A stretch of 64,000 bases of DNA from Akkermansia sp. (GTDB lineage: Bacteria; Verrucomicrobiota; Verrucomicrobiia; Verrucomicrobiales; Akkermansiaceae), in contig JAFWZG010000054.1 of the NCBI GenBank assembly GCA_017517385.1, positions 62,001-126,000 of the forward strand, written 5' to 3'. Below are positions 1 to 64,000 of the stretch, piece by piece (positions within the stretch are counted from its first letter, which is position 1; each line of letters begins with the position of its first letter). The translations under genes were made by a program, and so were the position numbers. The notes under the pieces are model-generated. The model saw only the letters and a program-made list of their open reading frames with translations. It ran no database searches and had not been told where the DNA came from.

Positions 1-18
1 TGCTGAAAGCTTTCTGGT

Positions 19-582
19 TTAGCCTTCTTTGGCGAGGCGCTTAAGCTTTTTAGCCAGCGTGAGTTTTACCGCGGAGGAGGTGCGGTCTGTAAAGAGGAAA
101 CCCTCCAGATGATCGCACTCGTGCTGCAAGCAACGTGCCAGCAGGCCGCCACAATCAATCTCTATCACGCTACCATCCAGCTGGGGCAGGGTGGCTTTCA
201 CTCTCTCCGGGCGAGCCACATTTGCGCGGATGTTACGCACGCTCAGGCAGCCTTCCGTGCAAAGACTCTGGTTGCCGTACGGTTCAATGACAGGGTTGAT
301 GAACACAAGGGGCATGATTTCACGGATATTGCGCAGCTCGCCGTTAATCGTGGCCATTTGCTCTTCGGGATTAGCCTCCTCATCTTCGTCCTCGGGGATG
401 TCGATGACAACAAGGCGGATGTTTTCTCCCACTTGGGGGGCAGCAAGGCCTACGCCATTAGCAGCATACATGGTTTCAATCATGTTTGCGGCAAGGGCAT
501 GGATAGCCTCGTCTACGTGCTCAACCGGTGCACTCACAGCGCGAAGAACAGGATTTCCGTATTGTGTGATGGAAAGAAGCAT
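19..582 (-). CDS. def: Peptide deformylase
   Basis: Removes the N-formyl group from nascent proteins in the cytoplasm. All three metal-site motifs of the family are visible: GVGLAAPQVG (residues 43-52), EGCLS (110-114, metal Cys112) and HECDH (154-158, two metal His and the catalytic Glu). The length of 187 aa is slightly above the usual ~165-180. The excess is an acidic insert at about residues 62-89 (EDEDEEANPEEQ) between the first motif and the strand leading to EGCLS. The gene is divergent from mutL and has its own promoter about 25 nt upstream. Identification is firm; the role of the insert is unknown. Confidence 0.97.
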   Translation of the reverse strand: MLLSITQYGNPVLRAVSAPVEHVDEAIHALAANMIETMYAANGVGLAAPQVGENIRLVVIDIPEDEDEEANPEEQMATINGELRNIREIMPLVFINPVIEPYGNQSLCTEGCLSVRNIRANVARPERVKATLPQLDGSVIEIDCGGLLARCLQHECDHLEGFLFTDRTSSAVKLTLAKKLKRLAKEG

Positions 583-606
583 AGTCTCGTCAGATTTGTG
601 ACCTGT

Positions 607-635
607 ATTCTGCCTACTTGTATTGCTGTTGTCAA
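607..635 (-). promoter_or_regulatory. Predicted sigma70 promoter of def
   Basis: Reading the minus strand: TTGACA (630-635), 17-nt spacer, CAGAAT (607-612). The -10 box ends 24 nt before the def ATG. A second TTGACA lies 11 nt further upstream at 641-646 but has only a poor -10 partner. Confidence 0.6.
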
Positions 636-687
636 GATTATGTCAAGTCATTTTGACATGCAGTCACATTACGGGCAGCATGCAGAG

Positions 688-716
688 TTGACGTCCTTGC
701 GCTGAGGTGTTACTAT
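688..716 (+). promoter_or_regulatory. Predicted sigma70 promoter of mutL
   Basis: TTGACG (688-693), exactly 17 nt, TACTAT (711-716). The predicted start of transcription is near 723, about 10 nt before the mutL ATG at 733. There is no Shine-Dalgarno sequence in this short leader. Confidence 0.75.
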
Positions 717-732
717 TACTCCCGCACACAAC

Positions 733-2712
733 ATGGAGGATAAGCCAACAGAACAGATAATACACCGCATGAGTGATGTGCTGGCCAGTCAGGTGGCGGC
801 CGGTGAGGTGGTGGAGCGTCCAGCCTCCGTGGTTAAAGAGCTCATTGAGAACAGTATTGATGCCGGCGCTACCATGATTCGCGTGGAAATTGTTCGCGGC
901 GGTATTTCCCTTATCAGAGTAACAGATAATGGTTCTGGAATGAGCCGGGCGGATGCCGCCATGTGCTTGGAGCGCCACGCCACCAGTAAGCTCGTGAATT
1001 TTGATGACCTCTCCTGTATTGATAAACTCGGCTTCCGTGGTGAGGCTATACCCAGTATTGCCTCCATTGCGGAGCTTCGTATTACAACGCGCCGTGAGGA
1101 GGATGTGGAAGGCACGCTTATTACCTGCTGCGGCGGTGAGATGGAAGAGCCGTCCAATGCCGGCTGCGCTCCCGGTACGGATATCTCTGTTAGCAACCTT
1201 TTCTTTAATACACCTGTTCGCCGTAAGTTCCTGAAGAGTAATGAAACGGAGGCCGGCCATATTGAGCATGAGATTAAGCTGCATGCTCTGGCGTATCCGG
1301 CGCTGCGCTTTGTCTATGTGAGAGATGGTCAGCTCGTGTTTGACTGGCCCGGTACGGCAGACCTTCGCCAGCGAATAGCTGATTTCGCCGGGCGGGATGT
1401 GGCAGAAAAGCTGCTCCGAATTAAACCTCAGCTTGGCCCGGGTATTCATGTGAGCGGTTTTCTCATGCCTCTGAGTGAAGCTCGCAGGAACAGGCGTATG
1501 CAGTTCGTGTTCCTGAATACGCGCCCGATTGAGGATAAGATTGTGGCTAGAGCCATTCGGGATGGTTATGGCGGTTTCCCCACGGGCTTGCACCCGGCCC
1601 TCTTCCTGTATCTGGAAGTGGACCCCGCGCTAGTGGATGTGAATGTACACCCTGCCAAGAAGGAAGTGCGCTTCCTTCGCCCTTCGGATATAACTAATAG
1701 CATTCTTGATGCTGTAGCCGGTACCTTGGCTGAGCATGCTCGTGGTATTGCGGTGGAGGCACCCGCGTCGCCGCGCGCTCCTGAGCCGGTAACACCTGCA
1801 CCGGTGAGGCCTGCAACGTCAAGTCTTCGTCCTGCGCCTGTTCTTGAACAGCAGGTTTCCACTCCGGTGGAGAAAAAACAGCCGCTTGGACGGGTGAAAG
1901 AAACGGTTCCGGAGGCGCCTGTTCGTCCGGCACTCGTGTTGACGCCGGTGCTGACGCCGGTGCAGAAGGAGCTCGGACTTTCGGCTCCTCCCGTTTCACC
2001 CGTTGCTCCACCTGCGCTCAGTAAAGATGTGGTGGTTTCTCCGGCTCCTGTCATTGCTGAGCGGAGTGAGTCCCTTCCCGCGGAACGTGAGGCTGCCGCA
2101 GAACCACCCACATACGAGAATTCTTCGCCGCGTACGAACAAGTTCCGCTATATTGGCGTATGCGGTGGCCGCTATTTGTTGTTTGAAAATACGGAAGGTC
2201 TTGTGCTGCTTTCTCCGAGGGCGGCGCGCGAGCGCATTCTTTTTGAGCGCCTGCTCGCCGGGCATGAGCGCCCTTTGCATTCGCAGCGCTTGCTGCAATC
2301 TGTCATGTTGGATTTGGACGCTCGCGATGTTGGCGTGGCGCTGGAGGTGAGTCGCCAGCTGGAGAAAGCCGGCTTCCGCATATCTCACTTCGGCCAGCGA
2401 ACTCTGCGTATTGACGGCGTGCCCATGATGCTCAGCCTGCCCCGGGTAGATGAGTTTGTGCACGAGCTTATTCGCACTTTCTCTGCAGGAGAGTCGCGCC
2501 TTAAACGCTCACGCAATCCCTTTGAGCCCTATGCTTTGCAGCTGGCTCGCCAGTATGCGGCAAAGGAGGATTTGCGCCCATGGCTTCAGGCGCCTCTGCC
2601 ATTGCTGAATGATTTGCTGAATTGTGAGATACCGTATTGCACTCCGGCAGGTAAGCCCACCATGGTGCCCATCTCGCTGAATGAGCTTACTCGTAAGTTC
2701 CAGGCTCAATAA
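733..2712 (+). CDS. mutL: DNA mismatch repair protein MutL, endonuclease motif degenerate
   Basis: The mismatch-repair coupling ATPase (659 aa). The N-terminal GHKL ATPase is clear: AAGEVVERPASVVKELIENS, DNGSGM and GFRGEA are all intact. A Pro/Val/Ala-rich linker of about 130 residues (roughly 345-475) joins it to the C-terminal dimerisation domain. In endonuclease-type MutL that domain carries DQHAxHERxxxE. Here the aligned positions 494-505 read SPRAARERILFE, so the metal-binding D, Q and H are replaced while the surrounding residues fit. This suggests a protein without nicking activity. The start at 733 is taken from the reading frame and promoter; an ATG at codon 13 (769, MSDVLASQVAAGE) is a reasonable alternative and fits family length better. 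Confidence 0.96.
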   Translation: MEDKPTEQIIHRMSDVLASQVAAGEVVERPASVVKELIENSIDAGATMIRVEIVRGGISLIRVTDNGSGMSRADAAMCLERHATSKLVNFDDLSCIDKLGFRGEAIPSIASIAELRITTRREEDVEGTLITCCGGEMEEPSNAGCAPGTDISVSNLFFNTPVRRKFLKSNETEAGHIEHEIKLHALAYPALRFVYVRDGQLVFDWPGTADLRQRIADFAGRDVAEKLLRIKPQLGPGIHVSGFLMPLSEARRNRRMQFVFLNTRPIEDKIVARAIRDGYGGFPTGLHPALFLYLEVDPALVDVNVHPAKKEVRFLRPSDITNSILDAVAGTLAEHARGIAVEAPASPRAPEPVTPAPVRPATSSLRPAPVLEQQVSTPVEKKQPLGRVKETVPEAPVRPALVLTPVLTPVQKELGLSAPPVSPVAPPALSKDVVVSPAPVIAERSESLPAEREAAAEPPTYENSSPRTNKFRYIGVCGGRYLLFENTEGLVLLSPRAARERILFERLLAGHERPLHSQRLLQSVMLDLDARDVGVALEVSRQLEKAGFRISHFGQRTLRIDGVPMMLSLPRVDEFVHELIRTFSAGESRLKRSRNPFEPYALQLARQYAAKEDLRPWLQAPLPLLNDLLNCEIPYCTPAGKPTMVPISLNELTRKFQAQ

Positions 2713-2765
2713 GGATTTTTTCCTATTTTCGCCATTTTGGGCTTTTATGTGCGGGGGAAGCGTGT

Positions 2766-2771
2766 TATAAT
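2766..2771 (+). promoter_or_regulatory. Consensus -10 box before the ROK kinase gene
   Basis: A perfect TATAAT ends 8 nt before the ATG at 2780, so the transcript should start at or within a few nucleotides of the start codon. The -35 region is weak (TTTTAT at 17-nt spacing, 2743-2748). Confidence 0.55.
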
Positions 2772-2779
2772 CCCCCCGT

Positions 2780-3730
2780 ATGTCAGCTCAGGAACTTTCT
2801 ATCGGCGTGGATATGGGCGGCACGACCATCAAGTTTGCGGTAGTGCAGGGGACTGAAATTATCTACAAGGGATTACCTATGCAAACGGGTGACTATGAGT
2901 CTCCTGATTGCATTGTGGAGGAAATAGGTAAGCGTCTTCGCTCTATTATGGATTTATACCCAGCGGTAAAAGCCGTGGGCATGGGACTTCCCGGGTTTGT
3001 GGATCATAAAGCTGGTGTTGTGGATTCTCTCACAAACGTGCCCGGTTGGTATGATATCCACATTCGTGATATTCTCAGTGAGGCTACCGGCTTGCCTGCT
3101 GCTGTAGATAATGATGCCAACTGTATGGCATATGCCGAATGGAAACTAGGTGCCGGCCGGGGTATGAATGATTTAGTGTGCCTTACCCTCGGTACCGGTA
3201 TTGGGTCCGGCGTGATTGCCAATGGCCATTTCGTGCGCGGCCATCTGAGTGCCGCCGGTGAGCTTGGACAGATGACTATTGATTACAAGGGCCGCATCGG
3301 TTACTACGGTAATCAGGGCGCCATCGAGGATTACATCGGCCACCGCGAAATCACGGCAGAAGCTCAGGCTGCGTATGCCGCCGATGGCCAGCCCCGTTCG
3401 CTGGAGAATTGCGGCCCCATTGATTTGGAGAATGCTGCCAAGGCAGGGTGTCCTGTGGCCCTCGCTCTTTGGGATGACATTGGCCGTAAGCTTGCTGCTT
3501 GCTTGATGAACTGCCATTACATTCTGAACCCCGAGGCGTTCATTATCGGCGGTGGTGTGGCTAAGGCCGGTGATTTGCTTTTTGGACCGACCCGTAAGTA
3601 CCTGAAAGCTCAGATATACCCGCCTCATTACGAGAAGATTAAGATTCTTCCCGCAATGTTCAGTAATGATGCCGGTATTATCGGCGCTGCCAGATTGGCT
3701 CTGAGCATTGCCAACAACGAAGATAGCTGA
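2780..3730 (+). CDS. ROK-family sugar kinase lacking the usual zinc site
   Basis: Predicted cytoplasmic ATP-dependent hexose kinase of the ROK family (316 aa, typical length), probably acting on glucose or an amino sugar. ATP-binding motif GVDMGGTTIK lies at residues 9-18, the catalytic aspartate is Asp112 in AVDNDAN, and the TLGTGIGSG phosphate loop lies at 136-144. Normal ROK kinases have ExGH followed by CxCGxxGCxE as a structural zinc site. Here the region reads ELGQ (161-164) and then GRIGYYGNQGAIEDY (171-185), so the His and all three Cys are absent. Substrate cannot be assigned. It is followed after 30 nt by the RNA methyltransferase gene on the same strand. Confidence 0.88.
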   Translation: MSAQELSIGVDMGGTTIKFAVVQGTEIIYKGLPMQTGDYESPDCIVEEIGKRLRSIMDLYPAVKAVGMGLPGFVDHKAGVVDSLTNVPGWYDIHIRDILSEATGLPAAVDNDANCMAYAEWKLGAGRGMNDLVCLTLGTGIGSGVIANGHFVRGHLSAAGELGQMTIDYKGRIGYYGNQGAIEDYIGHREITAEAQAAYAADGQPRSLENCGPIDLENAAKAGCPVALALWDDIGRKLAACLMNCHYILNPEAFIIGGGVAKAGDLLFGPTRKYLKAQIYPPHYEKIKILPAMFSNDAGIIGAARLALSIANNEDS

Positions 3731-3760
3731 CGCTTCCTTTTACCTGCATCCTGACTTAGC

Positions 3761-4657
3761 GTGTCGGAAAATGCCACCAAAGCAGAGCTCAGGCTCTGCG
3801 CTCGTCTGGAGCTGGATGAGGCTGCTGCCAGCAGTCTCATCGCGGCCATGCGTGCCGGTACTTCCTCCCGTCAGGCCGTGGTTCTTTCTCCTCTTGCCCC
3901 GGAAGGTTATATCCCGCCTTTCGCTTGTGAGGATATGAGTGCTCATGCTTGGCTACCTCCGCGTGTGTATGTGCCGGTAGCAGGCGAGCGCCCGACTGCA
4001 CATGAGGATTATGCCCGTGGTCTGTACTATTCGCTGGATTTATCGTCTTGCTGGGAATCCGCAGCATTAGCCGTGGTACCGGCGCCTGAGGCAAGTCTGG
4101 ATTTATGCGCAGCTCCCGGCGGTAAGAGCATGCTCATGGTTGCTCGTTATCTTCCAGCCTGTCACACTGCTAATGAGGTGAACGCCTCCCGCCGTGGTAT
4201 CCTGCGACAGAATATGGCACTCTGCGGTGTACCGAATGTGGAAGTAACCGGATTACGGCCGGACCAGTGGGCCGCAGAAGGACGCCTCTTCAACCTAGTG
4301 CTTGTAGATGCTCCTTGTAGTGGTCAGTCATTACTGTGCAAAGGTATACGCAATCCCGGCTGCTTGGGTGCCCAAATGGTGAACGGCAATGCCAAGCGTC
4401 AGAAGGGTATCATGCTGGCCGCTGTACAGTGCGTGGCACCCGGCGGATATATTCTGTATTCCACATGCACCTATGACCCGGATGAGAATGAAAAGGTGAT
4501 GGCTTATATCCTGCGTCGTGTCCCGGGTTGGGAGGCCGTGGAGGTGCCGTCTCTTGCATCTTATCGTTCAACTCTTTGTGATTTTCCCGCGTATCGTCTG
4601 TTGCCTCACCATGGCTGTGGCGCAGGGGGCTTTTGCTGTCTTTTGAAAAAAATCTGA
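3761..4657 (+). CDS. RsmB/NOP2-type RNA cytosine-5 methyltransferase
   Basis: S-adenosylmethionine-dependent m5C methyltransferase acting on rRNA or tRNA. The SAM motif LDLCAAPGGKS starts at residue 113. The PC motif DAPCSG (Cys186) and the catalytic TC motif YSTCTYDPDENE (Cys236) are both present, as expected for the two-cysteine mechanism. At 298 aa it lacks the NusB-like RNA-binding extension of full RsmB, so it may be closer to RsmF-like or YebU-type minimal enzymes. The start is GTG at 3761, 30 nt after the kinase gene. The target base is not predictable. Confidence 0.9.
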   Translation: MSENATKAELRLCARLELDEAAASSLIAAMRAGTSSRQAVVLSPLAPEGYIPPFACEDMSAHAWLPPRVYVPVAGERPTAHEDYARGLYYSLDLSSCWESAALAVVPAPEASLDLCAAPGGKSMLMVARYLPACHTANEVNASRRGILRQNMALCGVPNVEVTGLRPDQWAAEGRLFNLVLVDAPCSGQSLLCKGIRNPGCLGAQMVNGNAKRQKGIMLAAVQCVAPGGYILYSTCTYDPDENEKVMAYILRRVPGWEAVEVPSLASYRSTLCDFPAYRLLPHHGCGAGGFCCLLKKI

Positions 4658-4725
4658 TTTTTTTTGAACAAAACTCTTCTACCATACGTCTAACCACAAA
4701 TACAAACCATAATAACCACACACAT

Positions 4726-5244
4726 ATGAAATTAGTAAATCATATTGTTGCCGTTGCTGCCCTTGTAGCTCCCTCTCTGTTCGCTGCTCCCATGCCTGAG
4801 AATGCTGAGCTGCTGGCCACGAACTCTGTTGTTGCCGTTTACACCGGCACTCAGGAGCGCCCCTGCATGCACCGCACCGCTCTGTGCCCGGACCGCTGCG
4901 ACCACGGCGCCAAGGTTGCTGTGTTCCGTGTGCTTCGCAACGATAATTACAGCTGCCCCGGCAAGTACGGTGATGATAAGGCTGAGGTGGGCTCCGTTAT
5001 CATGATTGACGTGCGCAATGAAGTTCCCGGTCAGGATGACTCCGTGAAGGCTCTTATTGCTACGCTGAATCCCGGTGATACCGTCGCTATGACTCAGGAT
5101 CACTACTATGGTGAGATTGGTTGCTGCATGACTCCTTTCCGTCCTGTAACCAAGATTGAGAAGGTTGAGAAGCCCGCAGATGCTCCTGAGCTTCCCGCTC
5201 TTGCTCCGCAGCATCCTGTAATGCCCCTGCGCCGTGCACGCTAA
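4726..5244 (+). CDS. Small secreted cysteine-rich protein, unknown
   Basis: Not recognised. It begins with a clean signal peptide (MKLVNHIVAVAALVAPSLFAAP, cleavage probably after SLFA). The 172-residue product has about seven cysteines in the mature part (PCMH, LCPDRCDH, SCPGK, GCCM), suggesting disulfides or metal binding after export, and a Pro/Ala-rich basic tail. The frame is open upstream to 4633, but ATG 4726 is chosen because it creates the signal peptide. The region before it (4658-4725) is A-rich and has no Shine-Dalgarno sequence. It overlaps the following hydrolase gene by 11 nt, so the two are probably co-translated. Confidence 0.75.
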   Translation: MKLVNHIVAVAALVAPSLFAAPMPENAELLATNSVVAVYTGTQERPCMHRTALCPDRCDHGAKVAVFRVLRNDNYSCPGKYGDDKAEVGSVIMIDVRNEVPGQDDSVKALIATLNPGDTVAMTQDHYYGEIGCCMTPFRPVTKIEKVEKPADAPELPALAPQHPVMPLRRAR

Positions 5245-5971
5245 AGCATTATCTGCTTTGTTTTTTGTGATAGGCTGCTCAGCTCTTCAGGCTGAGCAGC
5301 CAGTTTCTGTGCTCACAGAAGCTCCGGAAGTTCACATTATTCCGCAGGAGGGGTTGCATGTTGAAGCATGTGGCGGCCCGGCTGTTATTTACATTGGCGG
5401 AATGGGGGATGAAATCAGCGGAATTGTTCCGCGTATGATGACTTTAGCACCGCGCGTAAGCCCGATGCAAGCGCAAGCGTACTATCATTGGCATCTTGGA
5501 GTTCCAGAGAATGTGGAACAGGGGGCTGCTCAGCTTGCTGAGCTCATTTCGGCGTTTCGCCGGAACAATCCGCAGGCTGACGTCATCCTTATCGGCCATA
5601 GTATGGGGGCTGGTTCTGCTTTGCGAATTGCCAAGCATTTAACTCCTCAGGATGGCCGAGTTTTCCTTATTACTCTTGATCCCTCAGACCGTAGTTGCTC
5701 ACCGGAGCGCCCTGAGTGTGTAACATGGTGGGGAAACTCATATGTGGTGAACTCGCTCTCTGGTCATGATTACATCGCAGTGCTCGGTGGGCGTTGGAAT
5801 TATTGTTCTGAAGCAGATGTGAACATCTGCTTTGATGGGCGCATGCGAGATGAAGCCGGGTATAACTACATACACGATAATGCCTATGCCCTGATGCTTA
5901 GTAGAGGGCGTGGGCGGCATCCCTCTCTCTTTGACTCCCTGAGGGAAGCTCTTAGAAGGGCAAAGAAATGA
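5234..5971 (+). CDS. Exported alpha/beta-hydrolase (lipase/esterase-like)
   Basis: A 245-residue protein with an N-terminal signal peptide (about residues 1-20, ending LQA) followed by an alpha/beta-hydrolase core. The nucleophile elbow GHSMG places Ser123 as the nucleophile. Asp149 in ITLDPS and His178 in SGHDY are candidates for the rest of the triad. The start codon is GTG inside the end of the upstream small secreted protein gene, an 11-nt overlap. Several cysteines (SCSPERPEC, NYCSEADVNIC) suggest disulfides. The substrate is unknown. Its 3' end overlaps by 20 nt a small gene on the other strand. Confidence 0.75.
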   Translation: MHAKALSALFFVIGCSALQAEQPVSVLTEAPEVHIIPQEGLHVEACGGPAVIYIGGMGDEISGIVPRMMTLAPRVSPMQAQAYYHWHLGVPENVEQGAAQLAELISAFRRNNPQADVILIGHSMGAGSALRIAKHLTPQDGRVFLITLDPSDRSCSPERPECVTWWGNSYVVNSLSGHDYIAVLGGRWNYCSEADVNICFDGRMRDEAGYNYIHDNAYALMLSRGRGRHPSLFDSLREALRRAKK

Positions 5972-6143
5972 CACCAAAGAGGCTCAGGGTCCAGAGGCAT
6001 ATGGCTATGAGAGCCAGAAGGTACCAGATAATGATAATCATCGGTCGAACCTGACGGCGAGCCGCATTTTTCTGGTGATTCTTGACCTTGGCCGTCTGTT
6101 GGTTAAAAATGACATCTTCGTTCCTGGGGATTTCCTCTCTCAT
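5952..6143 (-). CDS. Small single-pass membrane protein
   Basis: A 63-residue protein with a charged N-terminal half and one hydrophobic segment from about residue 35 to the C-terminus (MIIIIWYLLALIAICLW...). The frame is open up to 6164. ATG 6143 (MREEIPRNED) is chosen because a strong promoter has its -10 box at 6153-6158, too close for a start at 6164 to be transcribed. The family is not recognised. The gene is convergent with the hydrolase and divergent from aroK. The dedicated promoter is the main reason to believe it is real. Confidence 0.65.
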   Translation of the reverse strand: MREEIPRNEDVIFNQQTAKVKNHQKNAARRQVRPMIIIIWYLLALIAICLWTLSLFGVISLPF

Positions 6144-6152
6144 CTGGCAGGG

Positions 6153-6181
6153 AGTGTAGCACATAGCAGAACGGATTTCAA
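6153..6181 (-). promoter_or_regulatory. Predicted promoter of the 63-aa membrane protein
   Basis: Minus strand: TTGAAA (6176-6181), 17 nt, TACACT (6153-6158). The -10 box ends 9 nt before the ATG at 6143, giving an almost leaderless transcript. It lies back to back with the aroK promoter. Confidence 0.7.
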
Positions 6182-6192
6182 GTACTACAGTC

Positions 6193-6221
6193 TTGTCAAG
6201 TCACAAAAAATCTGATATGAT
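6193..6221 (+). promoter_or_regulatory. Predicted promoter of aroK
   Basis: TTGTCA (6193-6198), 17 nt, TATGAT (6216-6221). The -35 boxes of this promoter and its divergent neighbour are separated by only 11 nt, so one bound regulator could affect both. Confidence 0.7.
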
Positions 6222-6234
6222 AAACCCGCCTTAG

Positions 6235-6264
6235 GTTCTCGTCTTTCTGACGGTCAACGAGAAC
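6235..6264 (+). promoter_or_regulatory. Hairpin in the aroK leader
   Basis: A perfect 8-bp stem, GTTCTCGT (6235-6242) with ACGAGAAC (6257-6264), closes a 14-nt loop just downstream of the predicted transcription start near 6228. There is no T-run after it, so it is not an obvious terminator. It could stabilise the mRNA or be part of a regulatory leader of about 80 nt. Confidence 0.4.
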
Positions 6265-6310
6265 AAAACGGGAGATAATATAGAACTTGTTTTTTCTGAT
6301 TACTTAAGCC

Positions 6311-6871
6311 ATGGAGCCTTGCATGCCCATAGACACGAAAGGTCGCCCCATCATACTTATTGGTCTGATGGGGAGCGGTAAGACTACGATTGGCAAGGAG
6401 CTTAGTAAAATGACCGGCATGAAACTCATTGATATGGATTCTATCATTGAGGAGCAGATTGGCAAAAGTATACCGGAAATTTTTAGAGAGAAAGGTGAAA
6501 AACACTTTCGGGCGCTAGAGACGGCCTTGTTGCGCTACATTGAGGCCTCTATCAATGAAGGGAAGGGCTCCGTTATCATTTCTACCGGTGGTGGTGTCGT
6601 GCTGAAACCGGAAAATCGTGAAATCCTGCGCCGAATGGGATTTACCGTGTGGTTCAATGTGGAGGTGCCGGTTCTACTGGAGCGTACATCTCGCAGCCAG
6701 AACAGGCCTTTGCTCCAATCTCCGGATAAATTTGAGATTCTTACCCGCTTGAACAAAGAGCGCGCCCCCCTGTATGAGGAGAGCGCGCATCTGAAGCTGG
6801 ATTCCACGTATATCAGCGTGCAGGATACTGTGCCGCTCATTCACGAGGCTGCTCTCAAATTCTTTTCGTAA
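6311..6871 (+). CDS. aroK: Shikimate kinase
   Basis: Phosphorylates shikimate at the 3-hydroxyl with ATP in the chorismate pathway (cytoplasm). The Walker A loop is GLMGSGKTT (residues 18-26). DMD follows in LIDMDSIIEE, where the first Asp contacts shikimate, then the STGGGVV loop near 94-100 and the lid arginine in SRSQNRPLL. The 186-aa length is typical. ATG 6311 is used; ATG 6323 (MPIDTKGRP) is an alternative that trims four residues. The gene has its own promoter with an 80-nt leader and ends 10 nt from convergent tlyA. Confidence 0.95.
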   Translation: MEPCMPIDTKGRPIILIGLMGSGKTTIGKELSKMTGMKLIDMDSIIEEQIGKSIPEIFREKGEKHFRALETALLRYIEASINEGKGSVIISTGGGVVLKPENREILRRMGFTVWFNVEVPVLLERTSRSQNRPLLQSPDKFEILTRLNKERAPLYEESAHLKLDSTYISVQDTVPLIHEAALKFFS

Positions 6872-6881
6872 GAGCTTGATA

Positions 6882-7610
6882 TTATCGCAGCCAAGCCAGA
6901 AATTCTTTGTTTCCTTCCATACCGGTGATAGGGGAGTCTGCCACCCCCATCCATTCCCGGTGGAGTTCGTTCACTACGAAGTCGTGTATTTTGTCTACGG
7001 CTCTTTGGTGGAGAGCTGAATCCCGCACAATACCGCCAGGGCCAATATCCTCCGGCTGCAGTTCAAACTGAGGCTTTATAAGCACGAGCAAATCACCGCC
7101 TTCTTCCAAGCAATCATAAGCCGCAGGGAGAATTTTCGTCAACGAGATGAAGGATACGTCGCTAACGATGAGCTGCACCTTTTCGCCCAGATCTGCCGGG
7201 GTCATATAGCGAGCGTTAAATTGCTCCTTCACAATGACTCTGGGGTCATTACGAAGTTTCCACACCAGTTGGTTCGTGCCGACATCCACCGCGTGTACGC
7301 GGATGGCCCCATTCTGTAAGAGGCAGTCAGTAAAGCCTCCGGTAGAGGAGCCGATATCTAGGCAAATCTTGCCTTCAGCTTTCACAGGGAATGCTTTAAG
7401 AGCGCCCTCCAGTTTCAGCCCACCGCGGCTAACGTACTTGGGTTTATTTTTTACTGTGATGGGTAAGGACTCGTCCACCTTAGTGCCAGGCTTAGTGATG
7501 AGCTGATCTTTCACCAGAACTTCACCGGCGATAATTAGGCGCTGGGCCTGTTCGCGTGAATCGCACAGGCCCAGAGAAACCACGAGTACATCAAGTCTCT
7601 GTTTCGGCAT
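6882..7610 (-). CDS. tlyA: TlyA-type rRNA 2'-O-methyltransferase (hemolysin A family)
   Basis: A 242-residue protein with an N-terminal S4 RNA-binding domain (RLDVLVVSLGLCDSREQAQRL, about residues 5-60) and an FtsJ/RrmJ-like methyltransferase domain. SAM-binding motif CLDIGSSTGGFTDCLL lies at about 93-108, and catalytic-region elements VSDVSFIS and LIKPQFE follow. TlyA homologues 2'-O-methylate 16S and/or 23S rRNA cytidines. It is the last gene of a minus-strand run downstream of the proline-rich lipoprotein gene, with a 16-nt gap. Confidence 0.92.
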   Translation of the reverse strand: MPKQRLDVLVVSLGLCDSREQAQRLIIAGEVLVKDQLITKPGTKVDESLPITVKNKPKYVSRGGLKLEGALKAFPVKAEGKICLDIGSSTGGFTDCLLQNGAIRVHAVDVGTNQLVWKLRNDPRVIVKEQFNARYMTPADLGEKVQLIVSDVSFISLTKILPAAYDCLEEGGDLLVLIKPQFELQPEDIGPGGIVRDSALHQRAVDKIHDFVVNELHREWMGVADSPITGMEGNKEFLAWLR

Positions 7611-7626
7611 ATCATCAATCTAGAGA

Positions 7627-8457
7627 TTAGTCCTGCCGCATTTTTTGTCCGCGGTTCTGGCCGGGCATCACCGGGTAACGGCGGCGCGGCTGCACAGTCA
7701 TTACCGGGCGAGTTGCTCCGTAAGAAGTATTTCTCATGACCGGCTGAGGTGTGGGTTGAGCTGAAGGCGTTGCAGTGCGAACCGGAGCGGGTGCAGGGGC
7801 CTGAACTGCCGGTGCAGGTTGAGCCTGACTCATGGCGGCTGGTGTTTGCGGTTGAACAGGCTTGGGCGCCGGAGCTGGTGTTGTTACTACCGGACGGGGG
7901 GCAGGCGTTACTTCCTGAATAGGGGGTGCAACCGTGGTAACAGGTTTAACTGCAGGTGCGCTTACAGTAGGTGCTACAGGGGGCGCCGTCGGCATCTGAA
8001 CGATGGGCGCTGGCTGAGCTTGGCTTAAAGATTGCTGTGCAGCAGTAGGCTGAAGCTGGCTTACAGTAACGGCAGGTGCCGGTTGGGTCTGTTCCGTTTG
8101 GGGCGGTAGGGGGGTACTAACTATGGTAACAGGAGCTGGGGGGGCAATCTCGGTAACGGGTGCAGCAGGAGTTTGCTGTACAATGGGGGCCGGCTGATTC
8201 TGACTGAAGGCAGGGGCTGTTGGCACCTGTTCTTCGGGTGTAGGTTGATTCTGCGAGATTGTCGCCTCTCTTTGCTGTTCTGCCTGACTTGCTTCATTCA
8301 GTTGAGCATCAGGATTCAGTGGCGGAGGAAGAGGGGTAAGCTCGGGGGCTACGGCGCGGCCGTGAACTGTCGGGGCACCCCAACCTTCGTCTACTGTACA
8401 TGAGGAGAGGAGCGCAACAGTCGCTGCGCCGATAACAATGGAGGAACGGTGTTTCAT
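7627..8457 (-). CDS. Proline/glutamine-rich lipoprotein
   Basis: A 276-residue predicted lipoprotein. The signal peptide ends in the lipobox LSSC (MKHRSSIVIGAATVALLSSC), so the mature protein should be lipid-anchored. Nearly all of the rest is low-complexity Pro/Ala/Gln/Thr sequence with loose repeats of the form SQxQPAPxVQ, seen at least four times, and a basic C-terminal end (RPVMTVQPRRRYPVMPGQ). There is no enzymatic domain. It may act as a flexible envelope spacer; this is inference. It sits between a 4-TM protein and tlyA in one minus-strand operon. Confidence 0.75.
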   Translation of the reverse strand: MKHRSSIVIGAATVALLSSCTVDEGWGAPTVHGRAVAPELTPLPPPLNPDAQLNEASQAEQQREATISQNQPTPEEQVPTAPAFSQNQPAPIVQQTPAAPVTEIAPPAPVTIVSTPLPPQTEQTQPAPAVTVSQLQPTAAQQSLSQAQPAPIVQMPTAPPVAPTVSAPAVKPVTTVAPPIQEVTPAPRPVVTTPAPAPKPVQPQTPAAMSQAQPAPAVQAPAPAPVRTATPSAQPTPQPVMRNTSYGATRPVMTVQPRRRYPVMPGQNRGQKMRQD

Positions 8458-8465
8458 AAAGAGGG

Positions 8466-8924
8466 TTAGATGATGTTAAAAAGTTTGGCGGCAAAGCTGT
8501 TAAATGTTGTCACTGTGTAGAGTAATGCCAGTATGCTTGTCAGAATGAAGGTGCTGTCCTTGGCTATTCGTATGCGTTTGCCGTCGCATTTGCCGGGGCG
8601 CAGGCTGATGATCATAATGATGAGGAATGCAAGCCAGACAAAGCCGTATACGTTCTGCCAAGCCATTTCTCGGAAAAGCCTTGATTGTGAATAACTGGCA
8701 AAATAATAAATAGAGTGCGGCAACACACTCAATATGGCGAATTCCGGGCGAAGTCTTCCTGCTGAGTACAGGCGCATCCATACAACACCCCAAGTGATAA
8801 TGATGAGTAGTGATACTACTATCAGCATCAAAATAGAGTTGCCCAGAAGGCTGAAGATAAGCTGGCCGCAGCTCAGCAATACCAGCAAGGGGGCTAACCA
8901 GAAAATGTAAGTGAGTCGTTTCAT
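8466..8924 (-). CDS. Small integral membrane protein, unknown
   Basis: A 152-residue hydrophobic protein with about four predicted transmembrane segments (around residues 5-25, 30-50, 90-110 and 125-145) and a basic loop GKCDGKRIRIAKDS. The N-terminus (LLVLLSC) resembles a lipobox, but a polytopic protein is the more natural reading. The family is not recognised. It starts 18 nt downstream of the OsmC gene and ends 8 nt before the lipoprotein gene, which implies an operon. Confidence 0.65.
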   Translation of the reverse strand: MKRLTYIFWLAPLLVLLSCGQLIFSLLGNSILMLIVVSLLIIITWGVVWMRLYSAGRLRPEFAILSVLPHSIYYFASYSQSRLFREMAWQNVYGFVWLAFLIIMIISLRPGKCDGKRIRIAKDSTFILTSILALLYTVTTFNSFAAKLFNII

Positions 8925-8942
8925 GTAGTCTGGTGTCTCATA

Positions 8943-9350
8943 TCAACCCAGCCAGTTCCATGTAATCGGAACCTCAATGTCCGGGTGAAGGCTACGCATT
9001 GCCGGACTGCCAAGCACACAATCAAGAAGAGCTGCCTTGTGGGGTGTGTCCTCAGGGAGCGGTATGCTGATGATTGTTTCGATTCTAGCAATGCGGCGAG
9101 GATTTGCACTCATGATTTTGCCAACCTCGATTGTCGTACCTTCAAGATTCAGATTTTCTTTTTCTGCGTAGATTCCCATAATCGTCGCCATGCAGGCCGC
9201 CATGGCGGAGCACATCAAATCTGTCGGTGAGAATGATTCTCCTTTGCCATGATTATCTACCGGGGCATCCGTACTTACCTTGGCTCCGCTCGGTCCGTGC
9301 TCTAAATCGCACTGTAAACCGCCCACATATGTCATCTTGCATTTTACCAT
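8943..9350 (-). CDS. OsmC/Ohr-family thiol peroxidase-like protein
   Basis: A 135-residue OsmC-fold protein. Family features are the PTDLMCSAMAACMATIMG helix (residues 42-59) with candidate peroxidatic Cys53, a second conserved-region Cys111 in LLDCVLGSPA, and the final MRSLHPDIEV. OsmC/Ohr proteins reduce organic hydroperoxides in the cytoplasm, but some members (YhfA-like) have no proven peroxidase role. The predicted promoter places the transcription start at the ATG itself. Confidence 0.88.
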   Translation of the reverse strand: MVKCKMTYVGGLQCDLEHGPSGAKVSTDAPVDNHGKGESFSPTDLMCSAMAACMATIMGIYAEKENLNLEGTTIEVGKIMSANPRRIARIETIISIPLPEDTPHKAALLDCVLGSPAMRSLHPDIEVPITWNWLG

Positions 9351-9356
9351 GCGCTC

Positions 9357-9385
9357 ATTCTACACGCTCCTAGCGCGCCCGTCAA
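9357..9385 (-). promoter_or_regulatory. Leaderless-type promoter of the osmC-like gene
   Basis: Minus strand: TTGACG (9380-9385), 17 nt, TAGAAT (9357-9362). Only 6 nt separate the -10 box from the ATG at 9350, so transcription should start at the A of the start codon. Confidence 0.8.
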
Positions 9386-9510
9386 GGTAGAATCTCGGGC
9401 GCACTCCTGAATTTCAGATTCTCACGTAAATTCGCTACTTCGCATAATACGTGTAATGCAAAATTAAAACAAGCAAACTGACAGCATGACCGTGATAACG
9501 AACTTTCAAC

Positions 9511-9538
9511 TTGAAATGTCATGAAAAGCTGCTAGTAT
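9511..9538 (+). promoter_or_regulatory. Predicted promoter of the Gld-type ABC operon
   Basis: TTGAAA (9511-9516), 16 nt, TAGTAT (9533-9538). The ATG at 9550 follows 11 nt after the -10 box, giving a leader of only a few nucleotides. The interval 9386-9510 between the two divergent promoters shows no further feature. Confidence 0.65.
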
Positions 9539-9549
9539 AAAGGGCGCTT

Positions 9550-10488
9550 ATGAGCATGGTCACAGCAGAGCATTTAAACAAGACGTTCGGACGGTTTACG
9601 GCCGTGAAAGATGCAACCTTTTCGGTGGACAGAGGCGAGATTGTGGGCTTTCTGGGACCGAATGGCGCCGGAAAAACGACGACGATGAAAATGCTGACCG
9701 GTTATTTGCCGCCTACCGCTGGCACGGCAAGCATAGCCGGTTACGATATACTGGATAATCCGCTCGAGGCCCGCCGTCACCTGGGCTACATGCCCGAAAA
9801 CGTGCCTTTGTACGACGATATGCGCGTAATGGAGTATCTTGACTATCGCGCGCGACTGAAAGGAATCTGTGGTAAGTCTGTGCGAGAACAGATTGCAGAA
9901 GTGATTGATAAATGCGGTCTGGAACCTAAGCGCAAAAATCTTATTCACACGCTTTCAAAGGGTTATCGTCAGCGCGTGGGATTAGCAGATGCATTGCTGG
10001 GTAATCCCGATTTGCTTATTCTTGACGAACCGACAAATGGTCTGGATCCGAATCAGATTCGCCAGATTCGTGAGCTTATCCGAGCACTTGCAGAGAATCA
10101 TACTGTGATTCTCTCCACTCATATTCTGAGCGAGGTTGAGATGATTTGTAATAAGGTTATCATCATTGATCAAGGAGAAATCAAGGCTGCTGATACACCG
10201 GAGAATTTGACCCGAGGACTTCGCGCCGCCGGTCGCGTATCCATAGAGTTTAAAGGTGATCCTGAGCGTGTTGTGGCAGAGCTGGAAGCCTTTGCTCCCG
10301 TGAAGAAAGTCATTCTGGAGGAGCCAATAGATGGCTGGAATCGCTTACTGGTGCGAGCTGAGCCCGGCACGGATACCCGTGAGAAAGCTGCCGCTATCAT
10401 TACCGAGCTCGGGTTCCCCATGCGCCACATATACCGCCATATTCCTAGCTTGGAAGATGTCTTTGTGGAGATGACTCGCCGCGACTAA
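9550..10488 (+). CDS. ABC transporter ATP-binding protein, GldA-like
   Basis: Cytoplasmic ATPase of an ABC-2 type exporter (312 aa). Walker A GPNGAGKTTT is at about residues 37-46, followed by a Q-loop region. The signature LSKGYRQRVGLA departs from LSGGQ in the usual way for this subfamily. Walker B is LLILDEPTNGLDPNQ and the H-loop is STHIL. The C-terminal about 80 residues are the extension typical of GldA and similar ATPases. It is the first gene of a compact run with permease, GldG-like and DUF4340 genes, a widespread arrangement also found in bacteria that do not glide. The cargo is unknown. Confidence 0.92.
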   Translation: MSMVTAEHLNKTFGRFTAVKDATFSVDRGEIVGFLGPNGAGKTTTMKMLTGYLPPTAGTASIAGYDILDNPLEARRHLGYMPENVPLYDDMRVMEYLDYRARLKGICGKSVREQIAEVIDKCGLEPKRKNLIHTLSKGYRQRVGLADALLGNPDLLILDEPTNGLDPNQIRQIRELIRALAENHTVILSTHILSEVEMICNKVIIIDQGEIKAADTPENLTRGLRAAGRVSIEFKGDPERVVAELEAFAPVKKVILEEPIDGWNRLLVRAEPGTDTREKAAAIITELGFPMRHIYRHIPSLEDVFVEMTRRD

Positions 10489-10539
10489 TTTTAATAAAAA
10501 GGAAACACTCTATCTGTCAATCTGATATAGGAGTAATAC

Positions 10540-11379
10540 ATGCCCCCTTCACCGCATATGGAAAGTGAAAATAATACAATTATGCGTACTAAGAGTTACT
10601 TCATAACACTTCGTACGATATACAGACGAGAGCTTAAGGGATATCTCGGTGTGCCGTTTGGTTGGGTTATTCTAGCCTGTACAATGGCTCTGCAAGGCTT
10701 TATTCTTCAGGCTGTTTTGCAGATAATGACTCATGCTACCGGCAATGGCGTGATGTACCATATGCTTGATAACCTCAACTTCTGGTTCTACTTTATCTTC
10801 ATTTTCCCTCTCATTACTATGCGAACTCTTGCAGAAGAAGAGCGCCAAGGCACTCTGGAGGGACTTCTTACAGCACCTGTAACAACTACACAAATTGTTC
10901 TTGGTAAGTATTTTGCTGCATACACATTTTACCTGTTGCTCTGGCTTCCCATGCTCCTTTATCCGCTGGTGAGTGATATCGGTAATTATTACACGGAAGT
11001 TCGCTATGGTATTCAGCCGGAGGGCTCCATCACCTACATGCTTGCAGACTGGGTGGGTCCCTACACCATTCTTGCGCTTTCCGGTGCGTTCTTTGTAGCA
11101 TTGGGCATTCTGTGTTCGGCTATGTCACGCAGCCAGATTATTGCTGCCATTCTCAGCACCTGCCTCATGATTATGTACTATTTCATAGGCCGAGTGACGG
11201 AATTGTGGGGCGAGTTCCCCGCAGCGCCTATTTTCCATTATCTTTCTTGCACGGAACAGGTGAAAGCCTTCGCTAGTGGTGTGGTTGATACGCGCCCGTT
11301 TGTGCTTTATCTTTCCCTTACCGTCTTCACACTCGCTCTGACCAAACGCGTGGTGGATTACCGCCGCTGGACCCGCTGA
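10540..11379 (+). CDS. ABC-2 type permease, GldF-like
   Basis: The membrane partner of the preceding ATPase (279 aa) with six predicted transmembrane segments. The ELKGYLGVPFGWVI opening and the LAEEERQGTLEGLLTAPV motif between TM2 and TM3 are characteristic of ABC-2 permeases of the NosY/GldF type. The ATG at 10540 is preceded by GGAG at about 7 nt, one of the few Shine-Dalgarno-like sites in the window. ATGs at 10558 and 10582 are alternatives. Confidence 0.9.
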   Translation: MPPSPHMESENNTIMRTKSYFITLRTIYRRELKGYLGVPFGWVILACTMALQGFILQAVLQIMTHATGNGVMYHMLDNLNFWFYFIFIFPLITMRTLAEEERQGTLEGLLTAPVTTTQIVLGKYFAAYTFYLLLWLPMLLYPLVSDIGNYYTEVRYGIQPEGSITYMLADWVGPYTILALSGAFFVALGILCSAMSRSQIIAAILSTCLMIMYYFIGRVTELWGEFPAAPIFHYLSCTEQVKAFASGVVDTRPFVLYLSLTVFTLALTKRVVDYRRWTR

Positions 11380-11408
11380 TATTGAACCTTTGACCTTTCT
11401 GATATACC

Positions 11409-12935
11409 ATGAGCAAGACCAAATTTACGGGGCATCCGGATGCCCGCCGCCCCAAGGGTAACCCTCTGGCTTGGATTAATCTGCTGCTGCTCTCCATCAT
11501 CGTACTGGCATGTAACTACATAGGCTGCCGTGAATATGCTAGAATGGACCTCTCTGAGCAGGAGAGCTACTCTATATCCGAGCGTACGCGTAATGTGCTC
11601 GCCAGCCAGCGCATTCAGAACCGCGAAACGCCCATTCATGTAATCTTCGCATTCCAGCGTACCGCTACCGGGTATGCTCGTATGTACTCCCTACTTGAGG
11701 AATATGTGCGTCACAGTAACGGAAAGATTGAGGTGGAGTGTTTTGACCCCCTGCGCGAACCTAACAGGGCCCGTGAGATTTCTCAGATTTACGGTGTGGA
11801 TTTTGACCAGAACCTCTGCGTGGTGGATGCTCGAGCCAATCACACTGTACCGCTCAGAACCTTTGAAGATAAAGACAGCTCTGACCGCATGCACGTGCGC
11901 ATTCGCCCCGGCGCTTCCTTCATGAAGTATGAGGTGCTTCCGGATGAAAGCCGACGCATCGTGGCCCTGATGATGGATGAGGTACTTTGCTCTGCCATTA
12001 CGGAAGCTGTTGAGGGCGATCTGCGCAGAATGTACGTTGTGGAAGGTAAAGGCGGCGTCTCTCGTGATGACCAGACCCTGCTGGAAAACCTTGGGCTTAT
12101 CACGTCCTCTCTGAATATCCAGCTTGCCTGGGTGAATCTGAACGAGGTGGAAATGATGCCTGAAAACGCTGAGGGCCTGATTATCATTTCTCCGCAGACA
12201 GATTTCACAGAGAATGAAATGCGCGTGGTGCGTGAGTTCTGGGAGCGCGAGGGCCGTAACTCCGTATTCGTGGCCTTGGATCCCACGAACACAAATCTGC
12301 CCATGCTTTATCGCTTCTTGCGTGAACAGGGTATCCGCCCGAACGCGGACCGCGTGTTGCTCCGTAACAGAAACCGTGCTTATTACGACATTTCCGCTGT
12401 GATGCCTAAGGGGCTGAACTGCACCAGAGCTTTCTGGAATAATACCACACAGGTGGATGGCCAGTCCATGTCTCTCACGTTGGAACATGCTGATGAAAAC
12501 CATGCCGCCATGCGTAGGCTTAACACATACCCCCTGCTCTTGAGTACTGCTGAGTACTACGGCGAGACCCGCCGTGACCGCGAGCCTACCTTCACCCCCC
12601 AAGAAGATATAGCCGGCCCCCTCTGCCTGCAGGCCGCTGTGACACGTGGAAGTAACAATGACCCGAATAATCTTTCCACCATGATTGTTACCGGCAACGT
12701 AGATATGCTTGCCAGAACAAATGCCCGCCGTGAGCAGACTGATTACCTCCGCTCCATTTGGGCTTGGATGGTGCACCGCCCTGAGTACGCCGGCAAGAGC
12801 GCCAATCAGGACCTTACCGTCAAGATTGACCTGAATCGCCATACGCGCAGCGCGGTGGAGCACATTACCCTCATTATCATGCCGGCTCTGGCGCTTCTCA
12901 TCGCTCTTGGCATCTGGAATACCCGTAGACATTGA
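11409..12935 (+). CDS. GldG-like auxiliary protein of ABC exporter
   Basis: A 508-residue membrane-anchored protein. One transmembrane segment lies near the N-terminus (PLAWINLLLLSIIVLACNY), then the typical DLSEQESYSISERTRNVL stretch, a large extracytoplasmic region resembling the DUF4350/GldG domain, and a C-terminal transmembrane segment (LIIMPALALLIALGIW) followed by NTRRH. In this family the soluble part sits outside the inner membrane next to the GldA/GldF-type transporter. It starts 29 nt after the permease gene without a Shine-Dalgarno sequence. Confidence 0.87.
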   Translation: MSKTKFTGHPDARRPKGNPLAWINLLLLSIIVLACNYIGCREYARMDLSEQESYSISERTRNVLASQRIQNRETPIHVIFAFQRTATGYARMYSLLEEYVRHSNGKIEVECFDPLREPNRAREISQIYGVDFDQNLCVVDARANHTVPLRTFEDKDSSDRMHVRIRPGASFMKYEVLPDESRRIVALMMDEVLCSAITEAVEGDLRRMYVVEGKGGVSRDDQTLLENLGLITSSLNIQLAWVNLNEVEMMPENAEGLIIISPQTDFTENEMRVVREFWEREGRNSVFVALDPTNTNLPMLYRFLREQGIRPNADRVLLRNRNRAYYDISAVMPKGLNCTRAFWNNTTQVDGQSMSLTLEHADENHAAMRRLNTYPLLLSTAEYYGETRRDREPTFTPQEDIAGPLCLQAAVTRGSNNDPNNLSTMIVTGNVDMLARTNARREQTDYLRSIWAWMVHRPEYAGKSANQDLTVKIDLNRHTRSAVEHITLIIMPALALLIALGIWNTRRH

Positions 12936-12943
12936 GTCATAAC

Positions 12944-15217
12944 ATGAGAATCCTCTCTACAGTTCTGTTGGGCATAGGGGCCGCTTTGGGAGTGGTCGCC
13001 TCTGTCTTTCTCACCATAGATGGCAATCTGGCCCGTCTGACGGGCTGGTACAGCTTTAAGCCGGGTATGCCTTTGTTTACGCCGGAGAACGCTGCTCGTT
13101 TGCCGGAGGTGGATTGGATGAAAATCGGCGATTTGAACGACACGATTACCTGCCGCCGCGAAGAGGACGGCGTTTGGTGGATAATATCACCCTTCCGGGA
13201 TCGCATGAATCCTGCGGTGGTGAGCTCAATTCTCAATTTTGCCGCTCAGACTCGCGTTGTTGACACCCTCCCGCTCAATCAGACAACTCGTGCCAGAATG
13301 CGAGAGTACGGCGTGGAAACAACTCCGCATTCCTTCGTGTTAAAAGTGCCGGATGGTAATAAAGGTGAGCACACCACTGTGGCTCGCTTTACTCTCGGCA
13401 GCACATCTCCTTGGCTGGCTGACGCCGGTGATGGCCAGAGCGTGGTGCCTACTACTTACCTTCGTACTGATTTCTACGGGAATGACAAGCGTATTCACGT
13501 AGTGAGCGGAAACATCCTGTCAATGTTCCGCTCCGGTTTGAGCGCTTTGAGAGATCCTCGCCCCCTGCTCTTTACTCCTGATTCTCTCCGTGAAGTGAGC
13601 ATATGTAACCATGCGGCCGAGGGGGGAGAAACGACGGTAAAGATTTGCCGCGCCAGTGCTGAAACGCCTTGGAATATCATCGCTCCCTGCCTGACATCTG
13701 CAGATCAGGATAAGATGAATAACCTTGTGGCATCTTTTGTCAGCCTTGCCGCGGTTAAGGTGGAGGATAACACCGCCGTCCAGCCCCGAGGACCGGCGGA
13801 ATTCACCATTTCTTTCCGTGCAGATGGCTCGGATGAGCCGGTCGTGCTGACAATTTACAAGAGCTTTCCCTCTCCGGCAGATGGCCAGCCTCTCTGCCAT
13901 GCCACTGTCAACAACCGCCCGGTTGTCTTTACCCTTCAGGCTGAGCCCCGAGTTAGCCGCAGAGGCAGCTATTCCCGTATCGTGAATAGTATCTGTAATC
14001 TTCCCGTGCTGCCCACCCGTGCCATGGCTCAGCTTCGTTCCGGTGCCGGTAATATCTATACAGCCGAACTCCCCTTATCTCTTTCTGAGCTTCGCTCCCT
14101 GCGCTTCTCGAACATCGTGGATAAAGATGTGTCGCGAGTGGTGCTGCGCGTGCATGACAGCAATGAATCCCTGCGCCTCATGCTTATTCCCGGTGATGTG
14201 GAAAGCGAAGTGAGCGATATGTGGATGTACTCCGTAGGCGGCTCCCGTTTTGCTGAGGCTGATGAGCATGTGGTGCGCCGTTTCCTTAACGGGTTAGGAA
14301 CCATTCCCGTGCGAGGCATTGAGGCCGATATGAAACCGGGTGAGAATCCGCGTGAGTTCATGGCTCGTTATGGGCTGAATAATCCGTATTACACTCTTTT
14401 CCTGAGCCCGCGCCCCTGTTTATACCGTGCAACCTTGTTCGGTGTTGATCTTCCGCTGGTGAAGGACCGTGATACGCGAATTTTCTACATTTCTCGTTAT
14501 CGTGACCCGCAGACCGGCCGTTTCCGTTGGTTGGGTATGGAAGAGGGTGGCAGCACCATCTATTGGCTCAGTACTCGCCTGACTCGTACGTTCTCCCTCT
14601 CTGCGAATTACTGGAGAGCTCGCAATGTTGTAAACTTCCCCATTTCTGCTCTGCGCAAGCTGACGCTGGGGTATCAGCAGGCTCCTTTGGAGCTTCTCTA
14701 TGACTATATCGGCGAGAGCTGGACTGGCACGCTCGGCGGCGAGGACGTTACCCCGCGTATCAATCCCCATCGTGCTCAGTATTACATACGCCAGCTTCAG
14801 AAGCTTAAGGTGGCAGAATGGCTGGACAAGGATGACGAGTTTGCGCTGGAAAGCCTGCGCAACCCTGTGTTCTCCGTATGTCTGAATCTGGAAATTACGG
14901 ACTACTCCCGAGCGGAGGCGGTCGTCATGGATTCCTCTACACTAGATCATGACAATCTGACCCCGGGCATGGGCGATTCTCGCACGCAGATGGCTGAGGG
15001 TGCCCTCACTGAAAGCTCGGCCACGGATGAGGCACTGCGTGAGGCCGCTCTCCAGGTGCATCCCACCATCTCCAAAACAATTACGATAGAAATAGCCCCC
15101 TCTACCGAAGCTTCTGACCAGCCGTTTTTCTATGGCCGCGTGGTGGAAACCGGAGAGCTTTTCGTTCTTCCCTATGCTGATGCTCAGGGATTAGATGGTA
15201 ACATACTTGACATGTAA
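12944..15217 (+). CDS. DUF4340-containing membrane-anchored protein
   Basis: A 757-residue protein with a single N-terminal transmembrane segment (MRILSTVLLGIGAALGVVASVFL) and an extended extracytoplasmic part. It resembles DUF4340 proteins (for example DGVWWIISPFRDRMNPAVVSS... early, with repeated beta-rich blocks later), the standard fourth gene of this ABC operon. The frame extends to a TTG at 12932 that would overlap the previous gene; ATG 12944 is preferred because it gives a normal membrane anchor. Function is unknown beyond association with the transporter. Confidence 0.82.
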   Translation: MRILSTVLLGIGAALGVVASVFLTIDGNLARLTGWYSFKPGMPLFTPENAARLPEVDWMKIGDLNDTITCRREEDGVWWIISPFRDRMNPAVVSSILNFAAQTRVVDTLPLNQTTRARMREYGVETTPHSFVLKVPDGNKGEHTTVARFTLGSTSPWLADAGDGQSVVPTTYLRTDFYGNDKRIHVVSGNILSMFRSGLSALRDPRPLLFTPDSLREVSICNHAAEGGETTVKICRASAETPWNIIAPCLTSADQDKMNNLVASFVSLAAVKVEDNTAVQPRGPAEFTISFRADGSDEPVVLTIYKSFPSPADGQPLCHATVNNRPVVFTLQAEPRVSRRGSYSRIVNSICNLPVLPTRAMAQLRSGAGNIYTAELPLSLSELRSLRFSNIVDKDVSRVVLRVHDSNESLRLMLIPGDVESEVSDMWMYSVGGSRFAEADEHVVRRFLNGLGTIPVRGIEADMKPGENPREFMARYGLNNPYYTLFLSPRPCLYRATLFGVDLPLVKDRDTRIFYISRYRDPQTGRFRWLGMEEGGSTIYWLSTRLTRTFSLSANYWRARNVVNFPISALRKLTLGYQQAPLELLYDYIGESWTGTLGGEDVTPRINPHRAQYYIRQLQKLKVAEWLDKDDEFALESLRNPVFSVCLNLEITDYSRAEAVVMDSSTLDHDNLTPGMGDSRTQMAEGALTESSATDEALREAALQVHPTISKTITIEIAPSTEASDQPFFYGRVVETGELFVLPYADAQGLDGNILDM

Positions 15218-15226
15218 GCAAAAGTT

Positions 15227-16075
15227 ATGTGGGTCTGGAAGAAGACAATCGCAAAAGCGAATGAAGAAGAATGGCAGGCTCGCCTGAGCAATTTGCCCGG
15301 AACTGTGATATCTGAGGCTTTTCATGCTGAGCGCCTGAATATCGATGTATATACGGAATCTCAGGAAGAAGCTCTTGTTCTCGCTGCCTGCTATGGTGGT
15401 AAGACGGAGGAAGTACAGACCGTGGATTGGGTGGCAGCTACTGCTCCTGAAAATACACCTCCTCTTATTATCCGGGACAGGCTGGTAATCTCTGCCAGCG
15501 ATGAGCCCTCCGTGTTGGAAGACTTACAGCAGCGTTACCCCGGCCGCATTATCCTTACTTTCCCGGCAGAGCGCGCCTTTGGTACCGGTAATCATGCTAC
15601 GACTTCCACATGTCTGCGCATGCTCTGTGATGAGGCAAAAGGAAGGAAGGAAGCTTGGACGCTCACGGACATCGGTTGCGGTACCGGCGTACTTGCGCTG
15701 GCTGGATTGCGCCTTGGTGCTAAGCACGCTATCAGCTTTGATTTTGACCCCATCGCGGTGGACGTAGCTCGCCACAACATCGAGCGCAATGGAGGGGCTG
15801 ATAATCTGGAACTTTTCCAAGCGGACGTTTTTGAATGGGCCCCTGCTCCCGGTGAACAAGCTGACATTGTGCTGGCTAATCTCTTTTCCACTGTGTTACA
15901 GAAAGCGTTCCCCCGCCTTGTTGCCGCGATGAAACCCAGCGGGATTCTCATCATTTCCGGTATCCTCAACACCCAGAAAGACGAAACACTGGATGCCGCT
16001 CGAGCCGCCGGACTTAAGGTGCTCAAGGTGGTAAGCCGCGGTAAGTGGACTACAGCTAAACTGACTCAGGCATGA
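15227..16075 (+). CDS. prmA: Ribosomal protein L11 methyltransferase
   Basis: Methylates lysines and the N-terminus of ribosomal protein L11. Characteristic motifs are FGTGNHATTSTCLRML (about residues 120-135), the SAM motif DIGCGTGVLALAGLRLGA (about 148-165) and the NPP-like motif as LANLFS. The C-terminal ISGIL is also typical. The length of 282 aa is near the E. coli enzyme (293). It begins 9 nt after the DUF4340 gene and overlaps tsaB by 4 nt (ATGA), so it is translated within the same operon. Confidence 0.94.
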   Translation: MWVWKKTIAKANEEEWQARLSNLPGTVISEAFHAERLNIDVYTESQEEALVLAACYGGKTEEVQTVDWVAATAPENTPPLIIRDRLVISASDEPSVLEDLQQRYPGRIILTFPAERAFGTGNHATTSTCLRMLCDEAKGRKEAWTLTDIGCGTGVLALAGLRLGAKHAISFDFDPIAVDVARHNIERNGGADNLELFQADVFEWAPAPGEQADIVLANLFSTVLQKAFPRLVAAMKPSGILIISGILNTQKDETLDAARAAGLKVLKVVSRGKWTTAKLTQA

Positions 16076-16704
16076 ATATAATTGCCATCGAATGTTCTCA
16101 GCCTCGGGCTTCTCTCTGCCTTTCTCTTGCCGGTAATGTTTGTGCCCAAGCCTCTTGGCACACGGAGAGAAATCATGATGCTCATCTTTTCCCCGCACTG
16201 GAAAAAGCGCTTTCGGAACTAGGTGATGAACCGCTTGATATGGTGCTGGTGGGAGCCGGCCCCGGTAGCTATGGAGGCGTGCGCGTGGCGTTGGCCGCGG
16301 CGGTTGGCATTGCCACTGTAAAAGGGGCTCGCGTGGTAGCCATTGGTTCATGGGATGATTTAGCTGCAGATGGCGCTCTTATTATATCTGATGCCCGCCG
16401 CGGCGGTTGGGCTCTGCGGCGCGGCAGTGGCGAAATTGTGGTGCTGACACCGGATGAGCTTCATGCAGAACTGGCTGGCGGTTCTACTGTGTATACGGTC
16501 GAATCTGAGGAAGTCATGAGAAAACATAATCTTTCCGTGGCTAAAGCCGGGCTTGTGCCCAGTGCTGAGGGACTTATTCGCAGCTGGAAAGCCCTCACTC
16601 CGGCTGCTCAGGAAGAGCTTGCAGCTAAGCCTGCTGAGCCATTGTATGTACGCCCTCCTCATATTACAGCCGCAAAACATAAACCTTGGGAGATACGCAG
16701 CTGA
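16072..16704 (+). CDS. tsaB: tRNA threonylcarbamoyladenosine protein TsaB
   Basis: A partner of TsaD in making t6A37 of ANN-decoding tRNAs. N-terminal IAIECSQPRASLCL corresponds to the family's ATPase-fold first strand, and AGPGSYGGVRVALAAAVGIA (about residues 63-82) is the diagnostic block. At 210 aa it has normal TsaB length and lacks the metal-binding HxxxH of TsaD, as expected. Its start overlaps the prmA stop by 4 nt. No tsaD or tsaE is in the window. Confidence 0.9.
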   Translation: MNIIAIECSQPRASLCLSLAGNVCAQASWHTERNHDAHLFPALEKALSELGDEPLDMVLVGAGPGSYGGVRVALAAAVGIATVKGARVVAIGSWDDLAADGALIISDARRGGWALRRGSGEIVVLTPDELHAELAGGSTVYTVESEEVMRKHNLSVAKAGLVPSAEGLIRSWKALTPAAQEELAAKPAEPLYVRPPHITAAKHKPWEIRS

Positions 16705-16709
16705 AACGA

Positions 16710-17060
16710 ATGAGTGATACTACCCCCATCATACACACATGCCAGCGTTGTGGCGCTTGCTGCCGCTGGGAGGGTGATGTCTGCCTAACTGACGAGGATA
16801 TCACGGCCATAGCCGCTTACCTCGGCCTTAGCGAAGAGCTTTTTATTGAGCGTTACTGCCGCTTGCAGAGGAATAGGCGTGGTCTTTCGCTTATAGACGC
16901 AGAAAATGGAAATGGCCCCTGCTGTATGCTTACAGATGAGGGCTGCCGCATTCAGCCAGTTAAGCCTCAACAGTGCCGCGATTTTCCTTATAAGTGGAAC
17001 TTCCCAGGGTGGGAACAGCGTTGCCCCGGTGCCGGTAAGACCACCGGTCCTGATTTATGA
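16710..17060 (+). CDS. YkgJ-family cysteine-cluster protein
   Basis: A 116-residue cytoplasmic protein of the Fe-S/zinc cysteine-cluster (UPF0153, YkgJ) family. Cysteine pattern: CQRCGACCRW near residues 11-20, then GPCCMLTDEGC and QQCRDFPYKW further on. It probably binds a metal or Fe-S cluster; the biochemical role is unknown. The frame is open to a TTG at 16686, but ATG 16710 (MSDTTPIIHT) is preferred, 5 nt after the tsaB stop. It overlaps the next gene by 4 nt (ATGA). Confidence 0.85.
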   Translation: MSDTTPIIHTCQRCGACCRWEGDVCLTDEDITAIAAYLGLSEELFIERYCRLQRNRRGLSLIDAENGNGPCCMLTDEGCRIQPVKPQQCRDFPYKWNFPGWEQRCPGAGKTTGPDL

Positions 17061-20000
17061 AGATGCCCTTCTCCAGCCATACCAAGCCTCTCCTGCGCTT
17101 GGCTCGTAAGCGTATTCATACGCTGCGAAGTTATTTTACTGAAATCTTTTCACGGGTACCACGCCGTGTGGCTGCGCGTGATGAATCTCGCCGGAGTTAT
17201 GCTGGAGTCATTGTGGATTTGTTTGCTTCCATTATGGCCCGAGTGGATGGTGTTGTCATAGAGGACATGGACACCATTATGGACATGCTCCGCTATGATT
17301 TTCCGAATGTGGAACACCACTGGCTGGCTGAGCGATTCCAGACTGCCTATACGGCTCGTTTCTCCCTGAGTGACACGCTCACCCTCGCAGCGGCCCATCG
17401 TACCTTGGAAGAACGCATGGCATTGGCCTTGGAGATTCTGGCCATGTTGTACCGTGTCGGCGGTGACTTGACGAATCCCACCCTCTTTGAGCGGGTGACA
17501 AATGGCCTGAACTTGCCCGGAGTTGCGCCGGCGCTGGAAGAACTTATCCATACCCCCGGGCAGGATGCCCCTGCTCCCATTCAGTGCCTCACCTTTTCAC
17601 ACAAGCTTGCACCGAACACAGTAACTCTAGCCCGCGAGGAAGGCGAGGTAAGTTTTCGTGCTCTACACTGTGTACATGTGCTGCTTATCATCAATGATAC
17701 CCGCAAGCCGCTCTGTATATGTGGACGTGTGCTGCATAAGGGAGACATGCAGATTCTTTCACCCGGGCAGAACGTGGAACTGGCAGAATGGACTCTCAGT
17801 TATGGCACCATTCGCTCTCTTATCCAGAACCGTTACAGCGGCGTGAGTTATGTAGGATACCTTTTCCGCGAGGATGACGAGGTAAGCATTACCCGCCAGC
17901 GCCCTAGGAATCCCTTAGCCCGCGTGCGCTTCAGTCTTGATGTCGAGCTAGAAGTTCTTGGGCGAGATGCTGCGTTTGTGCTGGAAGGGCGGACGCTTGC
18001 CTCCGGAGAAATCGTAAGGACTACATATTACACCCCGTTTACTGTGAAGGGGCTGGGGCCGTATCGTTTTGCTGAGCTGCATAATGTAGAAGCTCCTGGG
18101 CGCAGTTATCAGCTTGCTCCGGACGTTCGTAAACTCATCGTCACTAATCTTCCCTATATTAACAGCACTTCTGCCCTCATGCTGACCCCGGGGTTAGCCT
18201 CTGCCGTGGTATTCGAGGTGAGTTATTCCCGCTCGGATGGTGAGGGCCATCTGCGTGTGATTGAAGGTGATAATTATCTTAAGGTTAATGGTGAACCTGT
18301 AAAGGGAGATATGACCTTAGCGGATGGGGATCTCATCAGCCTCAGCCCTGTACAGTCTTTACGCTGCCGCTTTTCTTCCGGCGTTCTGGAGGAGGAGTCC
18401 TCTCTTATTCATTCCCTGAGAGTTCAGGGGCTCACGCGTGACTTTGTGCGAGCCGGACGTGTGGTGGATAATATCGACTTTACGCTCAAGCGTGGAGAAA
18501 TGGCGTGTATTCTCGGCCCTAGTGGCTCCGGTAAGAGCACATTGCTGAGTATGCTTGCAGGCCATCTTCTCCCATCATTCGGCTCCATTCATTACAATAA
18601 TGCCCGCCTCACTCCTGATGCTACGGATTTGCGGCGCCATATTGCGTTCATCCCCAGAGAGGATATTCTGGATGAAGCCATGACTGTGGGCGAGCAGGTT
18701 TACCATGCGTCCATTGCCCGCCGCCCCAGATTGAATGATGCGGACCGTAGGCGACGCGTGCTCTCTATTCTTAATTATGTGGGGCTTGGGGCACTGGCTA
18801 ATAGAAATGTCGGCCGCGCTGGCGCTCGCACCTTATCTGACGGCGAGCGCACGCGCCTGAATCTTGGGCTGGATCTCACCGGTACGGCGGAGGTGTTCCT
18901 TATTGACGAACCCATAAGTGGTCTTTCCTCCGGTGATGCTGAGCGTGTGATTGATACGCTTGAGAGCATGTCTCACTCACGTATCCTGCTGTGTACACTT
19001 CATCGCCCCTCTCAGGTTATTCTCAGCCGCTTCAAGAAGGTAATGGTACTGAACTCCAATGGTCAAATGGCCTTCTGGGGGACTCCTGCTGATATGGTGG
19101 ATTACTTCCGCAAGTCAGCTCAAGAGCTGGGGCTTCACGTTTCTCGTGAGGCTGTGGCGGCCGGAGGCGCAGATTATGTGTTTGAGGTGTTGGAGGCGCC
19201 TTACAGCCGCCTGGGGAATGAGCAAAAACCCAGTCCCGGTATGTGGCAGGACCGCTTCGAGAACTACTACTACCGCAGCAAGCCGGTAGAAGATATAGCG
19301 AAGGAACCTGAGCGTGTCCGCCCCGTGCCCCGCAGCCCTCGCCGCAGCTGGAGAGAACTTTGGCGCCTTTTTATTCTGTGGTTCAACCGCACGTTGTTGG
19401 GACGTGTTCGCAGTCGCAAGGCTCTTTATGCTGTGCTGCTGGAGGGCCCAGTCCTGGCGTTGTTGATAGCCGGCACCCTACGTGCGTCATTTGAAGAAAC
19501 CTACACGTTTTACAAGTCACTCCACATAAACGAGTATTTATTCCTCTCGCTGGTGTTGGCCATGTTTTTCGGCTTAACGGATGCAGCTTGTGAGCTATTG
19601 CGTGAAAGACCTTTGCTGAAGCGTGAAAGTAATTACAAACTGTTTATCACGGGGTATCTGGCAGCTAAAGTTCTGGTTATCACCGGTATAGCGGCAGTAC
19701 AGTGTGCTCTGTATCTTCTGGTGGGAAATGCCATTTTAGGAATTGAGGGCATGTTCTGGCAGCATTTGGGGGTAATGACGCTCACGGCGTTTGTGGGCAT
19801 AGCGCTTTCTCTGATGGTGTCCTCGCTGGTGAGTTCCGAGCGTACGGCGCTGAATATTGTGCCGCTTCTGCTGGTGCCGCAAATCCTGCTGGCCGGTGCA
19901 CTTATTCGTTTTGAAGAGATGAATGAGTTCAGCCCGGATCTGCCGGACTTCCTGCCGGCCGCCATAGAAAGCCGCCTTTCCAACCTTCGCCACCGTGTCG

Positions 20001-20623
20001 CTTATCAGGATGAGCGCACTCATAACATCACTTCCAAACCTGTTCCGCTTATCGCTGAATTCTGCCCCCTTCGTTATGCGTTTGAAATGATGTTTGTAAC
20101 GCAAACGCATGGTAATCTGTGGGAAGTAGAAAACCGCCGTGTGAATGAGCGCCGTGAATACCTGAAGGAAAACGGCTCTGTGGAAGAACTTCGTTTTGTA
20201 CAGCGGGCTGCTCTTCTTTTCAATGCTACAGCTCGGGATGCGGAAGAGGCTAAAGACATCCTCCGTTGGGTGCGTAAGGCTGCCCTCAGCGGTGATGAAG
20301 AGTATCTTGAACGATTGACTACTCAGCTCGAGGAACGCGAGGTGAACGAGACAGATCAGCCGGTGGAGTTCTTTTACTCAAATAGAAACCTCAATGTGGT
20401 GCGAGAAGGTGTAAAAACGGCCCGTAAGGACGGACGTCGCAATGAGCACCGTGGATTCTTCCTCGCGCCGAGACAGGCCCTCGCTTTTAGCGGTATCAAC
20501 CAGGAAACTGACGCCGGTTCTGTTCCAACTATCTGGCGTGACGCCGTTTATCTCTTCCTCATGGGGATTTTCCCTGTGTTGGTGGCGGCTAGGCGTCTTC
20601 GCTCCATCTGCCGCGGAGGATGA
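17057..20623 (+). CDS. Multidomain ABCG-like half-transporter with TerB-like and FHA-like regions
   Basis: A 1188-residue protein. Domains in order: a TerB-like helical domain (about residues 45-140, with ARVDGVVIEDMDTIMDML resembling the acidic TerB motif); a beta-rich region (about 190-450) that ends like an FHA domain (NYLKVNGEPVKGDMTLADGD); an ABC ATPase with Walker A GPSGSGKST (487-495), signature LSDGERTRLNLG, Walker B VFLIDEP (Asp617-Glu618) and H-loop TLHRP; then an ABC-2 membrane domain with several TM segments from about 785 onward and a last one near the C-terminus. The ATPase-before-membrane order is that of ABCG/Rv1747-type half-transporters, which act as dimers. It starts 4 nt inside the YkgJ gene. 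The substrate is unknown; the FHA assignment is tentative. Confidence 0.82.
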   Translation: MKMPFSSHTKPLLRLARKRIHTLRSYFTEIFSRVPRRVAARDESRRSYAGVIVDLFASIMARVDGVVIEDMDTIMDMLRYDFPNVEHHWLAERFQTAYTARFSLSDTLTLAAAHRTLEERMALALEILAMLYRVGGDLTNPTLFERVTNGLNLPGVAPALEELIHTPGQDAPAPIQCLTFSHKLAPNTVTLAREEGEVSFRALHCVHVLLIINDTRKPLCICGRVLHKGDMQILSPGQNVELAEWTLSYGTIRSLIQNRYSGVSYVGYLFREDDEVSITRQRPRNPLARVRFSLDVELEVLGRDAAFVLEGRTLASGEIVRTTYYTPFTVKGLGPYRFAELHNVEAPGRSYQLAPDVRKLIVTNLPYINSTSALMLTPGLASAVVFEVSYSRSDGEGHLRVIEGDNYLKVNGEPVKGDMTLADGDLISLSPVQSLRCRFSSGVLEEESSLIHSLRVQGLTRDFVRAGRVVDNIDFTLKRGEMACILGPSGSGKSTLLSMLAGHLLPSFGSIHYNNARLTPDATDLRRHIAFIPREDILDEAMTVGEQVYHASIARRPRLNDADRRRRVLSILNYVGLGALANRNVGRAGARTLSDGERTRLNLGLDLTGTAEVFLIDEPISGLSSGDAERVIDTLESMSHSRILLCTLHRPSQVILSRFKKVMVLNSNGQMAFWGTPADMVDYFRKSAQELGLHVSREAVAAGGADYVFEVLEAPYSRLGNEQKPSPGMWQDRFENYYYRSKPVEDIAKEPERVRPVPRSPRRSWRELWRLFILWFNRTLLGRVRSRKALYAVLLEGPVLALLIAGTLRASFEETYTFYKSLHINEYLFLSLVLAMFFGLTDAACELLRERPLLKRESNYKLFITGYLAAKVLVITGIAAVQCALYLLVGNAILGIEGMFWQHLGVMTLTAFVGIALSLMVSSLVSSERTALNIVPLLLVPQILLAGALIRFEEMNEFSPDLPDFLPAAIESRLSNLRHRVAYQDERTHNITSKPVPLIAEFCPLRYAFEMMFVTQTHGNLWEVENRRVNERREYLKENGSVEELRFVQRAALLFNATARDAEEAKDILRWVRKAALSGDEEYLERLTTQLEEREVNETDQPVEFFYSNRNLNVVREGVKTARKDGRRNEHRGFFLAPRQALAFSGINQETDAGSVPTIWRDAVYLFLMGIFPVLVAARRLRSICRGG

Positions 20624-20671
20624 GTATAACAGAAAAATCTTGCTGTATGGCTGAATCTTCACTAAAAAAAG

Positions 20672-20699
20672 TTGATTTTTGTAAATTATTCATTAAAAT
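20672..20699 (+). promoter_or_regulatory. Leaderless-type promoter of RND operon 1
   Basis: TTGATT (20672-20677), 16 nt, TAAAAT (20694-20699). The ATG at 20707 follows 7 nt after the -10 box. This supports 20707 as the start rather than the upstream in-frame ATG at 20620. Confidence 0.65.
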
Positions 20700-20706
20700 G
20701 TACCAC

Positions 20707-22893
20707 ATGAAAGTTTTTCAAAAAGTTGCGGTGTTGCTGCCGCTTTTTGCTCTCTCTGCAGAGGCTCAGATGGGCAGACAAGCAGCACACGTTCAAGTTG
20801 AGACAGTTTCAATCGGAAGGGACCGTATTACTCGCAAGAGTATCGGCCACATGGAGGCTATTCGTAGCGTCGCAGTTCGTTCTGCAGTAGAAGGTTACCT
20901 GTTGGAACCCCGCTTTCAGGAAGGTTCTATAGTACAGGAGGGAGATGTTCTGTTTGAGATAGACCCCACCCGCTACCGCGCCGCAGTACAGCAGGCTGAA
21001 GCCGCTCTTGAGGAGATTGATGCTCGTATCGTGTATGCTGAGAATAACCATCGCCGTCTTGCCGGCCTTTCTCAGCGTCAGGCTGCTTCCGTGGAAGAGA
21101 CTGAGAGCGCTGAGGCTCGCCTTGAGGAACTGCGTGCCAGCCGTGCCGGTGCTGAGGCTGAACTTGTACGCGCTCGCAAGGACTTGGAAGATTGCACCAT
21201 CCGCGCGGAAATTACAGGCCGCATAGGCCGGGCCTCCTTCTCTCAGGGAAACTATGTTACCCGAGGTGAAAATCTGGTTACGATTAAGCAGATGGATCCC
21301 ATCTATGTTCGCTTCCCTCTCAGCCAGGCAGATGTGAACGGCATTTTCCGTGGCCCTCAGGAAATCAGCAATGTGGCAGATGTGCGCCTCACCATGGCTA
21401 ATGGGCGCCAGTATGCTCATCCCGGCCGAGTCAGCATCGTGGATAACATGCTGACTTCCGCCACGGATACTTACACCCTGTGGGCAGAGTTCTCAAACAG
21501 GGATAACCAGCTCACTCCCCGTGGCATCGGTGCTATGCACGTGGCCCTTTCGGATACGCAGCAGGTCTGCATGGTGCCTCTCACCGCCGTTCATTATGAT
21601 TCTAACGGCGCATATGTTTATGCTGTGGATGCAGAGAACGTGGTCTCCCGCAGAGAGGTTATTGTTGGTTCCATCCAAGGCCGTTTGCAGTCTGTGTATG
21701 AAGGACTCCGTGAAGGCGAAACAATCATCACGGACGGTGCCCACAAAGTGCGCGTGGGTGATAAGGTGGTGCCCGTCATGGCCCAGAATAATGCTGGCGC
21801 CAGTGAGGAAAACAGCACCGCTGCTGAGATTCCGCCTGTGGAAGTGGTGTTGACCCCGGTTGTTATGGCTCAGGACACCACGGTGCTTACTTGTCAAGGC
21901 GCCCGTGTTGAGGCTATCAATCGAGTGTCCTTGCGTCCTCTTGTTCAGGGTGTGCTTGGTGAACCTTCCTTCCGTGAGGGTGATGTTGTTCAGCAGGGGA
22001 CACCCCTTTTCAGTATTGACCCGACCCGTTATCAGGCTGTGGTGGACGCTCGTCGTGCTGCCATTGCTCAGCTTGAGGTAAAGCTGCGTGACGCTGAGCG
22101 AAAATATGAACGTCAGCGTGCTCTGGTAACAACGGATGCAACTAGCCGCTCAGAGCTGGAGCGTGCGAAGGCCACGATGGATGAGCTTAAGGCTCAGCTG
22201 AAGAGCGCTCAGGCTGCTCTGGTGGTGGCAGAGGATGATTTGGCCCGCTGTACAGTATGTGCCCCCATTACCGGGCGTGTGGGTCGAGTCGCTTTTTCTC
22301 GTGGTAACTATGTTTCTGACATGAAGCTGCCCCTTGCTACGCTGGTGCAGATAAGCCCCATTTATGTGCGTTTCTCCCTGAGTGAAAATGCCATCCTTTC
22401 CACCTATGGTACGGATGACCGCCTAGAGGCTGATGCTGATGTCACGCTTGTGACGGCCAGCGGTAACACCTACCATGAGCGCGGCTCTGTGGCTTTCAGT
22501 GATAATGTGATTCAGACTGCCACGGATACGCAGAACTTCTGGGCTGTTTTCAAGAATGAAGACGCTCTTTTGCAGCCCGGTGGTATCGTGACCATCCGGG
22601 TCACCCGTAAGGCTGACCGCCGCGTGCCCGCGGTGGCAGCGGAGGCTGTGCTCACGGATACCAGTGGCCGCTATGTGTACGCTATGCGTCACAATCGCGC
22701 TGTTCTGGTGCGTGTGCTCTGTGGCCGTGTGGATGAGAACGGTCTCATCCCTGTGTTTGCCGGGCTGGAGGAAGGTGATCAGTGCATCATATCCCCCTTG
22801 GCTGAGGTGGAGGATGGTACGCCTGTTATCCCTGCTCCCACTCAGGACGCGGTAACGCCTGCCGCTGAAGAATCTACTTCCACCGCCGAATAA
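20707..22893 (+). CDS. Tandem-fused RND membrane fusion protein (AcrA-AcrA), operon 1
   Basis: A 728-residue exported protein made of two complete AcrA-like periplasmic adaptors. The signal peptide is MKVFQKVAVLLPLFALSAEA. Half 1 (about residues 30-375) and half 2 (about 378-710) each contain a lipoyl half-motif with IDPTRY, an alpha-helical hairpin, a second lipoyl half with the block GNYV, a PIYVRF strand and an ATDTxxxWAxF beta-barrel block. There is no lipobox, so it should be periplasmic. It lies 24 nt before the RND pump gene. The frame is open to 20620, but 20707 gives the signal peptide and fits the promoter. A fused dimer could replace the two adaptors normally bound per pump protomer. 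Confidence 0.88.
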   Translation: MKVFQKVAVLLPLFALSAEAQMGRQAAHVQVETVSIGRDRITRKSIGHMEAIRSVAVRSAVEGYLLEPRFQEGSIVQEGDVLFEIDPTRYRAAVQQAEAALEEIDARIVYAENNHRRLAGLSQRQAASVEETESAEARLEELRASRAGAEAELVRARKDLEDCTIRAEITGRIGRASFSQGNYVTRGENLVTIKQMDPIYVRFPLSQADVNGIFRGPQEISNVADVRLTMANGRQYAHPGRVSIVDNMLTSATDTYTLWAEFSNRDNQLTPRGIGAMHVALSDTQQVCMVPLTAVHYDSNGAYVYAVDAENVVSRREVIVGSIQGRLQSVYEGLREGETIITDGAHKVRVGDKVVPVMAQNNAGASEENSTAAEIPPVEVVLTPVVMAQDTTVLTCQGARVEAINRVSLRPLVQGVLGEPSFREGDVVQQGTPLFSIDPTRYQAVVDARRAAIAQLEVKLRDAERKYERQRALVTTDATSRSELERAKATMDELKAQLKSAQAALVVAEDDLARCTVCAPITGRVGRVAFSRGNYVSDMKLPLATLVQISPIYVRFSLSENAILSTYGTDDRLEADADVTLVTASGNTYHERGSVAFSDNVIQTATDTQNFWAVFKNEDALLQPGGIVTIRVTRKADRRVPAVAAEAVLTDTSGRYVYAMRHNRAVLVRVLCGRVDENGLIPVFAGLEEGDQCIISPLAEVEDGTPVIPAPTQDAVTPAAEESTSTAE

Positions 22894-22917
22894 GCTGAAT
22901 AACCCAATCTGACGACT

Positions 22918-25900
22918 ATGTTTTCTCAATTTTTCATCGGCAGACCCAAGTTCGCCTTCGTTATATCCATCGTGATGATGCTGGCAGGTTTCCTCTGCCT
23001 GAGCATGATGCCCGTGTCTGAGTACCCGGAAGTATCCCCGCCCACCATTTCGGTGCGCATGAATTACGCGGGTGCTAGTGCTGAGGAGTTGGCTCAGGTA
23101 GTGGCCGCTCCCGTGGAAGAGAATCTTATCGGCATGGATGACCTGCTGTACTTCCACTCATCCTGTACGAATGACGGCTCCTATTCCCTGACGCTCATCT
23201 TCGAGACCGGCACGAATGATGATATGGCCATGGTGAACGTCTCCAATGCCATTAAGCAGGTAGAAAGCCGACTTCCGGAGGAAATTAAGCGCACCGGTTA
23301 CAGCGTGCGTAAACGCTCCAGTGATATGCTCTGCTTCCTGAGCTTCATGTGCGACGAGAATAAAATGGATATTCTCGAACTCACAAACTGGTTGCGCATG
23401 AACGTGAAAGACCCGCTCACCCAGGTGGACGGCGTATCCGTGGCTGACATCATGCACAGCCGCAACTACTCCATGCGTGTGTGGCTGAACACAACCCGCA
23501 TGAACGCTTTGAACATCACCCCGGCTGATGTAAATAGCGCCATTGCCGCCCAGAATATTCAGGCTGCTGCAGGTTCCGTAGGCTCTCAGGACGAAGGCGC
23601 TTATGCTACTTACAAAGTGACCGCCACAGGCCGCCTCCGCACAGTGGAAGAGTTCAGCAACATTATCGTCAAGCGTGGCGAGGAAGGACATGTTACCCGC
23701 TTGAGCGACATCGCCACCATTGAGCTGGGCGCGGAGAATAACTCTGGTTACAGCCGCCTGAACGGACGCAATGCCGTGGGTATGATGGTTCAGCGTAATA
23801 ATGATGCTAACGCTCTGGCCACTGTGGATGCCCTGAAGGAAAAGATGAAGGAAATCGAGCCTCTTCTTCCGGATGGTGTCACATGGACGATGGGCTATGA
23901 CCCCACCCAAGCTATTCAGGCCACGATGGAAGAAATCGGCATCACATTGGTGCTGGCTCTGTTCCTCGTGGTGTTAGTGACATACGTTTTCTTGCAGGAT
24001 TGGCGTGCTACGCTGATTCCCACGCTGGCCATTCCGGTATCCCTTCTGGGTGCCTTTGCCTTCATGTATGTGCTGGGGTACAGCATTAACGTGCTGACAA
24101 TGTTCGGCCTCATTCTGGTTATCGGTTCACTGGTGGACGACGCTATCGTGGTGGTGGAGAACGTGATGCGAATCATTCACGAAGAAGGCCTCAGCCCGAG
24201 AGAGGCTACCATCAAGAGCATGAAGCAGATTACCGGCGCCATTATCGCCACCACGCTGGTGACGCTGGCCGTGTACGTTCCTATCGCCTTCTACGGCGGC
24301 ATGGTGGGTGTGATTTACACCCAGTTCTCCGTCACTATGTGCGTGGCTCTCTGTATCTCTACCTTCAATGCTCTCACGCTTTCCCCTGCTCTGTGCGCCC
24401 TCATTCTGCGCCCGGCCGGTGTGAAGCAGAGCGCTCTTTCCTACTGGTTGTTCCGCCCCTTCAACTGGTTCTTGGAGAAGTGCCGCACCTTCTATCTGTG
24501 GGGTGCCGGCATTCTGGTGCGTAACGCATGGCTCACTGTTATTATTTTGGCTGCTGTGCTGTACGCCAATTACATCTACACCAGTGGTGCTCCTCAGTGG
24601 TGGAACCAAATCTGGCGTGGCGCGCCGCAGGCTGCAGCTGCCCCCGCCGGTGCGAAGTCTGCCGCTAAGAGCCAGTTTGACTTCCTCAGCCTTATTGCAC
24701 CTGAGATGCTGAACAGCTCCTTCATCCCCACTGAGGATAAGGGCGCCGTCTTCTGTATCGTGAACCTTGAAGGCTCTGCTACCGCTAAGCAGCGTACGGA
24801 TAGGGTGATGCGCCAGATTGAAGAGCGCATCGGAAGGTTTGAGGGTATTGAAATGGTGACCTCTACCAGTGGTTTCAGCTTTGCTTCCGGTTCCGGTGAG
24901 GGTAACGGTATGGTTATCGTCATGCTTAAGCCTTGGAGTGAGCGAACCTCCCCTGACTTACACGCCTCTGCTTTGGCGCAGAAGATTAATGCTGCCTGTG
25001 CGGATATTCCTGAGGCCTCTGTGATGGCCACAACGCCCCCTGCCATTCAGGGCCTTGGCTTGTATGGCGGTGTGTCAATGGTGCTGGAAGGCCGCGGTAG
25101 CGCTACGCCTGCTGATCTGGGTAACATGGTCAAGGAAATCACGGCGCGTCTTCAGTCTCATCGGGGACTTATCTCCATGGTTCGCTCCGAGTTTAATGCT
25201 GAGACACCGCAGATTCGCCTCGAAATCAACCGAGAGAAGGCTCAGGCCCTCAATGTGGACGTGAAGAGCATCTTCAATACGCTCCAGACCGTGCTGGCTT
25301 CCTCTTACGTAAATGACTTCACGCTGAACGGCTTCAACTTCAAGGTGAAGATTCAGGGCGATGTGCGTGATCGCCGCACGGCGGATGACATCATGAACCA
25401 GATGGTGCGTAATGCCCATGGCGAGATGGTGCCGCTTTCTGCCGTGTGCACGCTTTCCTACCGCCTTGGCCCGTCAAATTACGGCCGCTTCAATCAGTAC
25501 ATGAGCGCGGATGTAACTGTGATGCCCGCTCCAGGTGTGGGCTCTGGTCAGGTGATGTCTCTTATCGAGAAGACTATCGCCGAAGTCAACATGGAAGAGC
25601 GTAACAATAATACCGGCCGTCAGTGGTCCGTAGAATGGAAGGATCTTTCTTATCAGGAGCGCCAGAATGATGGCAAGGTGGGCCTGCTCATCGGCTTGGC
25701 CATGCTCTTCGCTTATCTCTTCCTCGTGGCTCAGTACGAGAGCTGGACCACACCGGTGCCAGTGATGCTCTCTGTATCCGTCGCTACTCTGGGTGCTTTC
25801 ATGGGTGCGCAGCTCTTCGGGCTTACGCTTTCCATTTACGTGCAGCTGGGTATTCTGATGCTTATCGGTCTTGCAGCCAAGAACGCCATTCTCATGGTGG

Positions 25901-26208
25901 AGTTCAGTAAGGAGGACCATGCCGCCGGTAATACCGTACAGGTGGCCGCTTTGAATGGTGCCGGTATGCGATTCCGCGCCGTGCTCATGACGGCCATTTC
26001 CTTCCTTTTCGGTGTATTCCCCATGGTGGTTGCTACCGGCTCCGGTGCAGCTAGCCGTCAGGAAATCGGCGTTACCACCTTCTTCGGTATGCTTCTGGCT
26101 ACGCTTTTCGGTATCTTCCTTGTGCCAGGTCTGTACTCCATTTTCGCTCGTATGCGTGACTGGACTGCTCGCACCATCGGTGTGGATAAGCCGGCTAAGA
26201 AAGCCTGA
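22918..26208 (+). CDS. RND efflux pump, HAE1/AcrB family, operon 1
   Basis: A 1096-residue inner-membrane proton-driven multidrug transporter. The proton-relay pair Asp407-Asp408 ([13 protein letters not shown]) falls at the same numbering as in AcrB, and the TM10 lysine is Lys988 in [13 protein letters not shown]. The opening MFSQFFIGRPKFAFVISIVM is typical. It is longer than AcrB (1049), mainly by an Ala-rich insert around residues 565-585 (APQAAAAPAGAKSAAKS) after TM7. It is paired with the fused adaptor upstream. No outer-membrane channel gene follows; terminators do. Drug range cannot be predicted. Confidence 0.94.
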   Translation: MFSQFFIGRPKFAFVISIVMMLAGFLCLSMMPVSEYPEVSPPTISVRMNYAGASAEELAQVVAAPVEENLIGMDDLLYFHSSCTNDGSYSLTLIFETGTNDDMAMVNVSNAIKQVESRLPEEIKRTGYSVRKRSSDMLCFLSFMCDENKMDILELTNWLRMNVKDPLTQVDGVSVADIMHSRNYSMRVWLNTTRMNALNITPADVNSAIAAQNIQAAAGSVGSQDEGAYATYKVTATGRLRTVEEFSNIIVKRGEEGHVTRLSDIATIELGAENNSGYSRLNGRNAVGMMVQRNNDANALATVDALKEKMKEIEPLLPDGVTWTMGYDPTQAIQATMEEIGITLVLALFLVVLVTYVFLQDWRATLIPTLAIPVSLLGAFAFMYVLGYSINVLTMFGLILVIGSLVDDAIVVVENVMRIIHEEGLSPREATIKSMKQITGAIIATTLVTLAVYVPIAFYGGMVGVIYTQFSVTMCVALCISTFNALTLSPALCALILRPAGVKQSALSYWLFRPFNWFLEKCRTFYLWGAGILVRNAWLTVIILAAVLYANYIYTSGAPQWWNQIWRGAPQAAAAPAGAKSAAKSQFDFLSLIAPEMLNSSFIPTEDKGAVFCIVNLEGSATAKQRTDRVMRQIEERIGRFEGIEMVTSTSGFSFASGSGEGNGMVIVMLKPWSERTSPDLHASALAQKINAACADIPEASVMATTPPAIQGLGLYGGVSMVLEGRGSATPADLGNMVKEITARLQSHRGLISMVRSEFNAETPQIRLEINREKAQALNVDVKSIFNTLQTVLASSYVNDFTLNGFNFKVKIQGDVRDRRTADDIMNQMVRNAHGEMVPLSAVCTLSYRLGPSNYGRFNQYMSADVTVMPAPGVGSGQVMSLIEKTIAEVNMEERNNNTGRQWSVEWKDLSYQERQNDGKVGLLIGLAMLFAYLFLVAQYESWTTPVPVMLSVSVATLGAFMGAQLFGLTLSIYVQLGILMLIGLAAKNAILMVEFSKEDHAAGNTVQVAALNGAGMRFRAVLMTAISFLFGVFPMVVATGSGAASRQEIGVTTFFGMLLATLFGIFLVPGLYSIFARMRDWTARTIGVDKPAKKA

Positions 26209-26234
26209 CGGATTACTTTACGGTAAAACTCATG

Positions 26235-26269
26235 GCCGCTCGGTGACTCTCACCGGGCGGCTGTTTTTT
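26235..26269 (+). terminator. Rho-independent terminator of RND operon 1
   Basis: An 11-bp stem with one G-U pair (26235-26245 with 26251-26261), a 5-nt loop and then TGTTTTTTC. It lies 27 nt after the pump stop codon. Confidence 0.85.
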
Positions 26270-26294
26270 CCTCTATCACTGGTTTAAATACAGA

Positions 26295-26335
26295 CGCCAT
26301 GCTGCAAGTATCTGCAGCATGGCGCTTTCGTTTTA
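26295..26335 (+). terminator. Second hairpin terminator between convergent genes
   Basis: A perfect 12-bp stem, CGCCATGCTGCA (26295-26306) with its complement (26313-26324), a 6-nt loop and a T-rich tail. It follows the first terminator and lies before the convergent C39-like gene end at 26360. Confidence 0.7.
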
Positions 26336-26359
26336 TTGGTGATAAATTGTGTGCTCCCT

Positions 26360-27628
26360 TTATCTGGATGGCCGCAGAATGTAACGATTGCGTGTGATTG
26401 CAGAGGCCTGATTCATGGGCATGGATTTGCGTTCATGACCGGCCCCCCAAGAATCACTGTAATAAATGGTTTCGGATTTCTCATTGTAGCCGATAATCAT
26501 GCGCATATGGCCACCGGAGGCCTGCGGAATGCCGGCTTCAGGGAAAATGCCGAGCTCTACGCTCCACAGTACTGGAATGCCGGCATCGATACTCTTCTTC
26601 ATGGCATTGAACCAGCGGCGAACAGCTCGCTTACTTCCTCGTGCTGCTAGAAGAACCTCACGGTCACGTGTTACCTCAATCCAGTTCTGCGGTGTGGCCA
26701 TCGGTCTGCGTAATCTGCGAGCGGCCTTGTTGTAATCCTCAATGAGAGACATGATGGAATCTGTTGCGGTGCGGCCATCGAGGCTCTGTATACGGATATG
26801 GAAGCGACGACTGATAGATTCCAGCGCCGTTTGCATGGCTGCTGTGGAGGTGCCTCCATCGGCAGAGCTGTCACAAAGCTGGGCAAGGGCGTGCTGGTCT
26901 ACACCATCCATCCCATAGTAAGCGAACACTCGGGCCACGGTGGCAGGCACGCAGTAGCCTTTGTCTCCTTGGTCCACCATGTTTACACCGTCAATCCACA
27001 CGTCTCCGCTCTCTTCGTCTCGCTTCACATTGGTGCGAAGCTCTCTGCGGTTAGCCGCATTTGAGGCACCGCCGGCGGTAACTGCCTCCTGAGAGGCGCC
27101 CATGCGCAGGCGAATGAACTCTGCTTCAAACGTAGTTCGGCGGGAACCACCCGTATAGGATGCTTCCATGCGAATGACGCCTCCATCCCATTCCCATACC
27201 CATATTTTAAGCGGCACTCCGGCTTCACGCTGAGAGCTGCGGCGGGGTTTGCCTTCCACGCCTGTCAATTCATTGAGCGCCTTGATGGTATTCTGGAGTA
27301 ACTTTGTGTATTCTTCCTGACTTATGGCTCCATCATCACCTTTATTGTAGAGCATGGTTACCATATTGGAGAGGATTCCCTCTGCGTTCCATGTGACGAT
27401 AGTTTCACCCAGCTCGAGGCCATCAAGTTGCAGTCCGCCATTTCGAGGTACTCGAATGCTGTTATCATCAATGGAGGCATAGCGTACCCCATTGAAGCCG
27501 GCATTAGCCATTTGGTCGCGTTTCTTCGTCCAGATATCGCCACTGCGCACGCCCGGAGTAATGTTGCCAGCCAAGGCCATCCCACTCAGCAAGGCCATTG
27601 CCACACAGGAAATAAAGATTCTTTTCAT
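26360..27628 (-). CDS. Secreted C39-like cysteine peptidase
   Basis: A 422-residue protein with a signal peptide (MKRIFISCVAMALLSGMALA). The C-terminal half is a papain-fold C39-like domain: oxyanion Gln220 and nucleophile Cys226 in VDQGDKGYCVPATVARVFAY, His374 in SGGHMRMIIGY and Asp392 in YYSDSWG. The N-terminal half (about 21-200) has no recognised domain. There is no ABC transporter domain, so it is not a bacteriocin exporter; a secreted or surface protease or a related amidase-like role is more likely. Transcription should start at the ATG. Confidence 0.82.
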   Translation of the reverse strand: MKRIFISCVAMALLSGMALAGNITPGVRSGDIWTKKRDQMANAGFNGVRYASIDDNSIRVPRNGGLQLDGLELGETIVTWNAEGILSNMVTMLYNKGDDGAISQEEYTKLLQNTIKALNELTGVEGKPRRSSQREAGVPLKIWVWEWDGGVIRMEASYTGGSRRTTFEAEFIRLRMGASQEAVTAGGASNAANRRELRTNVKRDEESGDVWIDGVNMVDQGDKGYCVPATVARVFAYYGMDGVDQHALAQLCDSSADGGTSTAAMQTALESISRRFHIRIQSLDGRTATDSIMSLIEDYNKAARRLRRPMATPQNWIEVTRDREVLLAARGSKRAVRRWFNAMKKSIDAGIPVLWSVELGIFPEAGIPQASGGHMRMIIGYNEKSETIYYSDSWGAGHERKSMPMNQASAITRNRYILRPSR

Positions 27629-27634
27629 GCGGGT

Positions 27635-27664
27635 ATTCTAGCATGTGAAGCAAGTAACGCGCAA
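27635..27664 (-). promoter_or_regulatory. Leaderless-type promoter of the C39-like gene
   Basis: Minus strand: TTGCGC (27659-27664), 18 nt, TAGAAT (27635-27640). Exactly 6 nt separate the -10 box from the ATG at 27628. Confidence 0.7.
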
Positions 27665-27751
27665 GCAAAAAAAAGCGGTCCGCACAGCTTCTGGTGCTTT
27701 TATCGCATTGCCTCATAAATCTGGCACTAACATATACGCATATCGCTCAAA

Positions 27752-28129
27752 ATGAGTAAACAAGCAACAATAGAGTTACTGAATTCGAACGCAGTAAAGT
27801 ATCGAAAGACGCGCTCCCGTAAAGCTAAGGGCGAACTTCTGAAGAAACTAATAGAACTAACTGGTTACAAGTCGATTAAAAGCATTATTAGATACTATTC
27901 GCGCGGACGAAAACGTAAGCGAGTGGAGAAGAGAGTGAGTCTGCCCGAATTGCAACCCTGCAACATCGAGCTTATAAAGTCAATTGGGTTGAAATCCGAC
28001 CAACCGTGCGGTAAACGGCTCCATCCCATGCTGCAAACGTGGCTGTTGGCCTACTCAAAAAGGCACGAAATTGACGAGGAGTATCAAAGGCGTATACCGA
28101 GTGTATCACCTCGGGGACTGTTTTTTTGA
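27752..28129 (+). pseudogene. Truncated transposase/integrase N-terminal fragment
   Basis: An open frame of 125 codons that looks like the first part of an IS-type DDE transposase. It has a Lys/Arg-rich N-terminal helical region (RSRKAKGELLKKLIELTGY, KSIIRYYSRGRKRKR) and then CGKRLHPMLQTWLLAY and DEEYQRRIPSVSP, as found before the catalytic core in transposases that read CGKRL... and ...ISPATIDRLL. The frame leaves the family pattern right after SVSP and stops at PRGLFF, so the catalytic DDE domain is missing. Base composition and Lys-rich codon use differ from the neighbours. An 8-bp inverted repeat TTGCCTCA/TGAGGCAA (27708-27715 and 28127-28134) brackets the fragment but is too short to be a secure element end. 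Confidence 0.65.
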
Positions 28130-29269
28130 GGCAACACGTGGAGCCGGCGACTTCATCCCCAAACGAGTAAGATAACGCCACAGCCCTTCAAACGGGCCAT
28201 AACGGAAGAAGTGCAACCAAATGTTACACGCAAGCAGCTGAAGAAGATACAGCACAAATGCAGCCGCAAGAATACCGGTTACGCTGAATGAGCAACTCAA
28301 TCCGGCACCGTAGCCACAAAGCAACCACACCATGATGATATTCTGTGTAATGTAACAGGTAAGCGTACAGCGCCCCAGTTTACCAAGGGGGGCGGAAATC
28401 CACTGCGCACCGGGGCGGTTCAGCAGCTGTGCCAACAGCGGAACAAACCACAGCACAAAGAGAGAGGGCTCTATGATGCTCCAGTACTTCACCTCAGCCA
28501 TGCAGCCACCAAGAAGCTTCACCAGTAGCCACGCGCCGCCAGCATATACCATCAGCCGGGTACAGCTAACCTTCCCTTCAAACACGCGAAGCCGCCCGGC
28601 AATCATACCCAGCAGAAACATCCCCACCAGTGCCCAAATACGGTAACTGTACAACACAAACAGCAAGCTGTGCCAGATTCCCGTCGTGATGTTCCAGACA
28701 CCCATCTCTGTGAATGTTGCAGTCTGTGCAGGAGGTGCCCATGTCAGATGATAAGTTTCACGGATGCCATCATACCACTGTCTGAGAGCATCAGGCGTGC
28801 CGATAATATTGTGATAAAGTGCCAACGGCTGCAGCAGGCATATTCCGCACAGTCCCACCAATACTTTCGTGGGGCAGCGCCAGAGCAGCACTGGAATAAA
28901 ACCGGTGATAGCAAAGGTAAGCAAAATATCCCCCAGATAGAACCAACTGTGAAAAAGAGCAAAGCCCGCCAGCAGAGTCAAGCGCCAACAGAAACGCCCG
29001 CGGAAGTCCAGACCCTTGGCCATGGAGCGATCCATCTGCAGGAAGAAACTCAAGCCAAAAAGAAAGGAGAATATCAGGAAGAAGCGTTCCACAAAGAGGT
29101 TCACATACAGGTAACCCAGTATGCCATCCAGCATGCCATCCGGCACAAAGTCCTGATGTACATTGAAGAAATTACGAGCGTGTGCCATCAGAATACCGAA
29201 AAGAGCCACGGCTCTCACAGCATCAACTGAATGGATTCGCGGGGCACTTGCAGTCGTTTTATCAGACAT
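28106..29269 (-). CDS. DUF418 (YeiB-type) membrane protein with altered C-terminus
   Basis: A 387-residue polytopic membrane protein. N-terminal RIHSVDAVRAVALFGILMAH and the C-terminal DUF418 block (GKLGRCTLTCYITQNIIM...FFRYGPFEGLWRYLT) are typical of YeiB-like proteins. About 8-10 TM segments are predicted. The last residues (about PRVASKKQSPR) are encoded inside the 3' end of the transposase relic, so the original tail seems to have been cut and replaced by an insertion. The core domain looks complete, so function may be kept. It follows dxr by 21 nt on the same strand. The family's role is unsettled. Confidence 0.85.
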   Translation of the reverse strand: MSDKTTASAPRIHSVDAVRAVALFGILMAHARNFFNVHQDFVPDGMLDGILGYLYVNLFVERFFLIFSFLFGLSFFLQMDRSMAKGLDFRGRFCWRLTLLAGFALFHSWFYLGDILLTFAITGFIPVLLWRCPTKVLVGLCGICLLQPLALYHNIIGTPDALRQWYDGIRETYHLTWAPPAQTATFTEMGVWNITTGIWHSLLFVLYSYRIWALVGMFLLGMIAGRLRVFEGKVSCTRLMVYAGGAWLLVKLLGGCMAEVKYWSIIEPSLFVLWFVPLLAQLLNRPGAQWISAPLGKLGRCTLTCYITQNIIMVWLLCGYGAGLSCSFSVTGILAAAFVLYLLQLLACNIWLHFFRYGPFEGLWRYLTRLGMKSPAPRVASKKQSPR

Positions 29270-29290
29270 CCCTCAAATGGAGTGGCAAGT

Positions 29291-30454
29291 TCAGGCGGAA
29301 ATGACACGCAAAGCTTCCTCTCGGGCCCAAGCGTCATCCTCCAGAATCATCTCAAGCTGCCCCCGGTAATCACGGGGTGAAGCATTGGAAAGCACCTTCT
29401 CCACTGTCTCCCAGATACCGGAGAAACCAAGCTTACCATCCACGAAAGCCTGAACAGCCACCTCATTGGCTGCGTTGAACATGGCCGGCATAGTGCCGCC
29501 CACCAGACCGGATTGACGAGCCAGATTCAGCGCAGGGAAATCATCCCAGCGGGGAGCCTCAAACTTCAGGGAAGCGATCTGCGCAAGGTCGAGCTTCTTC
29601 AAGCTATTAAGCGTTCTATCCGGCCAAGTGACGGCGTACTGAATGGGGAAACACATATCACTGCTGCTCAGCTGAGCAAGGATAGAACCATCCTGATACT
29701 CCACGAGAGAATGCACGATACTCTGCGGGTGCACGATAACATCTACCCTCTCCATGGGAATGCCGAACAGCCAGCGGGCCTCAATCATTTCTAGGCCCTT
29801 ATTGAAAAGCGTAGCGGAGTCTATGGTAATCTTACGACCCATTTTCCATGTGGGATGATTAAGGGCTTGCTCCAAAGTAACGGAAGCGAGCTGTTCCTTC
29901 GGCGTGGTACGGAAGGGGCCACCGCTAGCAGTAAGTATGAGGCGGCTCACCTGCTCAGCTCCACTTTTATGCCCCTGAAGGCACTGGAAAATAGCGTTGT
30001 GCTCACTATCCACAGGCAGCACATTAATCCCCTTGGCGGCAGCACGGTTCATCACCACTTCACCGGCCATCACCAGAATCTCCTTAGAGGCTATGGCCAA
30101 ATCCTTCCTAGCCTCAATAGCCTGCAGCGTGGGTTTCAACCCAGCTGTGCCAATAATAGAAACCAGCACCATATCAGCACCTTCCAGCGTAGCAAGTTCA
30201 CAGAGCCCATCCAAACCGGTATAGACACGAGTACCAGCAGGAAGCAAGCGCTGCAGCTCAGCAGCGCGGGTGGAATCATATATGCAGACATCCTTCACGC
30301 CGAACTCCATAGCCTGAGCAGCAAGCGTTTCCACACTGCTGTGGGCCGCAAGCCCCACCACTTCCATGCGCTCCGGAATATCACGCGCCACTTTCAGCGC
30401 ACTAGTGCCGATGCTGCCCGTAGAACCGAGAATGACTACCTTTTTTCGCTTCAT
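29291..30454 (-). CDS. dxr: 1-deoxy-D-xylulose 5-phosphate reductoisomerase
   Basis: The second enzyme of the MEP isoprenoid pathway; it makes MEP from DXP with NADPH (cytoplasm). Visible features are the NADPH loop VVILGSTGSIGTSAL (residues 5-19), VDSEHNAIFQCL with the metal-binding Asp and Glu, the flexible loop SGGPFR, and NHPTWKMGRKITIDSATLFNKGLEMIEA with substrate and metal ligands. The length of 387 aa is normal. It is divergent from rnpB, with a consensus promoter. Confidence 0.97.
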   Translation of the reverse strand: MKRKKVVILGSTGSIGTSALKVARDIPERMEVVGLAAHSSVETLAAQAMEFGVKDVCIYDSTRAAELQRLLPAGTRVYTGLDGLCELATLEGADMVLVSIIGTAGLKPTLQAIEARKDLAIASKEILVMAGEVVMNRAAAKGINVLPVDSEHNAIFQCLQGHKSGAEQVSRLILTASGGPFRTTPKEQLASVTLEQALNHPTWKMGRKITIDSATLFNKGLEMIEARWLFGIPMERVDVIVHPQSIVHSLVEYQDGSILAQLSSSDMCFPIQYAVTWPDRTLNSLKKLDLAQIASLKFEAPRWDDFPALNLARQSGLVGGTMPAMFNAANEVAVQAFVDGKLGFSGIWETVEKVLSNASPRDYRGQLEMILEDDAWAREEALRVISA

Positions 30455-30465
30455 GTACGGGGCAT

Positions 30466-30494
30466 ACTATACTCCCGATTAAACAGAATTGCAA
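30466..30494 (-). promoter_or_regulatory. Predicted promoter of dxr
   Basis: Minus strand: TTGCAA (30489-30494), 17 nt, TATAGT (30466-30471). The ATG lies 11 nt past the -10 box, so the leader is only a few nucleotides. Confidence 0.75.
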
Positions 30495-30513
30495 GCAGGA
30501 ACACATTTTACGC

Positions 30514-30542
30514 TTGCAAAACTGCCTCTCAAGTTGTAGATT
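30514..30542 (+). promoter_or_regulatory. Predicted promoter of rnpB
   Basis: TTGCAA (30514-30519), 17 nt, TAGATT (30537-30542). The first base of the P1 helix of RNase P RNA follows 6 nt later (30549), which independently calibrates the -10 to start-site distance for this genome. Confidence 0.85.
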
Positions 30543-30548
30543 AGCTGC

Positions 30549-30926
30549 GCCGTTCGGGTTCGGGTGGTCGCTGTGCAGCCTTGCTGCATAGAGGAAAGTC
30601 CGGACATCACAAGGCAGCGTGTCCTCTGAAAGGGGGAGACTCCCGGAGCCAAGGCCGGGAGGACGGAAAGTGCCACAGAAAACAAACCGCCCGCAAGGGT
30701 AAGGGTGAAAAGGTGGGGTAAGAGCCCACCGCTCCGAAGGTAACAACGGAGGCACGGTAAACCCCGCGCGATGCAAGACAAACAGGGGAAGGGTCGCCTG
30801 CCCGCTGTATCCCCGGGTAATAGTTGCACCCGGCTATAAACGCCGGGTACGGGTTCACCCCCGTAAGAAAAATGACCACACAGCCCGCAAGGGTGGACAG
30901 AATCTGGCTTACAGAACCCGAACGGC
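30549..30926 (+). ncRNA. rnpB: RNase P RNA, class A
   Basis: The catalytic RNA that matures the 5' ends of tRNAs. The two ends pair as P1 (GCCGTTCGGGTT at 30549-30560 with AACCCGAACGGC at 30915-30926). The universally conserved GAGGAAAGTCCGGAC is near 30591-30605, and the 3' conserved block ACAGAATCTGGCTTACAG just precedes P1. The length of about 378 nt is normal for the bacterial A type. No clear terminator hairpin follows, only a T-rich stretch near 30950. Confidence 0.97.
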
Positions 30927-30977
30927 ACTTTTCTCAAGCCACAAACCCATTTTTTCTTTTGTTTCGTAAGTTTGTGC

Positions 30978-31006
30978 TTGCAATATGGCGCACGGAGGCG
31001 TAAAAA
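30978..31006 (+). promoter_or_regulatory. Predicted promoter of the PAS/PP2C gene
   Basis: TTGCAA (30978-30983), 17 nt, TAAAAA (31001-31006). The ATG at 31016 lies 9 nt past the -10 box, again nearly leaderless. Confidence 0.6.
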
Positions 31007-31015
31007 ATATAAGCG

Positions 31016-32662
31016 ATGAGCCACGATTCTGACAACAAGCCTCAGCGTTCCTCCGTGCCCGGTGTATTTAACTGGGGGTTGGTTCGCCGGGCGCTCCGTG
31101 CTGCAGAAGAAGGCGTATACTGCTGGGATATCCCCAGCGGGGAGATTTACTACACTGAGCAATGCCTGCGCATGATGGGGCTTCCCTTCCGTGAGCTTGC
31201 CCCCAATATCTTTACATCCCCAGAGCTCACCATTCATGAGGAAGACCGCCAACACTTCATCAACGCCGTTCAGCGCTATTTGGACCGCCCCACCAGCTCC
31301 CCGCTTCGTGTGGAGGTACGTCTGCTGAACCTGCGCTCCCGCGGCTGGCGCTGGATTCGCGTGAACGGTCTTGCTGAGCGAGGCCGGGATAAAAAGGCTG
31401 TTCAGCTCGTAGGCGTCTGGGTGGACATCACCCGCAGAAAAATGGCGGACCTTCACGCCATGGAGGACCGAGATTTATTCCGCCACCTCATTAACTACCT
31501 GCCGGACAATATCTACTATAAGAACCGAGAATCCCGCTTCGTGATGGCAAATGAGGCCACCGCCAGAAAAATGGGAGTGCGCACCCCGTCTGACCTCATC
31601 GGTTGCAAGGATACACACTTCTTCTCTGATGACACCACCGAAATCGCCCGTCAGGAGGAGCTCGAAATCATGCGCACCGGCAAGCCCATCACCAACCGCA
31701 TCCACAAAGAAAGCTGGAAAGGTGGGCACAGCTCATGGTGCAGGCTTTCCAAGTTCCCTTGGTACGCTGCGGATGGTTCTATCAAGGGCATCGTTGGTAT
31801 TTCCTCGGACGTCACAGAACTCGTAGAAACGCAGCAGCGCTACCGCCGTATGGCCGAACAGCTCGACCAGCGTAACCGCGCGCTAGAAAAGGAAATCAAG
31901 CTCGCTAGGGAAATTCAGTTCGCCCTCCAGTCTCAGCGCATTCCCTCCCGCGAATGGAAGAATGAAGAGACAGGCACACGGCGCTTCGCTCACTTCCACC
32001 ACATATACAGCCCATGTGCAGGAGTGGCGGGTGACTGTTTTGAGGTATTCCCTGTGGGTGATACCGGCGTGGGTATGCTGATATGTGACGTAATGGGTCA
32101 TGGCGTACAGGCCGCCCTTATCGCCTCCATGCTACGCGGACTTCTGGAGCAGTTCGTCAGCCTCGCAAATACCCCCGGTCTATTCCTCTCAAACCTGAAC
32201 CGCCAGCTCTGGAGAATCTTTGACAAGGCGAACCTCACCATGTTCACCACAGCCTGCTACGTCTACTTCGACTTGCAGAAAAAGCGCCTCACCATCACCA
32301 CCGCCGGCCACCCCGTTCCCATCATTATGAGTGCCGAAGGCAAAGCATTCCAGCCGCTCATGCGCCGCTCCCCTGCACTCGGACTGCTGGAAAACGCCCC
32401 CTTCCGCGAGAGTGATATTACGCTGGAGCCCGGCATGAAACTCATGCTCTTTACGGATGGATTGCCGGAAGCCCGTAACAGCGCAGGTGATGAAATGGGA
32501 GCCGTGCGCGTCATGGAGCTACTGGAGCGCAACCGCCCCGAAAACATAAAGGAAATGCTGGACTTCGCACTCGCCGGCATGCACAGCTTTACTCAATTCC
32601 CCGAACAGGATGATGATATCTGCCTCGTCGGAGTTGAATTTACTGAGGAAAATCCCGCCTAA
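31016..32662 (+). CDS. PAS-domain PP2C (SpoIIE/RsbU-type) protein phosphatase
   Basis: A soluble 548-residue signalling protein. The first PAS-like domain (about 15-145) includes a PAC-type RWIRVNGLAERG...GVWVDITRRK; a second PAS domain (about 150-270) ends GIVGISSDVTEL; a coiled linker (about 275-305) contains LEKEIKLAREIQFALQSQ. The PP2C domain (about 310-545) has metal and catalytic motifs AGDCFEVF, DVMGHGVQAAL, TTAGHPVPI, LFTDGLPEA and DDDICLVGV. All metal-binding aspartates appear present. Proteins of this type dephosphorylate anti-sigma-factor antagonists, but no partner-switch genes are adjacent. The stimulus is unknown. Confidence 0.9.
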   Translation: MSHDSDNKPQRSSVPGVFNWGLVRRALRAAEEGVYCWDIPSGEIYYTEQCLRMMGLPFRELAPNIFTSPELTIHEEDRQHFINAVQRYLDRPTSSPLRVEVRLLNLRSRGWRWIRVNGLAERGRDKKAVQLVGVWVDITRRKMADLHAMEDRDLFRHLINYLPDNIYYKNRESRFVMANEATARKMGVRTPSDLIGCKDTHFFSDDTTEIARQEELEIMRTGKPITNRIHKESWKGGHSSWCRLSKFPWYAADGSIKGIVGISSDVTELVETQQRYRRMAEQLDQRNRALEKEIKLAREIQFALQSQRIPSREWKNEETGTRRFAHFHHIYSPCAGVAGDCFEVFPVGDTGVGMLICDVMGHGVQAALIASMLRGLLEQFVSLANTPGLFLSNLNRQLWRIFDKANLTMFTTACYVYFDLQKKRLTITTAGHPVPIIMSAEGKAFQPLMRRSPALGLLENAPFRESDITLEPGMKLMLFTDGLPEARNSAGDEMGAVRVMELLERNRPENIKEMLDFALAGMHSFTQFPEQDDDICLVGVEFTEENPA

Positions 32663-32728
32663 TGCCCCGCAGAGCCGCTGTTCCGGCCGAAAAGAGCGTT
32701 TTTTCGCATATATCATGCAAAAAAAAGA

Positions 32729-32757
32729 TTGCATTCAAGCGGTTTTAGCGGTACTCT
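32729..32757 (+). promoter_or_regulatory. Predicted promoter of the Arg-rich protein gene
   Basis: TTGCAT (32729-32734), 17 nt, TACTCT (32752-32757). This leaves a leader of about 30 nt before the ATG at 32796. Confidence 0.6.
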
Positions 32758-32795
32758 AGGGACAGTTAAAGATTATTTTTACTGACTCAATCTAT

Positions 32796-34220
32796 ATGGA
32801 AAACAGCACACAGGGGGGCAACACGCCCTTTGACCTTTCCGAGCTGACCGGTTTCCAGTTTGGTCCTGCCTGGGCCAAGCCGGGTGCCGATACTGCACCG
32901 TCCCTGCCGCGGACTAACACCTCTGAGCGCACCGAGCGCCGTGGTGGTCCCCGCCGGCCCAATACTGACCGCAGAGATTCCCGCCCCCGCAGGGATGATG
33001 CCGCCGCACGCGATGAGCGCGGTTCCCGCAAGGGTGGTCCCCGCCCCGGTGGGCGAGACAGGCGCCCCTCCCGAGATGAGGCTCCTCGCAGGGAACTGCC
33101 GCAGCCGGCTGATGGCTTCCGTGTAGAATTGCGTCCCACTAATTCTATTCTTGATATTTTCAGCAAAGAAATCGCCCGTCAGAAGCGCGCCATGCCGCTG
33201 CTGGATTTGTCCCGCGTTGTGATGGCCGGCAAGGATCGCTATGACCTTGTATTCATGAAGCTGGAGAATGCGCCCATGCTCATCCACTCCACCAAGGGTG
33301 ATGGCGCCTGCTGGCTGACAGAGGCTGAAGCCATTGCATACCTGTGGAACGCCCCTTGGTTCAGCGAGCTGTATACAGCCACGGAGATTGAGACCGAAGC
33401 CCCGAAGGGCACCTTCACCGCCGTGGCTACATGCAGCATGGGCGGCGAAGTCATCGGTCCGGTAAACTGGCATGGTTATCAGGCTGCCCTCATGAACCTG
33501 TACCGCTCCAAGTATGCCAACATGCCGCTGGACGCGTTCAAGAGCCGCATCTCTCTGAGCAAGGACGAGGAGGCTGTACAGGCATGGCTTGCCGCTGCCA
33601 GCAAGAAGACCGTATGGAAGCCCACCCGTGAAGGCGCTGAGGAAGTAATCCTTGAGGATGCCCGTGCCGTGGAAGCAGATTTCACGGCTAACCATTATGG
33701 AAAAGTCTATGAAACCGTGGATAAAGTCTTCGTGAACGGCTCCACGCCCCGCAAGCTGCTTTCTCCCGGTCTGGCTGCACATCTGGCCATCCTTTCGGAT
33801 AAGACTCGCCGCTCCCCGCAAATGCTCATCCCGAACCTCTGCCACGGCCTTGCCCGCCACCACATGCCCATCTACAAGTGGCAGGGCAACCACTTCACCG
33901 GTCCCAGCCGCGTGCGCACCATCCCGGCAGACACCGTGCTTGCTGACCGCATGATGGCCATCGTGAACTGGAGCAAGGAACACTCCGGCGAGAAAGTGGA
34001 GGCGATGTTTGCTGAGCTTTCCGGCGTACCTGCCGGCACTGATGAAGAGAGCCGCAAGGTCGCCTCAGAGGCATATGCCCCCTACGCGGCCGACATGATT
34101 TGGCTGCTTGAGCAAGGCTTCGTGGTAGTCACCGGAGACAACTCCATCTGGTACCCCAAGGGCACTGCCGCCCCTGCTCCCACTAAGACGGAGCAGCCCA
34201 GACGCAACCGCCGCAAGTAA
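32796..34220 (+). CDS. Protein with disordered Arg-rich N-terminus, unknown
   Basis: A 474-residue cytoplasmic protein. Residues about 40-108 are a strongly basic, low-complexity segment rich in Arg, Gly, Pro and Asp (RGGPRRP, RPRRDD, RKGGPRPGGRDRRPSRDE), resembling RNA-binding RGG/RDR tails. The remaining about 360 residues are a folded domain without a family I can name; it contains WNAPWFSELYTATE, YRSKYANMPLDAF and HGLARHHMPIYKWQ. A short basic tail (TEQPRRNRRK) ends it. A role with RNA or ribosomes is possible but is inference. It is a single gene between its own promoter and terminator. Confidence 0.75.
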   Translation: MENSTQGGNTPFDLSELTGFQFGPAWAKPGADTAPSLPRTNTSERTERRGGPRRPNTDRRDSRPRRDDAAARDERGSRKGGPRPGGRDRRPSRDEAPRRELPQPADGFRVELRPTNSILDIFSKEIARQKRAMPLLDLSRVVMAGKDRYDLVFMKLENAPMLIHSTKGDGACWLTEAEAIAYLWNAPWFSELYTATEIETEAPKGTFTAVATCSMGGEVIGPVNWHGYQAALMNLYRSKYANMPLDAFKSRISLSKDEEAVQAWLAAASKKTVWKPTREGAEEVILEDARAVEADFTANHYGKVYETVDKVFVNGSTPRKLLSPGLAAHLAILSDKTRRSPQMLIPNLCHGLARHHMPIYKWQGNHFTGPSRVRTIPADTVLADRMMAIVNWSKEHSGEKVEAMFAELSGVPAGTDEESRKVASEAYAPYAADMIWLLEQGFVVVTGDNSIWYPKGTAAPAPTKTEQPRRNRRK

Positions 34221-34258
34221 AACACTATAACACTTCCTTCTTATAGACAATAGACAAT

Positions 34259-34295
34259 AAAGCCGGGTCATCTTAGGGTGACTCGGCTTTATCTT
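34259..34295 (+). terminator. Rho-independent terminator
   Basis: AAAGCCG...GTCA (from 34259) pairs with TGAC...CGGCTTT (ending 34290) around a short TTAG-containing loop, followed by ATCTT. It closes the Arg-rich protein gene. Confidence 0.75.
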
Positions 34296-34363
34296 AATTT
34301 CAGCGTCTCCATGTATATCCGGAAACCCATTTTAATTATAACATGCAAAGACATGATTTATAC

Positions 34364-34392
34364 TTGCCACGCACAAATGATTTTCCTATAAT
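34364..34392 (+). promoter_or_regulatory. Leaderless-type promoter that fixes the start at 34400
   Basis: TTGCCA (34364-34369), 17 nt, TATAAT (34387-34392). The -10 box overlaps an in-frame ATG at 34391 and lies downstream of the first in-frame ATG at 34343, so neither can be used from this promoter. The ATG at 34400, 7 nt after the box, matches the leaderless pattern. Confidence 0.75.
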
Positions 34393-34399
34393 GAAAGCT

Positions 34400-35041
34400 A
34401 TGGAATGGAATGATGGCTTTATGACACTTCTTCGTGATGCTGTGGCCCGTTATCATGAGCGTCCGCAGACATCTCCCGTGGCTTTTTTTCTACCGGCAGA
34501 AGTGAAACTCCTGCGGGAAATCGGATATACACCTGAAGAAATGCACGCCTACGTTCAGGACTACGCCGTCAACGGTGACCCTTCACCCTCCACTATTTTG
34601 CTGATAGCTGCTGCCCGTCGCACTTTTTTCATGACAGCTCAGCGAGGCATCTCCGGCAATGCAAAGCCGGTAAAAGCAAGGGATTTACCTCCGGCAGACG
34701 ATGATTTCCAAGGCATTCCGTACCTGCCCCGTATCATTCGCAAAGCAGAAGCCAAGCTACATGGCACGCTGGACGCGAATCTCATGTACTACGATGAGCA
34801 GGATCGCATTTTCCTGCGTGAACATGGCAACATCCACCCTGCAGACTTCCTATACCTAGCTTGGACCGCCCATGGCGATAAGCAGAAAATGGTTAAGGCC
34901 GTGTTGAACGCCATGAAGGCAGATTCTCCGGAGGATGAAGCACCGCGTATCACCCCCACCATCGCCCCTCAGCAGCCGTCCCGTAGTACCACACCCTCCA
35001 CAGAAAGCGGCCCGGTACAAAGTGAGCTGAAGCTGGACTAA
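34400..35041 (+). CDS. Hypothetical protein, weakly DUF5069-like
   Basis: A 213-residue protein when started at ATG 34400 (MEWNDGFMTLLRDAV). The middle (FQGIPYLPRIIRKAEAKLHG and then a short acidic and aromatic block ending AWTAHGDKQKMVKAV) loosely recalls DUF5069 proteins. The C-terminal about 40 residues are a Pro/Ser/Thr-rich tail. There is no signal peptide or membrane segment. Function is unknown. It is followed after 16 nt by a tail-anchored protein and then by the second RND operon, possibly in one transcript. Confidence 0.65.
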   Translation: MEWNDGFMTLLRDAVARYHERPQTSPVAFFLPAEVKLLREIGYTPEEMHAYVQDYAVNGDPSPSTILLIAAARRTFFMTAQRGISGNAKPVKARDLPPADDDFQGIPYLPRIIRKAEAKLHGTLDANLMYYDEQDRIFLREHGNIHPADFLYLAWTAHGDKQKMVKAVLNAMKADSPEDEAPRITPTIAPQQPSRSTTPSTESGPVQSELKLD

Positions 35042-35057
35042 TACCCTGCCTTACGCC

Positions 35058-35618
35058 ATGAATCCTCCCGGCCACAACGATATTCCGCACGGTGACGAAG
35101 TCACGACCGAACCTCAAAGACTGGCACTGGAGGCCATGTCTCGCGATTTGGTAGAGAAGCTCAATACCATGGTAGCTGAGCAGGAGCAACGCGCCCGTGA
35201 TTTCGCTGCTCACCAGCACTCCCTTTCCTCTCTCCCGGCACAAATGACGCCGGAGCTCGCCCAAGTAGAAATGCCGAAAATGCCCTCCTTGCCGAAGGTA
35301 CAGTCGGAAGCGCCTACTGCCACTCGTGGCGTGAAAGCCCGTATGGCTTCTCCGCAAACGCCACCTCAGCCGCAAAGCCGGCAGGCAAGCCCAAGCTCTC
35401 CTCAGCTTCCCCCCGTGCCGACACCACAGGTTCACAAAAAACAGGCCGAATGGCAGCCCTACGGCCCCCAAAGCCAAGCGGAGCGCAATAGTTCTCCTTA
35501 CAGAATGCCCACCATCATCCGAGAGCCACAAGAAAAGAAAGAAGGCACCATCGGCGCAGGCACCATCAGTGTCATCATTTTCATCATGCTCATTCTTCTC
35601 ATGCATGGGTGCGAATAA
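35058..35618 (+). CDS. Predicted tail-anchored protein with Pro-rich stalk
   Basis: A 186-residue protein with a soluble N-terminus containing a helical segment (RLALEAMSRDLVEKLNTMVA), then a long Pro/Gln/Ser-rich region (about 60-150), and a single C-terminal hydrophobic helix (GTISVIIFIMLILLMHGCE). The layout is that of a tail-anchored membrane protein facing the cytoplasm. The family is not recognised. It lies 36 nt before the fused adaptor gene of RND operon 2, so it may be linked to the pump, but this is only positional. Confidence 0.65.
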   Translation: MNPPGHNDIPHGDEVTTEPQRLALEAMSRDLVEKLNTMVAEQEQRARDFAAHQHSLSSLPAQMTPELAQVEMPKMPSLPKVQSEAPTATRGVKARMASPQTPPQPQSRQASPSSPQLPPVPTPQVHKKQAEWQPYGPQSQAERNSSPYRMPTIIREPQEKKEGTIGAGTISVIIFIMLILLMHGCE

Positions 35619-35654
35619 CCCCGGCACTTTTAACAACACTCATCCCTACCACTT

Positions 35655-38627
35655 ATGACCAGACACACGCTCATAGCTCTGGCTCTTTGCGGTTTCTCGC
35701 TCAGCACTATCCCCGGTTGCAACGAGCAGGAATCCACTCAGACTCAGGCTCAGGAAGTCAAGGTAAAAACAGCAACAATTCGTACCCAGCAGGTGACCGA
35801 TTACGGTGAATGGTTCGGCTACCTGCGCGGTAAGCAAGATACGGACATCCATCCGCGCGTCAGCGGCTTCCTCATTGCGCAGGAGTACAGTGATGGCCAG
35901 TTTGTAAAACAGGGTGATGTGCTTTTCAGGATTGACCCCGCACTCTTTGAAGCCGAGTTAGCACAAGCAGAAGCAAATCTTCAGGCCGCACAGGCCGAAC
36001 TGGCATCCGCCATCGCCACGCGAGACCAGCTCAAGCGTGATACCGAACGCTATGAAGCCCTTGCCAGATCAGCCGCTGTTTCAGAGAAGGATTTGAGCGA
36101 TGTACGCCACAATTACCGCGCGGCGGAGGCAAACGTAGCCGCCTGCGAGGCCCGCATCGAGCAGCAAAAGGCCGCCGTGAGCACTGCCCGCATCAATCTG
36201 GACTACACCGTCATCCGCGCCCCCTATGATGGCGTCATGAGTACAGCTCTAGCCTCCCGCGGTGACCTCGTCTCCTCTGCCACCAAGCTGGCTAACATCA
36301 CGGCCATCAACCCCATGCGTGTGGATATCTCCATCAACAGCGATGGCCTTGTGAACTCCTTCCGCCGCTATGGTAATGTGCAGTCCGACCGTCGTGATGA
36401 ATCACTGACCTCCCCGAACTTCGACATTATTCTGGAAGATGGTAGCGTTTATCCGTACCAAGGCAATCTGCTCTCCATGGAAAGCACCGTATCCTCCACC
36501 GGCCTTATTGATGTTGAGGGCGAAGTGGAGAATCCGGACGCGGCTCTGCGCGGCGGCATGCCGGTGCGCGTAAAGATTCCGCTGCGCCAAATGGATGCCA
36601 TGCTGGTGCCGCAGGAAGCCATCCGCTCCGTGCTGCGAAATTACTTCATCATTGTGGTGGATAAGAACAATATCCCCCACACCGTCCCGGTGAATATTGC
36701 CGGCCGCTATGATATCACCATCACGGAGGATGACGGCTATACCACCACCGCTAAGCTCGTGGCTATCTCGGATTCCGGCCGCCCGCTCATGGATTACTTC
36801 AAGGAATGCGGCTATGAGAATGCCACGGAAGTCCCCGTCGTGGCAGACCCCACCAACGGCGTGCGAGCCATGAACATTTCCTCGGCAAACAGCCGTCTCG
36901 CAGCTGATGACCCCACCCCCCGAGGCACCGTAGCGACAGAGCCTTTCTCCTTCCGTCCCACCCTTACCGAAACCGAGCGCAAAGCACTTGAGCAGGCTAC
37001 CAGCGGAGAGAAACCCGAGGTGAATACACAGGTGGCCGCCTCCCTGCCAGCTTACCCTGTGAAGGTAACACCGCTTCTCCGCCAGGACGTCCTCATTCAG
37101 GAAGAATGGTACGGCACTCTCCGTGGTGAGGAAGAGGCGGAAATCCGTCCGCGTGTGAGCGGCTTCCTGCTTCAGCAGCACTTCCGCAATGGCACCATCG
37201 TGAAAGAGGGTGACGTGCTCTATACTATTGACCCCGCCCCCTACCAAGCTGCGCTGGACCAAGCCCGCGCCAACCTTCTGGCAGCCAAAGCCTCCCGGGA
37301 GCAGGCTCAGGCTAAGTTGGATTCCAGCCGTGAGGAGCTTGAGCGCTGCAACCGCCTCGCCCCCGGCACTGTGTCCGACAAAGTCGTGACGGATGCTCGC
37401 ACCAGCGTGCAGACGAATGAAGCCGCAGTCATGCGTGCTGACGCCAACATCGCGCAGATGGAAGCAGCCGTGCGACTCGCAGAAATCAACCTGAATTACA
37501 CCACCATCAGGGCCCCCTTTGATGGCAGAGTCGGCATCAGCAAGCCCTCCATCGGCGAGCTGGTGTCCTCCTCCAGCCAAGAGCCTCTCGTCACCCTTTC
37601 CTCCATTAATCCCATCCGTGTGGATTTCAGCGTGAGCGGCCGAGAAGCCCTTCAGAGCATCGAGATTATGCGCCGCAATCAGGCCGAGCACAACGGCCGC
37701 GTGCAGTTCGACCTCGTTCTCCGAAACGGTGCCGTTTACCCCGCCAAGGGTGAAATCGTTTCCATGGATAATACGCTGAGCACCACCACAGGCACCTTCG
37801 GTCTCGTAGGCCGCGTGGAAAATGTGGACCAAGGCCTGCGCAGCGGCATGCCGGTGCGCGTACGTGCCTCCATGGCCCCCATTAAAGACGCCTTCCTCGT
37901 GCCCGCTCGTGCACCGATGAACGCCGGTGGTCGCGATTTGCTACTGCTTCTGCGCCCGGATAACACGCCCGCCGCACTTCCGGTGACTCTGGGCAAGCTG
38001 GTGGTACTTCCCATACAGGAGCCCGGTGAAAATGGCCAGCCCGGCCCGGTAGTGAACCAGCCCATGTATGTGGTGGATGTAGACCGAGCCTCTATTGTGC
38101 CGCTCATGCTCGCCAAGACAGGCGCCAGCAGCTTGGACGCCATGATTCTGGGTGGTGCTGAGGTGGACAGCTGGGACGCCCTTGTGCTGAAGAACGCCGG
38201 CGTGGCAGACTGGCGCGCCCTTCTGGAAAAACAGGCCGGCGAATCCCTGCCGGATGATTACCCGCAGCAGGAGCAAGCTGAAGACTGGCGCGCGCTCGTA
38301 CTGCGCCGTGCCGGTGTGCAGAACGCTAAGGAGCTGGTGCTGCGCCAGTCCGGCGCCAAGGATGAGCTGGAGCTTGTAGCTCGCGGCGCCGGCTTCTCCT
38401 CCGCTATGGAAATGATGCTCAAGCAGATGGAGTTTACGGATATGAATAATGTTCCCGTCATCGTGGAAGGTACCCTCATGGCAGCCTCCCGCACCTTGCA
38501 GAAGAACAGTAGCCAGAATACCCGGGCTAATACCCTCACCCCCATTATCTTCCATTACCAAGCACCACAGACGGTGGTGGACTCCGTAACAGCCGATACG
38601 GAAAACGCTGCACCTCAGTACAAATAA
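35655..38627 (+). CDS. Tandem-fused RND membrane fusion lipoprotein (AcrA-AcrA), operon 2
   Basis: A 990-residue protein with a lipoprotein-type signal (ends TIPGC, Cys at about residue 22) and two full AcrA-like adaptors. Half 1 (about 33-440) and half 2 (about 465-985) each have PRVSGFL plus IDPA lipoyl halves, an alpha-hairpin, IRAPYDG or IRAPFDG closing lipoyl halves, an INPxRVD strand and a GMPVRV barrel block. A linker of about 80 residues rich in Thr/Glu/Pro joins them. Half 2 carries an extra array of 13-residue repeats (residues 815-930). It is paired with the RND pump 21 nt downstream. The two halves of this protein share motifs with each other that the other fusion lacks. Confidence 0.88.
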   Translation: MTRHTLIALALCGFSLSTIPGCNEQESTQTQAQEVKVKTATIRTQQVTDYGEWFGYLRGKQDTDIHPRVSGFLIAQEYSDGQFVKQGDVLFRIDPALFEAELAQAEANLQAAQAELASAIATRDQLKRDTERYEALARSAAVSEKDLSDVRHNYRAAEANVAACEARIEQQKAAVSTARINLDYTVIRAPYDGVMSTALASRGDLVSSATKLANITAINPMRVDISINSDGLVNSFRRYGNVQSDRRDESLTSPNFDIILEDGSVYPYQGNLLSMESTVSSTGLIDVEGEVENPDAALRGGMPVRVKIPLRQMDAMLVPQEAIRSVLRNYFIIVVDKNNIPHTVPVNIAGRYDITITEDDGYTTTAKLVAISDSGRPLMDYFKECGYENATEVPVVADPTNGVRAMNISSANSRLAADDPTPRGTVATEPFSFRPTLTETERKALEQATSGEKPEVNTQVAASLPAYPVKVTPLLRQDVLIQEEWYGTLRGEEEAEIRPRVSGFLLQQHFRNGTIVKEGDVLYTIDPAPYQAALDQARANLLAAKASREQAQAKLDSSREELERCNRLAPGTVSDKVVTDARTSVQTNEAAVMRADANIAQMEAAVRLAEINLNYTTIRAPFDGRVGISKPSIGELVSSSSQEPLVTLSSINPIRVDFSVSGREALQSIEIMRRNQAEHNGRVQFDLVLRNGAVYPAKGEIVSMDNTLSTTTGTFGLVGRVENVDQGLRSGMPVRVRASMAPIKDAFLVPARAPMNAGGRDLLLLLRPDNTPAALPVTLGKLVVLPIQEPGENGQPGPVVNQPMYVVDVDRASIVPLMLAKTGASSLDAMILGGAEVDSWDALVLKNAGVADWRALLEKQAGESLPDDYPQQEQAEDWRALVLRRAGVQNAKELVLRQSGAKDELELVARGAGFSSAMEMMLKQMEFTDMNNVPVIVEGTLMAASRTLQKNSSQNTRANTLTPIIFHYQAPQTVVDSVTADTENAAPQYK
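38097..38444 (+). repeat. Array of 13-residue repeats inside adaptor fusion 2
   Basis: Residues 815-930 of the fused adaptor consist of about eight units with 13-residue period, such as DAMILGGAEVDSW, DALVLKNAGVADW, RALVLRRAGVQNA, KELVLRQSGAKDE and LELVARGAGFSSA. One unit is interrupted by a Gln/Asp/Glu-rich insert (DDYPQQEQAED). The pattern is roughly [acidic or basic]-A/E-L-V-L-R/K-x-A-G-V-x-x-W/A and predicts short amphipathic helices. It has no counterpart in half 1 or in the other fusion. Confidence 0.8.
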
Positions 38628-38648
38628 ACCTCTCACCGCTGAAACATT

Positions 38649-41600
38649 ATGTCTCCGTTTTTCATCAAACACCCCATCATCGCCGGCGTTATCTCCATCG
38701 TCACCACGATGCTGGGCATCATCTGCATGCTGGCCCTGCCCATCTCGCAGTACCCGGACATCACCCCCATCACCATTCAGCTCAGCGCTACTTACCCCGG
38801 CGCTAACGCTCAGGAGGTAGCGGATGCCGTAGCCACGCCCATTGAGCTGCAGCTCTCCGGTATTCAGAGAATGGACTACATGTCCTCCATCTCTTCCAAC
38901 AACGGCTCCTGCACGCTGAATGTCATCTTCGAGCCCGGTTCGGATGCTAACACGAACCAGCAGCTCACCTACATGCGTTACAGTCAGTCCACGTCCCAGC
39001 TGCCCTCCACGGTATCGCAGATGGGCGTGACTATCAAGCAGTCCGCCGGTCTGCCGCTGATGATTTATGCTATTGACTCCCCTGAAGGCTTCTTCAACCC
39101 CATTGACCTCACCGGTTATGCCTACATCAACCTTGTAGATCCGATCAAGCGTGTGAAGGGCGTAGGTGACGCGATGGTATTCGGTGGCCGTTATGCCGTG
39201 CGTATCTGGCTGGACAGCGAGCGCATGGCCCAAAAAGGCATCAGCGTTAATCAGGTGTATAACGCCATTAACCAGCAGAACACCATCAACCCCGGTGGCT
39301 CCGTGGGCGCTGAGCCTATGCCTGATGGCCAAGAGTTTACCTACACCATCCGTAACAAGGGCCGCATGGAAAGCATCGAGGAGTTCGGTGATATCATCAT
39401 CATGCAGGATCACACCCAGTCCGTGCGCCTGAAAGATGTAGCCCGCATTGAGCTCGGCTCTCAGAGCTACTCCCTCGCCGGCCGTGTGGACGGCACCCCT
39501 GCCACCTGTATTGCTATCTATCAGGCGGCCGAGGCCAATGCACTGGAAACGGTGTCTGCCCTCCGTGAGCTCTTTGCTGAAAAAGAAAGCGTGATGCCGG
39601 AAGGCATGCGCGGTTTCGTGGCACTGGATACCACCACCACGGTGAGCGACTCAATCAATGAGATTATCCACACCCTCTTTGAGGCTCTGGTACTGGTAGC
39701 CATCGTGGTGTTCCTGTTCCTGCAGGGCTGGCGCGCCACGCTCATTCCGCTCATTGCCGTGCCGGTATCACTGGTAACCACCTTCTGCTTCTTCCCCATT
39801 CTGGGCTTCTCGCTGAATACCATCTGCCTTCTGGGCATGGTGCTGGCCATTGGTCTCGTGGTGGATGACGCCATCGTGGTGGTTGAAGCCGTGGAATCCC
39901 ACATGGAAAACGGCATGACACCCCGTCAGGCCACATTCGCCGCCATGAAGGAAGTGAGTGGCCCCGTCATGGCTATCGCCCTCGTGCTGGCAGCCGTGTT
40001 CCTGCCCTCCGTGATGCTCCCGGGCATCACCGGCACACTCTTCCAGCAGTTCGCCGTAACGATTGCGGTTTCCATGTTGATTTCCGCATTTAACGCCCTC
40101 ACCCTTTCGCCAGCACTCTCAGCTATCATGCTGAAGAACAAGAAGGAGCACAAATCTCTGCTCACCCCCTTCTACAATGCCTTTAACAAGGGCTACGACT
40201 GGGTGGCCGGCAAATTCGCAACAGCTTGCGGCTTCTTCTGCCGCCGCCTCTGGATTTCCATGCCGATTCTGGCCGGCATCACCCTCCTCATCATCCCGAC
40301 GGCCAGCCGTGTGCCGGGTGGCTTCCTCCCCTCTGAGGACCAAGGCTTCCTCATCGCCGGTGTCATCATGAAGCCCGGTGCATCCCTGCAGCGCCTCACG
40401 GAGGAAACCATTCCTGTGGAGGAAGTGCTGCTGAGTGATTCCGCCGTGGATCACGTGGTATCCATCCTCGGTATGAACCTCATGATTAACGTGCAGACCA
40501 CGAACGCGATGACCTACTTCGTGAAGCTGCATGACTTCGAGAATCGCCCCGTGATGGAAAACGGCGAGCACCCCACCGCTCAGGATATCTATGAGCGCCT
40601 CAGCGCCAGGCTGGACATGAGCGGCGCGGACGGTATCGTCTTCATGGCCATGCCCCCCGCCATTCCCGGCGTGGGTACGGGTAATGACATCTCCTTCGTG
40701 CTGGAAGACTTGGAAGGACAGGGCGTGGCCGCTCTGTACGCCCAGATGCAGCGCTTGGAGGCCGCTCTGAAAGCCCACCCTGCTATCAAGACTGCCTCGG
40801 ACATGATGCTGCCGGCCGTACCGCAGAAAGGTATCGCCATAGACAAGGACAAGTGCCTTGCTCAAGGTGTGGACTACTCCGGCGTCAACGCTCTGCTGCA
40901 GTGCTTCAACGGCTCTCGCTTCGTGAACTACTACACGCAGTTCGGCCAGCAGTGGCAGGTATACATGCAGGCAGCCGGTGCCAGCCGCGCCAATACGGAT
41001 CAGATTGCAAACTTCTATGTTTCCAACAATCGCGGTGAATCCGTGCCACTCAGCACACTCGTCACCATCCGAGATATCGCTGATACCGAGTTCGTACAGC
41101 ACACCAATAACTACAACAGCGGTACCATCCGAGTGGCACCCGCTGATGGCTATTCCTCCGCTCAGGCCATGGCGGCCATTGAGGAGGTGTTCAATGAGAC
41201 GATGGACAAGACCAAGTTCGCTATCGCCTATGTGGACATGAGCTTCCAGGAAAAGAAGGTGCAGGATGGTCTCGGCCTCGGCGCCATCTTCACGCTCTCC
41301 GGCGTATTCGCCTTCCTCATCATGGCGGCTCTGTACGAGAAGTGGACGCTCCCGCTCTCCATCTTCCTTTCCGTGCCCATCGCTGTGCTGGGTGCCTTCT
41401 TCGGCCTGTGGGTATTCGACCTCACGCTGGACCTCTACGCGCAGATTGGTCTAGTCATGCTGGTGGGTCTTGCGGCTAAGAACGCCATTCTGATTGTGGA
41501 GTTCGCCGTGCTGCAGATGGAGCGTGGACAGTCCCTCATCGATGCTGCGGTGACGGCCGCCCGCATGCGTCTGCGCCCGATTCTGATGACCTCCTTCGCC

Positions 41601-41843
41601 TTCATTCTGGGCTGCGTACCGCTGCTCACCGCAGAAGGCTCCGGCGCCTTGGCCCGTAACGCCATCGGCGTGGTGGTGGTAATCGGCATGAGCGTCGCCA
41701 CCTTGGTGGGTGTATTCTTCATCCCCTGCTCCTTCGTATTCATCATGAAGCTTTTCCGCTCCAAGGTACACAAGGCTCAGCACGGAGCAGACCCGGACGA
41801 AGAGTTCGCTTACGCCAAGCTCGCTGAAGGCGAGCAGGAGTAA
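38649..41843 (+). CDS. RND efflux pump, HAE1/AcrB family, operon 2
   Basis: A 1064-residue inner-membrane proton-driven exporter. It starts [18 protein letters not shown]. The proton-relay aspartates are Asp406-Asp407 in [13 protein letters not shown] and the TM10 lysine is Lys944 in [38 protein letters not shown] is close to AcrB, MexB and other HAE1 pumps, closer than pump 1 is. It is followed by a bidirectional terminator. No outer-membrane channel gene is present in the window, so a TolC-type partner must come from elsewhere. Confidence 0.95.
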
Positions 41844-41873
41844 TTACGCCGCCATATCAGCTTAAAAACAAAC

Positions 41874-41914
41874 ATGCGCCATTACCCAAAGCCGGGTGAT
41901 GGCGCATCTCTTTC
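41874..41914. terminator. Bidirectional terminator between RND operon 2 and a minus-strand gene
   Basis: A long stem with one mismatch (ATGCGCCATTACCC at 41874-41887 with GGGTGATGGCGCAT at 41894-41907). A T-rich tail follows on the plus strand (CTCTTTC), and a stronger one follows on the minus strand (GTTTGTTTTTAAG). Confidence 0.85.
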
Positions 41915-41939
41915 AAGGCGGTGATAGATGTGTACTCCT

Positions 41940-42293
41940 TCAGCGCTCTGAAGCCTCCGCCGGCTTGCCTACAAAGAAGGAAAGCACTAGTGCCACAAGC
42001 CCGCTCAGCAAAGCGCCCAGCAGAGCCACGCCTCCCACCATGGCGGCAGCCAGAATGTCATCAGCATCATCCACATCCACCATCTTTAACCCTGCTGGGA
42101 ACACATCCGCATCGGCCGGATATATCCCCTGAGGAGCCTCATAGCCCAGCAAATCCCAGAGCCCAAGCATCAGCAAATCACTCAGCTCGCTCACCATACA
42201 GATAATCGCTCCCATCCCCACCAGAATTCCACTCACTGTGAGCACCAAGCAGAGGATGAGACCACGTTTACAAGTCAGAATTTTCTTTTTCAT
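41940..42293 (-). CDS. Small membrane protein with two TM segments
   Basis: A 117-residue protein: a basic start (MKKKILTCKRG), a hydrophobic segment (about 12-35), an acidic loop with VDVDDADD, and a second hydrophobic segment (about 85-108, MVGGVALLGALLSGLVALVLSFF). The frame is open to 42344, but ATG 42293 is chosen because GGAG lies 7-8 nt upstream and the promoter -10 box at 42316-42321 excludes the earlier start. The family is not recognised. Confidence 0.65.
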   Translation of the reverse strand: MKKKILTCKRGLILCLVLTVSGILVGMGAIICMVSELSDLLMLGLWDLLGYEAPQGIYPADADVFPAGLKMVDVDDADDILAAAMVGGVALLGALLSGLVALVLSFFVGKPAEASER

Positions 42294-42315
42294 ACGTATC
42301 TCCTTCTTCTCTTGC

Positions 42316-42344
42316 ATAGTAGCATACTTGAATAGCAAGAGCAA
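42316..42344 (-). promoter_or_regulatory. Predicted promoter of the two-TM protein
   Basis: Minus strand: TTGCTC (42339-42344), 17 nt, TACTAT (42316-42321). It gives a leader of about 15 nt that contains a GGAG ribosome-binding site. Confidence 0.65.
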
Positions 42345-42371
42345 TCATATTTTGGCTATCATATTTTGGCT
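42344..42371. repeat. Perfect 14-nt tandem direct repeat
   Basis: ATCATATTTTGGCT occurs twice back to back (42344-42357 and 42358-42371). It abuts the -35 box of the minus-strand promoter, so it could be an operator-like site; no such role is shown. The rest of the 315-nt gap up to 42608 holds the promoter and leader of the PEP-CTERM gene and AT-rich sequence. Confidence 0.7.
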
Positions 42372-42482
42372 GACGAGTTCTTCATTTTTGCCCCTGTTCC
42401 ACGGAATCAGCAAAACTACTTATGAAGCATTAACAACAAATCTCAAATATACCCTTAAAACTATATTTTTGCATTTTTATGC

Positions 42483-42511
42483 TTGCTTCTGCATCATGAT
42501 TTAGATACAAT
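42483..42511 (+). promoter_or_regulatory. Predicted promoter of the PEP-CTERM gene
   Basis: TTGCTT (42483-42488), 17 nt, TACAAT (42506-42511). Transcription would start near 42518, leaving a leader of about 90 nt, unusually long for this window. It contains complementary TAGCC and GGCTA segments at its two ends. Confidence 0.65.
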
Positions 42512-42608
42512 CCCCCCATCGGTAGCCAAGCTGGGTTCTCGACCTCCAGACGCGTATGGAAATAGCCCCCTGATGCTACGGCTAACACGTTAACGTCAAT
42601 ACACAAAC

Positions 42609-43274
42609 ATGAAAAAGACACTCATCGCGATTATGGCTCTGGCCGGCCTTGCCGCCGCCGAGACTTACACCGCCAGCACTCCCGCCAAGAGCGGCACCGG
42701 CGCTCAGGGTAACTACTATGGTTTCACACTCGCTCCCAACAACGATACCTACCTGACCAACACTATCCCGGACAATATCTCGGTGATGACTTTGGAGAGC
42801 ATTACCCTCCTGAGCCGTTCTAATGTTGGTGACAAATGCCCGGATGTGAAGGTTGCTGTGTATGCCTATACTGCGGATTCCACAACTGGCACCTACCTTG
42901 GTGTATCGACCAACAGCACCGGAACCGCTGCTGACAACACTACCTACACGCTGAACTTCAGCGGTATTACCATTAATCCGAATGACCGCTACCAGTTCCT
43001 CTATGTTCAGGCCAACACCACTGAAGATCTGACCACCTTCGCCGGCTATCAGGAGGCTGCTATGTCTTGGGGTACTTCCGTAACCAATTCCTTCAGCACC
43101 AACATTCCCGATGGTTGGGGAACCTACAAGAGCAACGGCATTAACAGCTGGGAAGGCCAGTATATCCCTGTTACTACGGTAACCCTGAGCACACCTGCTG
43201 TTCCTGAGCCCACCACGGCAACCCTGAGCCTGCTGGCTTTGGCTGGTCTGGCAGCCCGTCGTCGCCGCAAGTAA
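42609..43274 (+). CDS. Small secreted PEP-CTERM protein
   Basis: A 221-residue exported protein. It has a signal peptide (MKKTLIAIMALAGLAAAE), a Thr/Asn/Ser-rich beta-type body, and a textbook C-terminal sorting signal: VPEP, a hydrophobic stretch (TTATLSLLALAGLA) and ARRRRK. PEP-CTERM signals are processed by exosortase (EpsH/XrtA-type), usually in exopolysaccharide-producing Gram-negative bacteria and Verrucomicrobia. No exosortase is in the window. The body has no recognised enzymatic domain. The gene stands alone with its own promoter and terminator. Confidence 0.88.
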   Translation: MKKTLIAIMALAGLAAAETYTASTPAKSGTGAQGNYYGFTLAPNNDTYLTNTIPDNISVMTLESITLLSRSNVGDKCPDVKVAVYAYTADSTTGTYLGVSTNSTGTAADNTTYTLNFSGITINPNDRYQFLYVQANTTEDLTTFAGYQEAAMSWGTSVTNSFSTNIPDGWGTYKSNGINSWEGQYIPVTTVTLSTPAVPEPTTATLSLLALAGLAARRRRK

Positions 43275-43307
43275 AAGAGCAGTAGGCCTAGCCTACACTA
43301 TTCTTCC

Positions 43308-43343
43308 AAAAACTGCTGTCCGAAAACGGGCAGCAGTTTTTTT
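43308..43343 (+). terminator. Rho-independent terminator of the PEP-CTERM gene
   Basis: AAACTGCTG...CC pairs with GG...CAGCAGTTT around a GAAAA-containing loop, followed by seven T. A small hairpin GTAGGC/GCCTAC (43282-43296) precedes it. Confidence 0.85.
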
Positions 43344-43408
43344 AGAAGAAAACTCATGTAATCTATTCTCAGCGCAATGCTCAAATTCTATCACCAAGTT
43401 CTTTGCAT

Positions 43409-43434
43409 ACGTGTCCCAAAGATTTGGGACACGT
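43409..43434. repeat. Perfect 26-nt palindrome
   Basis: ACGTGTCCCAAA (43409-43420), GA, TTTGGGACACGT (43423-43434), with 12-bp perfect arms. No T-run follows, so it is not a standard terminator. It may be a protein-binding site or a REP-like element. The 424-nt gap 43275-43698 around it otherwise holds a terminator, a second related palindrome and the miaB promoter. Confidence 0.8.
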
Positions 43435-43571
43435 TGATTTACGAATTAAAAGTAAGCAGCTTACGCCGATGTTGGGATAAAAGAAAAATTGTGCCTATGA
43501 ACGGGCTGTATGATACCCGGCCAAGGAGAATTCGGCAAAATACGCTGATTTTGAGTACACAATGGCTATAT

Positions 43572-43590
43572 TCTCCCAAACTTTGGGACA
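43572..43590. repeat. Second, shorter copy of the TCCCAAA/TTTGGGA palindrome
   Basis: TCCCAAA (43574-43580), C, TTTGGGA (43582-43588), followed by CACATG. It shares TTTGGGACAC with the palindrome 150 nt upstream. It ends 36 nt before the -35 box of miaB. Confidence 0.7.
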
Positions 43591-43625
43591 CATGTGCTAA
43601 ATATAGTCAAGTTGGTATAAAAGAC

Positions 43626-43654
43626 TTGCAAAACATGAGCGGAGCTGCTAGACT
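43626..43654 (+). promoter_or_regulatory. Predicted promoter of miaB
   Basis: TTGCAA (43626-43631), 17 nt, TAGACT (43649-43654). It gives a leader of about 38 nt to the ATG at 43699. Confidence 0.75.
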
Positions 43655-43698
43655 CTCGCGCGCAACGCGTAACTAACTAGTAACACGAAACAGAAACG

Positions 43699-45060
43699 AT
43701 GCCGAGTGTACTGATAAAGACTTATGGTTGCCAGATGAATGAACGTGACAGCGAACAGGTGCTGAGCATGTTTCTGGCCGGTGGGTATGAGATAACGAAG
43801 GATGAAGCTGAGGCTGATGTCATCCTTATCAACACCTGCTCTGTGCGTGAAAAAGCAGAGCTCAAGGCCCTGGGTAAGATGGGGCTACTCTGTGCCCGTC
43901 CTACCGCGAAACCTTGGGTAGTGTATGGATTCATGGGCTGTATGTGCCAGAGCCGTCAGCGCAGTTTGTTCCGTGATTTGCCCCGTCTTGATTTAGTGTG
44001 CGGCACCCGCCAGTATCACAATGTTTACAAGCATTGCAACCGCCTGTTGCGCAGCCGCTTGGGGCAGAATATCACAGAACCGTTCCGCCGCGGCGCACAC
44101 ATCTGCGCTGTGGACCATGAAGACGGCTTCCAGAATGCCATTAAGGACCACCTGCCACCCGCCGGTAACTGCACTGCCTTTGTTTCCATTATGCAGGGCT
44201 GTGATATGAAGTGCTCGTACTGCATTGTTCCCAGCACACGCGGCAGTGAATGCAGCCGCCCGCAGCAAGATATCCTTGTGGAAGCCCGGGAGCTTGTGGC
44301 CCGAGGCGTGAAAGAAATCACTCTACTGGGGCAGATTGTGAACCGTTACGGCAAGGATGAGCCCGTGGTGAATGGCCGCGGGGCCTTTGTCCGCCTTCTG
44401 GAAGCTCTGCACGAGATTGATGGTTTGGAGCGTATTCGCTTCACCTCTCCCCATCCCATAGGTTTTCGTCAGGACTTGGTGAATGCTTACACTTATCTGC
44501 CCAAGCTTTGCAGCCACATTCACTTCCCTATGCAGAGCGGCAGTGATCGTATTCTCAAGCTCATGCTGCGTCCGTACAAGAATGAAAAGTATCTACAGCT
44601 TTGCGAGGCCATGCGTGAAGCTCGTCCTGACCTTGCTATAACGACTGATATCATCGTTGGCTTCCCTGGTGAGACGGATGAAGACTATCTGCAGACAAAG
44701 GCCGCGGTGGAACGCATCCAGTTTGACAACGCCTTCATATTCCAATATTCCCCGCGTCGTGATACACCCGCGGCCGCAATGGCGGAGCAGATTTGCCTGC
44801 GTGTGAAGGAAGAGCGCAACCATGACCTACTGGAATGTGTGAACCGCATCGCCACCGCACGCAATATGGCGCTTGTGGGCTCTCAGCAGACTATTCTCGT
44901 GGAAGGTCCCAGCAAGAACAACCCGGAGCGTCTTCAGGGCCGCACCTCTCAGAATAAGCCTGTTATCATTGACGGCGGGACGGCAGAAGTCGGCAGTATT
45001 GTTCCCGTCCGTATTGATGAATGCACTGGGTTTACGCTTTACGGTTCTGTACAAAAATGA
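43699..45060 (+). CDS. miaB: tRNA-2-methylthio-N6-isopentenyladenosine synthase
   Basis: A radical-SAM methylthiotransferase that adds ms2 to i6A37 of tRNA (453 aa). The N-terminal cluster domain has Cys11, Cys47 and Cys81 (YGCQMNERD, INTCSVREKA, MGCMCQ). The radical-SAM CxxxCxxC is Cys168, Cys172 and Cys175 in CDMKCSYCIVPSTRG. A C-terminal TRAM domain (QTILVEGPSKNNPERLQGR...) completes the family layout. The long, conserved MiaB pattern favours this over RimO or MtaB. It overlaps the next gene by 4 nt (ATGA). Confidence 0.95.
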   Translation: MPSVLIKTYGCQMNERDSEQVLSMFLAGGYEITKDEAEADVILINTCSVREKAELKALGKMGLLCARPTAKPWVVYGFMGCMCQSRQRSLFRDLPRLDLVCGTRQYHNVYKHCNRLLRSRLGQNITEPFRRGAHICAVDHEDGFQNAIKDHLPPAGNCTAFVSIMQGCDMKCSYCIVPSTRGSECSRPQQDILVEARELVARGVKEITLLGQIVNRYGKDEPVVNGRGAFVRLLEALHEIDGLERIRFTSPHPIGFRQDLVNAYTYLPKLCSHIHFPMQSGSDRILKLMLRPYKNEKYLQLCEAMREARPDLAITTDIIVGFPGETDEDYLQTKAAVERIQFDNAFIFQYSPRRDTPAAAMAEQICLRVKEERNHDLLECVNRIATARNMALVGSQQTILVEGPSKNNPERLQGRTSQNKPVIIDGGTAEVGSIVPVRIDECTGFTLYGSVQK

Positions 45061-45983
45061 AGCACATCTTGGCGCTCTTGAGTTTGGTCGCTATCATCTG
45101 CCCGGCGTTTGCTGAGTGGCAGATGGAGATTCCTGCTGATATTCGCGCAAATTATCTGGAACCAGACCGCGTGCTCAGTGAGGACGATTGTGACTGGCGC
45201 GGGCCGGTTAGGGCCATTTTTCAGCCGGCTGTGCAGCACTGCACCTCTGCTCGCGAGGCGGTGTTATATATTGCCGCACACATGACGGAGCTTACAGGCA
45301 CCTATTATTCAGCAGAACGCCGCAGGCAGGACATGAATGCGCTGGAGGCTCTTGAGGAGAAAAAAATCTCATGCACCGGGCAGACCATTCTCATGGTATG
45401 TGCCTTCCGTTCTGTGGGAATACCGGCACGCGCCGTGGGGATTCCTACATGGAACCATATACAGGGCAATCATACATGGCCGGAGGTATGGCTGGATGGT
45501 GAGTGGCAGATGATTGAGTTCAACGAAAAGGACTTTAATACTCCGTGGGTGATGGAAAATATCGGCATGCTTGATGCGAGTCATCCGTGGCAGAGGATAG
45601 TCGCCCAATGCCCACAGGGGCGCCGAATTTTCCCCGTGGGTAATATGCGCAGCAACCGCATCACAGCAGAAGATGTCACGGAACGCTACCGCAAACTCGC
45701 TGCAGATTGGTATGCACAAAACGGGCTGCCGCCTGACACGCAGCGATTGATGGTGGATGTACAGCCTCGTGTAGACGCAGAAATAATGGTACAATTAGTG
45801 AGCGGTGACGGCACTGTTCTGGAAACAACGCCTCTGCCTACCACGCGAGATGATGTACGCAAGTTTGCTACGTTCAACCTGCCTCGCAACGGACAGCACT
45901 ATCTAGTATTCCCGGGCAATGTGAAGTTCCCCGTTCAGGCCACACAAGGCCCGGTTCACATTCTGCGGCTTCGCCGGCAGTAA
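45057..45983 (+). CDS. Exported transglutaminase-like protein
   Basis: A 308-residue protein with a signal peptide (MKHILALLSLVAIICPAFAE) and a transglutaminase-like core. Cys106 lies in KKISCTGQTILMVCAFRSVGIPAR, His139 in GNHTWPEVWL, and an acidic residue near Glu154 follows WQMIEF in place of the usual Asp. The remaining C-terminal part (about 200-308) is beta-rich with a possible carbohydrate or protein-binding role. Such proteins can be proteases, amidases or crosslinking enzymes; substrate is unknown. ATG 45057 overlaps the miaB stop; the upstream frame to 45021 lacks a signal peptide. Confidence 0.8.
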   Translation: MKHILALLSLVAIICPAFAEWQMEIPADIRANYLEPDRVLSEDDCDWRGPVRAIFQPAVQHCTSAREAVLYIAAHMTELTGTYYSAERRRQDMNALEALEEKKISCTGQTILMVCAFRSVGIPARAVGIPTWNHIQGNHTWPEVWLDGEWQMIEFNEKDFNTPWVMENIGMLDASHPWQRIVAQCPQGRRIFPVGNMRSNRITAEDVTERYRKLAADWYAQNGLPPDTQRLMVDVQPRVDAEIMVQLVSGDGTVLETTPLPTTRDDVRKFATFNLPRNGQHYLVFPGNVKFPVQATQGPVHILRLRRQ

Positions 45984-46029
45984 ATGAATCCCCGTTGAAC
46001 TTTGTCCCGGCGACACTTTGTTTAATGCA

Positions 46030-48468
46030 TCAAGTCGCGGCCTTTGGTGTGCCGGCATAGACAATCTGCCCACCATCATCTCCGGCTCCGGGGCCAAGTT
46101 CGATGAGATAATCGGCACAAGAGAGAATGCCCTGGTGATGCTCGATGCACAATACGGTATGCCCAGCTGCACGCAAACGGTATAGCGCCCGTAACAGCAT
46201 ATCAACTTCGCGGAAATGCAATCCCGTGGAGGGCTCATCCAGCACAAACAAGAGTTTCTCGCCCTCTCTACGCCCACGTTTGGGGGCAGCTTTTGCCAGA
46301 TAGGTGGCAATCTTCACACGCTGAGCCTCACCGCCTGATAGAGTAGTTACAGAGCGGTCCAGAGGCATGTATCCGAGGCCAATATCATGCAACGCTTGCA
46401 GAATGCCAGCTGCAGCGGGAATGGGTGCAAAGAACTCAAGAGCTTCGTCCACAGTCTGAGCCAAGGCCTGAGCAATAGATTTTCCTCGCCATGTTACTTC
46501 GAGAGTCTCCCTGTTATAACGCGAGCCATGGCAGGCATCACAAGGAGTGTACAAATCCGCGAGGAAGTTCATATCCACCTGCAGACGGCCTGTACCACCG
46601 CAACGCTCACAGCGACCACCACGTGTATTCAGAGAGAAGCGCGCTGCTGTGTATCCTCTTTGGCGTGAAAGCGGAAGAGCTGCATACAGCGGACGCAAGG
46701 CGTCCAGAAGCCCGGTGGCAGTTGCCGGGGTAGATTTCGGAGAAGTACCAAGAGGACTCTGATCCAACAAAACTGCGCGAGCCAGCCCCTCCCCACCAAG
46801 CATTTTTCCTGCTTTGATAGCGGGCAGCAGGCATTCATGCACCAGTGTACTCTTGCCTGAGCCTCCGGGGCCACTCAGACACGTAAATGCCCCCACCGGA
46901 AAGCGTAATGTAACATCCTTCAGATTGCGGGCCTTGGCATGGCGAAGCTCTGCCCACTTACAGGCCAGGATATCCACGGTGTCTGATTGGGAAAATTGTT
47001 TCCGGCCGGATAGCCAAGCAGAAGTAGGTGAATCATCATTAGAGAGAAAATTCTCATATGAACCTTCAGCGAGCACAATGCCGCCTTCAGGACCGCTCCC
47101 CGGCCCCATTTCCACCAGCCAGTCAGCTTCAGCCAGCAGCTGAGGGTCATGCTCCACCACGAGGATAGTATTGCCTTTATCTCGCAGGCGTTTGAGCGCT
47201 GTGATGAGTTTTGCAGTTTCAGTTGGGTGAAGACCAATAGTCGGCTCATCTAGAATGTATAGCACACCGGAGAGACCTCCACCAATCTGGCCGGCAAGTC
47301 TGGCGCGCTGCAGTTCACCGCCGGAAAGCGAGGAAGCAGAGCGAGATAGTGAGAGATAACCGAGCCCAAGCTCAATCAGACAATCCAACCGTCTTTGCAG
47401 TTCCTGTACAGCCGTCTGAAGCGCCTCACGGAACACCTCAGGTATGTGCAGCTCTGACAGCATATCGCGATTCCGCTGCACTGTAAGAGAGCAGAAATCC
47501 CCCAGATTAATCTCATTCTCGCCAAACTGCAGGGTAACGGCTAGAGCCACTGGGTTCAGGCGCATCCCCTTGCAGGCCGGGCATACCATAATTTCGCCGC
47601 TCTTCTTTTCTTTTAGGCCTGTGCCCTCGCACTCGGTACAGCATCCCCGGGGTGAATAATGTGAGAAAAATCCGGGAGTTAAATCAGGCAGGGTAAAGCC
47701 CGTGTCCGCATTACGATAGCGCGTATGAAAACAGCTCAGCTGCGGCTCGTCACCCTTTGGTTGAATGAGCGCCCGAAGCTCATCCGGCCACAGCCTCAGA
47801 GCCACTTGTACGGAGTCTGCTACTCGAGCCTCACCCCCGGCGCGTATGATGATACGGTCCACCACAAGTTCACAGACTTCCCCCTCGCGCGGAGGATTAT
47901 CTTCAAGATCTTCCAAATCTTTGATTTGACCTGCGACACGAACTCGGAGATAGCCAAGCTTCCTCAGTTGCAGAATATCGCTCTGTGGTTCTCGGCCAAA
48001 AGCCGGGTCGAGAGGCGCGAGGAGAGTAAGCCTTGTGCCTTCAGGTAATGAGCAAAGGGTGGATGTAATCTCCTCCGGGCTCAGGCGAGTAAGTCTTTCA
48101 CCGGTGTCCGGATCATGAGGAATGCCGATGGCGGCGTAAATAATGCGGAGATAATCCAGCGTTTCAGTAATGGAGCCGAGCACAGCACGGTGATGACCGG
48201 CTGGCATATGTTGCTCTAGACAAAGAGCGGGAGGAAGCCCGTCTATGGCGTCCACTTTAGGCTTCTCGGGGCGAGAAAGGAGGCGTCTAGCCCCGGCAGA
48301 AAGACAATCCAAAAAGCGCCTCCGGGATTCAGCAAAGAGCGTGTCGTAGGCTAAGGTGCTTTTGCCGGACCCGCTCGGGCCCATCAGCGCAATAATCTTT
48401 CCGGCAGGAAGGGTAAGATTGACATGTTGCAGATTATTCTGCGCGGCTCCGGTAATGTGAATATTCAC
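46030..48468 (-). CDS. Short UvrA paralogue (ABC-type excinuclease-like ATPase)
   Basis: An 812-residue soluble DNA-binding ATPase. Two complete UvrA-type nucleotide sites: Walker A GPSGSGKST (30-38) with SSLSGGELQR and YILDEPTIGLH, and GPGGSGKST with TTLSGGEAQRVKIATYL and FVLDEPSTGLH. Zinc pairs CTECEGTG/CPACKG and CERCGGTG/CDACHG are present. It is about 130 residues shorter than canonical UvrA (about 940); the region of the UvrB-binding domain looks reduced, as in UvrA2 and drug-resistance paralogues. It is therefore unlikely to be the main repair UvrA. It lies 25 nt downstream of the bactofilin pair on the same strand. Confidence 0.85.
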   Translation of the reverse strand: MNIHITGAAQNNLQHVNLTLPAGKIIALMGPSGSGKSTLAYDTLFAESRRRFLDCLSAGARRLLSRPEKPKVDAIDGLPPALCLEQHMPAGHHRAVLGSITETLDYLRIIYAAIGIPHDPDTGERLTRLSPEEITSTLCSLPEGTRLTLLAPLDPAFGREPQSDILQLRKLGYLRVRVAGQIKDLEDLEDNPPREGEVCELVVDRIIIRAGGEARVADSVQVALRLWPDELRALIQPKGDEPQLSCFHTRYRNADTGFTLPDLTPGFFSHYSPRGCCTECEGTGLKEKKSGEIMVCPACKGMRLNPVALAVTLQFGENEINLGDFCSLTVQRNRDMLSELHIPEVFREALQTAVQELQRRLDCLIELGLGYLSLSRSASSLSGGELQRARLAGQIGGGLSGVLYILDEPTIGLHPTETAKLITALKRLRDKGNTILVVEHDPQLLAEADWLVEMGPGSGPEGGIVLAEGSYENFLSNDDSPTSAWLSGRKQFSQSDTVDILACKWAELRHAKARNLKDVTLRFPVGAFTCLSGPGGSGKSTLVHECLLPAIKAGKMLGGEGLARAVLLDQSPLGTSPKSTPATATGLLDALRPLYAALPLSRQRGYTAARFSLNTRGGRCERCGGTGRLQVDMNFLADLYTPCDACHGSRYNRETLEVTWRGKSIAQALAQTVDEALEFFAPIPAAAGILQALHDIGLGYMPLDRSVTTLSGGEAQRVKIATYLAKAAPKRGRREGEKLLFVLDEPSTGLHFREVDMLLRALYRLRAAGHTVLCIEHHQGILSCADYLIELGPGAGDDGGQIVYAGTPKAAT

Positions 48469-48493
48469 GGCCTATTTCGGTGGTATATGATAC

Positions 48494-49144
48494 TTAATCC
48501 GGAATTACGTTATGCCATTGGCCATGGTGGATTCCGCCATTTTCCACGTGGAGAGAGGGTGTATAGCAATCACCGTATAACTCACCTCCGCGGTGAATTA
48601 CGATGCTTTTGTTTGCAATAATGCGCCCGGTCAGCCTGCCGTTCACTTCAAGCTCGTTCGTTGTCACCCCCTGTGTAAGAACAACGTCCGTGGACTTATC
48701 CACCAACATGCGCGTTGCCTGAACCGAACCCTCTATTCGGTTGTTGCTGCTCACTCGCAAGGTCCCGCTGCACCTGTATGTTCCGGAGCCACGTCCATAA
48801 AGCGTGCAGTTGTTACATACAACAGAAAGCTGAGATAGCACTGCATCTGGCTGTATGGTTACGTTGCCAAGTGTTCGCACGGTCAGACGTTGGGCCCCGG
48901 GCTTCAAGTCCACATCCGTCATCTTCAAGTGCGCATGACAGTGAACGCAGTTGGCGGAGAGTGCTACAGCCGGTACTTGTGAACGCATCCCACACTCGTA
49001 GCATACCACCTCGCGTTTGGGAACTTGTGGCTTTTCCGGGCGTGGTACAAACGAGGTGAGCGCAACACGACGGTTGCGCTCATTCTCAGGTAAGAGCCCG
49101 GATACAACGGGCACATTCAGTGGCTCTGTTTTGTACCCGGGCAT
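48494..49144 (-). CDS. Bactofilin-like protein with zinc ribbon
   Basis: A 216-residue protein. An N-terminal extension (about 1-45) is followed by a four-cysteine zinc ribbon (CYECG about 43-47 and CVHCH about 61-65). Then comes a right-handed beta-helix type region typical of polymer-forming bactofilins (LTVRTLGNVTIQPDAVLSQL, GSVQATRMLVDKSTDV, LEVNGRLTGRIIANKSIVIH). Bactofilins self-assemble into cytoskeletal filaments near the membrane. The zinc ribbon suggests a regulated or interacting variant. It follows the first bactofilin by 18 nt. Confidence 0.75.
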   Translation of the reverse strand: MPGYKTEPLNVPVVSGLLPENERNRRVALTSFVPRPEKPQVPKREVVCYECGMRSQVPAVALSANCVHCHAHLKMTDVDLKPGAQRLTVRTLGNVTIQPDAVLSQLSVVCNNCTLYGRGSGTYRCSGTLRVSSNNRIEGSVQATRMLVDKSTDVVLTQGVTTNELEVNGRLTGRIIANKSIVIHRGGELYGDCYTPSLHVENGGIHHGQWHNVIPD

Positions 49145-49162
49145 AGCAATTTATCGTTCGGC

Positions 49163-49798
49163 TTAGCCGAGAAGATTGTTGTCGCTTGCGGCAGGGGCCT
49201 TAGCAGTCTTGGGCTTCTTGGGCATCACGGTAACAGCAGGAGCAGGAGCAGTATTACCGGTAGCTACACCAACCATACAGTGGCCGATGAATACGGCACC
49301 CTCCTGAATGGAAATCTTGGAAGCGGTTACATCACCCACCAGCTCAGCAGTGGCAGAGAGCTCAACGCGGTCTGTTACCACCACGTCACCGGTCACATGC
49401 CCGTGAATGATAGCGCTGCGGGTGCGAACAGCTACCTTCGTCTGCTCACCAGCCTGAATAGAAGCATTGGAGCCCACGGTCAGCTCACCATCGGAAGTGA
49501 TTTCGCCTACCACGGAGCCGTCTACAAGCAAGTCATCCGTAAAACGGAGAATACCCACTACAGAAACGTCGGAATTCAATACGTTACGGGATGCAACAGA
49601 CGTGTTGGAAACAGGTGCATCAGCACCAAAGGGAGCAGCGGGAGTCTCAACTGCACCACCGCCGAAATAACCACCCTGAGTAGCTACCTCAGGAGTAGAA
49701 GTCGGGGCAGTCCAATCACTCGGAACATCAGCATAATCGTTAGCGGGAGCTGCTGCAGGAGAAACGGGTTTCTGGCGGGAAGAGTATCCTTTGAACAT
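49163..49798 (-). CDS. Bactofilin
   Basis: A 211-residue cytoskeletal polymer protein. The N-terminal about 75 residues are Pro/Ala/Gly-rich and disordered, the central domain shows the bactofilin beta-helix rungs (SVVGILRFTDDLLVDGSVVG, AIIHGHVTGDVVVTDRVELS, VGDVTASKISIQEGAVFIGH), and the tail is Lys/Ala/Pro-rich. Both disordered ends are usual. It is the first of a three-gene minus-strand set with the zinc-ribbon bactofilin and the UvrA paralogue. No convincing promoter was found in 49799-49939. Confidence 0.88.
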   Translation of the reverse strand: MFKGYSSRQKPVSPAAAPANDYADVPSDWTAPTSTPEVATQGGYFGGGAVETPAAPFGADAPVSNTSVASRNVLNSDVSVVGILRFTDDLLVDGSVVGEITSDGELTVGSNASIQAGEQTKVAVRTRSAIIHGHVTGDVVVTDRVELSATAELVGDVTASKISIQEGAVFIGHCMVGVATGNTAPAPAVTVMPKKPKTAKAPAASDNNLLG

Positions 49799-49939
49799 AA
49801 TCGTATCGTAGTAAAGATTTTGGAAGATGTGCGACCTACAAAGGTCATTTTTCGGCGCTTATGTTACCTTTTTGGCGCGTTTTTGTCCATACGAATTTAC
49901 GTCAGAGGCGTATTTTTTTCACAAGACGCGGAAAGGTGC

Positions 49940-49968
49940 TTGCCAAGTGCTCAAATTTAAGGTAGATT
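49940..49968 (+). promoter_or_regulatory. Leaderless-type promoter of fucO
   Basis: TTGCCA (49940-49945), 17 nt, TAGATT (49963-49968). The ATG at 49975 follows after 6 nt, exactly the distance seen between the rnpB -10 box and its RNA end. Confidence 0.8.
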
Positions 49969-49974
49969 GTAAAC

Positions 49975-51135
49975 ATGTCCGCAAAACGATTTATTCTGAA
50001 TGAGACAAGTTATCATGGTCATGGCGCCATCAAAGAGATTGTAACCGAGGTGAAAAACCGTGGTTTTGCTAAGGCTCTTGTGGTGACAGACGCTGATTTG
50101 GTACGCTTCGGCGTGGTGGCTAAGGTGACAAGCCTTCTTGAAGCAGCAGGATGTGCCTATGAGATTTACGACAAGGTAAAGGCCAACCCCAGCGTTGCTG
50201 TTGTAGAGGCCGGTGTTGAGGCCTTCAAAGCAGCTGGTGCTGACTACATGATTGCTATCGGTGGCGGTTCCCCTCAGGATACCGCAAAAGCCATTGGCAT
50301 TATCATTAACAACCCCGAGTTTGCTGATGTTGTATCTCTGGAGGGCCTTGCTCCCACCAAGAACAAATGCGTTCCCGTGATTGCAGTGGCTACCACAGCC
50401 GGTACTGCTGCTGAGACCACTATTAACTACGTGATTACAGATGAGGCTAAGCGCCGCAAGTTCGTGTGCGTTGACCCTCACGACATCCCCGTAGTTGCCG
50501 TGGTGGATCCTGACATGATGTCCTCCATGCCTGCCGGCCTTACCGCTGCTACTGGCATGGATGCTCTCACTCACGCCATCGAAGGTTACACTACCTTGGC
50601 CGCTTGGGAGCTTGCTGACACTCTGAATCTGAAGGCTATCGAGCTTATCGCTAAGAATCTGCGTAAGGCTGTAGTGAATGATCCTGATGGCCGCGAGGGC
50701 ATGGCTCTGGGCCAGTACATGACGGGCATGGCTTTCTCTAACGTAGGCCTTGGCGTTGTACACGGTATGGCTCACCCCCTGAGCGCCTTCTACAACACTC
50801 CCCACGGTGTTGCTAATGCCGTACTCCTTCCCTATGTGATGGAGTACAATGCCCCCTACACCGGCGAGAAGTTCCGCGAAATCGCTCGCGTGATGGGTGT
50901 ACAGGGCGTAGATTCCATGAGTCAGGATGAGTACCGCAAGGCAGCCATTGAGGCTGTTAAACAGCTCTCTGTGGATGTTAAGATTCCCCAGACTCTGGCC
51001 GAAATCGGCGTGAAGGAGGAAGACCTCGAGGCCCTGACGGATGCCGCTATGGCTGACGTTTGCACCGGTGGCAATCCCCGTCCCTGCACTTGGGAAGAGG
51101 TGCTGCAGGTTTACAAGACGGCCTACAATGGCTAA
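49975..51135 (+). CDS. fucO: Iron-dependent alcohol dehydrogenase, lactaldehyde reductase type
   Basis: Group III iron-containing dehydrogenase (386 aa), closest in pattern to FucO, which reduces L-lactaldehyde to 1,2-propanediol with NADH during fucose or rhamnose fermentation. The NAD loop is IAIGGGSPQDTAKA (93-106). Metal ligands Asp196, His200, His263 and His277 (GMDALTHAIEGY, VVHGMAHPL, NTPHGVAN) sit at the same numbers as in E. coli FucO. Fucose from host mucin would be a fitting source, but no other fucose gene is in the window. Related alcohol dehydrogenases cannot be fully excluded. A terminator follows. Confidence 0.88.
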   Translation: MSAKRFILNETSYHGHGAIKEIVTEVKNRGFAKALVVTDADLVRFGVVAKVTSLLEAAGCAYEIYDKVKANPSVAVVEAGVEAFKAAGADYMIAIGGGSPQDTAKAIGIIINNPEFADVVSLEGLAPTKNKCVPVIAVATTAGTAAETTINYVITDEAKRRKFVCVDPHDIPVVAVVDPDMMSSMPAGLTAATGMDALTHAIEGYTTLAAWELADTLNLKAIELIAKNLRKAVVNDPDGREGMALGQYMTGMAFSNVGLGVVHGMAHPLSAFYNTPHGVANAVLLPYVMEYNAPYTGEKFREIARVMGVQGVDSMSQDEYRKAAIEAVKQLSVDVKIPQTLAEIGVKEEDLEALTDAAMADVCTGGNPRPCTWEEVLQVYKTAYNG

Positions 51136-51159
51136 TTAGGGTAATCCTGTCTAGTTTTC

Positions 51160-51196
51160 AGAACCGCTGCGGTGTGTCTGCAGCGGTTCTTTTTTC
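51160..51196 (+). terminator. Rho-independent terminator of fucO
   Basis: A perfect 11-bp stem AGAACCGCTGC (51160-51170) with GCAGCGGTTCT (51180-51190), a 9-nt loop, then TTTTTC. Confidence 0.9.
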
Positions 51197-51234
51197 TTGC
51201 ACAATTGGTTAAATTATCGCAAGATAAAGGCATG

Positions 51235-52194
51235 ATGAAACTTTTCTCTCTGTGTGCTGCGGTAAGTTGTTTTGTGGCCCCTGTTTGTGCGACGGCGGTA
51301 TGGAATACAGATTATGCCGTGGCAAGGGAGAGAGCTCAGGCTGAAGGCAAGAATATCTTGTTGTTCTTCACCGGCTCAGACTGGTGCGGCTGGTGCGCAA
51401 CGCTGCGGCGCGAGGTGCTGGATACGCCTGAATTTATGCAATTTGCTGCTGAGCGATTTATTCTGCTAGAGGTTGATTTACCCAATGATACGTCACGGTT
51501 ATCGGCTGAGACATTGTCTCAGAATCGGGATTTGATGCTGAAATATAACATTACAATGTTTCCCTCATTAATCGCAATTTCACCGGAGGGTATGCTCTTA
51601 GGGGGACTCGCCGGAGGCAGAAACGAAAGAGAAGCTGTTATCTCCCCACTGAGGCAAGCTCATGAAAATGCCACCCTGTTAGAACAGGCAAATTCTGAGC
51701 AAGGAGCTCAACGCGCGGCTACACTCATGCGCTACTATCGGAATATTCCCTCCGTGTTCCGTGACAATATGAATGCTCTCAGAGAGGAAATTGCCACTTT
51801 GGACACAACGGACAGAACCGGTGTACTGGCTGAAATACGTGACCTTGAATTAGTAAGGCGTACTCTTACTCAAGCCAGCGGGATGCAAGCAGATAAAGCC
51901 ATCACGTTACTCATTGAAACCCTAGCTTTAGCTTCCGATGCACGTCGGCAAACGCTACAGATTGCCCTAGCTAATCTTTTGCGGGAACGTATTCGGCAGC
52001 GGACTCTTACGGCCGATACGCTTGATGACATCGAGGCGATTCGGCTTGATAACCTGAGTCTTATTCAGCATTGCCTGCACCCCGATGCCAGAGCCGCTGC
52101 ATTAGCGAGGCTGAATCGGGACTTCTCGTCTCCTGAACTGTTACTCGAAAAACTGCGAAGAGAGCGCGAGGAACGAGGTGCAGACAGCAAGTGA
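51235..52194 (+). CDS. Exported thioredoxin-like protein
   Basis: A 319-residue protein with a signal peptide (MKLFSLCAAVSCFVAPVCATA) and a thioredoxin-fold domain of about 130 residues. The redox motif is WCGWC (Cys51, Cys54) in FFTGSDWCGWCATLRREV, and the cis-Pro region is NITMFPSL. The C-terminal about 170 residues are helical and charged, without a recognised domain. It probably works in periplasmic disulfide exchange. The frame is open to 51172, but that start lies inside the fucO terminator; ATG 51235 (or 51232) gives the signal peptide. Confidence 0.8.
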   Translation: MKLFSLCAAVSCFVAPVCATAVWNTDYAVARERAQAEGKNILLFFTGSDWCGWCATLRREVLDTPEFMQFAAERFILLEVDLPNDTSRLSAETLSQNRDLMLKYNITMFPSLIAISPEGMLLGGLAGGRNEREAVISPLRQAHENATLLEQANSEQGAQRAATLMRYYRNIPSVFRDNMNALREEIATLDTTDRTGVLAEIRDLELVRRTLTQASGMQADKAITLLIETLALASDARRQTLQIALANLLRERIRQRTLTADTLDDIEAIRLDNLSLIQHCLHPDARAAALARLNRDFSSPELLLEKLRREREERGADSK

Positions 52195-52201
52195 TTTCTT
52201 C

Positions 52202-52229
52202 TTGCAATCGTTTCAAAACATGCTAGAAT
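52202..52229 (+). promoter_or_regulatory. Predicted promoter of the cytochrome c peroxidase gene
   Basis: TTGCAA (52202-52207), 16 nt, TAGAAT (52224-52229), preceded by TGC as an extended -10. The leader is about 25 nt. Confidence 0.75.
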
Positions 52230-52260
52230 GTCCGCATAAGATAGCACTCCATCTGATTTT

Positions 52261-53784
52261 ATGAGCAAAATAACCCCTTATCTTTTTGGTGTCACTGCTG
52301 CTACAGTTACCATCCTAACAGCCGGTGTATTTTCTGCAATTATCAGTCCGGCAACGAAGAAGAGTAATCTGCCAGTGCCCTCCACTCCGGAGCAGGCTGC
52401 AGCCGTGGCAAATGTTATCATGCAGAGTAAGTGTGCGGCATGCCATGGAGTATATCCTCAATTCAACGGCCTTTCAAATCTGCTTTCTTTGGGACAGGTG
52501 AAGCGTGATATTGAGGGCGCTCAGCGCGCTTTCGTTATGGCTCCTAATGGAGATATCCGCCATAGTGATGTGGATTTCCGAAAGATGGACCAAGTACTGC
52601 GCACTCGCAGTATGCCCCCTGCTCTCTACACAGCCGTGCATCTTGGCTCCGGTCTTACTATGGATGATGTAACACTGCTGCGCCATCACTTTTCAGAGGA
52701 TGCCGCGATACGTCGCACCTTCTCTCCCATTCGTCCCATTCATATGACGGATGCCGAGTTTGTGGCACAAGTATGGGGCATCCCGGCCGAGGCTGCTGCT
52801 CGCACTCCTGAAGTAATGCAAAAGGCATGGGCAAAGGTGTATCTTGGTCGCAGGCTTTTCCACGATACCCGACTCTCCACGACTAATCAGGTATCCTGTG
52901 CCAGCTGCCATGATCTTACTCTTGGCGGCACAGATAACTTGCCCAAGTCTGAGGGTGTTCCCGGCCCGGACGGCAAGCCTCAGCTCGGCGGCGTGAATGC
53001 TCCCACCGTGTACAATGCTGCGAGCAACATCCGCCAGTTCTGGGACGGCCGAGCTGCCAATCTTCAGGAACAGGCAGGTGGCCCTCCCTTAAATCCTGTG
53101 GAAATGGGTTACAGCAAGCCTGAAGACTGGAATGAAATTGCAGCTAAGCTGAAGGACGACCCCGAGTATCGTATCCTCTTCCCCCTTGTATATGGCGAAG
53201 CCGGCATTACGGCGGAAACTATCACGGATGCTATTGCTGCCTTTGAGCGCACCCTTGTCACACCAGATTCTGACTTTGACCGCTATCTTACCGGTGATGC
53301 CTCAGCCATGACCGAACAGCAGGTAGATGGTATGCACACCTTCCTGAATTATGGTTGCGCTACTTGCCATGGTGGCCCGACCCTCGGTGGCCAGAGCTTT
53401 GAGTACATTAATACCCATGCAGACTTGCGTGCCCATGCTGAGGGGTACACAGAAGGTGCTTACGGTCTTCAGGACTTCACTCGCAAAGAAGAGCACCGTG
53501 ATATGTTCCGCGTGCCTAACCTGCGTAACGTCGCGCTGACTGCCCCGTACTTCCATACAGGCACCGTCAGCAAGCTTGAAGATGCTGTGCGCATCATGTT
53601 CGACACGCAGACTCGCACCACAGCAAGCGAGACTCAGGTGGAGAACGTGACAGCCTTCCTCCGTGCCCAGACCGGCCGTTACAACGGCAAGCCACTCGAT
53701 GAGCTTCAGCAGGCTGATATCCAGCCCAATTTTGATTCTACTCAGCTCCCGGGCAATTCAGAGCAAACAACTGAGCAGGAGTAA
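52261..53784 (+). CDS. Tri-heme cytochrome c peroxidase
   Basis: A 507-residue periplasmic peroxidase anchored by an N-terminal hydrophobic segment (about 7-30). Three c-type heme sites: CAACH (58-62), CASCH (213-217) and CATCH (366-370). The last two belong to the standard di-heme CcpA/MauG-like module (LGRRLFHDTRLS...SCASCHD, NAPTVYNA, FRVPNLRNVALTAPYFHTG); the first is an extra N-terminal heme domain, as in E. coli YhjA-type enzymes. It reduces H2O2 using respiratory electrons. It overlaps the next gene by 1 nt (TAATG), forming an operon. Confidence 0.92.
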   Translation: MSKITPYLFGVTAATVTILTAGVFSAIISPATKKSNLPVPSTPEQAAAVANVIMQSKCAACHGVYPQFNGLSNLLSLGQVKRDIEGAQRAFVMAPNGDIRHSDVDFRKMDQVLRTRSMPPALYTAVHLGSGLTMDDVTLLRHHFSEDAAIRRTFSPIRPIHMTDAEFVAQVWGIPAEAAARTPEVMQKAWAKVYLGRRLFHDTRLSTTNQVSCASCHDLTLGGTDNLPKSEGVPGPDGKPQLGGVNAPTVYNAASNIRQFWDGRAANLQEQAGGPPLNPVEMGYSKPEDWNEIAAKLKDDPEYRILFPLVYGEAGITAETITDAIAAFERTLVTPDSDFDRYLTGDASAMTEQQVDGMHTFLNYGCATCHGGPTLGGQSFEYINTHADLRAHAEGYTEGAYGLQDFTRKEEHRDMFRVPNLRNVALTAPYFHTGTVSKLEDAVRIMFDTQTRTTASETQVENVTAFLRAQTGRYNGKPLDELQQADIQPNFDSTQLPGNSEQTTEQE

Positions 53785-54560
53785 TGATTCGCATATCTAC
53801 TCTAGCCAGTAGTAGTAAAGGGAATGCCACCGTCATCTCGGGCGGTGGCACCCATTTATTAGTGGATGCAGGCATCAGCGCCACACGCATTCGCAGGGGA
53901 CTGGAAGAATGCGGGCTCTGTGTTCGCCAGCTTTCCGGGCTTCTCTTCACTCACGAGCATACGGACCACACCTGCGGGCTTGGTGTCCTTTCCAAAAAAG
54001 ACAACCTCCATATTTACTGCACGCGTTATCTCGGGCAAGATTTAAGACCCACGGCTCCCTCGGCCACCTTTTCCTACATAGAACCGGGCAGCCGTGTGCA
54101 GATTGGTGCTTTTCAAGTAACGCCGTTTCAGGTAAGTCACGATGCCACAGACCCAGTGGGCTACCTCTTCGAATGCGATGGCGTGAAGCTTGGTTACATT
54201 ACTGATACCGGGCGAATTATGCGCGGCATGGATAACCTTATGCAAGGCGTACATGCTCTCTATCTTGAATCCAACTATGACCATGGAATGCTGTATAACT
54301 CAGGGCGTCCCATGCATCTCATAGAGCGTATTGAGAGCAACTTCGGCCATCTTTCTAACGAGCAGGCCGGTGAGTTTGTGCGGCAGATTGCTCATCCGGA
54401 TTTGCAGCACATTATTCTTGCTCATATAAGCCAAGATTGCAATACGCCGGATAAGGCGCGTTGCGCCATGCAGCAGACGTTAGATGAATTGTGCTTGAAT
54501 ACCAACTTACACTGCGCACCGGCGGCATATCGCCTGCCTTGGATAAATGTGACAACCTAA
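53784..54560 (+). CDS. Metallo-beta-lactamase-fold hydrolase, YycJ/WalJ-like
   Basis: A 258-residue cytoplasmic metallohydrolase. The metal motif is HEHTDH (57-62), with further ligands in FQVSHDATDPVGYL, GYITDTGR and the terminal ILAHISQDCN. MIRISTLASSSKGNATVIS is typical of YycJ-type exonuclease-like proteins. Predicted to act on nucleic acids or to modulate cell-wall or DNA repair processes, but no target is shown. It is translationally coupled to the peroxidase gene by a 1-nt overlap. Confidence 0.85.
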   Translation: MIRISTLASSSKGNATVISGGGTHLLVDAGISATRIRRGLEECGLCVRQLSGLLFTHEHTDHTCGLGVLSKKDNLHIYCTRYLGQDLRPTAPSATFSYIEPGSRVQIGAFQVTPFQVSHDATDPVGYLFECDGVKLGYITDTGRIMRGMDNLMQGVHALYLESNYDHGMLYNSGRPMHLIERIESNFGHLSNEQAGEFVRQIAHPDLQHIILAHISQDCNTPDKARCAMQQTLDELCLNTNLHCAPAAYRLPWINVTT

Positions 54561-54569
54561 ATTTCATGC

Positions 54570-54597
54570 TGGACAAGCTCTGGCAATTTAATATAAT
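54570..54597 (+). promoter_or_regulatory. Predicted promoter of the GH20 gene
   Basis: TGGACA (54570-54575), 16 nt, TATAAT (54592-54597). The ATG at 54609 is 11 nt past the -10 box. Confidence 0.6.
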
Positions 54598-54608
54598 AAC
54601 GAATAACC

Positions 54609-56918
54609 ATGACTAAGAAATCCATCCTTTTGATGTTGGCAGCCATGACTGTTTCCCCCTTGATGGCACAGACCGCCAGACAAATTGCTGACAGGCTCAG
54701 CGTTCCCGCCTCAATAAAGAGCGGCGAGTTCATGCCTATTCCCACCGCTGACGGTGCTACCGTAGAGTTCCTTGGTGCGGACTATGAGGGCATTATTTCC
54801 CAGAGAGGAGATTGCCTGTATGCCTCTGATGTTTTGAGTGATACCCCCGTCATCATCAACTTCCGCGTAAGGAAGAATGGAGAGGAAGTATTCAGCCGCG
54901 ATTATCCCGTGCGAGTAACACCTCGTGCCGTGGCTGATGAAGCTCGTACTGCCGGCAATGCTAAGCCGCAGGTCATTCCCTCACTGCTCCAGTGGGATGG
55001 CGGCACCGGTTCTTTTGCCGTGGGTGACACAGTGAAGGTATATATTGCCCCCGAAGCCGCGGAGCTTCGTGACATCATTGTGGCGGATTTGACCGCCATC
55101 ACCGGAGCTGAGGTGCAAGTTGTAGATACACCTAATGAAGCAGCCTCCATTAACTTCGTGATTGATTCCCGTATCTCCGGTGAAGTCAGTGATGAAGCTT
55201 ATGGTATGGAGGCTCAGGAGGGCGTGGTGACCATCAGCGCTCGTACAGCTAAGGGCTTAATGTGGGGCTCTCGCACCGTGCTTCAGATACTCAGGTTGAG
55301 CGAAAACCGCATTCCCTGCGGCCGAGCTTGGGATGAACCCCGCTACCGCGTGCGCGGTGTGCTTTTTGACGCTGCTCGTACCCCCTACACTCTTGATGAC
55401 CTCCGCAAGGTCATCGATACCATGGCGTGGTATAAGATGAATGACCTTCACATCGTCATCAACAATAACTACATCTTCCTTGAAGAGTACGTGAAGGATG
55501 GTCGCGACCCGCTCACTGAGGCTTACACCGCATTCCGTCTGGAAAGCCGCATGGTGGGTGAAAACGGCGTGCCGCTTACCGCACAGGACGTATTCTACAC
55601 CAAGCGAGAGTTCCGCGAGCTCATTGATTATGCTCGCGTACGCGGCGTCAATATCGTACCTGAGTTTGATACCCCCGGTCACGCTCTTTCCTTCACACGC
55701 GTTCGCCCGGATCTCATCTATCAGGGCCCGATGGGCAATCCCGGCCGCCGCAGTGACCACATTGACGCCGCCAATCCTGAAACGCTCAAGTTTGTGGGTG
55801 AGGTGCTGGATGAATACCTGCTGCCGGACGCTGAATTGGAACGCCCCGTTCTGGAAGACTGCGTGATTCACGTGGGCGCTGATGAGTTCTATGGTGATGC
55901 CGAGTCTTACAGAAAGTATTGTGATGGTCTCCTCCGCTATGTGCTTGGCCGTGGCTACACTCCGCGTGTTTGGGGAAGTCTTACTCACAAGCCCGGTAAA
56001 ACACCCGTTATTGCCGAGGGCGTGGAAATGAACCTCTGGAGCAGTCAGTGGCAGAATCCCGTAGAGGCTATGAACGCCGGCTACAAGCTCATTAATACCA
56101 ATGATGGCCAGCTCTACATCGTTCCCTTTGCTAACTATTACCGCATGGATAGGAACCACCGCTGGGTATACAATAACTGGCGTCCCAACTATGTGGGCAA
56201 CTACCACATTCCCGCCGGTCACCCAAACCTCATTGGTGCCACTTATGCCATCTGGAACGACATGACGGACCTGAGACACTCCGGTTATGGCATGTATGAC
56301 ATCTGGGAGATATTCCGCCATTCCACAGATGTGCTCAGCCAGCGCATGTGGGGCACTGAGCATAACCCCGGCACCTTTGAACAACACCGCGCACTTGCGG
56401 CTAAGGTTGGTGAAGCCCCCGGCCTGAATCCCCAGAATGTACGCGCCGGTGATGCTCCCGTATGCGTGACACCCTCCGCCCTGCCCATGCAGCTGAATGA
56501 GGCTGCAGCCGGCCCGAATTATCACCTCACCGCTGAGATTGAGCTTAACGCTGCCCCCGAAGGCTCAGAACAGGTACTGCTCAGCGGTCCCGAAGGCCAG
56601 CTCATTGCGGTGATGAAAGATGGTACAGTCGGTTTCCGCCGCAGTGACACCATGGAGTTCTCCTTCGGCGGCCGTCTGCCTATCGGCAAGCGTGTCAAGA
56701 TTGAGCTTATCGGTCAGCCTCAGAATACCAAGCTCTTGGTGGACGGGCAGGAAATCGGTACGCTTACCCTCATGAATTATCGTGACCGTGAAAATGGCTG
56801 GCAGAACCGCACCAATGGCCTGCGTTCCACATTCGTACTGCCCCTGCAGACTCTTGGCGAGAGCTTCAATGGCAAGGTTTACAGCCTTCGCGTAGAGTTT
56901 TCAGCTCCTCAAAAGTAA
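54609..56918 (+). CDS. Secreted GH20 beta-N-acetylhexosaminidase
   Basis: A 769-residue exported glycosidase. The signal peptide is MTKKSILLMLAAMTVSPLMAQ. An N-terminal GH20b-like domain (about 140-240, ending MWGSRTVLQILRL) leads into the GH20 barrel (YRVRGVLFDAARTPYTLDDL...). The substrate-assisted catalytic pair is Asp425-Glu426 in IHVGADEFYGD. The C-terminal about 150 residues look like a beta-sandwich (LamG-like). Such enzymes remove terminal GlcNAc or GalNAc from glycans, including mucin; exact linkage is not predictable. It overlaps the downstream Sel1-like gene by 1 nt. Confidence 0.92.
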   Translation: MTKKSILLMLAAMTVSPLMAQTARQIADRLSVPASIKSGEFMPIPTADGATVEFLGADYEGIISQRGDCLYASDVLSDTPVIINFRVRKNGEEVFSRDYPVRVTPRAVADEARTAGNAKPQVIPSLLQWDGGTGSFAVGDTVKVYIAPEAAELRDIIVADLTAITGAEVQVVDTPNEAASINFVIDSRISGEVSDEAYGMEAQEGVVTISARTAKGLMWGSRTVLQILRLSENRIPCGRAWDEPRYRVRGVLFDAARTPYTLDDLRKVIDTMAWYKMNDLHIVINNNYIFLEEYVKDGRDPLTEAYTAFRLESRMVGENGVPLTAQDVFYTKREFRELIDYARVRGVNIVPEFDTPGHALSFTRVRPDLIYQGPMGNPGRRSDHIDAANPETLKFVGEVLDEYLLPDAELERPVLEDCVIHVGADEFYGDAESYRKYCDGLLRYVLGRGYTPRVWGSLTHKPGKTPVIAEGVEMNLWSSQWQNPVEAMNAGYKLINTNDGQLYIVPFANYYRMDRNHRWVYNNWRPNYVGNYHIPAGHPNLIGATYAIWNDMTDLRHSGYGMYDIWEIFRHSTDVLSQRMWGTEHNPGTFEQHRALAAKVGEAPGLNPQNVRAGDAPVCVTPSALPMQLNEAAAGPNYHLTAEIELNAAPEGSEQVLLSGPEGQLIAVMKDGTVGFRRSDTMEFSFGGRLPIGKRVKIELIGQPQNTKLLVDGQEIGTLTLMNYRDRENGWQNRTNGLRSTFVLPLQTLGESFNGKVYSLRVEFSAPQK

Positions 56919-57265
56919 TGGACGCAGATAAAGAATATCAGCTTGGAGCCGCCGCTTTTAAGGCCGGCAAGGCAATGGAAGGTGCAGAGCATCTCCGCAA
57001 TGCGGCCTTCGCTGGCCATGCCGAGGCGCAGAATCAGCTTGCTCGTGTCTACTTCGCCCAAGTTAAGACTCGTGAGGATTTGGCTAATCTGGAAGCTGCT
57101 GCACAAAGCGGTGACCATGTGGCTCTATTCGTTCTGGCAATGTGCTTGATTCAGGGCACCATCGTTACAAAGGACTCAGAGAAGGCCATAGCGGCACTGC
57201 GCATTGCTGCACGAAGCGGCAATGCCATGGCCGCGGCCATGCTGAATAGTGGCGGTGAAAACTGA
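56918..57265 (+). CDS. Sel1-like repeat protein
   Basis: A 115-residue helical repeat protein of the Sel1/TPR type. Repeat cores are EGAEHLRNAAFAGHAEAQNQLARVYF, LANLEAAAQSGDHVALFVLAMCL and KAIAALRIAARSGNAMAAAML. There is no signal peptide. Sel1 proteins are scaffolds for other proteins; no partner is evident. Its start overlaps the GH20 stop (TAATG), so it is translated with the glycosidase gene although it is predicted to stay in the cytoplasm. Confidence 0.75.
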   Translation: MDADKEYQLGAAAFKAGKAMEGAEHLRNAAFAGHAEAQNQLARVYFAQVKTREDLANLEAAAQSGDHVALFVLAMCLIQGTIVTKDSEKAIAALRIAARSGNAMAAAMLNSGGEN

Positions 57266-57304
57266 TACCAAATAGTATTTGCCACGCCATCGTAAATTAT
57301 GTGC

Positions 57305-57332
57305 TTGCATTTCTGACAAAATAAGGCATAAT
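57305..57332 (+). promoter_or_regulatory. Predicted promoter of adk
   Basis: TTGCAT (57305-57310), 16 nt, CATAAT (57327-57332). The leader of about 40 nt contains a CGCCT/AGGCG hairpin that includes GGAGG at 57354-57358, too far (22 nt) to be a normal ribosome-binding site for ATG 57381. Confidence 0.6.
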
Positions 57333-57380
57333 CACAAAGACGCCTACTGAAAACGGAGGCGAGCTCAATCTTACATAAAT

Positions 57381-58034
57381 ATGAAAACGCTCAAGAGATT
57401 CGTACTTGTGGGTGCCCCGGCTTCCGGTAAAGGCACGCAGTCTAACTTCCTTTCTGAGACCTACGGCCTCAAGCCTCTGAGCACCGGCGCTCTGCTGCGT
57501 GCTGAGATTGCAGCCGGCTCTGAGCTGGGTCTGGAAGCTAAGAAGTACATGGACGCTGCCATGTTCGTACCCGATGAGGTCGTGAACGGTATCGTTGCCA
57601 AGTGGCTGGGTGAGAACCAGGACTGCGGCTGCCTTCTGGACGGCTATCCCCGCACGGTTGCTCAGGCCGAGACTCTGGACGCCAACTTGACAGCCATGGG
57701 CCTTGGTGTGGATATCGTTATTTATCTGAACGTATCCGCTGAACTTATCGAGGCTCGTATGCTCAAGCGCAAGGCATGCCCCGCCTGTGGCGAGACGACC
57801 CGTAACGGTGAAGAAATCTGCCCCAAGTGTGGCGGCGCCATGATAGTGCGCACCGATGACAACCCTGAGGCTTTCGCTAAGCGCCGCAAGGATTATGAGA
57901 CACTTACCGTTCCTGTGGTAGAGCACTACCGCGCTCAGGACAAGGTTGTTCAGATTGACGTGGTGGAAGAAGGCGAGCCCGAGGATGTATCCGCTCGCAT
58001 CGCCGCTGCCGTGCGCACTTACTGCGAGAAGTAA
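57381..58034 (+). CDS. adk: Adenylate kinase with zinc-type LID
   Basis: Interconverts ATP + AMP and 2 ADP (217 aa). The P-loop is GAPASGKGT (11-19), the AMP-binding region is STGALLRAEI (34-43), and LDGYPRTVAQAE (86-97) is diagnostic. The LID carries four cysteines, Cys133, Cys136, Cys147 and Cys150 (CPACG and CPKCGG), which should bind structural zinc. This Cys4 LID is common in Gram-positives and several other phyla, but absent from E. coli Adk. The gene is monocistronic with promoter and terminator. Confidence 0.96.
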   Translation: MKTLKRFVLVGAPASGKGTQSNFLSETYGLKPLSTGALLRAEIAAGSELGLEAKKYMDAAMFVPDEVVNGIVAKWLGENQDCGCLLDGYPRTVAQAETLDANLTAMGLGVDIVIYLNVSAELIEARMLKRKACPACGETTRNGEEICPKCGGAMIVRTDDNPEAFAKRRKDYETLTVPVVEHYRAQDKVVQIDVVEEGEPEDVSARIAAAVRTYCEK

Positions 58035-58058
58035 TACTTTTTTCAATAAAATGTTAGC

Positions 58059-58089
58059 GAGAGCTCCCATTATGGGAGCTCTCTTTTTT
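58059..58089 (+). terminator. Rho-independent terminator of adk
   Basis: GAGAGCTCCCAT (58059-58070) pairs with ATGGGAGCTCTC (58072-58083), followed by TTTTTT. Confidence 0.9.
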
Positions 58090-58110
58090 GTCAGTATATC
58101 TAAAATTAGC

Positions 58111-58138
58111 TTTACATATTATAATTAATTTTTATAAT
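58111..58138 (+). promoter_or_regulatory. Strong promoter of the large secreted protein gene
   Basis: TTTACA (58111-58116), 16 nt, consensus TATAAT (58133-58138). The ATG at 58149 lies 10 nt past the box. A second TATAAT (58120-58125) sits within the spacer. Confidence 0.75.
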
Positions 58139-58148
58139 ACTAGTACAT

Positions 58149-60332
58149 ATGAATATTCGAACAACACTCATGATGTTAGCCGCTACTGCGGCACCCATCT
58201 ATGCACAGGTATCTGAAGAGACTTCCGCCCATATTTATTCTAACATGGTCGGGACTGGCAATGCAGCAACGGCTTCCGCCAATGAAAGAGCGGCAGCTTA
58301 CCCTGCTCTTGCCTATATACCGGCTGATGCAGAGATGGTTATCACGCTGAATCATGCTGGTCCTGGCCTTGCAGCTATTGCAGCTCTGACCGGCAATGCA
58401 GGACAGATACCTCCCGGACTGGATTCAGTGGATGGTATCAGCCTCGCTTTTGGTAAAGGTTTAGGAACAGCTCTTTCTTGTGTAAGCGATATATATACAT
58501 ACGCTGCTATTGAAGAAGCTGATGGTATAAGCGACTGTATGCGTTTTTTCAATGATTGGGGAAGAGAGGCAGCAGCCCCGGCGAATTCTGTTATCAAAAA
58601 TCTCACTGAAGCATATGTTCGTCAGACGATAGCATCAGCCGTAAATGGCGCAAGTTCTTTAAAATTACCTCCGTTATACGCAGTCATCTCCACAAATGGT
58701 ACGTCTGCAATCCCGACTCAGTGGAGGCAGCAATTTGTTGCCGCTCTTACTGATAACATAGACGCACCGAGTCAGAATATCCGGAGAGAGCCATATTCAG
58801 CAAATGGATTCGAAGGCATTAAAATTACCGTTCGCCCCGGTTTTATCAACCAGCCCCCAAGCCGAGACAATGAGATTCAGGCCGCATTAAGGGAGGCTAT
58901 TATTGGCCGTACAATCTATGTGATGGTAAAACAAATTGGTTCCGACCTCATTGCTGTCATATGCGAAAGGCCCCAGGATATTCAACATGCTGCTACTCCT
59001 GCCCAATCCATTCTTGGCACAAGCAAACTTTCAGCTGCTGATGCACAGCTTCAGAAAAATCCCATTCTGCTTTCTTACGCAGCCCCTGGAATCAGCGCTG
59101 AAGTGAACAGATTACAGATGAAGCCCTTGCTTGGCATGGGTACCTTGTTATCTGACATCTTTGGAGAACTGTCCAGAACTCCCGGTCAAAATCAGGGGAC
59201 AATGTCTGCCGCCGCCGCCGGAGCAAGTCTTATCACAAACACCGTGTCTAATTTGTGCAAAAATAAGGGCGCCGCAAGTGATATGGCTCTAGTCTGGTTC
59301 GATAATTCTGCACTGGAAATCCAGATGACGGCAAGTAATTCTACCTTACAGTACACTCCCGGTCGCTTGGCTCTCACCTCTCTGCCTGACCGCCCGGAGA
59401 CTGTGCTCTACTGCGAAAGTACTCCTTGGGTAAGGTCCAACATGCCCACAACTATGCAGCTCGTTGATTCTGCGGTTAATGTACTTGATGGTTTTATTGC
59501 CACATTGCCTCAACATAAACAGGACGCCGCCGCCCGAGAACTCGCGCAGGCCAGGCAGTTCCTGCCAGACCTGAAGGCTCTTATCGGCGCTGGTGAAACT
59601 ATCTGCAGCGGTCTGGGGAACAGCTATGCCCTCACTATTGATAACGCAGGCCGTTTCCCCACTGTGTTGGACGGCAAGCCCGGCAATACACATGCCTTCC
59701 CCCGAATTGCCTTCTATGCCGGTGTAACTGATCGCAGTAAGCTGGGCGAAGGTTGGGAGCAACTTCTCACTGTGGCCGGTAATGTGGCCGCTAAGTTTGG
59801 TAGCGATCCCTCCGTAGTCCGCATGCTTCCCATTGTTCCGACTACTACCGGAAGCACCACCTCATATAGCGTGGCGTTGCCGTTCTTCTCCACGGATTTT
59901 GTGCCGAATGTCACCGTAAGTGATACCGGCTTCACCATGGGCTCCTCCTCCGCCTATAATAGTAATATTATTTCCTCTGCTACCGGCACAATGGAGTTCA
60001 GCGGCGCCGTGGCAACTCTGAACATGCGTGCACTTGCCGCTACGGCACGAGGTCTAGCTAATGCCATGCGTGAAGCAGCCGGCCCGCAGACACCGACCGG
60101 CCCTGCCCGCAGAAATGCAAGAAGAGTCAAGGGGAGCAGTAGTTATATTCCAGAAGATGACTATGCATCACCGCGTCCCACTCATTCCGCGGCTACTCGA
60201 CGTGCTCAGGAAGCCGCAGAAATCGCTCAGGCTCTGGAGACAGCAGCACTTTATGTGCGTCGCGTCGATGCCACGACTACAAGCGAGAACGGATCCGTGA
60301 CAACTCGCATTCGCGTGAAAGTGAATCAGTAA
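58149..60332 (+). CDS. Large secreted protein, unknown
   Basis: A 727-residue exported protein with a signal peptide (MNIRTTLMMLAATAAPIYAQ). The body is Ala/Ser/Thr-rich and mixed in structure, with a repeated theme of short statements about values such as YIPADAEMVITLNHAGPG near the start (similar to the opening of DUF3352-type proteins). It has a basic linker (RRNARRVKGSSSYIPEDD) and an Ala-rich helical C-terminus (RRAQEAAEIAQALETAALYV). No catalytic motif was recognised. It is monocistronic, with a consensus promoter and a strong hairpin after it, suggesting good expression. Confidence 0.7.
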   Translation: MNIRTTLMMLAATAAPIYAQVSEETSAHIYSNMVGTGNAATASANERAAAYPALAYIPADAEMVITLNHAGPGLAAIAALTGNAGQIPPGLDSVDGISLAFGKGLGTALSCVSDIYTYAAIEEADGISDCMRFFNDWGREAAAPANSVIKNLTEAYVRQTIASAVNGASSLKLPPLYAVISTNGTSAIPTQWRQQFVAALTDNIDAPSQNIRREPYSANGFEGIKITVRPGFINQPPSRDNEIQAALREAIIGRTIYVMVKQIGSDLIAVICERPQDIQHAATPAQSILGTSKLSAADAQLQKNPILLSYAAPGISAEVNRLQMKPLLGMGTLLSDIFGELSRTPGQNQGTMSAAAAGASLITNTVSNLCKNKGAASDMALVWFDNSALEIQMTASNSTLQYTPGRLALTSLPDRPETVLYCESTPWVRSNMPTTMQLVDSAVNVLDGFIATLPQHKQDAAARELAQARQFLPDLKALIGAGETICSGLGNSYALTIDNAGRFPTVLDGKPGNTHAFPRIAFYAGVTDRSKLGEGWEQLLTVAGNVAAKFGSDPSVVRMLPIVPTTTGSTTSYSVALPFFSTDFVPNVTVSDTGFTMGSSSAYNSNIISSATGTMEFSGAVATLNMRALAATARGLANAMREAAGPQTPTGPARRNARRVKGSSSYIPEDDYASPRPTHSAATRRAQEAAEIAQALETAALYVRRVDATTTSENGSVTTRIRVKVNQ

Positions 60333-60358
60333 TCACCTATTCAGAAAATCGCTTTTTC

Positions 60359-60389
60359 GCCCCCTGCAGAGCAATTCTCTGCAGGGGGC
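60359..60389 (+). terminator. Strong hairpin after the secreted protein gene
   Basis: A perfect 13-bp stem GCCCCCTGCAGAG (60359-60371) with CTCTGCAGGGGGC (60377-60389) and a 5-nt loop. The T-run after it is weak, so termination may be partial. Confidence 0.65.
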
Positions 60390-60423
60390 TATGCATTTAG
60401 CTGTACTTTCCCAGCGAAAAAGC

Positions 60424-60451
60424 GTGACTTTTGGACAGATTGTGCTAGAAT
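60424..60451 (+). promoter_or_regulatory. Predicted promoter of the dapA operon
   Basis: GTGACT (60424-60429), 16 nt, TAGAAT (60446-60451) with upstream TGC as extended -10. The ATG at 60466 follows 14 nt after the box. Confidence 0.6.
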
Positions 60452-60465
60452 AACTGCGAGATATT

Positions 60466-61347
60466 ATGAAGTACCACGGACTTTACACAGCTATTGTCAC
60501 CCCATTCAAGGATAATAAAGTCGACGCCGATGCTCTGAAGGCTCTGATTGAGGCTCAGATTGCCGGTGGTGTGGACGGCATCGTACCGGTTGGTACCACC
60601 GGTGAAAGTCCCACCCTCAGTCACAGCGAACATATGGAAGTCATTCGACTTGCAATCCAGTATGCTGCTGGGCGCTGCCAAGTCATCGCCGGCACCGGTT
60701 CCAACAGCACGGATGAAGCTATTGAAATGACGAAAGAAGCTGAGGCTATGGGTGCAGATGGCACCCTTCAGGTGTGCCCCTACTACAACAAGCCCAGTCA
60801 GGAAGGTGTCTACCGCCACTTCAAGGCCGTGGCAGATGCTACCACCCTGCCCATCATCCTCTACAGCATTCCTGGTCGCAGCGGTATTGAAATCGCAGTG
60901 GATACAGTGGTTCGCTTGGCTAAAGATTGCCCCAACATCGTGGCAATCAAGGAAGCTGGTGGCAGTGTAGAGCGAGTGAATCAGCTTGTTCAGGCTCTTC
61001 CGGATGACTTCGCCGTGCTCAGTGGTGATGATGGCCTCACAGTTCCCTTCATCTCCTGTGGTGCAGTAGGTCTCGTCTCCGTCACCTCAAATGTGGCACC
61101 TGCTGAAATGAAGGCTCTGGTAGATAGTGCCCTTTCCGGCGATGGCAAGAAGGCTCTGGAATTGCAAAAGAAGTATTATCCTCTAATGAAGGGGCTCATG
61201 AGCTTGGACGGCAATCCCGTTCCGATTAAGGCAGCTATGGCCCTTCGCGGTGATATGAGCTGGGAAATCCGCATGCCTCTCGTGTCTCTGGCTGAGGAGA
61301 AGCACGGCATCCTTGCTGACCTTCTCAAGAGCTACAACCTCCTGTAA
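60466..61347 (+). CDS. dapA: 4-hydroxy-tetrahydrodipicolinate synthase
   Basis: Condenses pyruvate with aspartate semialdehyde in the lysine and diaminopimelate pathway (293 aa). The Schiff-base lysine is Lys162 in IVAIKEAGG, the catalytic tyrosine is Tyr133 in ILYSIPGRSG, and the substrate loop is PVGTTGESPTLS (41-52). The length equals the E. coli enzyme. It is the first gene of a set with dapB 8 nt downstream, then folK and panB. Confidence 0.97.
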   Translation: MKYHGLYTAIVTPFKDNKVDADALKALIEAQIAGGVDGIVPVGTTGESPTLSHSEHMEVIRLAIQYAAGRCQVIAGTGSNSTDEAIEMTKEAEAMGADGTLQVCPYYNKPSQEGVYRHFKAVADATTLPIILYSIPGRSGIEIAVDTVVRLAKDCPNIVAIKEAGGSVERVNQLVQALPDDFAVLSGDDGLTVPFISCGAVGLVSVTSNVAPAEMKALVDSALSGDGKKALELQKKYYPLMKGLMSLDGNPVPIKAAMALRGDMSWEIRMPLVSLAEEKHGILADLLKSYNLL

Positions 61348-61355
61348 ATAATCAT

Positions 61356-62087
61356 ATGAAAATTCTCGTTACAGGCATTTCCGGGCGCATGGGACAGGCT
61401 GTGAAGCAGGCTGTAGAGTTGACGTCCGGCGCGGAACTGGCCTCCACACATGATGTAGGTCAGGATATCACAGCGGCCATGCAGCAGGCAGAAATTGCCA
61501 TTGACTTCTCCTTCCACGGCTTCACCCCCGAACTGTTGGCTACAGCTGTAGCACAGGGCAAGCCCCTCGTTATCGGCACCACCGGTCACACCGCAGAGGA
61601 AAAAGCCGCCATCACTGAGGCATCCAAACAGATTCCTATCGTATTCGCCAGTAACTATTCCGTGGGCGTAAACACCCTCTTCTGGCTCACCCGTAAGGCT
61701 ACCGCCATCCTGAAGGATTACGATATTGAAATTATCGAGATGCACCACCATCACAAGCTGGATGCTCCCAGCGGCACCGCTCGCACTCTGGCCGAAGTGG
61801 TATGTGATGTTACCGGTTTGGATTACGAAAAGGACGTGATGCACGGCCGCAATGGTCTCGTGGGAGCCCGCCCGCAAGCCCAGATTGGCATGCACTCCAT
61901 GCGTGGTGGTGACGTAGTAGGTGATCACACCGTCATGTATGCTACGGATGGCGAGCGCGTGGAACTCACGCACAAGGCGTCCAGCCGTATGACTTTTGCC
62001 AGTGGCGCCGTTCGCGCCGCTCTCTGGCTGGCCGATAAGCCCGCCGGTCTCTACACCATGCAGGATGTGCTGGGTTTCAATGACTGA
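61356..62087 (+). CDS. dapB: 4-hydroxy-tetrahydrodipicolinate reductase
   Basis: The NAD(P)H-dependent next step after DapA (243 aa). The nucleotide loop is VTGISGRMGQAV (4-15). The catalytic region is EMHHHHKLDAPSGTA, containing the family's HHxxKxDxPSGTA. GRNGLVGARP and the terminal GLYTMQDVLGF are also typical. It is slightly shorter than the E. coli enzyme (273), lacking some of the N-terminal domain loops. The start has no Shine-Dalgarno sequence. Its last codons overlap folK by 8 nt. Confidence 0.96.
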   Translation: MKILVTGISGRMGQAVKQAVELTSGAELASTHDVGQDITAAMQQAEIAIDFSFHGFTPELLATAVAQGKPLVIGTTGHTAEEKAAITEASKQIPIVFASNYSVGVNTLFWLTRKATAILKDYDIEIIEMHHHHKLDAPSGTARTLAEVVCDVTGLDYEKDVMHGRNGLVGARPQAQIGMHSMRGGDVVGDHTVMYATDGERVELTHKASSRMTFASGAVRAALWLADKPAGLYTMQDVLGFND

Positions 62088-62580
62088 ACCTGTCAAAGCC
62101 TGTATAGCTCTTGGTTCCAACGTGGGAGATAGATTAGCCACGTTGGAACGAGCTTGTGATTACCTGGCCGACGTCTTCGGCAGCCTCCGCCTTTCCCAAT
62201 TATATGAAACGGAGCCGGTCGGCTGCCCGGAAGGCTCCCCCCTGTTTCTGAATGCCTGTGTAGAGGTAAGCACGGATATGGAGCCAAAAGCGCTCCTTTC
62301 TCTCTGTCAGAAAATCGAAAATGAGCTTGGCCGTGAACGTACCGGCGAGTACGGCGCACCCCGCACCTGTGATGTGGATGTGATTTATCACGGCGAAACC
62401 ATAATGAATACGCCTGAGCTGACACTCCCGCATCCACGCGCACACATACGCGAGTTTGTTCTGAGGCCTCTTTGTGATATAGACCCGCAACTGCGCCTTC
62501 CCGGACAACCTCTTACGGTGAGTGAACTTCTTGCTGCCCTGCCCGCCGAGAGGCCGCAGGTCGTTCCTTTTGATTTGTAA
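62080..62580 (+). CDS. folK: 2-amino-4-hydroxy-6-hydroxymethyldihydropteridine pyrophosphokinase
   Basis: HPPK of folate biosynthesis, transferring pyrophosphate from ATP to the pterin (166 aa). Diagnostic motifs are ALGSNVGDR (about 9-17), SQLYETEPVG, the ENELGRERTGEYGAPRTCDVDVIY block with the two magnesium-binding aspartates, and LPHPRAHIREFVLRPL. The frame is open further upstream, but ATG 62080, overlapping the end of dapB, matches the family N-terminus. Confidence 0.95.
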   Translation: MTEPVKACIALGSNVGDRLATLERACDYLADVFGSLRLSQLYETEPVGCPEGSPLFLNACVEVSTDMEPKALLSLCQKIENELGRERTGEYGAPRTCDVDVIYHGETIMNTPELTLPHPRAHIREFVLRPLCDIDPQLRLPGQPLTVSELLAALPAERPQVVPFDL

Positions 62581-62590
62581 TTGAATAGCC

Positions 62591-63355
62591 ATGAACAGCA
62601 AAATCGCCGCAATCATCGCCCGTAAGGGTAATGTGCCTGTTTCTGAACTGACTGCTTATGATTACCCCACTGCCCGCCTCGTGGATGAGGCTGGAGTGGA
62701 TATGATTCTTGTGGGTGATTCGCTCGGTATGGTTATGCTCGGCTACCCGGACACCACCCACGTAACCCTCGCGCATATGCTTCACCATGTAGAGGCTGTG
62801 GCCCGTGCTGCAAAAAATGCTGTGGTTGTGGCTGACATGCCTATCAATACATACAACACCCCGGAACAAGCTCTAGAAACGGCACGCGCTCTCATGGCGG
62901 TGGGCGCTGATGCTGTAAAGCTTGAAGGTGGCGAAGCCATGGAAGCGCAAATTCGTGCCATTACCCAAGCGGGAATTCCCGTGCAGGGCCATATCGGACT
63001 CCTGCCCCAGAAAGTGAAGGAAGAAGGTGGCTACCGCATGCATGGCAAGACGGACGAGGAAGCGGCTGCTATCATGCGTGATATGGAGGCGGTGGTACGT
63101 GCCGGCGCATTCTCCGTGGTTATCGAGTGTACCAAGCATGCTGTAGCCAAGGCGATTACTAAAGCATGTCCCATCATCACTATCGGCATCGGCGCGGGCC
63201 GAGGCACCTGTGATGGTGAGGTTGCTGTATTCCATGACTTGGTGGGTGCATATCCGTGGTTCATCCCGTCATTTGCCAGACCAAAGGCTAACATTGCCTC
63301 TGAAATCACACGTTCTGTGAAAGAATACATCGCTGAGGTTCAGAAGCCTATCTGA
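62591..63355 (+). CDS. panB: 3-methyl-2-oxobutanoate hydroxymethyltransferase
   Basis: First committed step of pantothenate synthesis (254 aa), adding hydroxymethyl from 5,10-methylene-THF to alpha-ketoisovalerate. Diagnostic blocks are LTAYDYPTARLVDEAGVDMI, LVGDSLGMVMLGYPDTTHV (metal Asp), ADMPINTYNT, KLEGG, HIGLLPQ and IGIGAGRGTCDGEVAVFHDL. The length is close to the E. coli enzyme (264). It lies 10 nt after folK, continuing the biosynthetic operon (folate and pantothenate share the one-carbon link). Confidence 0.96.
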   Translation: MNSKIAAIIARKGNVPVSELTAYDYPTARLVDEAGVDMILVGDSLGMVMLGYPDTTHVTLAHMLHHVEAVARAAKNAVVVADMPINTYNTPEQALETARALMAVGADAVKLEGGEAMEAQIRAITQAGIPVQGHIGLLPQKVKEEGGYRMHGKTDEEAAAIMRDMEAVVRAGAFSVVIECTKHAVAKAITKACPIITIGIGAGRGTCDGEVAVFHDLVGAYPWFIPSFARPKANIASEITRSVKEYIAEVQKPI

Positions 63356-63395
63356 TATTCAACAGCTGCCCCGTGGCAAACGTCGGAGGATTGAC

Positions 63396-64000
63396 ATGAA
63401 ATCCATTTTCATTTTCGCATCAGCTGCATTGTTTTTCGCACTCGGCTGGTATTCCGGCATGGAAGCTCCCATGCAACCTGCTCTCTGGGGAGCTGTTGGA
63501 ACGTCAGTCCTTCTCTATTGGCCACGCCGTTCGGTGATGCAGGTAATATCCCTTTGCTGGCTGTGTGTCCTGCTGTACGGAGTGGCGGCGTTTGTTGTGG
63601 CTCCCCGTGAGGAGGGGTATATGCCTAGTGGCGCAGCCATGATCGTGCTTTTCGCCGTGCCGTTTCTGATGGTGCTAGTGCCCATCGTGGTAATATTTTT
63701 CCGTGCTGCTTATCGTGACCACATGCGCACAGTACTAGAAGAGGCCGTCCTCGCCGCTACTGATCCTCTTGCAGGGCCGGAAAGCGGAGCTATGGAAAAG
63801 GCCCTAGAACTATTGCGGCAAGGAACATGTGCAGACTTCATACCAGACGCCATGGTAGACCGCGATGAACTTGTATTCGAAGCGGTGGACACACCAGATT
63901 CACAAGCCGTTCAGAATGCAGTTGAGCTCATCCCCTTGCTTGGGAAAGCAGGAGCATATATCAGCGAAGACGCTCTTAAATCTGCCCGTTATAACTGCCC
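63396..64000 (+). CDS. Membrane protein, runs off the window end
   Basis: An open frame starting at ATG 63396 with a good Shine-Dalgarno sequence (GGAGG about 8 nt upstream) and still open at the window edge (201 codons seen). It has about four hydrophobic segments in the first 105 residues (start MKSIFIFASAALFFALGW; SVLLYW; VISLCWLCVLLYGVAAF; AMIVLFAVPFLMVLVPIVVIF). A soluble helical part follows (HMRTVLEEAVLAATDPLAGP). The family is not recognised, and the C-terminal part is outside the window. Confidence 0.65.
   Translation, partial: MKSIFIFASAALFFALGWYSGMEAPMQPALWGAVGTSVLLYWPRRSVMQVISLCWLCVLLYGVAAFVVAPREEGYMPSGAAMIVLFAVPFLMVLVPIVVIFFRAAYRDHMRTVLEEAVLAATDPLAGPESGAMEKALELLRQGTCADFIPDAMVDRDELVFEAVDTPDSQAVQNAVELIPLLGKAGAYISEDALKSARYNC

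Follow-up and report, generated by a model that had tools for sequence, protein, structure and literature searches.

Efflux adaptors occupy two non-equivalent positions. In most systems a single gene supplies both of them, which makes it hard to tell how each one activates the pump. In both MexAB and AcrAB, adaptor II meets PN2 of the pump through its membrane-proximal (MP) domain (PMC7532149; PMC6975555; PMC5404916). In MexAB, the MP domain of MexA-II pushes PN2 of MexB and the exit gate opens (PMC7532149); the MP domain of PAP2 binds PN2 (PMC6975555). Gly363 of the AcrA MP domain is essential, its replacement abolishing function (PMC6975555; PMC4338810), and residue 346 (box 8) of the same MP hairpin cross-links to AcrB (PMC6975555). 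In TriABC-OpmH, two non-equivalent adaptors, TriA and TriB, serve each pump protomer at specialised positions (PMC13328181; PMC4338810). Adaptors have also been joined covalently as constructs: in PDB entry 6vej two RND adaptors are fused to each other, and AcrA keeps its function when fused in tandem (PMC13328181).

The window considered here, a stretch of 64,000 nucleotides from Akkermansia sp. (contig JAFWZG010000054.1), encodes an adaptor in which two modules are naturally joined in one chain of 990 residues (Table 1). TIGR01730 (RND_mfp) matches this chain in two stretches, scoring 346 bits where the curated cutoff is 94.9, and HlyD_3, HlyD_D23, and Biotin_lipoyl_2 each match twice. The AlphaFold2 model of the second half contains the adaptor fold (lipoyl, barrel, alpha-hairpin, and MP), and its top PDB matches are AcrA (E 6e-30), MexA, and MacA. 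An RND permease lies directly 3' of the adaptor, and the ORF list of the window has no extra gene between the two. By profile, fold, MP glycine, and permease partner, the protein is an RND periplasmic adaptor of the TIGR01730/MFP type, and its single chain supplies both adaptor positions, I and II, of a tripartite RND efflux pump. Genes for TolC-like outer-membrane factors lie at other sites of the same genome. The locus resembles TriA-TriB in having two non-equivalent adaptors, whereas it differs from 6vej and tandem AcrA in that the fusion is not a construct and its halves differ by a repeat array.

Several features of the neighborhood may be recorded alongside. At the junction of adaptor and permease (38627-38649), the two genes share a reading frame and are separated by a stop and a few codons; in G007 and G023, a single TAA parts them within an open frame of 2049 codons. 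Tandem adaptors occur twice within the window, the other being a fusion of 757 residues upstream (20620-22893; matched twice by TIGR01730, 440 bits), which has an RND permease of its own (22918-26208). Directly upstream of that fusion is an ABC transporter of 1188 residues (17057-20623), which has a long N-terminal region, then an ATPase, then a C-terminal membrane domain. A small secreted protein (42609-43274) ends in VPEPTTATLSLLALAGLAARRRRK, a PEP-CTERM-type sorting tail.

Table 1. Features of the array-bearing adaptor and its permease (positions in the window; residues of the encoded protein)
Feature	Position	Strand	Basis
RND periplasmic adaptor with two MFP modules fused in tandem, 990 aa	35655-38627	+	TIGR01730, HlyD_3, HlyD_D23, Biotin_lipoyl_2
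Single unit-like helix, residues 378-390, LMDYFKECGYENA, equivalent MP turn of first half	36786-36824	+	Alignment with AcrA, array-less orthologs, and single adaptors
Helical array (residues 811-930), opening with helix 811-822 and continuing as 13-residue ladder	38085-38444	+	Autocorrelation, AlphaFold2
Block 1: four units of 13 residues, with starts at 815, 828, 841, 854	38097-38252	+	Autocorrelation, consensus
Degenerate 12-residue fifth element between blocks, residues 867-878	38253-38288	+	Autocorrelation, orthologs
Block 2: four units of 13 residues, with starts at 879, 892, 905, 918	38289-38444	+	Autocorrelation, consensus
MP strand VPVIVEG, residues 933-939; Gly939 aligned with AcrA Gly363	38451-38471	+	E. 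coli AcrA alignment
Partner RND permease, 1064 aa, directly 3' of adaptor	38649-41843	+	ACR_tran 911 bits; TIGR00915 above cutoff
Permease PN2 beta-turn, residues 280-283 (AcrB 282-284 region), site of 6 extra residues in array-less relatives	39486-39497	+	Permease alignment

A sequence-only reading of this DNA had proposed about eight units with an exact period of 13 at residues 815-930 of the adaptor, and this description held. The interval 38097-38444 corresponds exactly to these residues of the ORF, and their mean BLOSUM62 autocorrelation at lag 13 has z = 8.2, a value reached by 0 of 3000 shuffles across lags 5-49. Taken alone, the two blocks of four give z = 6.1 and 6.8. The period within each block is exactly 13, and the step between blocks is 25 because the fifth element has lost one residue. 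This element reads DDYPQQEQAEDW in the window protein and DDAPQKAGVADW in orthologs, and it looks like a ninth unit minus its helical core and one residue. Across 37 rows, the units share the consensus x-[E/A/D]-L-[V/I/L]-L-[K/R]-x-A-G-[A/V]-x-[D/S/N]-x. By the same autocorrelation, the first 750 residues of the adaptor carry no period-13 signal. A DNA tandem-repeat finder detects no repeat in the DNA of the array, such that the periodicity is visible in protein only; the array is therefore an old repeat with diverged units. Its net charge is about −2 (neutral to acidic) with no cationic bias, leaving a cationic membrane-binding array unsupported.

AlphaFold2, given the window protein aligned with related loci and used for secondary structure and confidence, predicts a series of short, repeated helices in place of an ordinary MP domain, in agreement with the helical ladder that had been suggested. 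The predicted helices span residues 811-822, 827-834, 840-848, 853-861, 869-872, 878-886, 891-899, 904-911, and 917-924. Every 13-residue unit is modeled as a helix of 8-9 residues with pLDDT of about 90-97; confidence over the array blocks is about 88-94 in the model of the half and 84-97, with a pTM of 0.74, in a model of the array alone. We read the consensus as describing one short helix per unit, with a probable Asp/Ser N-cap and Gly-hydrophobic C-cap. Helix-hairpin-helix (HhH) motifs, which bind DNA, consist of two helices joined by a GhG hairpin, and the capping of the units presumably follows a supersecondary logic like that of HhH loops, a likeness of capping pattern only. Short alpha-helical solenoids and HhH motifs differ from the array, which has one helix per 13 residues and no two-helix repeat.

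The search for relatives of this element returned no Pfam match to residues 796-942 up to E 10 and no NCBIfam match to residues 797-945 up to E 0.01. Foldseek found no fold match to the array model in the PDB (best E 3.1, TM 0.20) or in BFVD (best E 1.2, TM at most 0.20), very short helices being a weak case for this program; a cellular relative of the fold beyond PDB and BFVD may exist. Literature searches yielded no relevant paper on tandem adaptors of Akkermansia or on helical repeats of 13 residues, and TriA and TriB are not known to contain such an array. The array is an addition to the known RND adaptor family without a match in Pfam, NCBIfam, PDB, or BFVD; a profile match to a described repeat family, which would have counted against the sequence-only reading, did not turn up in Pfam or NCBIfam.

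Where does the array sit? Alignment with E. coli AcrA places it in the MP domain of the second half, near the pump-facing end as had been proposed, at the site of the GLKAGD turn between the LVTE and GDRVVISG363 strands. It directly precedes the strand with the Gly363 equivalent and lies between the equivalents of AcrA residue 346 and Gly363. Gly939 is invariant among long-array orthologs, and the essential MP glycine of AcrA type is thus conserved. The canonical GLxxGD turn is absent, replaced in the second half by the array and in the first by a single helix. Because this turn is usual and not strictly defining, its absence marks a variant, and membership in the RND adaptors stands. The likeness to AcrA, MexA, and MexC lies in the family matches of both halves, the AcrA-like fold predicted for the second half, the adjacent permease, and the retained glycine; the difference lies in having two modules per chain and an eight-helix array in place of the second MP turn. 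Neither AcrA nor the AcrA-type single adaptor L039 of the same order has such an MP insertion in the alignment.

The array had also been described as absent from the other half of the protein and from the other fusion. The upstream fusion indeed has an ordinary MFP turn, GLREGETIITDG (a GLREGE turn), without an array. For the other half, the statement is correct for the array itself but not for its unit, as one unit-like helix occupies the same site (residues 378-390). A single helix-like segment at the MP turn is found in the first half, in array-less orthologs, and in many single adaptors of the genus (e.g. AILQQMGYTDP and IAETLKEAGIENV); in the alignment, AcrA has no helix at the MP turn equivalent to the array site. 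With a PSSM built from all units except the last, the single MP segment was the best 13-mer in 5 of the 15 array-less proteins tested, and matches of the array profile to single adaptors cover the last unit and the following strand only. Most simply, the array would be an amplified form of this single MP helix, a history that the homology test supports, though not uniformly.

The relatives that the genome collection names are Akkermansia MAGs, mostly of herbivore guts. A profile search of the phylum, as the sequence-only reading had suggested, located the array in 25 of 44 Akkermansia-genus genomes and in none of the other genera sampled (0/49 of the order, 0/197 of the phylum sample). Counted by genome, all 245 order-sample genomes from outside the genus lack it, as does the phylum sample. 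A 26th match, in G063, is a single adaptor that the profile matches over the last unit only. Unit number and register are fixed in the 37 long-array rows, small gaps aside; shorter arrays, in which unit number differs, are found in one clade of four and in L076. Mean identity to the window protein is 52% in the array, 55% in the part of the MP domain next to it, and 60% across barrel and hairpin. When closely related array-bearing adaptors are compared in pairs, dN/dS of the array is 0.02-0.18, mostly near that of the remainder of the protein (at or slightly above it) and far below 1; judged by these ratios, the array is under purifying selection. Trp840, Trp878, Asp903, Ala909, and Gly913 are invariant, and Arg811 is conserved. 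Units at orthologous positions are 53% identical, compared with 23% for paralogous units within one protein; unit turnover therefore ended before these species split, and recent expansion or concerted evolution is rejected.

In one clade (L081-L083, L018, and L019), the last unit is the only one present. This clade falls inside array-bearing lineages in an adaptor tree from which the array was excluded (the alternative of all long arrays forming one side of a branch has AU p 0.0016), is nested also when single adaptors serve as outgroup, and is nested with a support of 100 in a permease tree rooted with paralogs. The array was therefore most likely lost secondarily in this clade. An array-less ancestral state for these orthologs is rejected by the nesting in the outgroup-rooted adaptor and paralog-rooted permease trees.

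The loss was accompanied by a change in the permease. A 6-residue insertion in the PN2 turn is present in 4/4 array-less species examined versus 0/43 array-bearing or short-array sequences, and it is the sole internal indel of more than 3 residues among 44 aligned permeases (the truncated L019 set aside). Permease substitutions diagnostic of array state are few, with none in PN2. The array-less clade has also gained about 32 residues in the inter-half linker, after the MP domain of the first half. The gain in L081, L082, and L083, located after residue 422 of the window protein, contains a unit-like, helix-like LLSTILVSVGLEDK stretch, and the extra residues are possibly a substitute for the lost array. 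Array loss, PN2 insertion, and linker gain all fall on one branch (n = 1), one event pair and no statistical series; as the linker gain shares this branch, the apparent array-PN2 coupling may be to something else.

Because the array lies beside the MP glycine strand, is found in one half only, and was lost together with a PN2 insertion, we propose that it serves the second adaptor position as a rigid brace for docking. From position, conservation, and the PN2 insertion, we give this reading a probability of about 0.45. The pump-facing MP turn of the second half would have been amplified from one short capped helix to a fixed ladder of eight. This ladder would enlarge the MP contact with the porter domain of the pump, most likely with PN2, and could fix where the strand with the Gly363 equivalent lies and how stiff it is, this strand being the adaptors' route to pump activation. 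Present in one half only, it would make the two adaptor positions permanently different. We predict that the second half takes position II and that the ladder touches PN2 or the neighboring adaptor, thereby affecting pump activation. The PN2 insertion in the array-less clade possibly compensates for array loss. A more specific claim, namely that a new short-helix solenoid with one capped helix per 13 residues arose in the MP turn as an activation brace for one adaptor position and co-evolves with PN2, seems to us rather doubtful.

The ladder might instead pack mainly against a neighboring MP domain, either in the first half of its own chain or in the next adaptor of the ring, closing gaps between MP domains with no direct action on the pump. 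AcrA molecules do not meet one another at their MP domains in the AcrAB-TolC model, and transport requires the gaps between AcrA dimers to close (PMC4338810; PMC5404916). The helix-like LLSTILVSVGLEDK gain after the first-half MP domain in the array-less clade also appears as if it replaced an inter-half part. Such packing is nonetheless unlikely, as it leaves the PN2 insertion on the same branch unexplained. Solenoid-like arrays are common binding surfaces, and the conserved Arg811, Trp840, Trp878, Asp903, and Gly913 could form a surface for a partner outside the pump, whether an accessory subunit, peptidoglycan, or the inner-membrane surface. This we regard as improbable: the near-neutral array has no cationic face of the kind expected for membrane binding, the window holds no additional gene between adaptor and permease, and the conserved Trp and Leu positions are equally compatible with a buried core. 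The sequence-only reading had suggested contact with the pump or the membrane; pump contact is favored by the position of the array and the correlated PN2 insertion, and membrane contact is disfavored by the net charge.

It is similarly improbable that the array is neutral, a drifting and tolerated surface-loop expansion that lacks any specific role. One clade does retain adaptor and permease without it, unit number varies in the short-array clade and L076, and its identity is slightly lower than that of the rest (52% versus 60%). Neutral amplification is at odds, however, with the low dN/dS, with the fixed number and register of units that are conserved by position without turnover, and with the five invariant residues.

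Overall, the array shows in compact form a repeat module built by amplifying a local turn, unmatched in the searched libraries. The Akkermansia tandem adaptors separate the two adaptor positions naturally, by their covalent order and by an extra element in one half, beside the glycine switch. With long, short, and array-less versions available in nature, the coupling between MP and PN2 can be tested by swaps.
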